A stretch of 64,000 nt of DNA from contig OZ026517.1 of NCBI GenBank assembly GCA_964019695.1, forward strand, positions 78,471,252-78,535,251, given 5' to 3'. Positions 1-64,000 of this stretch are shown piece by piece. A program made the translations under genes and the position numbers. This stretch comes from Loripinus fragilis (Eukaryota; Mollusca; Bivalvia; Lucinida; Lucinidae). Position 1 is the stretch's first letter; the number at the start of each line of letters is the position of its first letter. The notes beneath the pieces were generated by a model, which worked only from the letters and a program-made list of their open reading frames with translations, was not told the DNA's origin and ran no database searches.

Positions 1-230
1 AAACCGAGCTTTTGTTTGAGTTTTAGATGTGAAGGAGTGCCTATATATTGGTTGGACTATTTCCAGTCTAACCCCTTGATCCAGCTAAATAATTTCAGTG
101 ATACTTCTAGACACATATCTAGTAAGTAAGAAATAAAGAGCGATTACGTCTCCTTGCATAGTTAGCTCTGCACTTATCATATGCCTTCATACTTTTGGGT
201 AGTGGTGGCATTTGTCCTAAACGCCGACCT
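1..230. other. no gene recognised
   Basis: AT-rich sequence with no long open frame, splice-flanked exon or recognisable repeat that I could support. Confidence 0.4.
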
Positions 231-420
231 AAAAGTAAGTGGGTGTGATCAGAAAATACCACAATCATAAACTACAGACCAACCCATGGCACCGTGAGGA
301 AGAGCTACAAGATATTTACAGTAACAAGACACCCAAAGTGCAATAAAAGGAAAGGAACCAGCTTTCTCGTCCTCGTCAAGATGATTACAAAACTAGAAAA
401 GTCAAATTAATGCATATAGG
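231..420 (+). repeat. dispersed repeat family A, 5' fragment
   Basis: Starts with a divergent form of GTGAGTATGATCAGGAAATA and continues with the CAGACCAACCCATGGCACCG / TGAGGAAGAGC segment and the CAACCAGCTCTC-like segment. Family A occurs at least five more times in this window: 9264, 36286 and 59037 on +, 23818 on -, and a short piece at 50244. The full element is about 320 bp, ends near GCATTTACTGGTACC, and has no coding capacity I can see. This copy is cut short before the CCACCGCCTTAGAA segment. Confidence 0.7.
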
Positions 421-489
421 CCACTGGCTGGATATGGTTTACCTCCCCCCCCAGGGGGAATTTTGTAGACCATATTTTTCTTGAAGCCC

Positions 490-2235
490 AATGTCTTGCG
501 AGGATTTTGCAACATGTTAGCCCTCTGACAATGGCAGCGTTAAGCTGTAACAGCCTGTTACATACGTTACCCTACAAAATATTTGATAATTAAAATTCTT
601 TTTAAGACTTCAGAAAATTGAAAAAGATAAGGTAAGATTTCCAAATTGGTTACATTTTCTAAATAAGCTATCACTGGGCTACAGATAATGACATTTGAAA
701 ACAAATATAGTCACCCCCGATGTAGTGTATGTTACACTTTTTCATTGAACCCCCTTTTAAATGATAAATGCATCTAATATAGTTTGTCTTAAATTTTTTT
801 GAAACCAGTTTATGTTCATTAAGTTGGTATTACATTAAAGATTGTTTATTTACCTTTTCAAAACTGCAAGCATTACGTTTTTATCTTATATACTTTTTGA
901 GGTATTAGATGATGAACATGGTACCCCCCATATCACAGAAAAATTTAAAATGTAATTCTCCAGGCATCGCGCTGGCTATAGACCCCTCTTCCCCCAAGGG
1001 GGAATTTCGTACACTATGATTTCCAGATACTACATTATATAAGCCACAAAATGAAATATGTTAGCCCTCTGAGAGTGGCAGCGTTAGCGGGTAACATCAT
1101 GTTACGTACGTTACCCGCAAAATAACATTAAATTTTCCTGATAATGTCTCCAACATGACATATTCACATTTTTTTTGAAGTCTGGCACAGGTTTAAGAAC
1201 TTCTCATAGCACAGTTACATAATTTTAGCATTTGTTTTATAAATGTCTTGAGTTTTTGCAGTTGTATATTTTACTTAGTGTTTTGTATGTTATTTCCAAG
1301 TATCAGTATGGAAGTTATTGACCCTACATGTATTACATCCGTCAGTGAATATAGTAAATCTGTAAGGCTGCTATTCAAATGAATTAAAGTTCCTTATTAT
1401 GGTGTCTTACACTATTTTACAGCCCAGGTTACATACGTTACTCTCTGAATACCATTTAACATTCAAGATATGGTCTCCAACACGACCAGCTTGTACTTAT
1501 TTGCATGCTGGCACAGGTCCATGTACCTATTTTTACTCTGACTCATTTGCTGAGGAAGTAACTCAATACATTAACTACCATAAACCCTCTTTTCTTTTAT
1601 AGAGACATCAGATATATAGTCATCATAATACTCTTGGAAAGTTTGTAACATTCAGTGCAATGTGCGAGTATCAACTTTAAAGATCAAAGAAAACCCATCA
1701 GGTAGAAGTTCTAGAGCAAATCTTAGTATATTATCCAAGAGTTTTAAAGAATTTTCCTATACTACTTATTACTCCTCTATCAGATTTATCTTGCAAGGAT
1801 TTTGCAATATGCTAGCACTCTGGTAATGGCACCATTACCCTGTAACAGCCAATTATATATAATACCCATCAACATCTTTGATAATTTTAGTGAATGACAT
1901 GACTTCTGAAAAGTGCAAACTATAAGGTCAGATTTCCAAATTGGCTATATCATCCAAGTAAGCTATTTTTGCCTCACAGATATGGACCTTTGAAAACAGT
2001 TATGCACCCCAAAGTGTTACGTATGTTACTTTTTTCATTATTCCTATATAAATGATTTATGAAACTAATATAGTTTGATATTTTTTAAATGTGAATGTGC
2101 TTACTAACTCATTTTGTATCAAAGAATGTTTATGTACCTTTTGGAAACTGCAAATATTATGTTTCTATCTTTTATAAGGTTTGAGTTGTTGAGTTTTGAA
2201 CATTGTAACCCCATATCACACAAAATGTGAAATAT
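490..2235 (+). repeat. direct repeat pair (490-955 and 1795-2235)
   Basis: The two ~450-bp segments share, in order, AGGATTTTGCAA, AGATTTCCAAATTGG, a GTTACxTTTTTCATT block and a ...CCCCATATCACA...AAATATAAT end. They differ at many sites, so the duplication is not recent. The left copy also keeps TTAGCCCTCTGACAATGGCA, which links it to the inverted arms of the surrounding element. Confidence 0.65.
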
Positions 2236-2868
2236 AATTATGTGGCTCATTTGTTAGGGTACAATCAAGTTTTCTTTCACCCAGAGGTACTCGATTTCCT
2301 TCCCATTTATTTTCCACACATTTTGTCCATATCTGGAAAGCCTCACTTGTTTTCATGGGAAAGACTTGATGGTTTAATCTTTGTATGTACATCTTAAGGA
2401 CAGAAAAGCAGATTGGAGGTAAGCTCATGTTCATGCCATTTGAAATAGTCAGTATATGTGTATGGCTTTGGTACTTTTTTCAGAAACATGTCATACTGCA
2501 GCTTATTCACAAATACATAAATAGCACATGTTATGGCTTCATATCACTGATGAGTGCCTCGAGCAATTCTTTATTTGTTTTCCTACCCTACTTAAAATGT
2601 TGATGAACTAGTGGGGGAGGGGTTCTCTATCAGTTTGATAGGAATAACCTTTCCGTGGTACTAACACATCGGCACATTGGTAGTCTCACAATCTGTTAAA
2701 CAGTGTATTAATGTAGATCTCTTTCCCCAAATTCTGGCCAATGCTGTTGACATTCAAAAGGTGAACTTTTTGTTGCATACACCATTGTTGAACAAAACAC
2801 CCAGGTTATCCTCTGCGAGAATGTTTGTTAGACTTTATAAACTGCTGCTTATACATTGTATATATGTA

Positions 2869-3923
2869 TCAGTGACAAAACCAACACACCCTGCCTTTAG
2901 TGCCTGGTTGAATACTGGTGCCATCAGATCCATGAAGGTGACAGGAAAAGCTATTATGCTCTGTAGTTACGGCATTAACATCAAAGTTATGTGCAGCACT
3001 ACATGGCCAATCTAATGTTGGTTTAATGTGTGATTGCAAGCCATGCTGAAGTTTGGACTTGTCAGTATTGGTGGAAATTCTATCAGGTGTTGACAGTGAC
3101 CATGGTACAGGTCCCAGAAGGAACGGCAGTGTCAACTCAAGGTCAACATTATGCCCAATAGAAAGAAGGCCATGCTTACCAAGGACGCTCCTTTAAGCTC
3201 TCATCTGGCTGTTTACCATTTGTAAATTGGGCAATTTCTTCTTGCTTGACCTCGCAAGCATCAAAACTTTATTAGCTGGTAGCATTTGGGGGGGGGGGGG
3301 GGTGTGAAAGACAGATTTTTTTAACTAAAAATGAGTCAATGAAGTCTGCAACAGCCTTCCTGCCAATGTCATCAGCCTCAATAAGATCCTTAGCTATGCC
3401 AGGCTTAGCAGGCACACCGAAAGACAAAAGTACAGTTCATTGTCTTCAAAACTTGAACTAAAAGGATTAGTGAAGCCTGAAACTGCCTCTAGTACTCATT
3501 CTACTTTGCATCTGAGCAGATTGAATATTTCATTTCAGTTCATTGAAGAGTTGTTTCAATATATTGAGCTCTGATGTGATGAGTAAAACACAATTCCATC
3601 TGTAGTACGAAGCTTAGTTCTAGTTGCTGAAGCCTATAATACCTCTATATTGTTTGCCTGGTAGTTATGTCAAAATCATTTCTCAAGCAAAGAACCAATG
3701 GTTGTGACACACTAAACCCATTTTGTTCGAGAAGTTCTTTGCATCTGCGATGTGTATCAACTTTATTAGTGTAATCTATTACACAGGTACATATTGTGCG
3801 TGGTTGTTGTGATTGCTTGCAATGGACATTGGGAACAAGGCATACAGATAGAGATGACATGCAATTCAAAGTTGTTTTCCTTGTAGCCCTAATCAGTGTC
3901 AATACCATCTGAATCATATCCAT
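2869..3923 (-). pseudogene. decayed ORF of the long-inverted-repeat element
   Basis: Broken minus-strand reading frames sit between the inverted arms. The clearest stretch, near 3000-3160, reads GHNVDLELTLPFLLGPVPWS and continues SLSTPD. A second open stretch at 3645-3923 contains TICTCVIDYTNKVDTHRRC. From memory, a ...GPxPWxLxxxD motif occurs in a very abundant family of uncharacterised invertebrate ORFs that looks transposon-borne, but I cannot confirm this or name a function. Stops, frame changes and a G/C run at 3285-3303 break the frame. A plus-strand fragment of what may be the same family lies at 21280-21720. Confidence 0.45.
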
Positions 3924-5111
3924 ACACCTTGCCCAGAACTGAGCTGTTTCACAGTGACTGACTTTCAGAACTTCAAATTTGAATGCATGGTATCTATACT
4001 GTTTATGTGAGCAAACAGCGAAGGTTGATAGATCACATTATATTATTAGTTTAAGTCACCATAGATTAATAAGGAACTTCATTTTATTTCAGCCTTATAA
4101 ATTTTCTAAATACTCTGACAGAGTTTATACATGTATAGTCAACAACTTCTATACAGATACTCAGAATAACTTATGTATCATTTGGTAACACACATAACAG
4201 TTAAAGCTCTAGGCATTTATTAAATGAATACTTAAAATAGGTAAACCTTGTTAAAAGAAGTACATAAACCTGTGCAAGCATGCAAATAAGTATAAACAGG
4301 GCTTGTTAGAGACATTAACTTATATGTTTGATGCTATTTTGAAGGTAACATACATAACATGGACCTGAAAAATAGTGTAAGCGACCATAATAAAGAACTT
4401 TAAATCATTAAAGTAGCAGCCTTATAGATTTACTATATTCTTTGACAGATTAATACACGTATAGTCAATAAATACCATACTGATACTCAGAAATAACGCA
4501 GGAAACACTAAGTAACGTATACAACGATAATTACTCAAGGTATTTATAAAATTAATGCTAAAAAATATGTAACTGTGTTATAAGAAGTTCATAAACCTGT
4601 GTCAGCATGCAAATATGTACGAACATGTCATGGTTGAGACATTATCAGGGACCTTTAATGCTATTTTGGGGGGTAACGTATATAACGTGCTGTTACACGT
4701 TAACGCTGCCACTCTCAGAGGGCTAACACCTTTTATTTTGTGTCTTATATAATGTAGTTTCAGAAAATGATAGTGTACAAAATTCCCCCTGGGGGGGGGA
4801 GGGGGGTCTATAGCCAGCTCAAGGCCTAATACCAAAACAAAGACCAACACAGAACCCACAGAAACAATGGGAGGAGCATAAAACAATAAATACACATCAA
4901 TAGAGCCACGTCAGAAGCCTTAGCCACCGGGGGGGGGGGGGAGGGGCTTTTAATGCATTTTGTTATATACCGTATACGTTCGTTGATAGTATTAACGTGT
5001 TCGATTGCCACCTAACTGATGTGTTTATTGAATATACTTAAATCGTAGCCAAAACAATCCGAAACTAGGGCTACTTGGAATAATTTACAGTTGAAAAAAA
5101 TAGTTTTGTTC

Positions 5112-5308
5112 CCACACTGGATAGACGGCAATCGAAAACGCTATTCATCGACGAACGCGGATCAGAAAAAGCTACAACGAGTGTTTTCGATTGCCATTTG
5201 TCGCCAGTCGGGCGACTAATGGCAATCAAAACTATGTGTCTAACTATTTTTGGTCTACGTTCGTCGATAGTATTGACGTTTTCGATTCCTGCCTATCCAG
5301 TGTGATTT
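5112..5308. mobile_element. MITE, CACACTGGATAG family
   Basis: About 197 bp with ~28-bp imperfect terminal inverted repeats: CACACTGGATAGACGGCAAT at the left, and the reverse complement of ...CCTGCCTATCCAGTGTG at the right. An inner palindrome is built on TTTCGATTGCCATTTGTCGC. A second full copy is at 19551-19732, and a fragment of the right half at 4972-5010. It has no coding capacity, so it needs a transposase supplied elsewhere. Confidence 0.75.
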
Positions 5309-5828
5309 CGTTGTACGCTTTATGAGTTCTGCATACAATTGAATCAAATTATTTGGAACTGCTTGTGCTAGTAATATAAGAAAGATATATAACAATGGCG
5401 ATATAACATTCTTTTCCGTATATATAAGGTTGTAAAGCATCCGTGTGTGCTTGTATTATGAATCCAAAACTTCGTCAAAGCTGCGTTTGTTTGAGCTTAC
5501 AGTATTTTCACGACTGTAACGCCCCAGCATACAAATGGCTTGCATTTACACGTGAAGTAATTAATTTACTCTTTGCCTGCTAGTGATGCCTGCTGATGAC
5601 CTTTCTAAACAGTTTGGACCAAGAACAGACCCGACATGCGCGAATCCAGGAATTCTCATCAGGAAGGGGGCTTGTTAGGCCCCGGTCCAACTGATAGAAA
5701 AAAGCTCTCACAATCTTTACTTCATGGATTGAATAGCGTATCGTGAATTCTTAATATGTAACGGAAACGTGTTCCCCAAGTGAATTGTCGATAAGTGTAC
5801 GTGTTTCTCATTGGTAAAATAAGTAATA
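5309..5828. other. no gene; possible TTAA-type MITE remnant
   Basis: The stretch near 5560-5640 (CTCTTTGCCTGCTAGTGATG, then TTTGGACCAAGAACAGACCC) resembles the TTAA-flanked MITEs at 49.6 kb and 52.6 kb, but has no clear partner end. Nothing else was seen. Confidence 0.35.
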
Positions 5829-6058
5829 GATTTCCAACAATGTGGTATGTGCGACACACAAAGGCTCAGACCAGCCTGCGCATACGCGCAGTCTGATCAG
5901 AGCCTTTGCTTCTCGCTTGAATATTGTATGACTGTTAAGCTACTGACCGAACAGCGTTTGGAGTTTCTAAGCTTAAAAGGAGGCTGCACAGGCTCGCCTG
6001 AGTCTACACTTGTCAAAATGCCACATTGTTGGAAACCACATGTCGAGGCTCATATTAG
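5829..6058 (+). mobile_element. MITE, TTTCCAACAATGTGG family
   Basis: Inverted ends GATTTCCAACAATGTGG and CCACATTGTTGGAAACC surround a GC-richer centre with the palindromic core CTGCGCATACGCGCAG. Full relatives lie at 31418-31660 and, inverted, at 51203-51414. Those copies show that the complete end is longer (TGAGCC...CATG...GATTTCC), so the left end here is truncated. The 79-residue open frame inside it is a chance frame of the repeat. Confidence 0.75.
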
Positions 6059-6768
6059 CAAAGCTGTTCTAAAATGTAAAGTTTAAATCGAGATCATTCT
6101 AACTACATCTGGAAACTTCTGGCGTCCGTGGAACTTGCCCTTTTCAATATGCAAAAGTCTCCGATGTAAACTATATCTTTTTTGGCCGTACTCTTTGCTG
6201 GAAGTTGTTTCATTTTTCAAAAAAAACCTCTCCGATGTTGCTTGTATCCAGGTAATTCACTCATCGATGGTGATAGTATTCCAGTCGAACTACCCTGTGT
6301 GTGTTTAGCACCATATTTTGTAAAAGCTGGCTTGATTTCACTATTGTCTCCTGATGATACGTAACAAAGAATGTTTCAGGTATACCCTGAATTTTCGACC
6401 AGGACAATCGGACAAAAAGAACTCGAGCAATTAGCAAGTGTAACCGATTTTCGTGTCTTTGGTGGAATATTCTCATGAAAAACATATTATTTCTGTTGCA
6501 AAGGGATCCTTTTTAAACTACTACTTATGGCGAAACATAATGTTTCTCTGCAAAATCTTGACTCGCAACTCCTCGTTTTAACGTCTATAAAAGTAAAAAC
6601 AACGTCAACTCTCGCACGCGACGTGTTCGGTTGTTTCTGATCTGCAATGTAAACAAAACTGTTGCATCCCGGGTATAGGGTGTGATTAAGCTCTCCCACA
6701 ATAAAGTGTACAAAACCGGCAAAGGACGACACAATTTTGGTTACAAGAGTTGTTTCTCGTCGATAGTA
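6059..6768. other. no gene recognised
   Basis: Short open frames occur on both strands, but none has splice borders, codon bias or a motif I recognise. Confidence 0.35.
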
Positions 6769-7743
6769 CACTCAACAAAATTTCTAATTGACTTATTATT
6801 TCTGATCAAGCGCTAATAACATTAAAATAATTTTTTGCCTATATGTGTGCAGTTTAATGGGCAAACGTTTAGCGGTCTTTTAGAAAAAAATGTCTTTATG
6901 ATTTTCTTTAAGATAAAGGTTTTGAGTGAAGTTTTTTTTTTATCAAATTTAAGTGCAGTTGGTAATAAACTGGTCTAGTCGACTTCAAAAAACACAAAAC
7001 ACTTGAAATTTTGACTTAAGTAGATTTTTACGCATTTTTAAAAATATCACATTTTTCGAGATTTTTGAAATTCATTAGTTATTGTTAGTAGCTTGTGTAA
7101 AAATTGTTGTATGAATTTTATTTCATCTGAACAAGATAGACCAAACAGAATAGAACTTGATTCGTCCATTTTGTGATGACAAACATTTTACTGCTGCTGC
7201 GCACTTCCGGTTTGAAAACTTTAAAAGTCAATTTTTTCTAAACTAGAACAGTGACGTCTCGTAGTAATACATAATCATGAAAATTTCAATGCCGTATCAC
7301 AGATAATAAGGCGTACAGAACAGTGCGAACTTCCTATGTAAATTACATGCAAAAAGCCGAATTTCAATGATATAGCTGCTGGTAGTGTTTGACATCATGC
7401 TATTGCGTAACAGAAAAGAGGAGTCTGATGGAAGCGAATCATCTGAAGCGTGTTCGTCTTTAATCACTGCAGTCAGAAACATCTTCGTACAAACGTAAAA
7501 CAAATGTATGACGTCTCTGTGGAATATCTAATATTGTAGCAAAAATGTGACTTTTTGAAATGAGGGTACTTTACTCTAGCATCGTCTGTGCAAGCTGTAC
7601 CAGTCATTTTTAAATGAAATGACCTGCAGAGTTTCGGAAAGGCCTTGGTTGATTTATAGAAGCATGAATTTTGTATAACCGAATCTTACTTTCAAAACTA
7701 ACGTAAAAATTGTAAGGTGGCCAATTAGAAACTTTGCTCAGTG
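6769..7743. mobile_element. non-autonomous Tc1/mariner-like element (TA-flanked)
   Basis: The left end, TA + CACTCAACAAAATTTCTAAT, is matched by the reverse complement of the right end, CACTGAGCAAAGTTTCTAAT, also followed by TA. The TA target duplication and CA-first ~23-bp terminal repeats are typical of Tc1/mariner. The ~975-bp interior is AT-rich with no transposase frame. Confidence 0.65.
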
Positions 7744-9263
7744 TATATTTATAATATGTTTCAAGAGAAAAACATCATCTGTTTAAGAGAAATCGTTTGA
7801 GATTTTTCAGAACATTTCGTTTCAGACAGTATTTTTAAACGCTTAAAATTTGACTACTTGTCTTCAGAGACTGCTTCAAACCAGCAAAAACGATAAATGA
7901 GTAACAGCAATTTCAAATTTGTTCAAATAAACATGAAACACCTCTTGTAGCTGTTTTATAAATCAAAAATTTGATAAAGCAGCAATGTGATAAAGCTAAT
8001 GTGTATTTTTGCTTAATATCTTTATAATGTTTGATGCGTTTGTATAAAAAGGTCTTTGAAATGCTCAAGATTGACTAAGAACCTCATACTGGAAACAAAG
8101 ACCACAAACCAAAACTTGTGCCAGTGTTGTGTATGTTACTAAATATATTTACAAATAGCTAATAATGAGACATATCTAAGATGATTCCGTCATTAGTATT
8201 TGGGATTTTCTCAGACCTAATGTAGTTACAAACATTTGTAATCCAGTTACATTTTACAGTAGACCTTCATGTTTTAGTATGTTGAAGTAGTTTTTCTGAT
8301 ATGCAGTTTTTACATTGGTCTTCCATGTTTAGAGTTCATTAACTGGCACATTATATAAAATAGTAAAATGTCGAAGACAGATCAATTTTCTTTACGGTAA
8401 ATATAAAGTATGGACCCATTTTGAATTGATAAAGCTTACATAATCTGGAGGAACTATTTTATGGAGGAACTATTTTAGACTAAGGTGTCCATTTTGCTGG
8501 ACTTGGTGTTAACATGTAACGTATATAACACAATAAAGGGTCCAAATTAACTTTCAAAATAGTACGCTGCAATATGTGATGATTCTAAAGTAAGCCAAGT
8601 AGCCTTAATTCTCAAATCAGTGAGATAGATGTATGGAAAAGTATATTTATGTTTATCAACTGTGTCTACTAAATAAAATGGGTGGGTACCTTGTATGCAG
8701 CCTAACCGTGTTTAGAAAATATGGCAAGTTTTATATATCCGTTTAAAAAAGCAGTTTCTGATGCTCCCTGGATTACTTTATGTGGTCAAGAAATACGATG
8801 TATATGATTGCAAATTAGTTATTATATAAAAAAAACATGCATTTTTTCTATACAGTTCCCGTAATGGCACATTTTATGTGAACAGTACCAAGAAATATTC
8901 CGTCATTTTTATACCAGGTCATCAAAAATCTGAGAATAGAACATTTCTCCTGGCTTATGGGATACTAAAATGTTAGTTTAGGCCATCAAAATGACTATAG
9001 CAGTGAATGTGGCAGATTACAGCTGGACTGAGACTTAGACCCTCATGGAAAATATTCTTAATTGAAAATAATAACACAATTTTGGGTAGGTGCGTTTATT
9101 ATGTTGTAGAAAAAATCTGCACTACTTTCAGAACTGGCATCCACCCTAAAAGTGACTCTTACATGTTACCCTAATCGACTGTACCATTGGAATTTTTCTA
9201 CCAGATGGATTGAAAAAATATTTAATATTGAGCTTTTTCAATTGGGTATTAACCTAAAAGAAT
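7744..9263. other. no gene recognised
   Basis: AT-rich non-coding sequence. It holds only a short local duplication (GGAGGAACTATTTTA, twice near 8447-8475) and a GTAACGTATATAAC motif near 8517 like that in the 1-5 kb element. Confidence 0.4.
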
Positions 9264-9555
9264 TAGTAAGTGAGTATGATCAGGAAATACCACAATCGCA
9301 AACTGCAGACAAACCCGTGGCATCGTGAGGAAGAAAATACAACAATCACGAGCCAACAGGAAGACATACAAAGCAAAGCAACCAGCTCTCTTTCCCGATC
9401 GAGATGATTGCAAAGTAACGCACAACAAAACATAGAACAATTACAGAATCACTCAATGGGAGCAACAATCAACAACGAATCAACCAACAGAACCAACGCC
9501 TTAGAACGGACAACAGCCAAAGACACTAGGGGGTTTCAATGTATTTTACTGGTAT
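9264..9555 (+). repeat. dispersed repeat family A, near-complete copy
   Basis: Begins GTGAGTATGATCAGGAAATA, continues through CAGACAAACCCGTGGCATCG, CAACCAGCTCTCTTTCCC and CAACGCCTTAGAACGGACA, and ends near TATTTTACTGGTATC. It is a good template for the family because no minisatellite interrupts it. Confidence 0.75.
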
Positions 9556-10059
9556 CAAATATTCGCCATGTATTCTGCTGTTGTTGAAGCACAAAAATGT
9601 TAAGCTTGCACGGAGGATTCCTAGGGAAACAATATAATCAAATAAATGCACTATGGTGAAACAGAGAAAAGGTCTCACAACTCTCATATAGTAAGAGCTG
9701 AAGAAAGCCTCAAGTTGAGCCACGGTGGGCCCAGCTACAGCCAAGCATCAGACACCAACCCACCGATTAAAACTTTACGCTAGAGCCATCATTGAAACTG
9801 AGGCCTCCCACCGTCGTGCAATTAAACAAACCATAGCTATAAACCGTGAAAATGGCATACAATTAATAAAATAAAACGTTTCATTTTTTCGTTCATGACC
9901 TTAGCGGGTTCGCGACCAAAGTTATCATGAAGTCATCCATACACCCGACCCGTAGTTAAACAAATGGTTGAACTATAAATGAAATTTATTTCTTAATCAA
10001 ATTAACATTCTTGTAGTATTTAGAGGTCGCAACAGCTGTGTTGAGTTGGTAAATTTTTT

Positions 10060-10260
10060 CCACGTGCATCAATATAGTGTTGATATTTTTTTTTTCATAT
10101 TCTGGCCCTTTGGGAATATTTGGTTCTGACGGAAAGCAGAATACCCCCTTCCCCGGTGCCAGGGGCGTGAGCATTTTCCATTAATTCTTATGAACAGACG
10201 CAATAAAACCGAATCTTCTGTTTTCTAATATTGTAGGCTCTCTCTATTTCTTCCAGATTA
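10060..10260 (+). repeat. dispersed repeat family C
   Basis: Shares ATATAGTGTTGATATTTTTT, GGTTCTGACGGAAA(G/T)CAGAA and a TTTTCTAATA...CTCTCTATTTC block with 26700-26950. The two copies differ by small indels. No open frame is shared between them. Confidence 0.6.
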
Positions 10261-10525
10261 TTTACTGTATCCTTATATCTTTGCCAGACAGGAAGAATAC
10301 AAACGGCAGACAGACCAGCTACAAACCCAATTATAAAGAGCCAGGATCTATAGTCAGGTGGATTATGGTGCGTCCATTGCTTACAGAAGAGAGAAGGCTA
10401 TAGTTTGGTCAGCCACCTAGACAACTTTCAGTGACTTATAGACCAAGTCGCGATCCAAAATTTAATATGGTTAACACCAGACTTCTTCGATGAAATGTTG
10501 CAGAGGATGGTCACAACAATCAAAA

Positions 10526-10727
10526 GGGAAGTAAGAAAGATTGCAAAGATCAGGAAACGATACAATACTCGACCCAGGATACCGCATGGGAAAGTAACAA
10601 AAATACAATAAACATTACCAACAAGAGCCAAGAGGCCAGCCCTTTCCCAGCAGGTGACAACAAGGCAGCAAGAACAGACGCGAAGGCCTGAGAAACACAA
10701 GACACAAAAACACAAAAAAGTCACCAG
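10526..10727 (+). repeat. dispersed repeat family B
   Basis: Carries CGACCCAGGATACCGCATGG, GAAAGTAACAAAAATACA, GCCAGCCCTTTCCCAGCAGG and GTGACAACAAGG. The same sequence flanks the Penelope-like element at 60426-60662 (direct) and 62047-62278 (inverted). It ends almost where the 27-bp minisatellite begins. Confidence 0.7.
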
Positions 10728-10730
10728 TTT

Positions 10731-12308
10731 AGACGACCTCTTTCATCTGGACTATGTAGGTAGCCCCTTTCATTTGGTCTATAATGGCAACTCTTTTCAC
10801 CTGGACTATATAGACAACTCCTTTCACCTGGACTATATAGGTATCCCCTTTCACCTGGACTATATAGGTATCCCCTTTCACCTGGACTATATAGACAACC
10901 CCTTTCACCTGGACTATATAGACAACCCCTTTCACCTGGACTATATAGACAACCCCTTTCACCTGGACTATATAGGCAACTCTTTTCACCTGGACTATAT
11001 AGACAACTCCTTTCACCTGGACTATATAGACAACTCCTTTCACCTGGACTATATAGACAACTCCTTTCACCTGGACTATATAGACAACTCCTTTCACCTG
11101 GACTATATAGACAACTCCTTTCACCTGGACTATATAGACAACTCCTTTCACCTGGACTATATAGACAACTCCTTTCACCTGGACTATATAGACAACTCCT
11201 TTCACATGGGCTATTATAGACAACTCCTTTCACATGGGCTATTATAGACAACCCCTTTCACCTTGACTATATAGGACATTCCTTTCACCTGGACTATATA
11301 GACAACTCCTTTCACCTGGACTATATAGACAACTCCTTTCACCTGGACTATATAGACAATTCCTTTCACCTGGACTATATAGACAACTCCTTTCACCTGG
11401 ACTATATAGACAACTCCTTTCACCTGGACTATATAGACAACTCCTTTCACCTGGACTATATAGACAACTCCTTTCACCTGGACTATATAGACAACTCCTT
11501 TCACCTGGACTATATAGACAACTCCTTTCACCTTAACTATATAGACAACTCCTTTCACCTGGACTATATAGACAACTCCTTTCACATGGGCTTTTATAGA
11601 CAACCCCTTTCACCTTGACTATATAGGACATTCCTTTCACCTTGACTATATAGGACATTCCTTTCACCTGGACTATATAGACAACTCCTTTCACCTGGAC
11701 TATATAGACAACTCCTTTCACCTTAACTATATAGACAACTCCTTTCACATGGGCTATTATAGACAACTCCTTTCACATGGGCTATTATAGACAACCCCTT
11801 TCACCTTGACTATATAGGACATTCCTTTCACCTGGACTATATAGACAACTCCTTTCACCTTAACTATATAGACAACATCTTTCACATGGGCTATTATAGA
11901 CAACTCCTTTCACCTGGACTATATAGACAACCCCTTTCACATGGGCTATTATAGGCAACCCCTTTCACCTGGACTATATAGACAACTCCTTTCACATGGG
12001 CTATTACAGGCAACCCTCTTTACCTGAACTATATAGACAACCTTTTTTCATTGCCTATTTAGGCAAGTCCTTTCACCTATACAATATAGGCAACTTATTT
12101 TACTCGGGCTATTGTTTGCAACCCCTTACACCTTAACTATTTAGGCAATCCGTTCACCTGGACTATATAGGCAGCCCCTTTCACCTGTACTTTATAGGTA
12201 ACTCCTTTCACCTGGAAATTGGCTACTCCTTTCACCAAGACTATTTGGGCAACTCATTTCAGCCGTCTAATATAGGCAACTCATTTCATTTGGACTATTA
12301 GGCGATCA
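10731..12308. repeat. 27-bp minisatellite, ~58 copies
   Basis: The unit is GACAACTCCTTTCACCTGG followed by ACTATATA. It is near-perfect from ~10800 to ~11950 and decays toward 12300. The period is a multiple of three and the consensus lacks stops in several frames, so long chance frames run on both strands: + gives repeated DNSFHLDYI over 197 codons, and - gives VKGVVYIVQ or ERSCLYSPG. Blocks of variant units (ATGGGCTATTATAGACAACC then TTGACTATATAGGACATTC) recur at ~11235, ~11587 and ~11780, which shows segmental amplification. I see no promoter, splice site or signal peptide that would make it a gene. Confidence 0.9.
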
Positions 12309-13377
12309 GAAGAACAGCTAAACCCCTATAAATTTTGAGTTTAATGCACACCCTGACGGATTTGGTTTTTATACATCATTTTAAGCTTAATGTCTCTAGA
12401 TTCAAAAGAGACATAATGTATAATTCTTATGTGGTTCGGTTGCCACGGAAATCGTTAGGAAGTATGTGACCGTGTATTAGAATGAAAAACAACAATATAA
12501 AATTAGGGCTGTTAAAGTAGTACTTAAACTATTAAAATGGGCTAAACAGTCATGTAAAATGTAAGAACAGTTACTTTCCGGCAGATACAGTTGTTTGTTA
12601 GAGCAATTTAGGCACATTATGGTGTCATGTACGTTACATTTTCAACTACACACGATAAAATCATTCATATTTTGTTATAAAGTTTCGTTCTATAATCTTC
12701 TCATTACATATTTTTGATAAAATAACATGTATATTAAAGACAATTAACTCTGCAAACAACTTGTCCCCATCACAAAAACCTTGAGTTATAAGCGGTTGAA
12801 TATGACAACCCAGCAGAAAACGTTACGTAAGGAAAGAATATTGTCATTTAAAATCAAAGCATGTCCTCCTATTTGCTAGCTTTTAACACCATTTATGAGC
12901 ATTATATTGATAAACACGAGTAAAGTGGATTATAAACAATGTTTTTGGGTGTAAAGTATCATTTTAATCGTTTGACAATATGTAACGTATGTTACAAACG
13001 TCCAGTTGCTTAACTTCCACTTAATGATACATCATAGAATACTTTACTAAATTTCAAAACTGATTTTCGTGTTGAATAGACGTAAAGATATTGGTATGTT
13101 CAAAATTGAATATATCAGTTCTTATTAAGAGACTCGTGATTACAAATTGTCAAAGCATATTTACCTTTGTGAAATAGTATGTTTTAGAACTATTTAAAGC
13201 ATGAAAATATATTTTTATCGATTTGGTCAAAATTATAGGAGTCAAACCTCATTAACAAAGACAACTAAGGCGCTCAAGTACCAGCTGAATTAGGAGAAAT
13301 CACGGAAAGGAAACACGTTGGGTCCAACCGAAGTCATATGATAAAAGAATCTTTCACACGTGACTAGATACAGTATT
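12309..13377. other. no gene recognised
   Basis: AT-rich. It has GTAACGTATGTTAC-like motifs near 12630 and 12980 that recall the 1-5 kb element, but no clear element boundaries. Confidence 0.35.
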
Positions 13378-13530
13378 ACAAATTCTGTCGTTGACATCTG
13401 TGAAGATTAAGTACCAATTCTTCACATCTTTGAGCATTTGGTACCAATTTTTCACATGTGTGAGGACCTGGTACCGATTCTTCACATTTGTGAAAATTGA
13501 GTACCAATTCTTCACATCTGAGAAAAATCA
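13378..13530 (+). repeat. 30-bp tandem repeat, ~5 copies
   Basis: The degenerate unit is built on GTACCAATTCTTCACATCT plus about 11 variable bases. Related single units occur near 13680 and, inverted, near 18645. The period keeps frame, giving a chance YQFFTxxxxx peptide repeat. Confidence 0.75.
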
Positions 13531-14426
13531 AACCAGTCCTTCGCAGATTACACGAATACATACCAATTGTTCACAGCTAAAAATGAGAAAGATGTGAAAT
13601 TTGATCACAGATGTTAAACCCCCAAAATTATCGCAATTGACCATACGCAAATTTCACATTTTCCAAAAGTGACGTTTTGGTACCAATTCTTCACACGGTT
13701 TGAAATTTGCGAAATGCGGTTCAACAAGGCTCTGATGAGACTTCGCGATCGTCTAAGCCTTCGCTGCCCGCGTATTTCATGTACTTGCTCTAAGATAAGA
13801 CTTACAAGCGATGAAAGTCACCTCTCCATGTCGTTAAATTATAAAATAATCAAATTATACTGTTAAACCTATTATATTTCATCATGTTCGACTCAAGTAC
13901 CCTTTGTTAAACATGGGCGGTGTCGAGTAAAAAGAGACCTAGGTTAGTTTAAACGCGGACAATTAAGACTCAGACCAGTCTCCGCATATGCATGTATCGA
14001 TCTTAGGCTCTACCGTCCGATGATGGAAAACTCGATGTTCAATAAAGGATAATGAAGTGATAACGTTACGTAAATATGATTGCTGTGGAGGGCGTTGAGC
14101 ATTGTTTCATATGTACCCTTTTGCTATCGTTCGTCTCGAATTAATGGTTACACCGGCTTAATGTAAACAAACAACAGTAAATCTCCTTGTTTCTGAGTAT
14201 GACAAGCTAAGAAACTCTTGGTTCAGTTTTGAGGAGTGATAGAAAATATTTCTGCGAGACAAGAATGACAAAATCCTGCCAAGTTTAATCTGTTCTTAAG
14301 TCCAAATTTAATGAAGTAGGGGATTTGTTACAGGTATGTACATTTATGAGATGCTTTACTTTTGCACTATTTATATTAATTTTTAACCAGCCAGCCACAA
14401 CTCTCTCGTCTGTTTATGCTCTATAT
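13531..14426. other. no gene recognised
   Basis: Contains one further GTACCAATTCTTCACA unit near 13680 and a fragment with the GACCAGTCTCCGCATATGCA palindromic core near 13975. No exon-like segment was seen. Confidence 0.35.
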
Positions 14427-14796
14427 TTGTCGTGAAAATGTCTGCTTATTATATCTGCAGTAAATATTATCAGGGCTCATATTGTTTGCTATATAGGTAC
14501 TGTCCTGCCAGCCAAGAGTGACAGTGACGTCATGTTTTGTTTACCAAATTATGAGGGACTTATAATCGATAGATCACTCGTGTATTTATCCTATTCGCAG
14601 GACAGGATTAATGCACGAGTGATCTATCGATTCGCGTTAGCTAAAGCGATGTGTCCAAGTTAATGTTTTACTGAACAATTGAAAACAAAATATTACGTCA
14701 CTTTCACTCTTGGTTGGCACGGCAGTACCTATATAGCAAACAATATGAGCCCTGATAATATACTGCAGATATAATAAGCAGACATTTTCACGACAA
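14427..14796. mobile_element. foldback element with ~75-bp inverted arms
   Basis: The left arm starts TTGTCGTGAAAATGTCTGCT and runs to the CTATATAGGTACTG segment near 14500. The right arm is its near-perfect reverse complement, ending at 14796. The centre holds another inverted pair around GATAGATCACTCGTG. The 370-bp unit could fold into a long hairpin. I cannot settle the target duplication (CTAT is possible). Confidence 0.75.
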
Positions 14797-15109
14797 CTAT
14801 GGTTAATCCTTTTTGTTTTTACTGCATTTGAATCTCATAAATTCGAAGTCCTAGGGACCAGAGTTTTACTTGAATTATCAGTAACGTTACTTCGAATTAA
14901 ATGGAGTAGTAATTGACTATGACTATTTTTCTGTATGTGTTATTTAAATACATGTTCGGTACTAATTATGTCTGAATATAAAGAAACATCACTGAGAGAT
15001 GCTTCTCTGAAGCACCCAAAGCACGTTTTGAAGGAAGATGAAATATGTTGAACAAAGAATCTGTTGAACAAGAAACAGCTTCTCATACAAATTGTACGAT
15101 TTCGACGGA

Positions 15110-15186
15110 CAGTGGTTTTCATATTAGCCGATGTTCAGACATGCTATTATAGCATGTCTGAACATCGGCTAATATGAAAACCACTG
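15110..15186. repeat. perfect 77-bp palindrome
   Basis: CAGTGGTTTTCATATTAGCC... runs 38 bases to a single central T at 15148, then its exact reverse complement ends at 15186. I found no mismatch between the arms. It does not match any other repeat in the window. Confidence 0.9.
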
Positions 15187-15283
15187 TGCTTCTCGAGGGA
15201 GGCCCGTATGGCCCTTTGTGAAATATGTTGATGGCTGGAAATAAAAAGAAAGGTTGGCATAAATCTGTGCTCAAATTTCACAT

Positions 15284-17265
15284 TTTTATACCCCGCCACT
15301 AAAGTGTGGCGGGGTATTATGTTATACCTTTCGGTGCCTGTCCGTCCGTCCGTCCGTGCTCACCATTTCCGATCGATAACTTGAGTATCTATTCACGGAT
15401 TTTTTTCAAATTTTGCATACATATTGTTATCGGCGGTGAGTGGTATGGGATTGTTAACCCTTAATGCGCCAATCGCAACAAAAGTCGTTTGCTTTTCTCG
15501 TCTGCTGAAATGTTTAAGAAGCCTCTATGGCAAACAGTGTGGACCCAGATCAGACTGCTCCTATGGGAGCAGTCAGTTCTGGGTCCACGCTGTTTGCTTC
15601 TATACTCAATTCATCAGTAATGTTAGGCAATTATTTGCAGCAGACGACTTCAGCAGACGACATTTTCAGATGCATTTTTTTCTTGGCGCTTTAAGGGTTA
15701 ATGGGCAAAATCCGTCCAATTTTTAATGGAGTAACTGCCCTTTTTCGTATTGGAAAAATGGTTTCTGGCCTGTTATTCCTTTACTGTTCATGATATCTAA
15801 ATGAAACTTCACAGATATAATGCACATCAAAGGTTACATATTGTGACTAAGGACCGTCACTCTGACCTCCCAGTTTGTGAGTTATCCGCCCTTGATAGGT
15901 CTGAAAAAGGTTTTTGACATATCGTTCCTTTACTATATGGAATATCTGAATATAACTTCACAGATACGTTTCACATCAAAGGTAACATATTGTGACTAAG
16001 AACCGTCACTCTTACCTTTCCCGTTTGTGAGTTATCCACCCTTGATTGAATTAAAAAATGTTTTTACCCGTAGTTCCTTTACTATGTGGAATATTTAATT
16101 GAAACTTTACAGATATGTTTCACATCAAAGGTTACATACTGTGACAAAGAACCATCACTCTTACCTTTCCAGTTCATGAGTTATCTGCCCTTGATTGATC
16201 TGAAAAATGGTTTTTGACCTGTAGTTCATTTACTATATGGAATATCTGAATGAAACTTTATAGATATGTTAATCATCAAAGGTTACATATTGTGACTAAG
16301 GATCGTCACTCTTACCTTTCCAGATTGTGAATTATCCACCCTTGATTGATCTGAGAATTGGTTTTTGGCATGTAGTTTCTTTTACTATATGGAATATCTG
16401 AATGAAACTTCACAGATATGTTGAACATCAAAGGTTACATATTTTTAGTAAGGACCGTCACCCTTACCTTTCCAGTTCATGAGTTATCCGCCCTTGATTG
16501 ATCTGAAAAATGTTTTTTGACCTGTAGTTTATTTACTATATGGAGTATCTGAATGAAACTTCACAGATATGTTGACTATCAAAGGTTACATATTGTGGGT
16601 AAGGATCGTCACTCTTACCTTACCAGATTGTGAGTTATCCACCCTTGATTGATCTGAGAATTGGTTTTTGACCTGTAGTTCACTTCAACCGCCCGTGCTC
16701 ACTGTTTCCGATCGATAACTTGAGTATTTATGCACAGATTTTTTTCAAATTTTGCATACATATTGTTTTTGGGAATGAGTGGTATGGGATTGTTAATGGG
16801 CAAAATCCGATTATTTTCGATGGAGTTACTGCCCTTTCTCCCTTTAAAAAATGGTTTCTGGCCTGTTATTCTTTTACTGTTTATGATATCTGAATGAAAC
16901 TTCACATATATGTTGAACAGCAAAGGTTACATATTACAACGAAGGACCGTCACTCTTACCTTTCCAGTTCATGAGTTATCTGCCCTTGATTAATCTGGAA
17001 AATGTATTTGACCTGTAGTTCCTTTACTATATGAAATATCTGAATGAAACTTCACAGATATGTTGACCATCAAAGGTTACATATTGTGACTAAGGATCGT
17101 CACTCTTACATGAGTTATTCGCCCTTGATTGATCTGAAAAATGGTTTTTGACCTGTAGTTCATTTACTATATGGAATATCTGAATGAAACTTCACAGATA
17201 TGTTGACCATCAAAGGTTACATATTGTGACTAAGGATCGTCACTCTTACCTTTCCAGATTGTGAG
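15284..17265 (+). repeat. ~150-bp tandem array, ~9 units in two blocks
   Basis: Each unit carries CAAAGGTTACATATTGTGAC, CGTCACTCTTACCTTTCCAG, GAGTTATCCACCCTTGATTG and TGAATGAAACTTCACAGATA. The shared AGGTTACATA starts at 15831, 15980, 16129, 16280, 16432, 16583, 16924, 17074 and 17214, so the period is about 150. Both blocks start with a leader (GATCGATAACTTGAGTAT, at ~15370 and ~16710). Only the first leader follows the CCCCGCCACTAAAGTGTGGC hairpin and the CCGTCCGT run. The array runs directly into the Helitron fragment at 17271. Confidence 0.85.
15458..15697. mobile_element. TTAA-flanked MITE (piggyBac-type)
   Basis: The 240-bp insert begins CCCTTAATGCGCCAA, ends TTGGCGCTTTAAGGG, and is flanked by TTAA on both sides. 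The second array leader at 16780-16810 preserves the empty site (GGGATTGTTAATGGGCAAAA), so the boundaries and the TTAA duplication are seen directly. The centre is a hairpin on GGACCCAGATCAGACTGCTC. Relatives: 39218-39458, 52579-52792, 54395-54585 (partial) and 56863-57087. TTAA targeting and CCC/GGG termini are hallmarks of piggyBac. Confidence 0.85.
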
Positions 17266-17270
17266 CACCA

Positions 17271-18101
17271 GTAGATCACATACATTATGTAGCTTTGAGC
17301 AGACTTAAGACCTTTGATGGCCTATATATCACAGACTTAAACACAAACAAGATATCGATAAGTAAAGCTGTGAAAGCAGAAATGCAACATTTGAGAGAAT
17401 GCAAGACTGACATGACTCTGCAGTTTTTATATAATATGGCTGATGTTTTCAGATTAACCTTTTTAAATGCAAGGTCCCTACATAGGCATTTATTAGATGT
17501 GAAAAATGACTTCACTTTTCAAGTAGCAGAAGTAATTTGCTTTTGTGAAAACAGATTTGATGACAGAGACACTAGTGAAAGTACTTCTCTAAATGGTTTT
17601 CGCCAATATAGACAAGACTCTAAAGTTCATACAAACCAGAATCAACGGACACCATATGGAATGGCCTTGTATACCTCAGAGAAGTTACACATAGATCCCA
17701 GCTCTCTAACTAGTGACAATATTGAAATCATGCTATCAGAAATTAACAGAACTGAAATTAAAATCAACCTTGTCAACATATACAGTCCCCCCAAAACCAC
17801 AACAAAAACTCTAATTAAAGTGCTGACAAACATCCACCATACTTATTTGAACTCTGTGTTTAGTGTTATAATGGGTGATTTTAATATAGACATGAACAGT
17901 GACTCTCCTGGTGCAAAGCAGCTTGCTCAGCAAATGACTAATCTTGGATATCGTCAGTTGATTACTTCACCAACATGTGACACAGGCTCAATCATAGATC
18001 TCATTTTCACAAACTTCCCAGAGGATATGGAAGTGCGAGCTGGGACCTTGCCTGTGTATTACTCAGATCACATGATTATCTGGGCTGCTATCAAATCTTG
18101 A
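17271..18101 (+). CDS. Helitron-type helicase C-terminus plus EEP endonuclease (partial)
   Basis: The frame is open from about 17271 to the stop at 18099-18101. It begins VDHIHYVALSRLKTFDGLYI, which matches motif VI of Pif1-like Helitron helicases, so this is the 3' end of a rolling-circle transposon protein. An endonuclease/exonuclease/phosphatase domain follows. Counting from the TTG at 17295, its catalytic positions all look present: LNAR 57-60, the Glu of CFCEN at 85, VNIYSPP 159-165, GDFNID 194-199, Asp235 and SDH 257-259. The Rep and main helicase parts are missing upstream, replaced by the 150-bp array, so it is a truncated copy despite the intact frame. A LINE endonuclease is the alternative, but the helicase motif argues against that. 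Confidence 0.75.
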   Translation, partial: VDHIHYVALSRLKTFDGLYITDLNTNKISISKAVKAEMQHLRECKTDMTLQFLYNMADVFRLTFLNARSLHRHLLDVKNDFTFQVAEVICFCENRFDDRDTSESTSLNGFRQYRQDSKVHTNQNQRTPYGMALYTSEKLHIDPSSLTSDNIEIMLSEINRTEIKINLVNIYSPPKTTTKTLIKVLTNIHHTYLNSVFSVIMGDFNIDMNSDSPGAKQLAQQMTNLGYRQLITSPTCDTGSIIDLIFTNFPEDMEVRAGTLPVYYSDHMIIWAAIKS

Positions 18102-18924
18102 AAAAGGTGAGATAGTCTGTACCTGTATTAGAATTTCTTAATTTACAGTTTTTATGCATGAATGTCACCCCCACAAACACCTTAATTTTAACCACCATTA
18201 CAGAATGCCCTGTATGACCAGTGAGTGTTCAGATCAGCCTGTGCATACTCTCCGCCAGATCAGAGCCTTCACTGTTCTCATAAAACTTCTGCAGATTGTA
18301 AGCTACCCATAGAATAAGGAACACAGTCTCTTAACTTAAAGATATGCTTTACAGCCTGATTTAAATCTACCCTAATCAGAATTTCCCATATTGTTAGAAA
18401 TCTCACTAGACTGCTCATGTATCTGTGGTTTATATTAATATCTATTTAGAGTTAGGACGTCATATCACTGTCTATCTCAGTTCTGTTGCTATTTAGGCAT
18501 TATATATCTCACAAAATAACTTTTGGTGCCCCCAGCAGTGGCAGGGTATTATGCAGTGCTTGCGGTGCTTTTATTATATTATTAACTTGTAAAGAATCGG
18601 TATATACGTATTCGTCTTATCTGCGAAGACCTGGTTCGATTTTTCTCAGATGTGAAGAATTGGTAGCTATGTCGTAAACATGGCCAGTAATATATATTTT
18701 AGCCCTCCCCCACAGTGGGTTCAGCTGCTGTCCATTCTAAGGAGTTATTCTGTTGTTGCTGTTGTTGTTGTTGTTGTTGTTTGTTGATACTACCATTGTG
18801 TGTGTGTGTGGGGGGGGGGGGTCGTGAGGCGTTCTTGCTTTGTGCAATACCTGAAGGGCTTTTAGCGAGCTACAGAAATCTATATACATGTACAATAAGT
18901 CGTTTTATACCATTTAAAAGCAAA
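18102..18924. other. no gene; microsatellite and repeat fragments
   Basis: Holds a fragment with the TCAGCCTGTGCATACTCTCC core near 18232, a (GTT)n/GT/G-run simple repeat at about 18735-18825, and an inverted relic of the 30-bp repeat near 18625-18665. Confidence 0.5.
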
Positions 18925-19205
18925 TTTGTGATTTTTTGTTTTTTTGCTTCACGTCCCAGTCAACTGCTATGGTCATGGGGGACCACACGTTTTCCTGGGC
19001 AAGCTTGAACAAGCGATTTATCAGTAATTCGTGCACATACTACAACCCTTCTTGAATGAATCAGCGGAAGGGATTCTCCTCCCTTCCGCTGATTCATTCA
19101 AGACATTATTTTATGATCAATCTCCACGAAATATGAGACCGGGCCGGGATCGAACTCGCAACCCCTGCAAGATCGTGATGAAAAGACTGCGGATGTGGAG
19201 GCTGA
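18925..19205. repeat. dispersed repeat with internal 23-bp perfect hairpin
   Basis: Related to 37600-37800: both carry CTATGGxCATGG, a TTCxTGGG...CAAGC block, TTCGTGCACATAC, ACAACCCT and ATCAxTCTCCACGAAA. Only this copy holds CTTGAATGAATCAGCGGAAG... (19051-19073) followed after 6 nt by its exact reverse complement (19080-19102). Read on the minus strand, GCGAGTTCGATCCC at 19141-19160 resembles a tRNA B box, so the family may be a tRNA-derived SINE. I see no matching A box. Confidence 0.5.
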
Positions 19206-19550
19206 TTCGTATTGTGATAAACAGGTTTCACGATACATTTTGCTTCGTTAATTTTGTAAAGTTAATGAATTAACCCCTGTCCTGCTAAACCCGGATTTAT
19301 CTTTTTTTCTAAGAACACTAGATCCAGATCAGCTAGCTTCTAACGAAACCATCTGTTCAAGATCCATATTGTCATTTAGTCCGATTTAAAATGCAGGCTT
19401 ACAACTTGAAATGATAAACATGAAATTAAATGTGTATATTGTACATAAAATATTCAGCATAACAAGGGGTAAGATTTGTTTGATTTGATTTATACATGAA
19501 TCAAGTTTCAAAACTAGTTTACTATTCTAATATCGGGAAGGACTCACACA

Positions 19551-19732
19551 CCAGATAGGCGGCAATCGAAAACGTTAATACTCATGCTCGCCGAACGTAA
19601 ATAAAAAAAAATAGTAAGAAACAGAGTTTTCGATTGCCATGTGTCGCCTAACTGGCGACAAATGACAATCTAAAACATTAGTCCTTGCGATTTTGATCCG
19701 CGTTCGTTGATTCGATGCCCGCCTATCCGGTG
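19551..19732. mobile_element. MITE, CACACTGGATAG family, second copy
   Basis: Ends CACACCAGATAGGCGGCAAT and ...GCCCGCCTATCCGGTGTG, with the inner palindrome around TTTCGATTGCCATGTGTCGC. It matches 5112-5308 throughout with scattered differences. Confidence 0.75.
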
Positions 19733-20262
19733 TGGATCAGTACCAATGACTGTTGTAACAATGTACACTTCTTTGTGGGTAACGGATGTAAATGAATTAA
19801 GCTTACGTTTCGCGAGAATATCATTTTGCATTCTCGGGATATTTTCAAAATCAACATTTTAAATAGTTTTCTTTCAGTAATACCATCAGAGTGTCAAAGT
19901 TTTTCTGTAGCCGACACAGTTAAAGACATATGCGGCTATTTCCAATGCGCACCTTTTCCGCGTCTGGAAACGGGTAAAGTTGTCTGGGTCCTGTCTTTCG
20001 ACCTTTCACGGATTCGGATCAATATAGCTTTCAGATATTCTTATGTCAAATCAGTGTTCCGACATTTTATTGACAAAATGAAGTAATTAAAGTGTGTCCG
20101 AAATATCTATTCACCTTTTATCAGAACTGATCATCTCAGTACCAAAGACAGTTAAATGTAGCTCAGACGAAATCAAACGACGTACACAATTATCCTGGCC
20201 ACAAATACGAAAGTGGCCGAGTCTCTACTATTTGGACGGTTATTTAAAGCCGCGCACGACCT
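19733..20262. other. no gene recognised
   Basis: An 86-codon open frame at 19826-20086 has no motif I recognise and no convincing splice borders. I treat it as chance. Confidence 0.3.
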
Positions 20263-20345
20263 GACCTCGTGGCCTAGTGGTTAGCGTGTCTGGCTACGAA
20301 GCCAGAGGCCAGAGGACCTGGATCGATTCCAGGGTGCGCACCTTC
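20263..20345 (+). other. tRNA-Arg(ACG)-like sequence, probably tRNA-derived
   Basis: Has an A-box-like TGGCCTAGTGGTTAGCG, an anticodon arm TCTGGCTACGAAGCCAGA with ACG, a T arm CCTGGATCGATTCCAGG (B box one base off GGTTCGATTCC) and downstream T-runs that could end Pol III transcription. The anticodon loop is one base too long and the acceptor stem (GACCTCG versus TGCGCAC) does not pair. I therefore read it as a tRNA pseudogene or SINE head, not a working tRNA. Confidence 0.55.
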
Positions 20346-20660
20346 TTTAAGTGTGTTTTTTCTATCTTTTTTTTTAACATTTTAAATTAAAACTGTTTTA
20401 AATTGCTTCATAAACTGGTAAAATGGCATCATCAAAACGAACAAAATGGGCATTCCTGAACTTTTTATATTGAATTACGCATGAAACCTATGGGAGTGGG
20501 GTTAAATTTGGCCCTCCTGAAAGAGAATTAGTTCGGTGACCCCAGTTTTTTTTATTCTTTTTTCTGAAAGGTAGTATAATAGTCCATGAAATAAAAATAA
20601 ATTCTTAAGATTTTCAACATCAGATTTTTTAATATTATGATTTATTCTAAAAACAAATTC

Positions 20661-21022
20661 CAATTTCCGACGAATTACCAAAATATATCATGCAGTATCT
20701 TCTCAAAACATGGGATAAAAACTAAACTTGCATATTTTCTAAAAGGTTTGATGTCATGGGCAATAATTTAAGCTAAAAGAAAGAAGCTGGCTGAAGATTA
20801 CAACAGATTTAGCTCGATCTTTAGGACTAGTGTTATTCTTTCAATTTCCGACGAATTGCCAAAATATATCATGCAGTATCTTCTCAAAACATGGGATAAA
20901 AACTAAACTTGCATATTTTCTAAAAGGTTTGATGTCATGGGCAATAATTTAAGCTAAAAGAAAGAAGCTGGCTGAAGATTGCAACAGATTTAGCTCGATC
21001 TTTAGGACTAGTGTTTTTCTTT
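20661..21022 (+). repeat. recent 181-bp tandem duplication
   Basis: CAATTTCCGACGAATT(A/G)CC starts at 20661 and again at 20842. The two copies are almost identical to 21022, including GATGTCATGGGCAATAATTT and GATTTAGCTCGATCTTTAGG. Only a few differences were seen, so the duplication is young or an assembly effect. Confidence 0.9.
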
Positions 21023-21229
21023 CATATTTATAGAAAATTGGTCAAATGCTGAAAACTTCCATATGCGATAGTGAAAAAATAAGCACGGTGACATATCCTT
21101 TTTATTTCATAAATGGATAGCCCATGTATAATACAAACTGTATGCAAAGTATTGAACATATTTCAACATGGGAAGTATTTAGTAGCACATGCCCTTAATA
21201 ACACTGCAATTATAGACTTACTGCTGATT

Positions 21230-21720
21230 ATGGTTTTGCTACCCCCCCCCCCCACACACACACACAAGGGAATTTTGCAGACATATCGAACAGTCCAAGC
21301 TTTGGAAACACTTTTGATCTCAGGCACAACGACTAAAGGACCAGAGGACTGGAAAGGTTCTATGGCAAACGACGAAAACTAAACACAGCTTTTTGACGAA
21401 TGGCAGACACCTCTCATATCCGAAGAGGTGACATATTCTTTGCAATATCAGAGCAATTATTTCACTTGATTAACATGGATTTAGAGGCAGTTGATGTAAG
21501 GTCACAGGACGCTACCGCCACTTTACATGAAGAGACATATACATGCTCCATTGCACGCATATATGTGAAACAGCACCGAACACTACCAATATCATTGGTT
21601 GACCCTCTGACGCTGATGTGTTGGTTCCGCTATTGAAGATTGCTAAGCACTTTAACTCAAGTCATTTTTGTTTGATACTGGCACAGGCGACACATACACA
21701 AAACTCATTTAATTCCTTTG
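21230..21720 (+). pseudogene. decayed ORF, probably same unknown family as 2869-3923
   Basis: Follows a C-run and a GGGAATTTTGCAGAC block like that at 450 and 990. Three frames carry pieces in order: KGPEDWKGSMANDEN at 21339-21380, a degenerate middle, then SDADVLVPLLKIAKHFNS and FDTGTGDTYTKLI up to 21712. Frame changes and stops make it non-functional. I associate such motifs with uncharacterised ORFs that are abundant in invertebrate genomes and probably transposon-borne, but this is from memory. Confidence 0.45.
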
Positions 21721-21779
21721 AGTACAAATGATAAGGAAGACAGCTAACACTTTTAAATGATGTTAGCCAAAGTTATCAT

Positions 21780-23530
21780 TAGCTTATTTTATTGATGTAA
21801 CACACATAACACCATAGGAAGTTGTAATTTCGTTCAGAAAGCTTTTATAAGTAGTAAAGACATCCAATAGTTTAATGTCTTCTTACCGTAGCTCAAACTT
21901 TCATTTACTTTATCAGGCCCATATAAGTGCTTACACCGGAGAGGACTATAGGTTTGGCCGTCCATCTGTCTGTCCGTCCGTCTGTCTGTCCGCTGAGATA
22001 ACTGAAAACCTATTCAAGCTTGCTTGATGAAACTTCGTATATGAACAGGTGGCAATGTGCTGATTATGCACGTCCTTTTGTTTTTGCTGTCGCATGAAAA
22101 TTGTGGTGGTTGTTATGGTAAGGGAAATAGTCAAATTGTTGCGAAACATGGACCCCAAGCTAACTCGTTAACTATTCAAGCTAGCTTGATGAAACTTGGT
22201 ACATGTATGTGAACATATGGCAATGTGCTGATTATGCACGTTATTTTTCTTTGCCGTCACATAAAAATGTGGTTGCTATGGTTACCGAAATAGTCAAAAT
22301 GTTGCACCGAAGGGGATATGTGTTGTGGGCAAAATCTTTGCTTGTTTCAATTTGATAATACAGTAACAGTAGTAACATAGGTAACAGGCTGTAGCAGGCT
22401 AAATCCTCGATTTACAGAGTTAAATCATCTATTATTCGACACAGTTTGGATGGTTCATTAATACAGGACATGTCTGCAAAATTCCCTAGGGGGTGGAGCA
22501 GTATCTTTCTTAATATGCAGTCTGTATACTGTGCAATGATTCTACTGGTTGCGAGGAGGAGGAGGACGATTTTGCTTCAGAAGCAGACAAAATGTACTTG
22601 AGGATTACTTAGATGAGAATTAGTTTTGAATATTTACATTTAAGATGAACATTTATTAAATTCTCTTGTTAAAATGTGAAACTATTTTTTTTTTCTATTT
22701 GTGTCTCTAGTATATATTTAGCATTATACGCATTAGGGAAAGATGAAAATAAAGTTTATTAATAACATCCGTAGCAAAAGTTTATTGGCTTGATAATCAG
22801 CAATGCATATCATTTCTAAGATTTGGCCACCAAAGGCTGAAGGTTACAGATATTCATTTTTTCTGATATATCATCTCCTACGTCAAGACAATGTCCTTGT
22901 TTATTTATCACGCCATGTTACATCCTTTAGTAAGCACCCTGATCTTAGAAACTTGGTGACAAACTTGCAGATCTATGAGTCCTTATCATATGAGCAAGAT
23001 CATTCCAAAATATAAAGTAGCCACCAGCTGCAAGGATTTTCACATATTTTTACTTAAATGCTGCATACCAATGTTTTTTCCTTAAAACTGGGGGTAGGGT
23101 TGTTTATTGTCGCAGTTAAGACAATATATTTAAGATAGAAAAACAAATACAGAGTGTAGTTGTATAAGTAAATGATGTTAATCTCAACTACTATTCTTAA
23201 AGTGTAATTTAATCAATGTAACACAAATAACACCATAGGAAGCCGTAATTTTGTAATTTTGCTTAAAAGTTTTCATATGTAGTAAAGGCAACCAGCATGC
23301 AGACTATATTGAGTGAATCACATAATTTGATATTTTAATAACTTCTTTCTGTTGTTCAAACTTTCATTTTACTTCAGTTCTTAATTTGATATAGTAACAT
23401 ATGTAACAGACCATTACAGGCTAACGCCCCGGCTTACAGAGTGCAAACATCTCTTATTCGACGCATCTTGTATTTTTCTTTAAGATAGGATATATCTGCA
23501 AAATTGTCTAGGGGGTGGTGATGGGGCAGG
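21780..23530. mobile_element. end sequences of the long-inverted-repeat element, duplicated
   Basis: ATGTAACACA(C/A)ATAACACCAT with its downstream block occurs at ~21795 and ~23217. A second block, GTAACATAxGTAACAG then a TCTGCAAAATT...CTAGGGGGTGG end, occurs at ~22372-22497 and ~23393-23520. These resemble the GTTACGTACGTTAC and GGGGGAATT ends at 1-5 kb. Together with the pseudogene at 21230-21720 they suggest a second, broken copy of that element. Confidence 0.5.
21945..22330 (+). repeat. two ~169-bp tandem units after a CCGTCCGT run
   Basis: GCAATGTGCTGATTATGCAC occurs at 22051 and 22220, each after TATTCAAGCTxGCTTGATGA and AACTTxGTA. A TGTCTGTCCGTCCGTCTGTC run precedes the first unit, as at the starts of the arrays at 15.3 kb and 43.1 kb. 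Confidence 0.7.
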
Positions 23531-23817
23531 ACCATTTTTCATAGTATGTACCTTTTCAGTAAAAGTGCTTATTATGTCGCTTTATTAAACGGGAGCAAGC
23601 AACGTTTTATCAAGGCTGTCCGTTTCATTAAACCTGCAACTTAATAGCGCTAAATGGCTGTTTGGTCTGTTTTTCGACCAGCCAATAACTCATGACACAG
23701 CTTTGTGCAGTCTTTACTTATTAAATTGAAAAAAAGGCGGGATCCTGTGCAGTGGTGATTTGGGACCACCTGGGGTTTTCAGGTGATCAGAGAGTATATG
23801 GCGAAGATTTGGTAACA

Positions 23818-24105
23818 GTAAAATGCATTTAAGCCCCCCAGTGGCTTAGGGTGCTCTCCAGTTCTAAGGCGGTGGTTCTATTGTTGTTGATTCATTGTTG
23901 ATTGTTACTCGCATTGTGGGATTCTGTAATTGTTCTATGTATTGTTGTACGTTACTTTGTGTCCATTCTAGTTTTGCAATCATCTTGATGGGGTAGAGAG
24001 AGCTGATTGCTTTGCTAAGTCTGTCTTCTTGGTGTCTCAGGATTGTTGTGTGACTCTTCCTTGCGGTGCCATGCAGTTTGTGATTGTGGTATTTCCATCG
24101 CATAT
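23818..24105 (-). repeat. dispersed repeat family A, inverted copy
   Basis: Reads in reverse orientation from AAATGCATTTAAGCCCCC through CTAAGGCGGTGGTTCT and GATTGCTTTGCTAAG to GTTTGTGATTGTGGTATTTC. It lies 325 bp upstream of gene 1's first visible exon. Confidence 0.75.
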
Positions 24106-24429
24106 TCATTTATTATTTCCGAGGGCTGTGAGCTTGGGAAGCAAATTATGCCTGTCTGCCTGTCGCAAACTGTGTTACCCCTCGCTATTTTGGACCATTC
24201 GGCTAGCTTAGGTGGTTTGAGTCGCTGACCAGTGTTCTGAGGACTGTGAGTTCGAGCTGCAAAATATGTCTGTCACAAACCTGCGTTGCTCTTTTTACTT
24301 AAATAATGACTTGGTCAGAATAACACTTCATGTATATGCTTATGTTTTTATGATAGCTAATGCTTGTATTAGAGTTATTTGACAAAAACTAATATTTTGC
24401 TTGTTAACAGATTACACATATCTTTTCAG

Positions 24430-26509
24430 GTATGCCAACATCGAGCCAATCATTAATTCTGAAATACACGGATGTTGCAACGCCATTGTTCAGGCAACAA
24501 AGTTGGTATTCCCAACACACATGGACAGATCCATTAACCAGAGATGAACATCTACAAAATAGCTTTCTGTTTAGTAAACATAAACGGAGGAAAAAAGTTG
24601 TCCAGCCGCTGGCTAAGTCGCGCCCTCTTCGATTAGATTTCTCTTCACTACCAAATCTCCTCAAAATCAATGCCATTCGTGGTTCGTTTGTATATGACAA
24701 TGAATCTAATTCATTAAAATGGAAAATTTCCCCGGACAGTGTCTCTGATTATAGATATAGAAAAACAGACTGGTCTTTGACCCCATCTGTTCAGCAAAAT
24801 AAAAGTTACGTTGGTTCTTCCAAACAGCTTAGCACTTTAGATTTTATTCCATTACTGCGAAGAAAACGTGCAAACGAAAATTCAAACCTGCATACATCTG
24901 GAACATACAAACTTAAATCTAACACAAAGAAAGAACATCACACTTTCATGAAAATTGATGATGTGGATAATAGATTTAAACTGTCTGCAACAACGTCACC
25001 TGAAGGACAATATTTCCGTCTTCAACATACACCAACTTCTCCTGAAGGTATTTTTCATCTGGTTAAGTCTGACATCAGTGAGACAGGTAGTTTTAGATTG
25101 GAACGGACATGTGCAGATGAAGCTGGAGACTTTCGTATTGTACCCCCTGACGAGTATGAAACAGAATTCACCTTTCATCTTGCTGCATTGAATAATAGCA
25201 ATGAAGCTTTCCGCCTTCTACAGTCAGATGTAAATGACTATCAGACATTTCATCCCATCACAGCTACAGCACAGCCAAGTAAAGGATTTGTTCTAGCAGG
25301 GACAGATGAGCATTACAGCAAGCACGCTCTCTCTAATTCGAAAACAGCTTGGACTGATACATCTGAATACAATGCCATTTTAGACTTCATGGACAATGTA
25401 CATGGAAATCAACGCTTGTATGAGAACAAAGACAAAAATAACACTGAACATGTTGAATTAGGGAAAGCCAAACCTACTATGAGTTGCGGGCATTCAGAGG
25501 ACAACATAGTTGCTTATGTAAAAGAAACAGCAATGAAAAATCGTGAGTTAATAAAGATGGAGAATGTCAACGGTGACCTTAAATTAGTTAAAGTGCCAGC
25601 AAGGGATGCTCATTATTTCCGGCTTCATCGTGACCCAAACTCTTTAGATGGGGCTTTCCATCTCATTCAGGCTGACATAAATGAACCAGGGAGTTTTCGA
25701 TTAGAACGAACTGCGCCGTCTGAAGTAGGTGAATTCAGACTGGTGCCTGCTGATGGCCATGTATCCGATGACTTCAGACTAGTTACAACTGACTCTAGTA
25801 CATGTAGTTTTCGTTTACTACAATCTGATCCACTAGAAAATGAAACATATCACTTGGTTACATCTGCAAATCATGAAAATGGAGAATTTCGCCTGCTTCA
25901 AGCCGCATCTCGTGAGAAAAATAAATTTCTGAGTTATCAAGATGCAGGACCATCCCGAGCATATACTGTTCGTGAGAAAAATTCAAGAAAAGGGTATTTA
26001 AAAGATGTTTTAACAGACAAGACAGACCGCTATGATTATTTCCGAGATGTGGTACCACAATTTGAAGATAACGGTAATGCTTCACTGCTTCCGGATATAA
26101 CGTTGTACGATTCCAGGAAACATTTGCCTCTTCACCCACAAGGACAGTCTACCGACAGTAGAGATTATTCTGAAAAACGCCAGATGGAATTGATGTCGAG
26201 CGATAACGACATGGACGACTTCAGGCGAAAATACATGGACACCTATCAAGCTGCTTCCCCTGAAGTTTATAATAGGCTAGTTAGTCTTGGATTTAGACCA
26301 TCTCGTCAAACACTGGACGGTAGGCCTGCTAACAGGATGTCAAATGAGCATAGACAGACAGCTACTGCCTCTTTCAATCATCCTTCGAATGTCGACAGAT
26401 CTGGAGAAAGGCAGGACTTGCATGGAATCGATTGGCGAACACATACATCACAACAGTGGAGTCATATACCGAACACGTCAGAGGCAGATATACCTTTTAA
26501 TTTAGCAAG
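24430..26509 (+). CDS. gene 1, long exon: protein with 13-residue FRL repeats
   Basis: A single open frame of 2080 nt is bounded by TATCTTTTCAG|GT at the left and GCAAG|GTAAGTGC at the right. The first ATG (24432) gives 692 residues before the split codon. Coding may begin upstream, since the acceptor lies only 2 nt before that ATG. Residues 1-180 are polar with a basic KRRKK patch (51-55). Residues 183-290 and 383-498 each hold about nine tandem 13-residue units, for example FHLVKSDISETGS, FRLERTAPSEVGE and FRLLQSDPLENET; consensus F-[RH]-L-x3-D-x4-G-x. The blocks are homologous to each other, so a ~100-residue array was itself duplicated. Residues 500-692 are hydrophilic. No signal peptide or membrane segment is visible. 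I do not recognise the family. Periodic F/L spacing suggests short repeated beta strands (inference). Confidence 0.85.
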
Positions 26510-26699
26510 GTAAGTGCTGAAAGTTTTATTTCCTGCACATTCAGTGTTATTTAAGGTCATTCTTACTTAATACTGAAAAAAAATGTTAATCATTCGTGTA
26601 TTACCAGCTATATCTAAGGCAGATACTAGGGCAAACTGTACGCCTTCTCGCTAGAACTCCTTTAGTGACAGCTGTCCTCGTTTCTTTGTGGAATAGGTA

Positions 26700-26950
26700 A
26701 AATGTCACCCTGTACATCCATATAGTGTTGATATTTTTTTACATATTCTGGTGCTTCAGGAACATTGGGTTCTGACGGAAATCAGAATACCGCTTTAGCT
26801 GGTGCTAGGGCCGTGAGAATTGTTGCACTTTCCATTAGTTCTTATGATTAGATTCAATAAAACCGTGTCTGCTGAGTGTTTTCTAATACTGTATGTTCTC
26901 CCTATTTCTGATTGTCCCGTTTTTCCAGATTATTTTGAGATTATTATGGG
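26700..26950 (+). repeat. dispersed repeat family C, second copy
   Basis: Matches 10060-10260 through ATATAGTGTTGATATTTTTT, GGTTCTGACGGAAATCAGAA, TTCCATTAGTTCTTATGA and the TTTTCTAATACTGTA segment. Confidence 0.6.
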
Positions 26951-27404
26951 CTTGTTTTATGAAATTTGGATACTTATCGTATATGCTAGCTGCGAAACCT
27001 TTGATGACCCTGCAAATCCGCCAGAACTTTTACTGCTCGAGCGCTTGAAGCAGGGATGCAGATTAAGACTTGGATCCCAATGCCAAGGGTGATCTGAGTC
27101 TTTGCTGGGTGTATGATCCAAGTCTTAGCTTGGCTTGTCTTAGCTGGGTGTATAATATGAGTATCATAAGCCACTTTGTTGGTCTTGTCAAGAAGCTGTT
27201 ATTGATAGCCATTTCAAATTATTTGAATTACTAAGCAAAACTAGTCTTGTCATAAAAATGCTCACGGTTAAATAGATGTAGGTAGCATTACAAATGCCCT
27301 TTTTTCACAATTGTGATCAGGACAAGTCTGGCTAAAGGGTATATCCTAAAAGTCATTGATTATTTTGTTTCAGTGTTTGAACGATTTCACAATGACGTCG
27401 CATC

Positions 27405-28095
27405 TTGGGCTATTTCCCCGTTGCCGACAATGCAAAACAGGAGTAAATATCCAGTCCTTCCTAAATATTCACACATTGAATTTTTCCAAAAAGGTTTTCC
27501 ATTTGAAAGAACTGCCCTAACTTTTTTAATAACTGTTGTAAAAAAGTGGAGTTTCACATATCCCAAACGAATGGTGTATTACTGGGAAAACCCAGTTGTC
27601 TTGAAGCAAATAAGGAGATTTTTTTATCATTGGGATCGACTTAAAAAATCAATACAGTTTTCTCCATGCTTAAGGCGTAAAATGTTCAAACACCCTTGAT
27701 GTTGATTTATTTTATCTGGCCTTTTATCACCTTCTTATAAAGAAAAGGTAAATGACCAATGAAAGGATCCACTGGATTTTTTATGATGATAACCTACTCC
27801 CCGTTTAGGGCGTGGCCATACCTCATGAATATTTAGTGTAATGTAACCTATAGGAGGCTTTCCACTAAGTATTTCCCCATTGCCGACAACGCAAAATAGC
27901 AGTAAAATATCCAGTCCTTCCTATATATTCACACATATAATTTTTCCAAAGGTTTTTCGATTTGAAAGACCTGCCCTAACTTTTAAGATTTCTGTTGTAA
28001 AAAGTGGTTTTCCTACCTGCCAAACAAATTGTGTATTACTAACTTGGGAGACCCAGTAGTCTCGCAGCAAATAAAGAGACGTTTTTTTATCATAG
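27405..28095 (+). repeat. ~210-bp direct duplication (27405-27630 and 27873-28095)
   Basis: Both copies carry ATTTCCCCxTTGCCGACAA, AAATATCCAGTCCTTCCT, TCACACAT, GAACTGCCCTAACTTTT-like and TGTATTACT...GGGA(A/G)ACCCAG(T/A)(T/A)GTC. They differ by many substitutions and indels and are about 470 bp apart. Confidence 0.75.
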
Positions 28096-28201
28096 AGGGT
28101 GACGTCGCGTATATACAAAATTAGTACAATGATATACTTCAATATTGTTTAAGAAATAGTTTTGCGCTCGGGGTGAGTTGTTGCTTAATATATCACTGGT
28201 T

Positions 28202-28761
28202 CACAGTATGTAAACTGAAATAAACATCCTGTACCCGTTCCTCCTAGATCACGCCTTATACATTATGAATTACAGCACTCGTGCGTAACCAGTTGTCGGA
28301 AATCGTGATGTGAGAGTTGTTGGTACAGCTGTTATTGCGAGGGCCCACCTATTAAAATTCATTTTTCCGTAGATCTAAGTAACTGTTACAGTTACAACCA
28401 TGTAATCATGTATACATGTGATTGCCAATTCCACTAAAACCGTGCAATCTGACATTTAAGCTCGTTTTCGACACAGAACGGCTCTGATTGTGAGCAAGTC
28501 GTTTTTTAACAAAGCAAAATGCAAAAGAAGAAACCGTTAAAATCATGGAATAAAACGGAATAAAATAGATAAAATGGCTTTTCTTCCCTTGTTCGAATGT
28601 GTATTGTCTGTATCGCTAACAATATAAATCGAAACGTGTACATGTACCTAAATAAACGCATTTTTCGACTACTGGTTACGCACGAGTGCTGTTATTTATG
28701 TTTATAAGGCGTGAGCTAGCGGAGGAACGGTACAGGATGTTTATTTCAGTTTACATACTGT
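28202..28761. mobile_element. TIR element, CACAGTATGTAAACTG family
   Basis: The left end CACAGTATGTAAACTGAAAT... with CATCCTGTACC(C)GTTCCTCC and AGCACTCGTGCGTAACCAGT is mirrored at 28665-28761. Arms are ~95 bp with small differences, and the whole is ~560 bp. There is no coding capacity. Confidence 0.75.
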
Positions 28762-28968
28762 GTGGTTGGAGGTCAGAGCGCGATGCGTGAGTGATTTATC
28801 TACTAACGACTGACTGACAGACAGTGATATGTTAGCAACAAATCACTGACATCACGGATTCATTTTGATTCAACGCAAGAAAAGATTACAAATGACTTAA
28901 ACAACTATTGATGATTGTAAATTTATGTAGATATGAATTGAAAAATGAAAGATAATGCTGAAAAAGTA

Positions 28969-29152
28969 CTGTAAATCCGGAAATTTACGCGAGAATTTCA
29001 TTTTTCGCGAATAGCGTTAAAAGACAGACTTGCGAAGTTAAAAATTCTCGACTATGGCATGATCTATCTAAATCAGTAATCGACAGACTGATTTCGCGAG
29101 GATTTTATTTTCGCGAAATTAAAACCCTCGCGAAAATTTCGGAATTTACAGC
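28969..29152. mobile_element. small TA-flanked MITE, CTGTAAAT ends
   Basis: TA + CTGTAAATCCGGAAATTTAC at the left is matched by the reverse complement of CGAAAATTTCGGAATTTACAG at the right, where the flanking base is mutated (CA). Inner TCGCGA-rich repeats occur. The short terminal repeats and TA suggest Tc1/mariner mobilisation. Confidence 0.65.
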
Positions 29153-29644
29153 AGAATGCTCCATAGGACTCGTAAACTCAAAAGTGGTCGATCAACCTTC
29201 GCGTTCATTCAGTGACTCGCACAAAAACATAGTGTTACATGTATTTCAGACCTTGCAGCATTATCTAACGTCTTTACCATAAAAAAAAGATTGAATGTAC
29301 AAAGACAAAATCAACAATTGATGATAAATTATTTTATTTTCTTTAGATTTATTTCCAATTTCTGAATGTATGCACAGCGAATTGTTAACATGTTGCTACG
29401 GAAGTTCTAATGGTACGACTAGATTTTCAAAGTAAATATCTTATTAAGAAAATGTGATTATTTAGCGGAAAACAATGCTTTTAGTTAACATTAACCTATT
29501 TAAACTTGAAAGTATATATATTCTGTAGGAATCCTACAAGTTTAAGTTTAAGGACTTGAACCTACAAAATTCATTAATAGTTTTCACCAATGCTATTGCT
29601 GACTACGAATGTAACGTTTAAACCATAGGTTTAATATTTTTTAG

Positions 29645-30224
29645 CAATCTTCAGTCTGGCGGCTTTACAAGTAAAACAAATTTGGATGGCAGAAGGATGT
29701 CGCTTTTTGACGAGGTAAAGTTAAAAGCTGATTACAAAGCATGGAAGAAAAAGAACGTTACAACTGTTCGGATGCGAAAGGATCTTCCACCAAAAGAGCC
29801 TAATGCTGTGTGCATCAAATTGCGTGATAACGTCACATCACACGAGCGTTTGAAGCGACTGATAGAGAAGAGCGCTGGTGGACCACTTGTTAGCCTACAG
29901 TTTGACCCCGTATCTGTGCATTCCATTGACACAGATGCAAAGAGCCAGTGGGTTCTAAAGTTTGAAAACCCATCAATCTGCGATAGACTTATTGAAATAG
30001 GGTTACCCATGGATGGTCAGCTTCTACCAGTTCGTAGATATGACGAGGTTATGAAGGAAGAGCATGACGCCTATAAGTATAATTTGATATTGAACGAAAT
30101 GAGAAAGAGGAAACAGGAAAGGCGTTCAGCAAAACATACCAAGACAAAACAATCGCAGCACAGAAAATTGAAGAGTAGCCAGACACAGACTGGTAACTTT
30201 TCAGTGAAGACCAATACCGAATAA
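29645..30224 (+). CDS. gene 1, terminal exon: RRM-like domain and basic tail
   Basis: Follows TAATATTTTTTAG and ends with TAA at 30222-30224. Its first base C completes the AG left by the upstream exon (AGC, Ser693), so both exons share one frame and the protein is about 885 residues. Residues ~746-828 predict beta (NAVCIKLRD), alpha (TSHERLKRLIEKSAG), beta (PLVSLQFDPV), beta (QWVLKFEN), alpha (PSICDRLIEIG), beta (LPVRRYDEV), the topology of an RNA-recognition motif but without clear canonical RNP1/RNP2 motifs. Residues ~844-872 are strongly basic (MRKRKQERRSAKHTKTK). A nucleic-acid or protein-binding role is inference only. The LxLPxxRYDEV segment might mark a conserved family I cannot name. 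Confidence 0.8.
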
Positions 30225-30292
30225 GTAGGCCCCACTTTGTTCTATAAATCGCATTTATGTACGTACAAGTATCGCTAATGTGCAAAGACATC

Positions 30293-30298
30293 AATAAA
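30293..30298 (+). terminator. gene 1 poly(A) signal
   Basis: AATAAA lies 69 nt after the stop codon, in a good place for 3'-end formation, which supports 29645-30224 as the terminal exon. Confidence 0.6.
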
Positions 30299-31417
30299 AA
30301 TGCCATGCTGAGCATCCAGCGGGGATAGAAGTCTAAACTTTTGGTATGAATCTTTATATTAAACCATTTACTCCATAGGCTAATTTTAGATCATGACATT
30401 TTCTATTTTTAGACAAGCTATCAGCACTGTTAAATATCAAATAAACTTATAATCTGCTGTGTGCTATGGTATTTCTTACCATCTGTTAAAATGTCTTTTT
30501 TGGTAATTGCCTGTACTCTAATAATTTGTTAATTTCTTTGTCAAAAGGCTCAACATGAGTTTGTTCCAAAATTGTCACTTTCCTATTTTAAACCAAGTTG
30601 GCGGTCATTTTGTTTACCATAAAACGGTAAAAGTCAAATTAATACCAGACTATTACACTTGGGCTACCAATTAGAAGAAATTGGTGAAAAGCAACTTTTT
30701 TACCTCATAGGGTCTCCAAATAACCCCTTAATGCTCGTAGTTCTTTCAACAGATGCTGAAAAATACATACGTCTCGCTTTCAAACTCAGATGTTGTATTT
30801 ATCATGCTTATAAATGTCAAAATGCCAACAAGTGTTGGCATTTAATAATAATGAGTATGATAAATGTCATGCTCAGTAAAAGTTGTAGGCTCGGGTGTAT
30901 TTGGGCCTCATTGCGAAAAATCCTACCTTCGAGGATTTCCCAGCAGGCAGAAAACTTAAAACAACGTCGTATCAACCTCAGTGTGACGTTATGATATCGC
31001 TTTGACGCTGGTACCACGTTGTTTTGACCCCATAACCTGCTGGGTTGAGACCAGTTAAGGCTCAAACCGGCCTGTACAGTTACAGAGGGTAGCTACAGTA
31101 TTAACGTATTGCAATAAAGTCCAGCAAGTTTAGCTATGAAATTTACTAGGAGCATATAAAAAAGGCGCTGATCAGACTACGCATACGCACAGGCTGGTCT
31201 GAGTCTTTCTTGTTCTTATTTAGCAGAATAAGGGTTTCTCGTGGCGAGCCCCTCGTATCCCCAGCATAATAAAAGAACGAATGATCTGTACCTCTATGCA
31301 CAGTCCGATCGGAGAGTGAATACGAATACTGTAGTATAGCCCTTCAAATGGAACACTGTTTTTCGGCAAAAATATTAAATCTAAAATGCGAATTTAAAAT
31401 TAAATCGGAAATGTATA
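30299..31417. other. no gene; hairpin repeat at ~30790-30880
   Basis: TGTTGTATTTATCATGCTTA...AATGCCAACAAGTGTTGGCATT forms an inverted repeat shared with 40400-40495. Near 31150-31250 there is a CGCATACGCACAGGCTGGTC core with a TTTCTCGTGGCGAG end, a fragment of the family at 55.7/56.3 kb. No exon was recognised. Confidence 0.45.
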
Positions 31418-31660
31418 TGAGCCGCGGCATGAGATTTCCAACAATGTGGTATGGGCGACCACTTAAGCCTCAGATCAGCCTGCGCATACGCGCAGTCTGA
31501 TCAGAGCCTTTGCTTGTCGCTTGAGTATTCTATGAATGTTAAGCTACTGACTGAACAGTGTTTGGAACTTCTAAGCTTAAAGGGAGGCTACACAGGCTTT
31601 TCTGAGGCTACGCTTGTAAAAATGCCACGTTGTTGGTAATCACGTGTCACTGCTCATATT
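31418..31660 (+). mobile_element. MITE, TTTCCAACAATGTGG family, complete copy
   Basis: Both ends are intact: TGAGCCGCGGCATGAGATTT at the left, and ACGTTGTTGGTAATCACGTG / TCACTGCTCA at the right. The core CTGCGCATACGCGCAGTCTG and the downstream TTAAGCTACTGACTGAACAG match 5829-6058. Confidence 0.75.
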
Positions 31661-33479
31661 TAAACCAAAAAACCCTAATCAAAAATATTTTTTTTGAAGT
31701 TTGCATGCGTTTTCATAAATGCTGTGATAGGATGGCATTGTAACATTCATAATGTTATAGGCCAAATAATAGTTGAGCGAATCGGATCAATGACTGTCAG
31801 TTGAACATAATGCCATGTATATACTAATATAAGACAAGGAGCTCTGGCGATAAGGCGTATATTTTCCCTAGTTGACATGAACACAAAACCTAAATTTTCA
31901 AATTGCCCTAATATTTTTAAAATTGGACTGTTTCGGTAGTAAATATGCAGAGAAAGCATCAAAATAGGTTTTAAAGCGATCCATCATTTACAAAGCCGTA
32001 AAAACTTGCGCCTTCTACTCCCACCCCTCATTTTACGTCTTTAGACTTGGTGCCGTTTAGACGATAGTTTTAGTAAATCCTTTGCAAGTTTTCAAAAAGT
32101 AAAAGTGCTAAAATATTAAGGATATAAATGCCCTTCATTTCCAAAACTTAGCGGTATTCCTTCTGTGCATGCGTACGAAATATACTTAAAATTGTGACGT
32201 TTGTCATTGAAAAGATGAAACTGGCGTCTTTAAGTTTGTTTTTAGATGTTTCCCCCCCCCCCCCTAGACCCAAGATGCCCTTTGGACAATTAAATGTCGC
32301 TATACAAATATATAACATATGTAAATGGCGTCTTGGGTCTAGAGGGGGAAAGGGGTAACCGTTGTATAAGCGAAAGAAGACATAAAATATCGTACTTAGC
32401 AAGATGGTCGTTTTTATTGTACATCAACTGTATAAATAGTTTTACTGTACATAGCGTGGTTCCCTGTTTAACGGTCTAGTTCCCATATATGTTACTGAAT
32501 AACAAGCACAGTTGATGATCGAAATAAATTCTCATTCAATAAGACGTAGAGTTATTACATGCATGAAGGAAATACAAATTGGGGGCAATGGTGCATCGAC
32601 GGCTCGTCTATTTATAATTGTTGAATGTGTCTAGTTTCTCCAGTCGTTATTTCAACAAAATAAAACGAACGTCTCGTTTAGGGAGATTGCTCGCCTTATC
32701 GCTAGAAATTCTTTATAACAATGCTTCAATGGTTTTAAATGTAGCTACACATTGGCTTGCGTTGGTATCTATCAGCCTAGTCAATAATGTTTCAGTTATT
32801 TCCAACCGTGTCACAAAAATGGTGACACAAAAGAAAGGCCATTATTCGTAGACCTATAAAAGTAGCTTGGATTGCATCGTAAGCCGCACAATTTGATGCA
32901 TTCAACAAGATAATCGTCTGCTAAAATCTCTAATGGACATTTTATAGATGGGCAAATACTGGTAAATCTATCCCATGTGTATTGCAGTACAAAATGGGTA
33001 CTGAAAGGGTATTTTCATACTAACAAAAACTAAGTTATTTATTTTAACAAGAGACAGAGGAGTAAAATTGATATCATTCTCCGCCAACATTTAAATCTAG
33101 TTCGGGTTTTGCTATTTCTATGCGCATGCAAACTTTCAGTGTGAAGTAACTTGTATGTAAAATTTAAAAAAAGGAAAATTGTGTTGCATTTGAGGTGCAA
33201 TACTACAGTAATATGTATCCACATGTTGGTTGCTTTGACGTAGGATACACTCTAGGCGCTCAGCAAAAGGTCTGTAAAGGCATGGCACATAAGTACATAT
33301 GTAGGTCTTCACTAGAAATGCCTGTCATTTTTATGGGTTTGTCAAATTGTGGATGATATGATAAGTTTGTTACATGTAGTTGTAAAGTGCTATGATTTCT
33401 CTGTTTATGTTAATACTTGTACTTTATAGCAATATATTATTCTATTCATATTAGTCATGTGTTTTAAACTGGTTATATG
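31661..33479. other. no gene; inverted pair at 32244-32357
   Basis: TCCCCCC...CTAGACCCAAGATGCC is mirrored by GGCGTCTTGGGTCTAGAGGG about 60 bp later, a small hairpin element. The rest is AT-rich. The short open frames here carry no motif or exon borders that I trust. Confidence 0.4.
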
Positions 33480-33612
33480 GTTTGATAATTGCCAATGTAT
33501 GCCAAGTATGGCTCTTATAATTTCACTGACTTGCCTGAAAGGCTTATGGGGGTTGTTGACATTCGCTTTTGGTGCAACCCTCTTGAAAAATTGTATAAAT
33601 AAATAAATAAAA
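33480..33612 (+). mobile_element. LINE 3' end remnant
   Basis: CTTGAAAAATTGTATAAATA followed by (AATA)n is the type of 3' tail I associate with CR1/Jockey-like LINEs of molluscs. No reverse-transcriptase frame lies directly upstream, so this would be a 5'-truncated copy. Confidence 0.5.
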
Positions 33613-34163
33613 TTATTTTAATGAGTCTCTGTAGACTTTTTAAAGAAATTGACCTTATGAAATTTTCTCTCCGCTTTTACAATTGAATTATAAACACAAA
33701 TTATCGAGTCCTAGACAACGGCAGGTAGCGTTATATATTGAGGTTTAAATAAGTTATCCCAAAATCAAGGAGGCATGTACAGATATGGTTATCAACATTA
33801 AAACGTTTCTCCCGGTGCTGTATATGTGTAAATCATAATACTGAAAGTTTTATCAAAGGCTGCGATATGTGGTCAACAATTCAAGGTATTTCACCATTAA
33901 AAAACAAAACCAAAAATAACGCAAGTTTAGTTATACAATAACTAATATACAGCTGCTTTCCAAATTTTCTCTAGCTAGCGATTTTTGTCATAATTATTTA
34001 CATACCCTATGAACTTACGATTTTATTTTGCAATGTTTTTAAAGGTGCAAATGATTATTTGTTCTATGTTTTATCTAAGCACATGTATAGCACTGTAACA
34101 GCAAATCATTTTATCTTGAAACTGATTTCATTTCCAGCGAAAATCTGGCATGTCATCTTACAC

Positions 34164-34270
34164 TAAGTAACTCTGCCATTAGTTGTAATGACAGCTTGGA
34201 TTCTTTTTGGCATCGTCGAATGCATGACTTCTAGGTCATCTGAATTTAAGGTGCACCAAATTTGATAGTA
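34164..34270 (-). pseudogene. Tc1/mariner transposase C-terminus, fragment
   Basis: Minus-strand translation gives LNSDDLEVMHSTMPKRIQAV and then ITTNGRVT before a stop (TAG at 34166-34164). The SMPxRIQAVI motif near the C-terminus is characteristic of Tc1-like transposases. Only about 30 residues survive. It lies just outside the TA-flanked element at 34523-35454 and is not part of it. Confidence 0.7.
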
Positions 34271-34522
34271 ATTTCTAAAAGTGTCTGTCTTTTATATTTG
34301 ACATCCAACTAACGTGGTGCTTAACAATGCTACAGTCAGTATCTATGGGGGTCAGATATAAACTTTAATGTGGCAACTCAAAAATATCACCACCCTGGTC
34401 TCTGGTGAATGTGTGAATATTTTTAAGATGCTGCAAGGTGCGTTGTCTAGTTGAATGCTTTGGGCATAGTGCATTCATATTGGAGTTTTATATCACTTTT
34501 GATATTATTCTGATATGCCTTA

Positions 34523-35454
34523 CAGTGAGCCACTTTAGTTACGCACCATTCTGCTACGCCAAAGGCAATTCTGACAAAAGTGCACTACTGCACGTGCAAT
34601 CTGAACGTTTATATTTTATATTTGCGTTTTGCGCTAGGCATTATCCATGGTGATCGTTGTGACAGAAAACACCATAAACAATTATTTTATTCAAGTAAAC
34701 CCCCTTTTTTCGGTCGTTGAAATCAATAACACTGTTTCTGTTTGAAGAAATGCTCGTTTTGACGTCATATTAACGTCAGTTACAATAATCAAACAGATTT
34801 TCCTTCGTAAATTGTCTTGTTATGAGTCACTTGTTGACATAGAAGTATCAAAACACTAAAACATCTTATCATTGACACGTCTTATAGCCTTGGTAGAAGT
34901 GACGTCATCACTAACGTCAACACCGTTACGCCAATAAATCCATTATTTTTTTATGAAAATAAATGGCGGATACATGGTTGTTTAAAATGAAACTATAAAA
35001 GAAGTGTTTTGATAACTGGTTTACTAAGAACCATACGAAATTTTATCTAACTTTAAAAAAAGTACAAAAATCAACTTTATTTTAAACTTGGCTAGCTGGA
35101 AACCAAACCAGTAAAACATTATTTTTTTTATGAAGTTAACAAACACATTCTAGTCTTAGATATTGCCAGGAATAAATCGGTTCTTATCTCTGGCATAGCA
35201 GAAATTCGACCCTGAAAAAAGTGCAATGTGATCTGAGTTTCATTCGAAATAATACAATGTGAAATGGTGATTTGAGGGTAGTGTCCTTCAAGATTCATTT
35301 TTGCATTTGTTTCTAATCTGATCACAATAAAATTTCATTGGCTAATGCAACTATAGATGCGCTTTACGCTGGTAGTCCCAGATTAAAAATATAGTATTTC
35401 ATTTTCGAATAATTTTACATATTATAAGTGGTGCGTAACTTAAGTGGCTCACCG
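34523..35454. mobile_element. non-autonomous Tc1/mariner-like element (TA-flanked)
   Basis: TA + CAGTGAGCCACTTTAGTTAC at the left; the right end is the reverse complement CGGTGAGCCACTTAAGTTAC, followed by TA. Terminal repeats are ~28 bp and length ~932 bp. No transposase frame is present, and the interior is AT-rich with CGTCA motifs. Confidence 0.75.
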
Positions 35455-36285
35455 TATAAATTTTTTTGAAAGCAGCTGTATAATAATAACATGCCTTTCT
35501 TGACCAACGAGTATCAATATATGTGACTATCCAACAATTTTGTCTGACATAGGCTGTCACGTGTTGCCTTTACATTGGCTGTATTGAAAGTCAATCACAT
35601 TAGGTGACGTCATCATGCAATATCTTATTCCTGCATCAGCAGGGACTTCACAGAGCATATTTGAAATATATGTGGTATTCTGGGGCAAAAAAATATTGTT
35701 TTTGTGAAGGTAAGATAGAAATGTCAGGGATCACCATTTTTCATTACTCGGCAAGCCTCGTGATTCCGAACGGTGATCCCGTTGGTACAGATTTTTCTAT
35801 CCCATCCTCACACTCGTGATATATTCTTTACTTTAAATTTATTAATTGTTTTTACCGAATGCTATCAATATCATGCTGAAATAAACGACAAACAATGTAT
35901 TATTTGCCTGTAGTTTCAGCATGAAGAGTTGATACCATTGGACATATTACAAGTGCATTCGACTTGATTGTCCGTCAGGCATAACTAACAAAATATCTCA
36001 TGAACTACAACAGCTACAACCTTTAAACTTTACTATTTTTTAAATCATCTGATTAATTTTGAAGGAATTCCAAATAATATAATTTGAGTTGTGACCCATG
36101 TATAGAAAAGACCAACCTTGAGGACAAGCAATATGTTGAACTCACTTATGCACGGATCCAGAGTTGGTCCTGACCCCTCCCCATAAAACATAACAAAAAT
36201 GTAGCGTTTCTTAGCAATACTGGTCTGGATCCCCTGAAAAACGAATGCATTCTATATTGGGCCCTCATCGCACGTCAGCAAAAGT
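35455..36285. other. no gene; hairpin and MITE fragments
   Basis: A short inverted pair (GGGATCACCATTTTT with AACGGTGATCCC) lies at 35727-35786. At 36150-36240, CGGATCCAGAGTTGGTCC and CTTAGCAATACTGGTCTGGA match part of the MITE family at 45648 and 62625. Confidence 0.5.
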
Positions 36286-36604
36286 AGTAAGTGAGTATGA
36301 TCAGGAAATACCACAATCACAAACCGCAGACAACCCCATGGCACCCCGAGGAAGAGCCACTTAACAATCACGAGACACCAGGAAGACAAATTAAGCAAAG
36401 CAACCAGCTCTCTTTTCCCCATCAAGACGATTGTAATACTAGGATACTAGAATGGACATTAAGTAACGTACAACAAAACATAGAACAATTACAGACTCCC
36501 ACAATGGGAGTAACAATAAACAAAAACTCAACAACAACAGAACCACCGCCTTAGAATGGACGGCAGCCTAACCACTGGGGGGGGGGGGCTTAAATGCATT
36601 TACT
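36286..36604 (+). repeat. dispersed repeat family A, complete copy
   Basis: Runs from GTGAGTATGATCAGGAAATA through CCCCATGGCACCCCGAGG, CAACCAGCTCTCTTTTCC and CACCGCCTTAGAATGGACGG to GCATTTACTGGTACC. I used it as the reference for the family. The open frame inside is incidental. Confidence 0.8.
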
Positions 36605-36819
36605 GGTACCAAATAGCTCGCATGGAGACCTTCTGACTAATTTGTAGTATTGTACAGTAGCATTGCTGATTATTTTATTCTTGAATTGGTCCCATACCAT
36701 TTTCCCATTATCGTCATAAGCACGCATACCTGCATACAAAAGACGAATATGGAATTCCAAACTGATTGATTATGAAAAATATAAGAGTCACCAGTTTCTG
36801 AATAGGGTATTCTTGAAAA

Positions 36820-37240
36820 GATAAGTGAAAGAAGTCCAAGATATATCAGATGAAATCATAACAGCAGCCGAAATTTCAATACCAAAAAAAATGATCACTG
36901 TTAGACCAAAGACTTACACAGAAACGGAAACTAGCATTTAGGCATCACAAGGAATATAATAACATTCACTACTGCAAATACAAAGCCGTATGAAACAAAG
37001 TACTCAGTGAGTTGAGAAACCAAAACAATCATATCACAATATTATTGATAAGCTTTTATATTCAGGTGATTGCAATTCGAAAACGTTTTGGAATACATAA
37101 AAAAACAAAACTTAAATTTAGGACGAGCTTCCACCAGTATACAATGTACCATCTTCACCATAGCAACTTTTATACAGAGTGATCTCGAAAAAGCCAAAAT
37201 GTTAAATACATATTTTCATACATTGTTAAGTTGTTGTTTA
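36820..37240 (+). pseudogene. LINE reverse-transcriptase-side fragment
   Basis: Conceptual translation shows SDEIITAAEISIPKKMITVR followed by PKTYT near 36852-36922, and SDLEKAKMLNTYFHT at 37181-37225. These resemble the region between endonuclease and reverse transcriptase of Jockey/CR1-like LINEs (my recollection). Frames are broken and the catalytic YxDD part is absent. Confidence 0.55.
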
Positions 37241-37599
37241 TGGCCCAAACTTAACTTAAATTGTTGATTGGGAGATAAAGCATCAACACAAACAAAAATC
37301 AAATGGGCGTGAACGAGAGCATTTTGCTCACAAGACGACAAACATATGCCTCCACTGACTCTCTTAAAATGGTAACATTAGCAGCAACTTCTTATCTTGA
37401 GTCATATAAACAGACTTTGAATACAAAGCTGTTTCCATGCATATCTTATAAGTACTGGTCTGCATCAACGTCCATCAGGTGATGTTTAAACCCGTCGCGT
37501 TCGCTGGTGTGTACTCTGGGGAGTTCGTCCTAAGAATATGCTTACTGTTGGCTTTTGTCTGTGTTTGTATTTGTTTTGTTGCTATACGTTCTAGTCAAC

Positions 37600-37800
37600 A
37601 GCTATGGCCATGGCGGGAGGGTCAATTACCCTAATCACATTTTTCTTGGGACAAGCGGTTAACCAGTACTTCGTGCACATACATTCGCTTGTTACTGACA
37701 ACAACCCTCCTTGGATGATTCAGCGAAAATAAATGTGAGGAGAATTACTAGAAATTATTTCATGATCACTCTCCACGAAAGTATGAAACTGTGCCGGGAT
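37600..37800. repeat. dispersed repeat related to 18925-19205
   Basis: Shares TTCGTGCACATAC, ACAACCCTxCTTGGATGATTC-like sequence and ATCACTCTCCACGAAA with the first copy but lacks its inserted hairpin, so it shows the ancestral arrangement. Confidence 0.55.
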
Positions 37801-38006
37801 TGTTTTAGTCCATAGTTAAATACTTTTGCTACTCTCATATTGGTTTTGGTAAATCATAACCAGAAAACGTTGACTGATAAAGCAAAACACCCCATACTAG
37901 AACGATGTGTAATGTGAAAACAGGTGGAAAAGCAGATGCATTGATCAGCCTGTGTGCGTATGCAGGCACATCCAGGTATTTAATTACCCGTAAATACATT
38001 ATACAA

Positions 38007-38142
38007 TTATTGACTTCAATAAGGTAGACATAAGGATTTATCTACCCGAAAAAATGATAATTCACCGAGGCCGCTAGGCCGTGGTGAATATCACTTTTAA
38101 GGGTAGATAAATCCTTATGTCTACCGAAATTGAAGTCAATAA
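38007..38142. repeat. inverted repeat with ~45-bp arms
   Basis: TATTGACTTCAATAAGGTAG...TTTATCTACCC is mirrored by GGGTAGATAAATCC...GAAGTCAATA around the centre GGCCGCTAGGCC. A further inverted pair (TTGTTATATGACT at ~38149 and GTCATATAACAA at ~38673) suggests that it belongs to a larger foldback element. Confidence 0.7.
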
Positions 38143-38699
38143 CTGTTTTGTTATATGACTTTTCATTCTACTTTCACTTTTGTTGTTAAAGACATGTTGA
38201 ACCATCCATCTAAGACATCTAAGCACTTTCTCACAAGTTTTAGCAACTTTTATTAAAATATAATTTAGTATTTTGAATTTCCAAATGTATATTAATTCTG
38301 TTAATGGGGAATATAAAATGTTATCATAAAACTGTTTTTTAACAGTTTATTCAAACAAAGATAAATAAGCAAACAAAACAAAACAAAACTGTTGTAAAAA
38401 TTCATGAAAGTCTCTAATTTACCTGTTAGGATGTGAAACAGCGAATCATGTCAATTTCATGCAGCACATGCTAGTTTCACACTCATCATGCTAGTTTTAT
38501 CCCTCTAGAGGGTATTATTGCAGAAGTGTCAAAAATATTAATTCTGGAAACAAGTTCGAGCTGGTTTTCATGCAATATTAACTTGTTGACCGGTTCAGAC
38601 CAGTTTCCAGGTAGACATAGAGATTTATGAAGACAATTAAGCAAATCAGGAGACAGAAATCTCTCCAGTCATATAACAACATTACATTATAGTTTATTA

Positions 38700-39213
38700 T
38701 TCAAACTCTCCGTGAGCCTAGCTTAACTATGGACATTAGTGACAGATACCTAACTGAAACAAAACGTGGATGACGTGACAGACAACGAGTACACGTGAAT
38801 ATTAACATTTCTGACCAGAACTGTCCAACCAGGTATAATTCGAACACATTGAGGGGTGAAACTGGACTTAACGGTCAATATATACTTGGTCATACAGATG
38901 CACTGATAAACGATAAGCACGTTTTTGTGAGTGTCAATACTTGTGGTTAAGACAATAAATATAGATGACTCTTACTTTTTAAAAACACTGGGTTATCTTT
39001 TCCATGGGTCCCCTTCTACCGAAAAGAAGTTTCGGTATTCTGGTAATGCAAACCGATACATTAACAAGCAATGGAGATTCTAGGATGTTCAACTGTTCAC
39101 ACTGTATCCTTACGCAAGATAAAGCAAATAAGAATTAGAAAATGCATTTTAGTGTCTTTTTCATTGAAACATTACTGAGAATTATCTGTACAACTGAAAC
39201 TGAAATGCTTGGA
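38700..39213. other. no gene recognised
   Basis: No exon-like segment or repeat match found. Confidence 0.35.
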
Positions 39214-39217
39214 TTAA

Positions 39218-39458
39218 CTCTTAAAGCGCCAATCACAACAAAAGTCGTCTTCTTTTTCAGTCTGCTCAAATGTTTTAGAAACCTCTATGACACTTTGACA
39301 AACAGTGTGGACGCAGATCAGACTGCACTAAAGCAAAGGTCTGTTCTGGGTCTCCACTTTTTGCTGCTATGCTTAAATTGTCAGTAATGTTAGGCAATTA
39401 TTTGTAGCAGACGACTTCAGCAGACGACCTTTTCAGATGCAACTTGACGCTTTAAGGG
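39218..39458. mobile_element. TTAA-flanked MITE (piggyBac-type), second copy
   Basis: TTAA + CTCTTAAAGCGCCAATCACA at the left; ...TTGACGCTTTAAGGG + TTAA at the right. It is 241 bp and aligns with 15458-15697 along its length, including GTCAGTAATGTTAGGCAATT and GCAGACGACTTCAGCAGACG. Confidence 0.8.
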
Positions 39459-39529
39459 TTAATATCATTTTCTTAACGAAATATAATTATATAGATTTTT
39501 TACGAGCGCTGAAATTACTTAAAGCCTGT

Positions 39530-40349
39530 CTCACTCAGAGCACACGGCTTATACGGTTGTCCATCCGTGTAAACCGTACATACAACCGAACCAACCGTGG
39601 CCTTATCCGCGTTACACTCGGGCCATTCGACTGTATTCGTGAAAGCCGTGTATGATTTTTAAAACTTTTAAAAAACTTACACGGGTGCCATGTCTGTGTA
39701 CAATCGTATTAGCGATCGTACGAGACCGTGAGAGACCTTACGAGACCGTATATACAACCGCACACGAAGTCCACTCCACGAGTGAGCTCAACCGGTTTTA
39801 TACAATCGCCATACGACCAATACGGTTTTATACGATCGCCATACGACCAATACGGTTCAAGTACAAATTATACATGGTCATCTGCCATTTTTATACTTTC
39901 TCTGTTGAAAGTTCGAAAACTTGTGAAGCCAAGCATTCAAAACGAGTCAATTTTATATCAAAACATACACGAATGTGTGATAATTCGAGCATAACTCGAA
40001 CTAAAGTCGGTGGAACCGTATGTAAACCCTGTAAATGTCCAGTTAATCGAGTAAAAGTCGTGTTTAATCGTACTAGGCCGTAACAGACCGTACTAGACCG
40101 TACTTGGAACCGTACAACAATCTTATGAAAATCGTTTTGCAAATCGTGTTCAAGCCGTGACAAACCTTGCTTGATCGAGTATATCCGTGCTTTGTTCGTA
40201 TATACTCGTGCTACATTCGAGTCTTAATCAGACCAACTCATCCCCAGGCACGGTCGGAGCTCAAAAGTCGTACCAGTCAACCAGTGTATAACCGAGTATA
40301 CCGTATTGGAACCGTGTGCCTAACCGTGTTCTGTGTGAGACAGGCTTTA
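39530..40349. mobile_element. TIR element packed with CCGTA/CGTA motifs
   Basis: The ends TAAAGCCTGTCTCACTCAGA and the reverse complement TAAAGCCTGTCTCACACAGA enclose 820 bp. The interior is unusually dense in short CG-bearing words (ACCGTA, ATCGTA, CCGTGT and their complements), often about 10-20 bp apart, plus a 24-bp tandem duplication (TACGATCGCCATACGACCAA twice near 39800-39860). There is no credible coding capacity; the 143-codon frame at 39652-40083 is a frame of this repeat. Confidence 0.75.
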
Positions 40350-40399
40350 CCTATATTGCTTATAAAAACTGAAATTATGCTGAAAAATAAAGTTTTTAT

Positions 40400-40495
40400 T
40401 CATGCTTTATACACTCAAATGTTGTATTCATCTTGCTTATAAATGTTAAAATGCCAATAATTGTTGGCATTTTAACATTTTTGAGCAGTTTAAAT
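40400..40495. repeat. hairpin repeat shared with 30790-30880
   Basis: TGTTGTATTCATCTTGCTTA then TTAAAATGCCAATAATTGTTGGCATTTTAA in outline (arms AAAATGCCAA and TTGGCATTTT). The 30.8-kb copy differs at several positions. Confidence 0.6.
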
Positions 40496-40499
40496 TCCA

Positions 40500-41821
40500 T
40501 ATTTAGTTGAGTTGAGCATGAAATAATCTTATAACTTCAGGGCTAGATCTGTCTTCCTATTGTTGCCGAGTATTGGTTTATGACCTATGATTACTTTAGT
40601 TCCAGTCAATGTGCACTTGTTTTTCATGCAAACAAATGAGCCGCGAAATGAGTAAATCAACAATGTCGCTGTACGTCACGAGAAGATTCAGATAAGCCAT
40701 GGCATCAGCTCAGTCTTATCAGAGTCTTCGCTGTCCGCATGAGTCACTACAGTGTAAAAAATGAGTGTAACTTTTACACCAAATGCTGACAATAACAGCT
40801 AGGAATCATTTATCTCTGGAGAAATGTTGGCCTCAGGCTGTTTTAGTAAGTGTAAGTCTACACCAAAAGCGGGGGCAGCTCAGCTGTCATCTCTTTTGGT
40901 GTTAACTTACGCACATTATCTTTTACAGTGCATCAATGCAATCAATAATAATACTCTACAATTCAATTCCAAGATCGATGCAGTGGGTTCAATATCTCGG
41001 AGCTATTTTACGTCATTTAAAAAAACGTATTTAACATGTTTACTGCCGTTTTTGTTTCTGACGTGATACAAGACATTTTATGACCTAGTGATATTAAAAC
41101 GATTAAAACAATAATAATATCAAGATCAAATTCAGCACAGGTTTTATGAAATATGAGTGTAACATGAGCAACTGTGAGATATAATTTGACTGACCTACGT
41201 CACTGTGATCACACAGCAGAGTATGTTTCAATTATCTGACCACTCTTGTGATCTGCAGCTAACCTTTGCAAACAATATGGACCCAGACTAGGTCCTACAA
41301 AACGTCGGGTCTGATATGGATCCAACATGTTGTCACTCTGATGGTATTCCTGTGTGCATGTGGTTTTGATAATTTTCTCAGCCCATTTTGTGTCACTCTT
41401 TTTCTTGAATTTAGATCTAAGACATTTTTCAGTCTCAAAAATATTCAATGTATGACGTTGATGGCTACCTTATGTACAACCTCCACGGTTAATGCAAATC
41501 TATTTGAGTTGTTGCAATGTTTAAATTGTGCCTTTATCTTTGTTTGACTTTTCAAAATAATCCTAAGGTTGATCTTCAATTGTTTTCACATTGAGTGTCC
41601 TTCATTTGTCAGATAGCCTCTCTTGCATAACCTTTTTCATTATGGTGGGGTTTCTTAGGCATGGGCGTATGGATTGGCCCATTTTTGTCTTTAAAGGGGT
41701 AAGAGAGAAATGTAAAAAGTACGATGCATTTGTCTTGAAAATGTGTATCTGTTAATGAAAACGATAAATGTTAATTGCTGGCAGCATTTCGCGTTAAAAT
41801 ATGAAAAATACACAATGTTGC

Positions 41822-41865
<44 letters not shown>

Positions 41866-42688
41866 GCACACACACAAAACATGGAAACTTTCCTCGGGGC
41901 GATTTGCTATTTTGTTTTTGCAGAACAGTGTTTAATTTTGAAAACGCCCATAAAACATTTTTTGTTGATCTTATATTCTTGGGATAAGAATGTAGTATAA
42001 GACATATATGGACAGTGCTGTTTTACATACAGTTAAACCTGTGTAAAACGGACACTCCTTAAATACAGAAAATTGTTTTTCAAAACCAACAGGTCAAAAG
42101 TATTGCAGAATGTTCCAAAGGGAGCATTCTGCAATACTTCCGACCTTCATTGAGCTACAATTTGTCATAAAGATCCTTATTTTGTGTATTTTTGAGTGGC
42201 CGTTTTACTGTATATTATCAATCCAGTGACCTATGTTAGGTCACTGGATTAATCACAACAGGGCAAAGGTGCACATGTACATGTTCTTAGGTTCTATAGG
42301 GCAAAGAACAGTCAAAAACAATTGTCCGAACATTTTGTTTAATTTTTCCTAGCAGTACAGTAGTAAATGTAGAGCTGAATTTCCAAAATCTGAAGAAATA
42401 AACTATTTTTAGTTTCACAATTCGCCAAGACAATTGCACTTTTATTTAACATGGAGATGTCCACATACTTATTGTTTTAACCGAAAAAAGAAGATACTTT
42501 TTGGTTTATATCACATTTATGCAAAGTGACAGAAATTCTCTAATGCAAAGAACCATTCTAACGAGACGTTTATTATTTTCTGGTGATAGAGCCGAGTTAA
42601 CAAATTCATGAGATTTTAGTACAAATTGCATAGACACCCTTTAGACTGTCGAGTAGTTTAGCGCTCTATTTTTTCATCAAGATACCAT
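40500..42688. other. no gene; (AAC)n microsatellite
   Basis: An uninterrupted (AAC)n run occupies about 41824-41866 and produces chance poly-Thr/Val frames. Near 41255-41330, GCAAACAATATGGACCCAGA recalls the centre of the TTAA-type MITEs. A short hairpin, TCCAGTGACCTATGTTAGGT, sits near 42231. No exon was recognised. Confidence 0.45.
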
Positions 42689-44413
42689 TGTTGCAGCACG
42701 TTTTGTAATAATGTAATAATTATTACATTTTTATTTTTTTTTATTTCATTTTGCGTTGCGAATGTCGACGCAAAATGTAATAATCTAGATTTTTTATTTC
42801 ATTTTGCGTCAATCATGTGCAGTTGGTTCAAAATGTAATAATTGTTACATTATGCGTTGATAGTAGGCATACTTTTTTTTATTACATTTTGCGTAAATGG
42901 CATCAGATCGGTTTCAAATGATAAACACTTTGTTTCATGCTATGATAGATGGCATAATTACTCAATTGTTTTGATTTTCGATGAACTGTTGATTTTTTTT
43001 ATTTATTTATTTATTTTTTTTTTATTATTATTTTTTTTTTATCAATATTGCCGTTGGATTACGCCTGTTTGCTATCCACCGACGAAGTCAGAGGGATATA
43101 TTTTTGCGTCGTCCGTGCATCCGTCCGTCCACTCCGTCCGTCCGTCCGCACTTTTGTCCGTCCGGAACCATGTCTCAGTACTTATTTGTCATATTAGAAT
43201 CATTCTTTGTACAAATGATATGTACCATGTACTCTCGATATCCTATAAGTTTCGTCAAAACCGACCCTTAAGCACTTGAGTTATAGCCCTTGTTTTAGTA
43301 AAGGCATTTATAATGCAAAACCTATATCAGCTATTTTGTATGATGATCTTCACATTTCACCAAAGCTATTATATCACACAACTTCTCACTATAGACCATA
43401 AGAGCTCAGTGCATGTGGCTTAGAATGGCAGTGTCCAAATTGTACCCCGCCTTCTTTGCCCCCACCTTAGGGGTCAAAGGTCAAATATTTAAATTTCGTA
43501 ATAACTAAGGCAGTTGTCAATATTTTTGCTGAAATTTTGCACGCAGGCAGAGCAGCAATATTTATGAAACATTAGGGATTTTAGTTTGAATGCCTGGGCT
43601 CGATCCTCCTAGGGTGTACTTAGTGGGTGGGACGGAGGCCAAAATGAATCTTTTTTCGGAATATGGTTATGTTGCATATTGATTTAAGCTGACCATGGGA
43701 GCAAATATTTTGCCTACAGACACACCCTTGACCCTGGGATTGGATCAAAAGGTCAAACCATGTCTTTTTCTGAAAGTAGTCATGTTGCATATCAAATTAA
43801 AGGGAATTGAGCACAGAGCACCATGAAAGTAAATATGCTGTGTTGCAGCACGTTTTGTAATAATGTAATAATTATTTTATTTTGATTTTTTTTATTTCAT
43901 TTTGCGCTGCGAAACGGTCTGCCCAGTTTAACAAATTCTGCATATGTATATATAACAATATGTAAAGTCTAGAAAAAAACAGGGCTATACCGGGGTAACA
44001 TCGTTAAGGTGAGAATGCAATTCAATTTTTATGAAATGTGTCCCAGTGCATTACGGTATCGGGATGTACTGTGGCTACATAGGTATAGTCAGAACGAGGC
44101 TTAAACGTTCATAGGCTTAAAATGAGAGCATAAGTTCAAAATGTCAAGGAAAGAAGAAAAAATAGGTCATTTCAATTTCAAACTTATTTTATGAAATTTC
44201 AAGATTATATCTCTAATCTAACTCAAACGAGTGAAATAAGCTAGCTTCTTCCAACATTATTTCATTTTGCGTTGATATGCACCTTATCGACGCAAAATGT
44301 AATAATCGTATTATTACATCTTTATTTCATTTTGCGTCGACGTTGGCGACGCAAAATGTAATAAAAAAATCAAAATGTAATAATTATTACATTATTACAA
44401 AACGTGCTGCAAC
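42689..44413. mobile_element. foldback element built from GCAAAATGTAATAA palindromes
   Basis: Ends TGTTGCAGCACGTTTTGTAA and its exact reverse complement enclose ~1.7 kb. The left sequence recurs internally at 43842, so one element may be nested in another. Near both ends, TTATTTCATTTTGCG and CGCAAAATGTAATAA alternate in opposite orientation at least four times on each side, giving many nested hairpins. The middle holds an unrelated CCGTCCGT-type repeat. Confidence 0.7.
43080..43830 (+). repeat. CCGTCCGT-type dispersed repeat
   Basis: Opens with the CCGTCCGTCC runs at 43110-43165, followed by GTTTCGTCAAAACCGACCCT and GGTCAAAGGTCAAATATTTA. Similar openings precede the arrays at 15.33 kb and 21.96 kb. 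The open frame 42842-43279 runs across the boundary of two repeats and is not a gene. Confidence 0.55.
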
Positions 44414-44589
44414 ATACCATATATTGTATGCACGCGAGCAACGAAGACTCTAGTGAGACAACAGAGTGGACTAGAGCTCTAATTGTTCATCCACAGCCGT
44501 CTAGGTGTTGGCTATAAGTACCAGAATTGCAAGAGTTGGCTTAGATAAATGGGTATAATGTACAAGTTTGTATGTACATCCAATAATCA

Positions 44590-44735
44590 AATCAGTCTGC
44601 GCATCCGCACAGTCTGATCAGCGTCATAGTTTTTTGTTTTCTGTCTGCTCCTTTGCTAACCACTGAGCGCCCACCAAAGACTCTGATCAGCCTGTGCGAA
44701 TGCACAGTCTTTTCAGAGTCTTCGATGGGCGTACA
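44590..44735. repeat. paired GCGCA-core palindromes
   Basis: CAGTCTGCGCATCCGCACAG...TCTGATCAGCG at ~44602 and CTCTGATCAGCCTGTGCGAA...TCAGAGTCTTCG at ~44680-44727 are related to the centre of the TTTCCAACAATGTGG MITEs but lack their ends. Confidence 0.5.
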
Positions 44736-45069
44736 TGCCAACTTGTACCTTTAACAGGACACGGGATCAAATAAGAAATGACTTCCCTTATATGTACACT
44801 TTAACATAGGTTAGGATAAGGAAAGTTTTTGAATGTAAAATTGCAATAAGTTTATTTCATCTACCAGTCAATTGGATGTTCTATGAGATGGTTCTGTTTC
44901 ATTGATAAAAAAGAAAAATAACTTTAATCTGAAGACCTGATTACTGTTTTTACATTGAAAAATAATAAACTGTCAATTTTATGTCAATTTACTGTTGAGA
45001 GCAGAATCGTATTAAGGACTGTACTTTGAATGTACACATCACTATATAGCGAAAGACTCAGGCTGTCAG

Positions 45070-45190
45070 ACATACCCAGCCTGCACACAACTTTGGACCA
45101 CCATTGGCCCATCAGCGATAGGCCATTGAGATGGCGTATCGCTGGTGGGCTGTTGGTGGTCCGACGTTGTGTGCTAGATGGGTATACATG
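45070..45190. repeat. hairpin element, ~55-bp arms
   Basis: CATACCCAGCCTGCACACAA...TTTGGACCACCA is mirrored by TGGTGGTCCGACGTTGTGTG...GGGTAT. The centre (CAGCGATAGGCCATTGAGAT) resembles the hairpin centre of the MITEs at 45648 and 62625. Confidence 0.65.
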
Positions 45191-45647
45191 TAATACTGTA
45201 CCCTCCTGAACATCTGTAGAACGCAATGTTTTTTCATTTCCTTGTTTTTACAATAACTGAAAAGAGCAGACAGAGCTTTTCAAAGACGTTAACTGTAAAG
45301 TGTCCTTGTTTTTTCAGTAAACTAGCTTTTCATGTTTTTTTTTGACATCTTGTTTCGGGGATATTTTTTCATTTTAAATTTTATACAAATGTTTTCAAAA
45401 AACCGCCAGAGATGAGAATATCTAATAGGCAACAGAATCACAACTTGTTCTCATCTTTTATGGTGTAGACAAATAAGAATTGACAGGGGTACATTATTCA
45501 CAAGCTATGCATGTACATGTACCTCCACTATTATCTGAAATAAATACCATTTGCATTCTTCGAATAAAAAGTCCGTACATGTTTGCCATATCAACTTTGT
45601 GCATGTTTAGTCACAGCTTTTGTCACATATATGAATTTGATAACAAG

Positions 45648-45946
45648 CATGCGCGGATTCAGAAAGTTTTGTCAGAGGTGGTCCAAATTTGATAACCTTT
45701 TTTTTAGTTGATGGGGGATAGGGGATCCAAATAACGCTATAAATGGGCCATCATCTGCCCGCAAGCGAAACACCATTGAAATGGCGTTTCGCTGGCGGGC
45801 AAATGATGGCCAAACATTGAATGCCGACTTGGTAGCTATGTAATTTTTCAGGGGATCCGGACCAGTATTGCAAAGAAACCCTATATTTTTGTGATTTATC
45901 AGGGGGGGGGGGGGTCCGGACCCCCTGCTTCCCTCTGGATCCGCCA
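45648..45946. mobile_element. MITE with GGATCCAGA ends and central CATT hairpin
   Basis: The left end GCATGCGCGGATTCAGAAAG and the right end ...CCTCTGGATCCGCCAATG are inverted. The centre is a strong hairpin, GCGAAACACCATTGAAATGG / CGTTTCGC with flanking CCCGC. A full relative is at 62625-62921; partial relatives are at 36150-36240 and 49425-49487. About 300 bp, non-coding. Confidence 0.7.
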
Positions 45947-46065
45947 ATGACAAACTATCTGGATTAATTTAAACGCGTCTTTAGAGGCTTGCCAAAGTTA
46001 AGAAAGAAAAAAAAAAGAACTGTTCTTCCAATGCGCCAGGACAGGCACACTCAATTTCAGTTTTA

Positions 46066-46119
46066 TCAGTAGTATGGTTCTGTGTCTTCATCTGAGTCCT
46101 GTAGTCGTCGATTCAACAA
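46066..46119 (-). CDS. gene 2, last coding exon (peptide precursor C-terminus)
   Basis: On the minus strand, TTTCCTTTTTCAG is followed by a 54-nt segment that reads LLNRRLQDSDEDTEPYY and stops with TGA (46068-46066). The frame enters at phase 0, exactly what the upstream exon (ending ...SLLSDM at a codon boundary) needs. The acidic DSDEDTEPYY end fits the C-terminus of a secreted-peptide precursor. No obvious poly(A) signal close downstream. The exon is short, so the call rests on splice signals, phase and stop. Confidence 0.65.
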   Translation of the reverse strand: MLNRRLQDSDEDTEPYY

Positions 46120-47156
46120 CTGAAAAAGGAAAGAACAAATGTTACACGTGCAATGACGTCAATCATCAGCCTCGCTCAATCAATTACATGTACATCAACC
46201 ATGATCTAAAAGGAGTACGTGTACCTGTCATTCTTTGACCCTTATCCTGCCAACACTCTTTGTCCTGAAAAAAGCGCTTGCTGCATCAATTCACATACAC
46301 TACAAATTTCCCTTTACCGTTGAAGCAAACACAATGAACCAAGATCAGATAGTGTTTGTTATCAAGCAAAATCTGTATTGCGTACATGTAGCTGTCAACT
46401 AAGACTAGAGGGCTCCTTTTGGTCGCAGTCGCAGCCTTTACGTTACAATACTGTGTTTTGATGTAAGCAACACGCTGATTCTAAATATTCATCTACAAGA
46501 TCAATCAGACTGCTAGAATATTATGTATAATTCTGTCCCGCAATCCTGAATTCAGCCTTAGTTCTGACACTTTTCAACCATTTGGGCCGTATGCGAGTGT
46601 CGAAAGGTCTGACGAGACTGTTGTTGTGCAGGTTCGTCTTGGCATTCGCTAATTGCCTTTGTGGTAAGTAACAAAGTCACATGATAGCTCCACTAATACT
46701 TCAAACACAAAAATGTAAATTCCACCAACAATAAAATCCGACAATAACCATTTAAGAATGGAAATCTTCAAACGGGTACTTTGGCAAGGAGTGAAGGCCC
46801 AGATAAAATGCAGCATAAGGCGTCATTTCATCAGGATATGATATGTTTGCTCAGACAAAATTGATCTTCAGAAAACCTTTTCGGAAATTACAACCTATAT
46901 ACCTTAATATATATAATGGAACATCCTAATTTAACTGTAGCAAACTTTATAAAAAATGTCATTAGTCTTTAAAGTTCTAAAACCGTGAATCCAGCTCTGT
47001 TTTCCCAATATGATTGCCAAGCGGGACGGAACACAAAACAGTTCATCACAAAACTGGGACAGGACGCAAGCGAACTCTTTTGCCATAGGTCGAGATCAAA
47101 TATTTTCAGCTTGAATTTCCGATTATTTTCTTATCATAAACATTTCTTGTCTAAAC

Positions 47157-47220
47157 ATATGTTATGGATGCTCAAAAGAACCGTCTTCAAAAGACGGTTC
47201 TTTTAGTATCCATAACATAT
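47157..47220. repeat. near-perfect 64-bp palindrome
   Basis: ATATGTTATGGATGCTCAAA...CCGTCTT pairs with AAGACGGTTCTTTTAGTATC...ATAT, with about two mismatches. It is unrelated to the 15110 palindrome. Confidence 0.8.
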
Positions 47221-48224
47221 ACCGTCATGGAGAATTTAGAAATACACCCTCTCATCTGAAATTCTGTTTTGCGCTCTGATATTTGGTCAGTAGCCACAAT
47301 GCAAGCGTTTTAAAGTGCATGCCAAGCTAATGATGCCAATAATAGCGCTTTATTAATGAGTATTATAACAAAAAATATGGCATTTCATTGGGTTTTAGCG
47401 ATTTCAAGTTCCGCGATTCTTGCTGCAAGTCACAATGAAGCCAAGTTATAGGAATAAAAACTAGGTTTGCCATGAGCAAGCAACAAAAACGCATACATTT
47501 GTATCGGCTCCTTTCTAAAAAATATTAACCTATTTATGCCGAAAAGGAACGCACACTCCCAAATATATTATGTTGAAGGACATGAAGTAAGACGTCGTTA
47601 ATAAGGGTTGCAGGCCACACTTTGAAAACAATTCCGGATACTGAATATTTCTTTGATCATATCAAACAGTGCAGAGCCTGAATGGATCGAGTGTTCTTTT
47701 GCTTAGCAAAACAGTTAATGTTCGCTACCCTAGCTACAGTAGTATAACAGCAACACGTTCTGAATTATAAGGCTAGTCCCTGTATTTTTGCTCATTTTTA
47801 TAGCGCATTGACATGACGTAGAATTACTGGTTTATATTAGCAAATTTAGCAAATTTGTCGCCAAATTTTGATACAGCTATCTCTTAGAAAACAATGCATC
47901 TGAAAATATCGTTTGCTGAAGTCGTCTGCTTTATGTAAAAGACTAATGTCGTCATACAGCCAACCAGTGTGGACATAAAGAGAAGCAGTCTGATTCGGGT
48001 TCATAATGTTGGCTTCAAATACATTAAATGTACCAGCAGACGACACACAGCAGACGAGATAAAATAATGTATCACAATTTGAAATGCTAATCAACTGACT
48101 GTAGTGTACACGAACCATGGTGAATGTAAATTAATCAGTATCCAGTGCTTGGGTCTTTCAAGGCTCGTGCATTTTTAGTCTGACGAGCACAGGAAACGTG
48201 TATATATTTAAATTGCTCTAACGT

Positions 48225-48330
48225 GGTGGCCGAGTAGTACAAAATACGTTCTGGTAATCCAACAGCCTCACCCACAATGGTTCGAATCCAGGCGTTACCA
48301 ATGTTTTTTCTTTATATTTTTTTCTTTTTT
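48225..48330 (+). other. tRNA-like sequence with Pol III boxes
   Basis: GTGGTGGCCGAGTAGTAC resembles an A box, and GGTTCGAATCC at 48282-48292 is a perfect B box. T-runs start at 48303. A clean cloverleaf cannot be drawn (no clear anticodon stem), so this is more likely a tRNA-derived SINE or pseudogene than a working tRNA. Confidence 0.45.
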
Positions 48331-48612
48331 TTTTGTTATTTTCCCTGCCAATGTATTAGTATGCAAAATTTCATAAACATATATGGTGCGGTTCAAGAGT
48401 TATGAACATTTTCAGTAAAATACCTTGACCGGCCAAAATGATGCTCCGCAAAGCCTCGTCACCATTTTGCATACCAGTGGCTGGACAATGTTAAAATAAA
48501 TAAGTATGCAAAATTTGATCCAAATATATACCATGCGGTTCAAGAGTTATAAGCCGTCTGAAATGATGCTCAGCAAACCATAACCCATCAAAAAGCACAT
48601 AGTGATTATAGT

Positions 48613-48790
48613 ACAGACCCAAGGGTCGTGCAATATTGTACATACCCGAGGGTCGTGCAATTTTAATCTGACGAGCAAACCAAGGGTCGTGCAATATAGT
48701 GCACAACCAAGGACGGATGGACGGACGGACTCACATAATGATTATAGTATTTACCCAAGGGTCAAGCAATATTTGTCATGCTTTTTGCGG
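48613..48790 (+). repeat. short degenerate repeat, CCAAGGGTCGTGCAAT
   Basis: Four or five copies of ACCCAAGGGTCGTGCAATAT, irregularly spaced, with a GGACGGATGGACGGACGGAC run between them. Confidence 0.65.
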
Positions 48791-48965
48791 TTTGCGGTAA
48801 ATGCAGGTCAAATGCATTTTACACAGCATGATTGAAGATTTGATTAATTCTTCAAGATTTATGACTTCTATTTATCATCCACCTTGTAATCGAAATGAAG
48901 AAGTGATATCAAAGTGATACAACCAGCCTAAAAATACAACCGCTTCTGTGATGCATATGTAAATC

Positions 48966-49060
48966 ATTTCAATGTTGGAGGTCAGTTGTAAAGAGATCAA
49001 ATCACTCGCGCGCAGCGCGAGTGATTTATCTTCGTACAACTGACCGACAAACAGTGAATT
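48966..49060. repeat. hairpin element around GCGCGCAGCGCG
   Basis: GGTCAGTTGTAAAGAGATCA/AATCACTCGCGC is mirrored by GCGCGAGTGATTTATC...ACAACTGACC. A related GAGTGATTTATC half lies at ~28792. Confidence 0.65.
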
Positions 49061-50464
49061 ATTACTCAACAATTCACGCACTGGAGCTGATCTATTTCTT
49101 AAGTAAGTGAGTATGATCAGGAAATATCACAAGTATAACATAGGACAGTAACTGCTATATTATGCAAAGGAGAGTTATGGACGTTACACCGTCTAACGCC
49201 ATGAATGACGTCATTTTCCAGTGACGTCAGCTATCACACACTTTAGCAGTGAATTATTGCCCGATATATCACAGTTTGTTACCGTTACCTCTATATGTGT
49301 TAGAATATTTTTTTTATTTGTTAGTCCGGGGCATTTTCGATGAGAGGAGAGGCATCCTACTACCACTAGTTTCGCTGTCGGCACAATGATGGACCATTTT
49401 AAATGCTGGCTTGGTAGCTTTGTGATTTTTCAGGGGGAGGGGGTCCAGATCCCCTGCCCCCTCTGAATCCGCGCATGCAGTGTACACCATGAGCCAGAGG
49501 GAGTCAAATCTATTTTGACTCCAACGTAAGTTCTATTTTTGCGGCGCCTTTATTGTGTATCTATTGTCTGATGCTTGATGTCTTAATTGACAGGAACATA
49601 TTCATTTACAGGACGCAGTCTGATTAAATACAAACAAAGTAGGACAGTCCGTGTACTGTGTCAGTTTCATATTTATCAATATCCTTGCTACATGTAGTGA
49701 CGACTTTTGTCGTCTGCTGATAACCGTTGCAAGCAGCTTGGACCAGGAACAGGACCGACAGAACGTCGGTCTTGATCCGGATCCAAACTTTAAAATTCTG
49801 ATAAGAACTTTTTGATAAGAAATAATTTTGAAAAAAGTCAACACACAAAAACAAAACCATAAAAATTACCCACCATGCAAAGAGTTAAATGGATTGACGC
49901 CGTTTCATCGAAGCCATATTACTAGTAGTTGCCGCATTTTCAGGCCCTTTGGATAGTTACAGTCTCTAGTGTTTGTTGTCATCTAATGACTTTTTGTCAA
50001 ATTCAAATTTTCAAAAATAAACTTATTGGCCGGTCTAAAAAATTGGGAGGACCCTAGAGCATTGATTCTTTGAGTTTTTCTTGTCTGTATGCGTTTGTCA
50101 CCTGACACATAGGGATCATGTAACTGGCATCGTCGTCACCACCCACTTTTTCTTTGCGCCAAATAACTTTTAAAAAGGATGAACCGATTTCATCCAACTT
50201 TTGAAGAAAGTTAAATCATCATAAAATGCAGGTCAAAAACTAAGTGAGTATGATCAGGAAATACCTAAATCACACACTGCAGACCAACCCACGGCAAAGT
50301 GAGGAAGGGATCAGCGTATCGTTTCAACATCTTAATTTAGAGGCAAATCGTTTCAACACCGTTTAAGTAAGTTTTCCCACAGAGTTATACATGCAAACTC
50401 ATCAAATTATTCCTCGTCATATAGTTTAATATGTAAGCCCTTTACTTTGGGAAATTCAGTTATT

Positions 50465-50974
50465 TTAAACTTACCATATCAGAGAGTAGTGAACTCATTT
50501 AAACTTACCATATCAGAGAGTAGTGAACTCATTTAAACTTACCATATCAGAGAGTAGTGAACGCATTTAAACTTACCATATCAGAGAGTAGTGAACGCAT
50601 TTAAACTTACCATATCAGAGAGTAGTGAACGCATTTAAACTTACCATATCGGAGAGTAGTGAACTCATTTAAACTTACCATGTCAGAGAGTAGTGAACTC
50701 ATTTAAACTTACCATATCAGAGAGTAGTGAACGCATTTAAACTTACCATATCAGAGAGTAGTGAACTCATATAAACTTACCATGTCAGAGAGTAGTGAAC
50801 TCATTTAAACTTACCATATCAGAGAGTAGTGAACGCATTTAAACTTACCATATCAGAGAGTAGTGAACTCATTTAAACTACCCATATCAGAGAGTAGTGA
50901 ACTCATTTAAACTACCCATATCAGAGAGTAGTGAACTCATTTAAACTTACCATATCAGAGAGTAGTGAACTCAT
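50465..50974 (-). repeat. 15 x 34-bp tandem array of an exon/intron boundary
   Basis: Exactly 510 bp, 15 units of 34. On the minus strand each unit is ATGAGTTCACTACTCTCTGA + TATG | GTAAGTTTAA: the last 24 bases of gene 2's exon plus the first 10 of its intron. The first unit (50974-50941) is the real exon end. Thirteen units keep GTAAGTTT; two (donors near 50882 and 50916) read GGTAGTTT, and others vary at GAGTTC/GCGTTC or GATATG/GACATG. Using any donor but the first adds n x 34 nt, shifts the frame and, even in the first added unit, reads into TGA after VSLNEFTTL. The array therefore offers many competing 5' splice sites, or many U1 binding sites. Confidence 0.9.
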
Positions 50975-51183
50975 TTTTTCCAGCAGCCGTTGCCGGACGG
51001 AGTCGTCGTCGGATTCGGGATAAATGTTATCAGACTCTAATAAATCTGCTTGCTCGGGATAACTTGATATAACTTCTGTCACAGGCAAACGGTTTTTCAA
51101 TAATAATTGTCCCAGTATAAACTGTTTGTTTCTTTGAAGATTTTCTAAATTGTCAGTTGAAGGGCTGGATCTTTTACCATTTC
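50951..51183 (-). CDS. gene 2, middle exon of a secreted-peptide precursor
   Basis: Minus strand, 233 nt: acceptor TTCTTTTTTTTCAG|GA, donor GATATG|GTAAGTTT. Two bases finish a codon, then 77 codons are open: NGKRSSPSTDNLENLQRNKQ ... SDDDSVRQRLLEKMSSLLSDM in outline. The opening NGKR, joined to ...CYGG from the upstream exon, makes G-K-R: an amidation glycine plus a dibasic cleavage site. The rest is a hydrophilic spacer with an acidic SDDD patch and a leucine-rich end (RQRLLEKMSSLLSDM). The other two frames have early stops. The 3' border is the first unit of the 34-bp donor array. Confidence 0.8.
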
Positions 51184-51202
51184 CTGAAAAAAAAGAATAT
51201 TA

Positions 51203-51414
51203 GAGCCGTGACATGTGATTTCCAACAATGTGGCATAATGACAAGTGTAGACTCAGACGAGCCTGTGTTGCCTCCTTTTCAGCTCATGAACTCCAAATGC
51301 TATTCGGTCAGTAGCTTAACACTCACAGAATATTCACAGAGTATGCGCAGGCTGGTCTGAGCCTTTGCTGGTCGCACATACCACATTGTTTGAAATATCA
51401 TGTCATGGTTCATT
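51203..51414 (-). mobile_element. MITE, TTTCCAACAATGTGG family, inverted copy
   Basis: GAGCCGTGACATGTGATTTC at one end and CATTGTTTGAAATATCATGT at the other. The interior (GTCAGTAGCTTAACACTCAC, GCGCAGGCTGGTCTGAGCC) is the reverse complement of the copies at 5829 and 31418. It lies 20 bp into the intron upstream of gene 2's middle exon, right beside the acceptor. Confidence 0.7.
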
Positions 51415-52118
51415 TCTTTTTTAACGTACTCGGTCGTCGCAAGCTACATGGGCCTAACCCTTTTCCTTCATGAATATTCATGATAGGCTCCGCCCACTAT
51501 GAATAATTATATAAATAAACTTTCATTTTTGTACATAAAACAAAGAAATTACTTGTCAGGTTCATTTGTGTAGGATCAGATATCTCATAGTTCCATGAGC
51601 ATACAGAGTCATATTTCCATAAGCATACAGAGTTGACCCTGAACAGACGTCTCTATAAGGTAAAGGGTTTAGCGAACAATAATATATACATGGTCTGTCG
51701 AATTTTACCCAGTACATGTTATAGGTGTATTCTAGAATACATACTAATCAATTCGCAATTCTGTCACGCTTTAATGAATACGTGTTAAAAACCCATTCTG
51801 TGCATTGCATGCAGTTAGGTGTACAGGACGTTATATATATGAAATTCCGAATTTGCGTTGGAAGTGTGGGTCACTATAGATCAGTAAAAGGGATTTTGGT
51901 ACTTATCGCACATGCACACATGTTTCTTTGAAACGCGCATGCTGACTATTTCAGTAAGGCTAAAGGTCTAAGTTAGACCTGGGTCATCATCTTCACCACT
52001 TTGCGTATGCTTATATTTCTTATTGTTTGAATTGTCATTCGCATATCTGCATCTACATATATCTATCGTCACCAGGATACGTACATGTACTGATGCATGC
52101 ACGACACCTTTTAGGCAT

Positions 52119-52337
52119 GCTAGCGATTATGCGATGGCTTATCTCCCGTGGAATCCGTCGCCATTCCTCATAGAATGCCCAACCAAGCTACAGCGAATCC
52201 CCAGTTATGTCGCCAGTTAACCTCAGTCGGGAGCTTAGGTCACCAGTTATGCACAGACCCCAGCGTTGCAACAATGCAACAGCTTAGTTGGGCATTGCAG
52301 GACACCAAGGTAGATAATCCGTCGCATAATCACTAGC
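52119..52337. mobile_element. TIR element, GCTAGCGATTATGCGA ends
   Basis: GCTAGCGATTATGCGATGGC/TTATCT at the left and AGATAATCCGTCGCATAATC / ACTAGC at the right are inverted. About 219 bp. Inner AACCAAGCTACAGCG / CTTAGTTGGGCATT segments also pair partly. Confidence 0.7.
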
Positions 52338-52578
52338 AAGCCAGAAACCAATTCTCGCAGGACATAGACCAAACACTGATTACCTTTTCGCATAAACATC
52401 CATTATGCTATTAAAGATTCGCTTCTTTCCACTACCCTACGTAGTATAATTTCATGTACTATAACTCAGCTGTGTTCCCTTAGCACCTTGTACAGTTGGT
52501 ATTCAGTTATTGTGCATGCTGGTTTATAACACAGACAAGGTTTCTGTCGTCACAGTTACTTCATGTCCGTTTGATGTC

Positions 52579-52792
52579 TTAACTCTTTGCATGCTATTTT
52601 TCAACTTTTAATGTCGTCTGCCGTCTTTAAATTTTCAAAACATTCTTTCGAGAACACTAATTGGTTTGGATCAAGATCAGGACCGACGTACAGTCGGTCG
52701 TGATCTGGGTTAAAACGGATTTCAAAGATGATCAGCAGACGACAAAAGTCGCCGCTAGCAAGGCAGGAGATAATGCCCGTTTGATGTGTTAA
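52579..52792. mobile_element. TTAA-type MITE, diverged
   Basis: TTAACTCTTTGCATGC at the left is matched by GCTAGCAAGGCAGGAGATAA at about 52752-52771. The centre is the CAGGACCGACGTACAGTCGG palindrome. Beyond it, CCCGTTTGATGTGTTAA repeats the left flank CCGTTTGATGTCTTAA, so either a longer flank was duplicated or the element boundary is more complex. Confidence 0.6.
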
Positions 52793-53093
52793 GCAGCATA
52801 TGTCATCTGATGATAACGGCTCTACATCATTACTTTGTTCATCTGTTAACCCATACAAGAGAGACTTTGCCCAGCATCCCGAAAATGGGACATTAGAAAA
52901 TATTGAAGACCCAGATGAGTTGCCACAGATCGCAGTTCCATCAGGGTCTACACAGTTCTTTATTCTGTTTCATCACAGTAAGGTAATTTAATTTGGTCCG
53001 ATCGTTACATTACATATGTTAGAATGCATCCATTAGAGCTAAAAAGTAGCTGATTCATTGTTTAATGTTTCTCCTTATGTTGTAATACAGTTG

Positions 53094-53935
53094 ATTCTTA
53101 TGTTGTATTAACATATGACATAGCGTCTTGGAGGGAAATAACGCCATGCATCAAAACCGATATACCACTAATGACGTCCATAACGTTGCATAAAAGACGG
53201 CAAAATCTTAACGTTTTCACGCCAAAAATGCGATTCTTATTAAGTATATCTAATGTCATGGAATAAGTGGAATCTAACATTCGTGCTCCTGTATTTTTGA
53301 ATTTATTAAACCCGTTGCGAAAACGAGATAAAATGCTCGACAAGCCTCGCATTTTATCTCTTTTCCTCAACTCGTCTATTAAATTAAATAAAACATGAGG
53401 ACTCATGTAAGATCCTCTTTATACAGTATTATAGGTATCAATCTTGGTTCCAACCATCGAACTGTAAGTATCTTCAGTTGTTATTGTTCTGATTCTCTTC
53501 CTCGTGGTGCCATAGCTTGCTCTGTGGTCTGTGATTGTGGCATTTCCAGTCTTTTACTCTTTTGCTTTTTAATTTCTGAATTTACATTATATAGAGGATC
53601 TCACATGAGTGCTCATGTTTTATTGAATTTATTAAACGAGTTGAGGAAAAACGATAAAATGCTAGGCTTGCCGGGCATTTTATCGCTTTTTAGCAACCAG
53701 TTTAATAAAATTCAACAATACAGGAGCACGGATATTCTATTTATCACATGACATTAAAATTACTCAGTTGAAAATCGCATTTTAGGCTTGAAAACGTCAA
53801 GATTTTGCCATCTTTTACACAACGCTATAATGGACGTCATTAAGCTACGTTACTAAATCTGTAAACCACTTGTGGTTTATCGATTTTATTGCATGGCATT
53901 ATTTAACTCCCAGACGCGACGTCATGCGATAAATT
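53094..53935. mobile_element. ~840-bp foldback element with nested hairpins
   Basis: The arm 53094-53420 is mirrored by 53580-53935: TAATGACGTCCATAACGTTG with TATAATGGACGTCATTAAGC, and TCTTAACGTTTTCACGCC with GCTTGAAAACGTCAAGAT. Each arm has its own small hairpin (GATAAAATGC...GCATTTTATC). The ~160-bp spacer contains a reversed piece of family A (CCTCGTGGTGCCATAGCTTG). Confidence 0.75.
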
Positions 53936-54154
53936 AGATTTTCTTCTGACGTGGCCTACATGTTAGAGTTTTGTAGACTTGTGTGAAGATCAATGGAGAC
54001 AATGATAAATTTAAGCCTGAATGGCTGCGAGTTCAAACAACTTCAACAGGAAATGTGATCATCTTTGAATGAAAAATGATTCCCATTCACGGTGAGTACC
54101 CTTGATTAGCAATTTCATTACAGTGTACTCGCTCTATTCACATAATCAATTTGC

Positions 54155-55112
54155 TGCTATGAAAAGTATCGTTCCAGTGAAGTAGTCAATGGTCAGAATA
54201 GTAACCATTTTCCCGCCACTTTTGTAGTCTGCTCACTGGTCTGATTTTGTTCTAACAATGGAGTCAAAACTAAACTTGAAACCATCTGAGCACTTGATGT
54301 GCACCACTGATTTGCTATTATTCTTTAGCAGTGTTGTGCACCTCCAGCGCTGGTCAGGTGCACTTAGGTGTACACTTTAGCTTGGTCTTTACAGTAGGTA
54401 GCCAATACTGCAAACAATATGGACCCAGATCAGACTGCTCCCAACATGGGAGCAGTCTGATCCGGGATCATATTGTTTGCTTCCATGAATAATGAAAAAA
54501 TCTAGTCTGAAGTTCACCTGAATCTATACAACAGACATTAAAAGCAGACATTTTCAGGACAAAATACTGGCGTGTTAAGGGTTAACATCTTTCAACATGA
54601 TAGAGAAATCTATTTGGATAGTTTGTTCGCATCAGTAAGACAGAGCACGGTGGCAATTGTAGTAAAATGGCCTATTGATCACAATCTTAAACAATAACTT
54701 GCCGATCGACATGAGAGTCAGCATTCTATCATCATTTAACGTGTGTCTAGGCATGACAGTAAAGAAACCAGCACATGAGATTTTAGTACTTATCGCATAT
54801 GCGCAAAAACCTACAATAACCGTCCTTGGTGACGTATCCGACTGAGTACAACATATAAAGCAGAGCTAAGGGTATATCTTTTGGTTAGAGTCTTCATCTA
54901 GATCCCTGCTTTGTGTATGTGAGCAGCAAAAGTTTGCACATTTGGGCAGGCTGGCCTGAGCCCGCGTTGCTCGACAAAGCGTTTATTACCGAAATTGGGA
55001 TCGTATGTACTGTGATGCGTGCTGGCTCAAAATGTTTTTGTTTTTCCGGCGCCAATTCTGACCATTGACTCTTTCATTGGAACGATACTTTTCATAGAAG
55101 CAACTTGTATCT
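54155..55112. mobile_element. ~960-bp TIR element with nested TTAA-type MITE
   Basis: GCTGCTATGAAAAGTATCGT/TCCAGTGAAG...GGTCAGAAT is mirrored by ATTCTGACCATTGACTCTTT...ATACTTTTCATAGAAGC. A TTAA-family MITE (GGACCCAGATCAGACTGCTC palindrome, ending AAGGG + TTAA at 54585) has inserted inside. Confidence 0.65.
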
Positions 55113-55115
55113 CTT

Positions 55116-55679
55116 CTAAAATATAGGATAAGTATGATTCTTTCCTGAAAAAAACAAACTTTTATGCTCTTATCCCATTTGATGCCACATTCGTCCTAGA
55201 AGAACATCTTCTAGAAAGATAGAAAGGGTTCCAATTGCTTCTCGAGGGCGTCCGTACAGTATAAGGAAACCTATAGCCCCTTGTGGTTTTTATGTGGGGT
55301 GGGGGACGCCCCTCCCCGGATCTTCTCATGACATGTAAACAATTATTTCCCTAGCCTTGCCATTCTCATCGTAAGAGATGTCTATCTCCTCAATATACCG
55401 AACCAAAATAACAACTACTGAATAATATTGCATTTAATAATCGTGGTGCTTATTCTCTAGTGAACGTTATGGACATGACGCTGAATTCGACTTTAATGGG
55501 CCATAAATCTGATATTATTTACATACTGGGGCATCGATATTGCATATGAAAGCAGAAGGAACGATCTATTGAAATGTTAAAACCACGTACTACGCATCCG
55601 CGCGTTTAATTTCTATAGGCACATTTTCTAACTGAGATAGAATGGAAGAGTTTTCGATTCTCTGACATTGAAAGTGGCC
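55116..55679. other. no gene recognised
   Basis: Only a GGGTGGGGGACGCCCCTCCC GC-rich patch near 55300. No exon signals. Confidence 0.35.
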
Positions 55680-55915
55680 CCTGAGGTGAGAAAATCTCAC
55701 TATGATGCCTGTAAACAACGAAGACCAATCTGCGCATCCGCGTAGTATGACAAGTTCCCTTGTTTTTATTACTCTCTTGGCAGTATCATACATGTGGCTT
55801 ATAGCTTGCTTCGCGCTGGTTTAAATATTTTAGTTAGTCTCTGAAGCTGAGCAAACTGGTTTGAGTCTTACTTGGTCGGGAGCCCCGAGGACAGGTTTTC
55901 TCGCTTTGAGGCGCA
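55680..55915. mobile_element. TIR element with GCGAGAAAACCTG end, diverged copy
   Basis: The right end CCCCGAGGACAGGTTTTCTC/GC and the inner AGTTAGTCTCTGAAGCTGAG match 56345-56572. The left end is eroded (GAGGTGAGAAAATCTCAC). Confidence 0.6.
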
Positions 55916-56344
55916 TATGAGTGTGAATAGTTTATAATCAAACAAAGAAATTTATCTACATGAAATATATGTTATTTGTCGTCTGTTTAGGCCATGTGCA
56001 ACTCTCACTGTGGATATATGAGTTTATTGTGGCCATAACCATCAAGAAATTCAACATGTTGTGCATACTCAAAACGCCTATACTGATGCACATGGTCACC
56101 TAAACCTTGTCTGAATATCCGGCCATTTCACAAGAGCTGGTACATTACATTAAACTGAAAGTATCATTAAACTCAGAAGCAGATTTTATTGAAATACTTA
56201 TTTTCGAGAATTTTAAAAGTCGTTATTTAAAGCTGGCTGGCAGTTTTATATCAAACTGAATTTTGTCATCGCTCAGCGCCAATCTTTCATTTTCTGTGAT
56301 AAATAGTTTGAACTGAAGTTAAAAATATATTGCAGTAGATATAG

Positions 56345-56572
56345 GCCACGCCGCGAGAAAACCTGTCTTCGGTGGTTTGCGAACAACAAAGGCGCAGACC
56401 AGCCTGCGCATACGCGCAGCCTGATCAGCGCCTTTGTTATTAGTATCATATCCAGGCTTGCTACAAGCGAAATTTCAATTTTCCAGCTAGTCTCTGTAGC
56501 TGAACAAGCTGGTTTGACTTTTGCTATGTTGGAAACCCCGAAAACAGACTTTCTCGCGTCGCGGTCCATATT
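56345..56572. mobile_element. TIR element, GCGAGAAAACCTGTCTTCGG ends
   Basis: CCACGCCGCGAGAAAACCTG at the left, and the reverse complement of CCGAAAACAGACTTTCTCGC / GTCGCGG at the right. The centre CAGACCAGCCTGCGCATACG / CGCAGCCTGATCAGCG is the same palindromic core as in the TTTCCAACAATGTGG MITEs, although the ends differ. The 98-codon minus frame here is a frame of the repeat. Confidence 0.75.
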
Positions 56573-56862
56573 TTCTCAGAAGTGGCTGTCTTTGATGACA
56601 GATCAGGAACTTTAATGGCTAACAATTATCAACTGATTTCTTAATTATTGTCACGGCAATAGCACAAAATTTGTGCCAATATTTAATATTGTTTCATTTT
56701 GGTGATTTGAAATAAGAATTATAATGGCTCGTGATACTGGAAAGACAAGCGTAAACACTGGTTTAGCTTATTTTATAAAATGTAGGCTCAAAAACAATCT
56801 TATACTTATGCATTATCAGAGCAAGTCCTTTTGAAGTACAAACAAATTATTTTCACTCTTAA

Positions 56863-57087
56863 CCCATTTATGCCGTATGTATTTTCCCACTCTTATCAAT
56901 TGAACGAGTCCATTTCCAATTTTAGGATTGTTGGTGGTATTTTTTATTTTTATTTTTTATTCAAATTTTAAAAGCAGCTTTTGTTGTCAAACAGGGGAGA
57001 ACCTGATCAGATGCCGCATTTGCGGCGTCTGATCTGGTTTTGCACTGTTTGCCGATGTCCCACAAAAGGATGCTAGGCTTATATGGG
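56863..57087. mobile_element. TTAA-flanked MITE (piggyBac-type)
   Basis: TTAA + CCCATTTATGCC at the left; GGCTTATATGGG + TTAA at the right; 225 bp. The centre GATCAGATGCCGCATTTGCG / GCGTCTGATC is palindromic. The interior differs from the 15458 copy, so it is a separate subfamily. Confidence 0.75.
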
Positions 57088-57942
57088 TTAAGAAACATGG
57101 AAGATGATATTTGCTCTCAGTCGAGACCAAAAGCTGTAAAAAATGTGTTAATTTTAAGTAGTTTTCTAAAGTTTAGATCTGTTATCAATGTTAGCCACTA
57201 GAATTCTGATCTATCATCAAAGACATCAACTTCAAAATCGATCTGTAAAAAGGGCAGTAGCTTATTATCAATCTGTAGTGTTTGAGGGAATCCAATGCCT
57301 TTAAAAAATCAAACGGCTAATTCAAATTTGGCATAAATGTTAGCACAAATCGATAGTTGGTGTATACGAACAGTGAAGGCTCTTCCGAGACTGTGCGGAT
57401 GTGCAGGCTCGCTCGAGCCTTAGCTGCTCCCCTATGTGATCAGTACAAAATTGCTTGCGCTGGCTCATTTACAGAAATAATAATCATTACATGTATCAAG
57501 GGGCACGTTAAGTCATACAACTTGTTACATGTATATTCAATATCTTAATAGTTCCATGCCATAGGGATTACAGCAAGGCCAACCATAACCCACTCCGTTC
57601 AACTAAAGAGACCGTTACGTTCATGCATTCAGATTATTAAAAAAATGATATATTAAGCGACAATTACAGCCATATGGAAAACATCAATCCAAGTGGATGA
57701 TAAGTATGGGTGTGTTTGCTTCCTCGGGTTTTCTCCAAACGTGGCATATATACTGAGTATAGTTTATGATGTCTGATAGATTTTGATGATACATATACCG
57801 TATATAAAAATATCTGATCGTATTCAGCAAATGTCACGGTGAGATTTTATGACACAGTAAATAAAAGTTACTATAATGACATTTACACTCGATAAAGATG
57901 AAATATCCTGAAATTTGATTCAATCGATCAAACCAGAATATA

Positions 57943-58839
57943 CTGAACAAAAGTGAAAAAGCTACAACTGAATTGTTTGATATCTATATACAAATTTATG
58001 CAAACCAAGAATGCAAATGAAAGTGTATCTTAATGTTCAAATACTGGATAACGCATAACAGTAATAGTTTTACGGATGTTGTCAAAAGAAAACACATGAA
58101 AGCCATTTAAATGTGACAGGGGTCCAATTTTTCAGGTTGCCAATTTGAACAGAAATCTCACCTAGTTTAGGCCTTCAGAAATCCGCTACCTACGAGATCC
58201 AACTGCACGAAATGGTAGTCGAGACATGTGACATTCAGAAATGTGAAGGAATTATCTCAAGTGTGTTTTGAATGTTTAGAAAAGCAATCTTAAAAAGCGG
58301 ATTTTCCACCAAATTTCCAAGTTTGAAATTTTAACACTGAAATCTGCATAGGAAAATCAATGTGTTGTTGCATCTTAGTATGAGGACATTACTAGTCGGG
58401 AAATGATAGAAACATAGTGCTGAGAAGTCTACCTGATTTGTCAAAAGAAAATCATCGAATATCGTGATAAATCGAAGATAACCAAACATTTAATATTCCC
58501 TATTTGTTTTTGTCAAAGGGAGACAATTTTCATTTTTTACAAATTTGATTTCTAGTGATTAATCAGTTGTCTTGTATTTTTATGCAACACAATTATGACC
58601 AATTATGATAAGCATACCAATTTTAATTTGCGCATTCGCTATAGCAAAATTTAGTGAATAAAGCTTTAAACACTTAAAGGGGCATAACTCAGAAATCAAA
58701 CGAGACAAAATGGCGGAGTTTCGACGAATCGTTTGCTGGATGTCTGGGAAACATTATTAAGCTTTAGTAAATACTTTTTGTCCAATACTTTCGCACAAAA
58801 TATAGATAATTGTAGTGTAGCGTTTTAACTTTTGTTCAG
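57943..58839. mobile_element. TA-flanked TIR element, CTGAACAAAAGT ends
   Basis: TATA + CTGAACAAAAGTGAAAAAGC and, at the right, ACTTTTGTTCAG + TATA. The pairing extends weakly (CTACAACTG.. and ..TTGTAGTGTAGCG). About 900 bp, no transposase frame. Ends and TA target suggest Tc1/mariner mobilisation. Confidence 0.65.
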
Positions 58840-59036
58840 TATAGTATTGCAATGTACAGGTTTTTACTTGTTTTAAAACATTTCAGTATAATGTAGGCCA
58901 AGCGCACTTTGACATATGTGCTTCTTGTGTGGGGTTTATGGTTTGTAGGTAAAATGAATGGATATATAAATTTATAATCATTTGCAGCAATCTTAACTTT
59001 TTCAAAAAAGCATATGAGTGAAATGTCAAAATGACA

Positions 59037-60345
59037 GACCACAGACCAACCTACAGCACGTGCGGAAGAAACAGGGAACACTAGGCCACAGACCAACCTA
59101 AAGCGCCGTGGGGGAATTAACACAGTACACTAGACCACAGACCAACCTACAGCACCACGAGGAAGAAACACAGAACACTAGACCACAGACCAACCTACAG
59201 CACTGTGAGGAAGAAACAGAGAACACTAGACCACAGACCGACCTACAGCACTGTGAGGAAGAAACAGAGAACACTAGACCACAGACCAACTTCAGCACCG
59301 TGAGGAAGAAACAGAGAACACTAGACCACAGACCAACCTACAGCACTGTGAGGAAGAAACAGAGAACACTAGACCACAGACCAACCTACAGCACTGTGAG
59401 GAAGAAACAGAGAACACTAGACCACAGACCGACCTACAGCACTGTGAGGAAGAAACACAGAACACTAGACCACAGACCAACCTACAGCACTGTGAGGAAG
59501 AAACACAGGACACTAGACCACAGACCAACCTTCAGCACTGTGAGGAAGAAACACAGAACACTAGACCACAGACCAACCTACAGCACCGTGAGGAAGAAAC
59601 AGAGAACACTAGACCACAGACCAACCTACAGCACTGTGAGGAAGAAACAGAGAACACTAGACCACAGACCAACCTACAGCACTGTGAGGAAGAAACAGAG
59701 AACACTAGACCACAGACCAACCTTCAGCACTATGAGGAAGAAACAGAGAACACTAGACCACAGACCAACCTACAGCACCGCGAGGAATAAACACAGAACA
59801 CTAGACCACAGACCAACCAACAGCACTGTGAGGAAGAAACAAAAAACACTAGACCACAGACCAACCTACAGCACATTGAGGAAGAAACACAGAACACTAG
59901 ACCACAGATCAACCTACAGCACATTGAGGAAGAAACACAGAACACTAGACCACTGACCAACCTACAGCACATTGAGGAAGAAACACAGAACACTAGACCA
60001 CATACCAAATTACAGCACCGTGAGGAAGAAACACAGAACACTAGATCACAGACCAACCTACAGTACAGCACCATGAGGAAGAAACACAGAAAACTAACAG
60101 ACACACAGCAGATATAACACGACTAAAATAAAGCAGCAATCTCTCTTTTCCTCAACGAGACGATCACAAAATTAGAAAGAACACCAAGTACTGAATAACA
60201 GAGCAAGGACCATACACCACCTCACAGATAATTAGAGAAACAATAAACAATGAATCAATAACAAAAGAACCATTACCTTAGAAGGAACTGTAGCCGGAGC
60301 CACCGGCGGTTGGGTAGAGGCCTAAATATTTCTTGCTGACCAAAT
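59037..60345 (+). repeat. 48-bp minisatellite grown inside a family A repeat
   Basis: About 22 units of ACCACAGACCAACCTACAGC + ACTGTGAGGAAGAAACAGAG + AACACTAG. The unit is the CAGACCAACCCATGGCACCG / TGAGGAAGAGC part of family A. After the array (60110-60345) the rest of family A continues in the normal order (CTCTCTTTTCCTCAACGAG, then CATTACCTTAGAAGGAACTG and the end). Since 48 is divisible by 3, long frames run on both strands (TRPQTNLQHCEEETEN or STVRKKQRTLDHRPTY on +); I do not count them as genes. Confidence 0.85.
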
Positions 60346-60425
60346 CAAATGTAACATTGTAACAAGTCGATTCTCAGATGCAGTTGAAATCCGTGTAAAA
60401 TCTCCTAAGCGAAGAATCAGACGTA

Positions 60426-62278
60426 AGTTAGAAGGTAAAGATCAGGATTTTATACAATCAAGTACCACACCTGACCCAGGACACCACATGGGAAAGTGAC
60501 AAAACACAAAAAAATATCACAAACAAGAAGCCAAGAGGTTAGCCCTTTCCAAACAGGTGACCACAAGGTTGCAATGAACAGACAAGCAAGCATGACAAAC
60601 ACGAAATATAAATAACCAAAAATGATCCACAAAAGAAGCACTGCCTTGGAACGGTCAGTAAAAAAATGGAGAGCTTAATTGTTAACCTCATATCTGAAAA
60701 CTGTTAAAAACATGTTATCAAGTACTGTGAAAAGGTATATGAGAGATCTGGTAAAAATCTATTTTGGTCTATTAAAATTCAGGTGAAATTTTAGATAAAC
60801 TTAAAGCTAGAGATTTCAATGCGACCAGTTTGTCTACTTATGATTTTTCTACTCTTTACACTACTTTACCTCATAATTAAATTGAGGATAAACTTATTGA
60901 TCTTACTGAAAGAACCTTCAATAGAGAAGGCTCTTCTTACATGTACCTTGCCTGTAACGACAGAAACGCATTTATTTTACTTCGGAAACCCTAAAAATTA
61001 CCATGCATGGTCTTGTCAAAATGTATGTGATGCGCTGACCTTTTTGTTGGACAACATTTTTATTCGATTTGGCACCAAGCTGTATAGACAAGTAGTTGGG
61101 ATCCCCATGGGCACTAATTGTACCTCCCTAGTTGCCGATTTATTCCTGTTTTGATATGAGAGGGACTTTATGATGTTTCTTTCTGATGATAAGCAGGCTG
61201 ATGTTATAGATGCTTTTAACAATACATCCAGATATTTGGACGATATTTTAAACAATTGATAACGTTTATTTTGACAATATGGTTAGTAAAAAATATACCC
61301 TTCAGAGCTCAAACTTAATAACGCTAATACCTCTGATACCGAACCCGCGTTTTTCGATTTGCATTTGTCAATTTCTAATGATATTGTTTCTACCAACTAT
61401 CAGTATCAAAAACTTCGCAAAACCTTTTTTAAATTATATAGACGATACTATGATTTGATATCTAAATTCCAAATTAGACTTAAATCTCTCTTGCGCCAAG
61501 GACTTTCGGAACCTGAATTCTATGATGATTTGGTCAATAAATTGAAGAAAATGGTTGGCTCTAATAATTTCTCAGCGCAGTTCATCAAAATAATTTCCCA
61601 GTATAAAAAGATTGGCTATAGCATTAATGTATTGCAACAGACGGTATGTTTGGTAGTCAACCCAATCACGGTTGGCAACTTTGCTTTCCTCTTTAATTGC
61701 ACGCCGATTGGTCGCACTTCAGGCTCTTTGACGGTTCCGACTAAAAGACTTATCTATTGATGAGATGGTAGGGGCCTGATGCTTTGGCTGTTGCCAGGCC
61801 CACCAGGGTTTACATGCTAAGGGGTTTACATGCTAAATTTCTTTTGCTCCGGTATTCAGCTTTATTCACTGTTGAGTCATTATCTATGCTGTATCTCCTT
61901 TTTATATCTTGATTTATATGTTCTAGTAGATGATGCATTGATAAGTTAGGGGTCTTTCATGCAAACCAAAAATCTATGTGTCTTAATCCACATCTGAACT
62001 AAGGGTGATGTTTTGCGCGCCTTGAAACCGGTTTAAGCCCTCAAATAAAATATTTTTACTGACCGTTCCAAGGCGGTGCCTCTGTACAGGATCATTTATG
62101 TTATTTCTGTCTTGTTTTTGTTATGCTTTCATGCGTATCTGTTTATTGCTGCCTTGTGGTCGCTTGCTGGGAAAGGGCTGACATCTTGGCTCTCGTTTGT
62201 GATGTATATTTGTGAAGTTGTCACTTTCCCATTGGTATCCTGGGTCATATGTGGTGCTTGATTGTATCGATTCCTGAT
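60426..62278. repeat. family B sequence flanking a Penelope-like element in inverted orientation
   Basis: 60426-60662 (CACACCTGACCCAGGACACC, GGTTAGCCCTTTCC, ACTGCCTTGGAACGGTCAGT) is repeated in inverted orientation at 62047-62278 (ACTGACCGTTCCAAGGCGGT, GGGAAAGGGCTGACATC, TATCCTGGGTCATATGTGGT). The enclosed ~1.4 kb holds the reverse-transcriptase relic. A solo copy is at 10526-10727. Confidence 0.75.
60740..61760 (+). pseudogene. Penelope-like element reverse transcriptase, degraded
   Basis: Ordered motifs in shifting frames: STYDFSTLYTTLPHN (60832-60876), a stop, IEDKLIDLTERTFNREGSSY, VVGIPMGTNC then VADLFLF (61093-61152), YERDFM, and SRYLDDILN (61228-61254), the catalytic box. The C-terminal part (61359-61760) has YQKLRKTFFKLYRRYYDLIS and CLVVNPITV...FLFNCT. 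These match Penelope-like reverse transcriptases as I know them. Stops, frameshifts and a gap after LSISNDIVST, where about 50 residues appear missing, make it dead. No GIY-YIG endonuclease was seen. Confidence 0.75.
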
Positions 62279-62624
62279 ATTAGCCCCTTTTTCTTATTTT
62301 AAACATGTTTTATGATACCAAATCCACCTGAGAGTACACCTCGTATATGTGATAACTACCAAAATAGTATGAGCTTGTCGTTATATTAAAACGTTTTTAT
62401 CAACAACACAACCAAGAATTCACGGTGTTGTTCTATATTCTAGGTTATTCTATATATAGGTATTCTATTCAATCTAGGTCCACTTTTGAAATAAGATGAT
62501 TCTGTAATGCTAAATCCACTTTGGTTAATCCACACCGGCACTTTGGGTTTCATCACTTCGACATGTGTTCTGTTTAAGCTGATCAAATCAGAATACAGTC
62601 AACGTACATTTAGCTGAAGAAACA
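62279..62624. other. no gene recognised
   Basis: Short direct repeats only (TTCTATATTCTAGGTTATTC, GTATTCTATTCAATCTAGGT near 62430-62480). Confidence 0.35.
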
Positions 62625-62921
62625 CATGTGTGGATCCAGAGGGGGGATAGGAGGGACCCCCCTGTGGACACACCGTGACTGAAAAATTACAAAAATATAA
62701 AGTCTCTTAGCAATACTGGTCTGGATCCCCTGTTAAACCACAAGGCCACCAAGTCAGCACTTATTGATGGGTCACTAACGTCCCGCCAGCGAAACGCCAT
62801 TAAAATGACGTTTCGCTGGCGGTACGATGATTGGCCGGCTTATAGTGGTATCAACCAAAAAACCAAAAAAAAAATCAAAATTGGATCCCCTCTGAAAAAA
62901 CTTTCTGGATCCGCGCATGAA
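62625..62921. mobile_element. MITE with GGATCCAGA ends and central CATT hairpin, second copy
   Basis: CATGTGTGGATCCAGAGGGG at the left and CTTTCTGGATCCGCGCATG at the right, with the central hairpin CGCCAGCGAAACGCCATTAA / ATGACGTTTCGCTGGCG. It corresponds to 45648-45946 in opposite orientation. Confidence 0.7.
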
Positions 62922-63311
62922 ACATGCTTTCAGAAATAGTCATCATCTAAATAGTCCTTCAAACTAAATTGTGAAGGAATATGTTTATAACTTTAATAGT
63001 AAAACAAGAAATAGAACATCGATCAATCTTGTTTTGAGACATAAAAAAGATCCAAGAAATCTCCAGCTTTAGTTGACTTGAGAGCATTATTCTGTCTAAT
63101 GTTTTATATTTTCATATAATGCTACTTTTCATTCAGAAATAAACATCAAAGCAAAAAAAAAAAAAAAAACAAACAAAAAAAACAAAACACACTCAATTTC
63201 TTCATTATAACATCAATATAAGGCCACCATATGTTTACTATAACTATGGTTGAGAAGACGATTGATGTCGGTGTAGATTAACCACAGTGAGGTTAGGATG
63301 ATTACACTTAC
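62922..63311. other. intron sequence, A-rich tract at ~63154-63187
   Basis: Only a poly(A)-like tract and AT-rich sequence. Confidence 0.35.
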
Positions 63312-63356
63312 CCCCATAGCACGCGTGGATTGCCCATCGACCAGAACATTTTCTGC
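63312..63356 (-). CDS. gene 2, peptide-encoding exon (Cys-loop, amidated neuropeptide)
   Basis: Minus strand, 45 nt: acceptor TTTTCTTTTCTTGCAG|GC, donor ATGGGG|GTAAGTG. In the only phase compatible with the next exon (2 + 14 codons + 1) it reads RKCSGRWAIHACYGG, and the splice completes NGKR. The result is a dibasic RK, a peptide with Cys at its positions 1 and 10 that could form a disulfide, an amidation Gly and KR. This layout is typical of a processed neuropeptide. It reminds me of the whitnin/SPTR (insect prohormone-3) type, but that is unverified memory. The signal-peptide exon is not in the window and should lie to the right. Confidence 0.75.
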
Positions 63357-64000
63357 CTGCAAGAAAAGAAAATATAAATTTGTACATGTATAAAAAATAG
63401 CATAAGATTAAAAAATATTGCTGAAACTTTTCAGTGAAAAGTCGATCATCCTCGTAAAATTATGATACAAAACAGAACTTTTCTGATTTCACAAAATAAT
63501 CTGGAAAAAGCTGCAGTTGTCCCAAAAAGGATAAAAGTCTGGACTTCCTGTCAACCAACAGTCAATGCTTTCTTAAATGGCAGTAACTGATAATCAGATA
63601 ACCAAAATGCCTTTTTTTCAGCAAAATTATAAACTAAAATCAAAACTAAAACACTGTCTTTACTCTGTTTCAAAATTTCGGCCTCTTTGCCATTGTCAAG
63701 AAACAAATATCTGGATTTATGTTGTGAGCTACATCTCCATATGTCTAAGTCAACCAGTAATAGATATAAATATCATTATGATATCATAACGTCAGAATGT
63801 CACAAGTGTATAACTGACCACTACAACGACGACTTACAATGTAGCACCAGATGATACAATGTAGTCTCACAAACATGACGATGTTTTTTTCAAAATAATC
63901 TTTTCGAAAATGTCTTTAAGGAATACTATCAGGGTGTCAAACAGTTTGGAATCCAGATCCGGCTCGATATATTGCGCTTGTCTGAAAGGTGAATTGCACG
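63357..64000 (-). other. gene 2 upstream intron (incomplete)
   Basis: Minus-strand pyrimidine tract leading into the exon, then AT-rich sequence with no exon or repeat that I recognise up to the window edge. The 70-codon plus-strand open frame at 63577 looks like chance. Confidence 0.4.

What the first reader, a model, noticed from the sequence alone, without database searches (positions are those of the whole stretch)
50465..50974. A ladder of 15 tandem 5' splice sites at one exon end
The 34-bp unit is not random sequence: it spans the exon/intron border of gene 2 (24 exon bases + 10 intron bases), so each copy rebuilds ATG|GTAAGTTT. Thirteen of 15 donors are intact, although drift should have broken them if they were useless and old. 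Using donor 2 or later shifts frame (34 is not a multiple of 3) and brings in TGA at once. Copy number could therefore tune productive versus non-productive splicing of a peptide hormone gene. Alternatively the array is young and neutral, or acts as a U1-binding tract that suppresses premature polyadenylation in the intron.
Basis: partly seen in the sequence, partly recalled or inferred. Interest (0 to 1): 0.9.

Follow-up and report, generated by a model that had tools for sequence, protein, structure and literature searches.

The report
Splice-site minisatellite in bivalve hormone gene
In a bivalve gene for an excitatory neuropeptide, the 34 bases across one exon's end are repeated 15 times, giving 13 identical splice donors and two damaged ones; this is likely a young, near-neutral repeat in which the cell is predicted to use mainly the first donor, and human genes with a similar arrangement are already known.

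Summary
The array is real: 15 copies of 34 bp (minus strand, 50974-50465), each spanning an exon end; 13 of 15 carry ATG|GTAAGT, copies 2 and 3 a damaged version. The gene is the bivalve excitatory peptide (GGN/EP, CCHamide ortholog) precursor. Donor 1 sits where transcript-like sequences of two relatives are spliced. Three relatives' genomic ORFs show no sign of the unit; one genome with a 99% identical exon has at least two copies. The frame-shift argument is beside the point: donors 2 to 15 all give one protein, since the same TGA lies 28 bases into the intron; it loses 17 C-terminal residues but keeps the hormone. Donor-bearing minisatellites are known in human IFI6 (1995) and ABCA7 (2018), where one-unit retention is about 2% and independent of array length. 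I read this as a new member of that kind: young, lineage-limited, probably near-neutral, donor 1 dominant. Regulation by copy number or a U1-binding role remains untested; no RNA of this species was found.

The parts
63312..63356 (-). Exon coding the mature peptide, (G)RKCSGRWAIHACYG(G), 45 nt, between ...CTTGCAG and GTAAGTG; called exon 2 here
   Evidence: tblastn of P0003/P0005 to the window; coordinates and sites
50951..51183 (-). Exon 3 (233 nt): (G)NGKRSSP...LLEKMSSLLSDM, amidation/cleavage site and propeptide; its last 24 nt belong to array copy 1
50465..50974 (-). 15 x 34-bp minisatellite of donor sites; exon ends of copies 1-15 at 50951 down to 50475 in steps of 34
50941..50974 (-). 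Copy 1 with the ancestral donor (exon end 50951)
   Evidence: same border as in transcript-like relatives P0003 and P0005
50873..50940 (-). Copies 2 and 3 with damaged donors ATGGGTAGT (U1 duplex -6.0 against -8.8 kcal/mol for the other 13)
50921..50923 (-). In-frame TGA (intron bases 28-30) that ends the protein if any of donors 2-15 is used
46120..50950 (-). Intron 3 (4831 nt if donor 1 is used); outside the array it holds no GTAAG (3.2 expected)
46066..46119 (-). Last coding exon, LLNRRLQDSDEDTEPYY*

Best explanation
This is a 15-copy, 34-bp minisatellite lying across the exon 3/intron 3 border of a bivalve excitatory-peptide (GGN/EP) precursor gene; it likely arose recently by tandem duplication at an AAA microhomology followed by slippage or unequal exchange, and it is probably near-neutral because splicing is predicted to use mainly the first donor. 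Shown: the array, its 13 strong and two weakened donors, the gene, the match of donor 1 to the border used in two relatives, no sign of the unit in three relatives' genomic ORFs, and the fact that donors 2-15 all encode one and the same truncated precursor that still holds the complete hormone. Inferred: exon definition favours donor 1 (233-nt exon; the next strong donor would make a 335-nt exon); a small share of transcripts would use later donors; those from donor 4 on would be open to nonsense-mediated decay if a 50-nt rule holds in bivalves; hormone output would change little with copy number.
For: Array anatomy. Spliced precursors P0003 and P0005 join ...SILSDL|LLSQRI and ...SILSDM|LLTRRL, while their close genomic counterparts P0004 and P0007 (1 and 6 residue differences in this exon, counted by eye) run on into intron (SDLVNK..., SDMVST...), placing the used donor at copy 1's position in two relatives. 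Of 5 genomic ORFs, 3 (P0004, P0007, P0013) show no sign of the unit after the border, P0002 (99% identical exon) has NEFTTL, i.e. at least 2 copies, and P0001 is ambiguous. Copies differ from consensus at 2.5% of bases, with no donor constraint seen. One truncated outcome for 14 donors, hormone intact. The unit junction TTTAAATGAG against the flanks AAAAAATGAG and TTTAAAATAAC shows the short homology. In human ABCA7, whose 25-bp VNTR starts with the exon 18 donor, one-unit retention is 2 +/- 1% and not affected by VNTR size (PMC5954066, section 21 read).
Against: No RNA from this species was seen, so dominance of donor 1 is not shown. In ABCA7 the stop-bearing forms rose substantially when decay was blocked with cycloheximide, so 2% understates the splicing share, and skipping of the next exon does grow with array length. 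Classical in-vitro work (Eperon and others; titles seen only in a reference list; content recalled) favours the intron-proximal site when U1 binds both, which would predict donor 15. The two broken donors are the two nearest donor 1, whose use would leave the stop 4 and 38 nt before the junction; by my own count a random neighbouring pair among copies 2-15 falls there once in 13, so this is a hint at most. The three relatives were judged from protein ORFs, without DNA; P0004's runs only 11 residues past the border.
Confidence: 0.68

Rival explanations
1. Copy-number rheostat: array length sets the share of transcripts that end at later donors, which are degraded or yield the truncated precursor, and so tunes peptide output.
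For: 13 equally strong donors; later donors all meet one TGA, and donors 4-15 leave it 72-446 nt before the junction, far enough for a 50-nt decay rule; in ABCA7, exon 19 skipping grows with VNTR size and stop-bearing forms rise when decay is blocked.
Against: No sign of constraint on donors; the truncated form keeps the hormone; ABCA7 one-unit retention does not vary with size; no sign of the unit in 3 of 5 relatives' genomic ORFs.
Confidence: 0.12
2. The most downstream strong donor is preferred, so the array mostly makes a 709-nt exon and the truncated precursor; the allele is mildly defective or alters the propeptide.
For: Donor 15 is as strong as donor 1 by U1 pairing; in-vitro preference for intron-proximal sites (recalled).
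Against: Exon definition with flanking introns of 12.1 and 4.8 kb favours short exons (inference); in ABCA7 the extra donor found lies one unit downstream and is a minor form.
Confidence: 0.1
3. U1-binding tract: the unused donors recruit U1 and protect the 4.8-kb intron from premature polyadenylation.
For: 13 strong U1 sites; no GTAAG elsewhere in the intron (0 seen, 3.2 expected, P = 0.04, one of five patterns counted).
Against: Intronic poly(A) hexamers are not in excess (AATAAA 3, expected 3.8; ATTAAA 2, expected 3.7); of 254 other GT sites in the intron, one is as strong by U1 energy and five by pair count; relatives show no sign of the unit.
Confidence: 0.05
4. Assembly artefact: the copy number is a collapsed or expanded read-error product.
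For: Tandem arrays are often mis-sized (general knowledge); raw reads were not available.
Against: Six distinct unit haplotypes in the order ABBACDACEFCCCAA; another genome also has at least two copies (P0002).
Confidence: 0.04

Closest known systems
Human IFI6 (6-16/G1P3) minisatellite (Turri et al. 1995, doi 10.1093/nar/23.11.1854; title seen in reference lists; paper not held)
   Same: A minisatellite that provides multiple splice donors at one exon end; two downstream repeat units serve as donors, giving three mRNA species (passage in PMC4526556)
   Different: Interferon-induced human gene with donor use shown in RNA; unit of about 12 bp (recalled). Here: bivalve neuropeptide gene, 34-bp unit, no RNA, and all later donors meet a stop
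Human ABCA7 intron 18 VNTR (PMC5954066)
   Same: 25-bp units start with the exon 18 donor GT; retention of one unit shifts frame and brings a stop; length varies between people (passages and section 21)
   Different: Its repeat begins at the GT, is C-rich and reaches 9.7 kb; here 24 of 34 unit bases are exon sequence and no population data exist
MIR137HG VNTR (PMC6692358)
   Same: VNTR length correlates with alternative donor use in the same transcript (passages)
   Different: The alternative donors lie within pre-miR-137 (passages), not in repeat units as here
Internal tandem repeats that alter human gene structure (PMC2812944)
   Same: Minisatellite expansion (30-bp units on average) changes exons and introns, in some cases activating cryptic splice sites (passages)
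   Different: Paralogs in human segmental duplications; passages name no ladder of donors
Excitatory peptide / GGNG / GGNamide precursors of molluscs and annelids, CCHamide orthologs (PMC6617912)
   Same: Two cysteines, C-terminal Asn followed by GKR, a single peptide copy after the signal peptide (passages)
   Different: Nothing seen in the peptide; only the exon 3 border is unusual

Membership tests
Donor-bearing minisatellite (IFI6/ABCA7 kind) | Tandem array spans or starts at a genuine exon donor | tested here: met
   Array 50974-50465; border at 50951 matches spliced relatives
Donor-bearing minisatellite (IFI6/ABCA7 kind) | Units carry usable-looking donors | tested here: met
   13 of 15 units ATG|GTAAGT, U1 duplex -8.8 kcal/mol; 2 of 15 weakened, -6.0
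Donor-bearing minisatellite (IFI6/ABCA7 kind) | Transcripts use more than one unit as donor | not testable with these tools
   No reads or transcripts of this species found; the transcript-like relatives P0003 and P0005 show the first border only
Donor-bearing minisatellite (IFI6/ABCA7 kind) | Copy number varies between individuals | tested here: inconclusive
   P0002's genome has at least 2 copies with a copy 2 unlike the window's; exact number and species unknown
EP/GGN (CCHamide-type) precursor | Two-cysteine peptide ending in Asn and GKR | tested here: met
   RKCSGRWAIHACYGGN-GKR across exons 2-3; C.GRWAIHACYGGNGKRS invariant in 13 of 13 aligned, window included
EP/GGN (CCHamide-type) precursor | Peptide directly follows a signal peptide | tested here: inconclusive
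   Signal exon not found in the window (tblastn); signal-like N termini in spliced relatives P0003 and P0005 (by eye)
Intron gain by tandem duplication | Duplicated segment brings a new donor and acceptor and turns coding sequence into an intron | not tested
   The intron itself is older than the array (border shared with relatives); acceptors within units were not scored

The most novel reading that the evidence does not exclude
The array is a two-state splicing switch of evolving length: 14 spare donors all funnel into one alternative prohormone with an identical hormone and a replaced C-terminal propeptide, and the two donors whose use would yield a decay-resistant message were disabled by selection, so repeat length sets how much message is withdrawn.
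Probability: 0.07. Interest if true: 0.75.

Novelty: new member of a known kind. Interest (0 to 1): 0.4.

Why it matters
It extends donor-bearing minisatellites from human genes (IFI6, ABCA7) to a mollusc neuropeptide gene. With 13 donors identical over nine bases on one pre-mRNA, at multiples of 34 nt, it is a natural test of how position alone decides which 5' splice site wins. Because all later donors give one protein, it also suggests how a gene can tolerate such an array.

Tried and rejected
Pfam (one weak hit below cut-off, DUF6014, E 0.1) and PDB scans of the propeptide gave nothing useful; the gene was identified through homologous precursors. Block duplication of three units (ACD/ACE, copies 4-9) looked suggestive, but lag-3 identity is not significant (4 of 12 pairs, P = 0.19). 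Selection on donors: rejected as evidence. Excess of intronic poly(A) signals: none. P0001 (ends SDMVSL*) cannot be assigned one or more copies: a single event explains either. A third protein search, for ORFs reading into the array, found only P0001 (1 of 1 candidate). In one search the printed stop-to-junction distances were counted from the stop's first base; one search gives the distances from its last base, used here. Prior-art searches: I saw the listed rows only (20 of 22, 25 of 71, 15 of 45, 6 of 6, 15 of 15, 4 of 4, 2 of 2 and 15 of 53 papers); none of those titles or abstract starts names a donor array in a mollusc, in this open-licence library. One search, on decay rules with the word oyster, listed 10 of 479 papers, none on mollusc decay by title.

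Full report
OBSERVATION. Tandem Repeats Finder reports 50464-50976, period 34, 15.1 copies, 96% matches. On the minus strand the 15 units start at 50974 and end at 50465; each is 24 exon bases plus 10 intron bases. Thirteen of 15 carry ATG|GTAAGT; copies 2 and 3 carry ATGGGTAGT. U1 pairing energy is -8.8 kcal/mol for the 13 and -6.0 for the two. BLASTN finds no other full copy of the unit in the window.

THE GENE. A protein search with the joined exon 3 and last exon (94 aa) gave 5 proteins among 13 candidates, and a second search with one of them (P0003) gave 17 among 44, those 5 included. Of the 17, 12 are precursors that start with a signal-like stretch (P0003, P0005, P0006, P0008-P0012, P0014-P0017; named sources are Ruditapes philippinarum, Mactra antiquata, Potamilus streckersoni and Mytilus edulis) and 5 are genomic ORFs of this exon that run into the intron (P0001, P0002, P0004, P0007, P0013). 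The 12 precursors carry C(S/R)GRWAIHACYGGNGKRS, the GGN/excitatory peptide of trochozoans, ortholog of arthropod CCHamide, usually one copy directly after the signal peptide (PMC6617912, passages). In the window: exon 2 at 63356-63312, exon 3 at 51183-50951 and the last coding exon at 46119-46066; together they read RKCSGRWAIHACYGGNGKR...SSLLSDM|LLNRRLQDSDEDTEPYY*. The signal-peptide exon was not found in the window.

THE BORDER. P0003 and P0005 come from short contigs (longest 1613 and 947 bases) and are uninterrupted over the introns, so they are transcript-like (inference). P0003 reads SILSDL|LLSQRI and P0005 SILSDM|LLTRRL, while their genomic counterparts P0004 and P0007 read SDLVNKQ... 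and SDMVSTF.... The border used in these relatives is therefore that of copy 1 (50951). After the border, P0004, P0007 and P0013 show no sign of the window's unit; only their protein letters were available, and P0004 runs just 11 residues on. P0002, 99% identical in exon 3, reads SDMVSLNEFTTLCYGKLK*, which fits at least two copies (no one-copy solution with up to two events was found) and a copy 2 unlike the window's; P0001 reads SDMVSL*, which fits one or more copies. So the array looks lineage-limited, and its content differs between closely similar genomes; whether these are the same species is unknown.

IS IT KEPT BY SELECTION? Mean divergence from consensus is 2.5%. Six columns vary, two of them in the 9-base donor (P of two or fewer = 0.83). 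Diversity is 0.055 in the donor and 0.040 elsewhere; among 34 circular windows of nine columns, 20 are less variable than the donor window and 4, itself included, equal it. From the divergence of the other columns, 12.97 intact GTAAGT and 12.05 intact nine-base donors are expected; 13 and 13 are seen. Counting the two linked changes as one, there are about five mutations; even none in the donor would have P = 0.19. The intact donors are thus no evidence for function, and none against it.

WHAT THE DONORS WOULD DO. Joining each of the 15 exon ends to the last exon gives two proteins only: donor 1 the full precursor, donors 2-15 one truncated precursor ending SDMVSLNEFTTL. The TGA is read in the exon's own frame at intron bases 28-30, before donor 2, so unit length modulo 3 has no bearing. 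The hormone is retained; lost is LLNRRLQDSDEDTEPYY. The stop lies 4 and 38 nt before the junction for donors 2 and 3 and 72-446 nt for donors 4-15; under a 50-nt rule (recalled from mammals; not known to me for molluscs) only the latter would be decayed. The two damaged donors are exactly donors 2 and 3. One mutation copied to its neighbour could land there by chance about once in 13 (own count), so I note it without building on it.

MECHANISM. The unit junction TTTAAATGAG shares AAA with both flanks (AAAAAATGAG, TTTAAAATAAC), as expected for a microhomology-mediated tandem duplication, then slippage or unequal exchange (inference). Donor 1 makes a 233-nt exon and the next strong donor, number 4, a 335-nt exon; exon definition should favour donor 1 (inference). 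The best analogue read, human ABCA7 (25-bp VNTR starting at the exon 18 donor), shows one-unit retention at 2 +/- 1%, not affected by VNTR size, while skipping of the next exon grows with size; stop-bearing forms rose when decay was blocked, so 2% is a level after decay (PMC5954066, section 21). IFI6 uses two downstream repeat units as donors and makes three mRNA species (PMC4526556, passage). The opposite in-vitro preference for intron-proximal donors is recalled and stands against me.

U1 TRACT. Outside the array the intron has no GTAAG (3.2 expected, P = 0.04, one of five patterns counted; GTAAGT 0 against 0.9 and GGTAAG 0 against 0.6 are unremarkable), but poly(A) hexamers are at chance level (AATAAA 3 against 3.8, ATTAAA 2 against 3.7). 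Of 254 other GT sites in the intron, one equals or exceeds the array donors by U1 energy and five by pair count.

NOVELTY. Donor-bearing minisatellites have been in print since 1995 (IFI6; title seen). A mollusc neuropeptide gene with 15 units is, as far as my listings show, a new member: eight searches of the open-licence library (listed rows only) named no such array in a mollusc.

LIMITS. No RNA and no reads of this species, and no DNA of the nearest genomes; the window's own assembly could not be searched.

Noticed in passing
59036-60096: 48-bp x 22 minisatellite inside intron 2 of the same EP gene; single look-alike stretches seen by eye near 50270-50310 and 53520.
   Followed up: no
10736-12303: 27-bp x 58 array, partly open on + as a repeated FHLDYI(D/G)N(S/P) peptide.
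   Followed up: no
24432-26513: 693-aa + strand ORF with internal FRLLQSD/FRLERT-type repeats.
   Followed up: no
17295-18101 and 60819-61760: ORFs that look like pieces of retroelement endonuclease or reverse transcriptase (by eye, recalled motifs).
   Followed up: no
46120-50464: Intron 3 outside the array has no GTAAG (3.2 expected, P = 0.04).
   Followed up: partly
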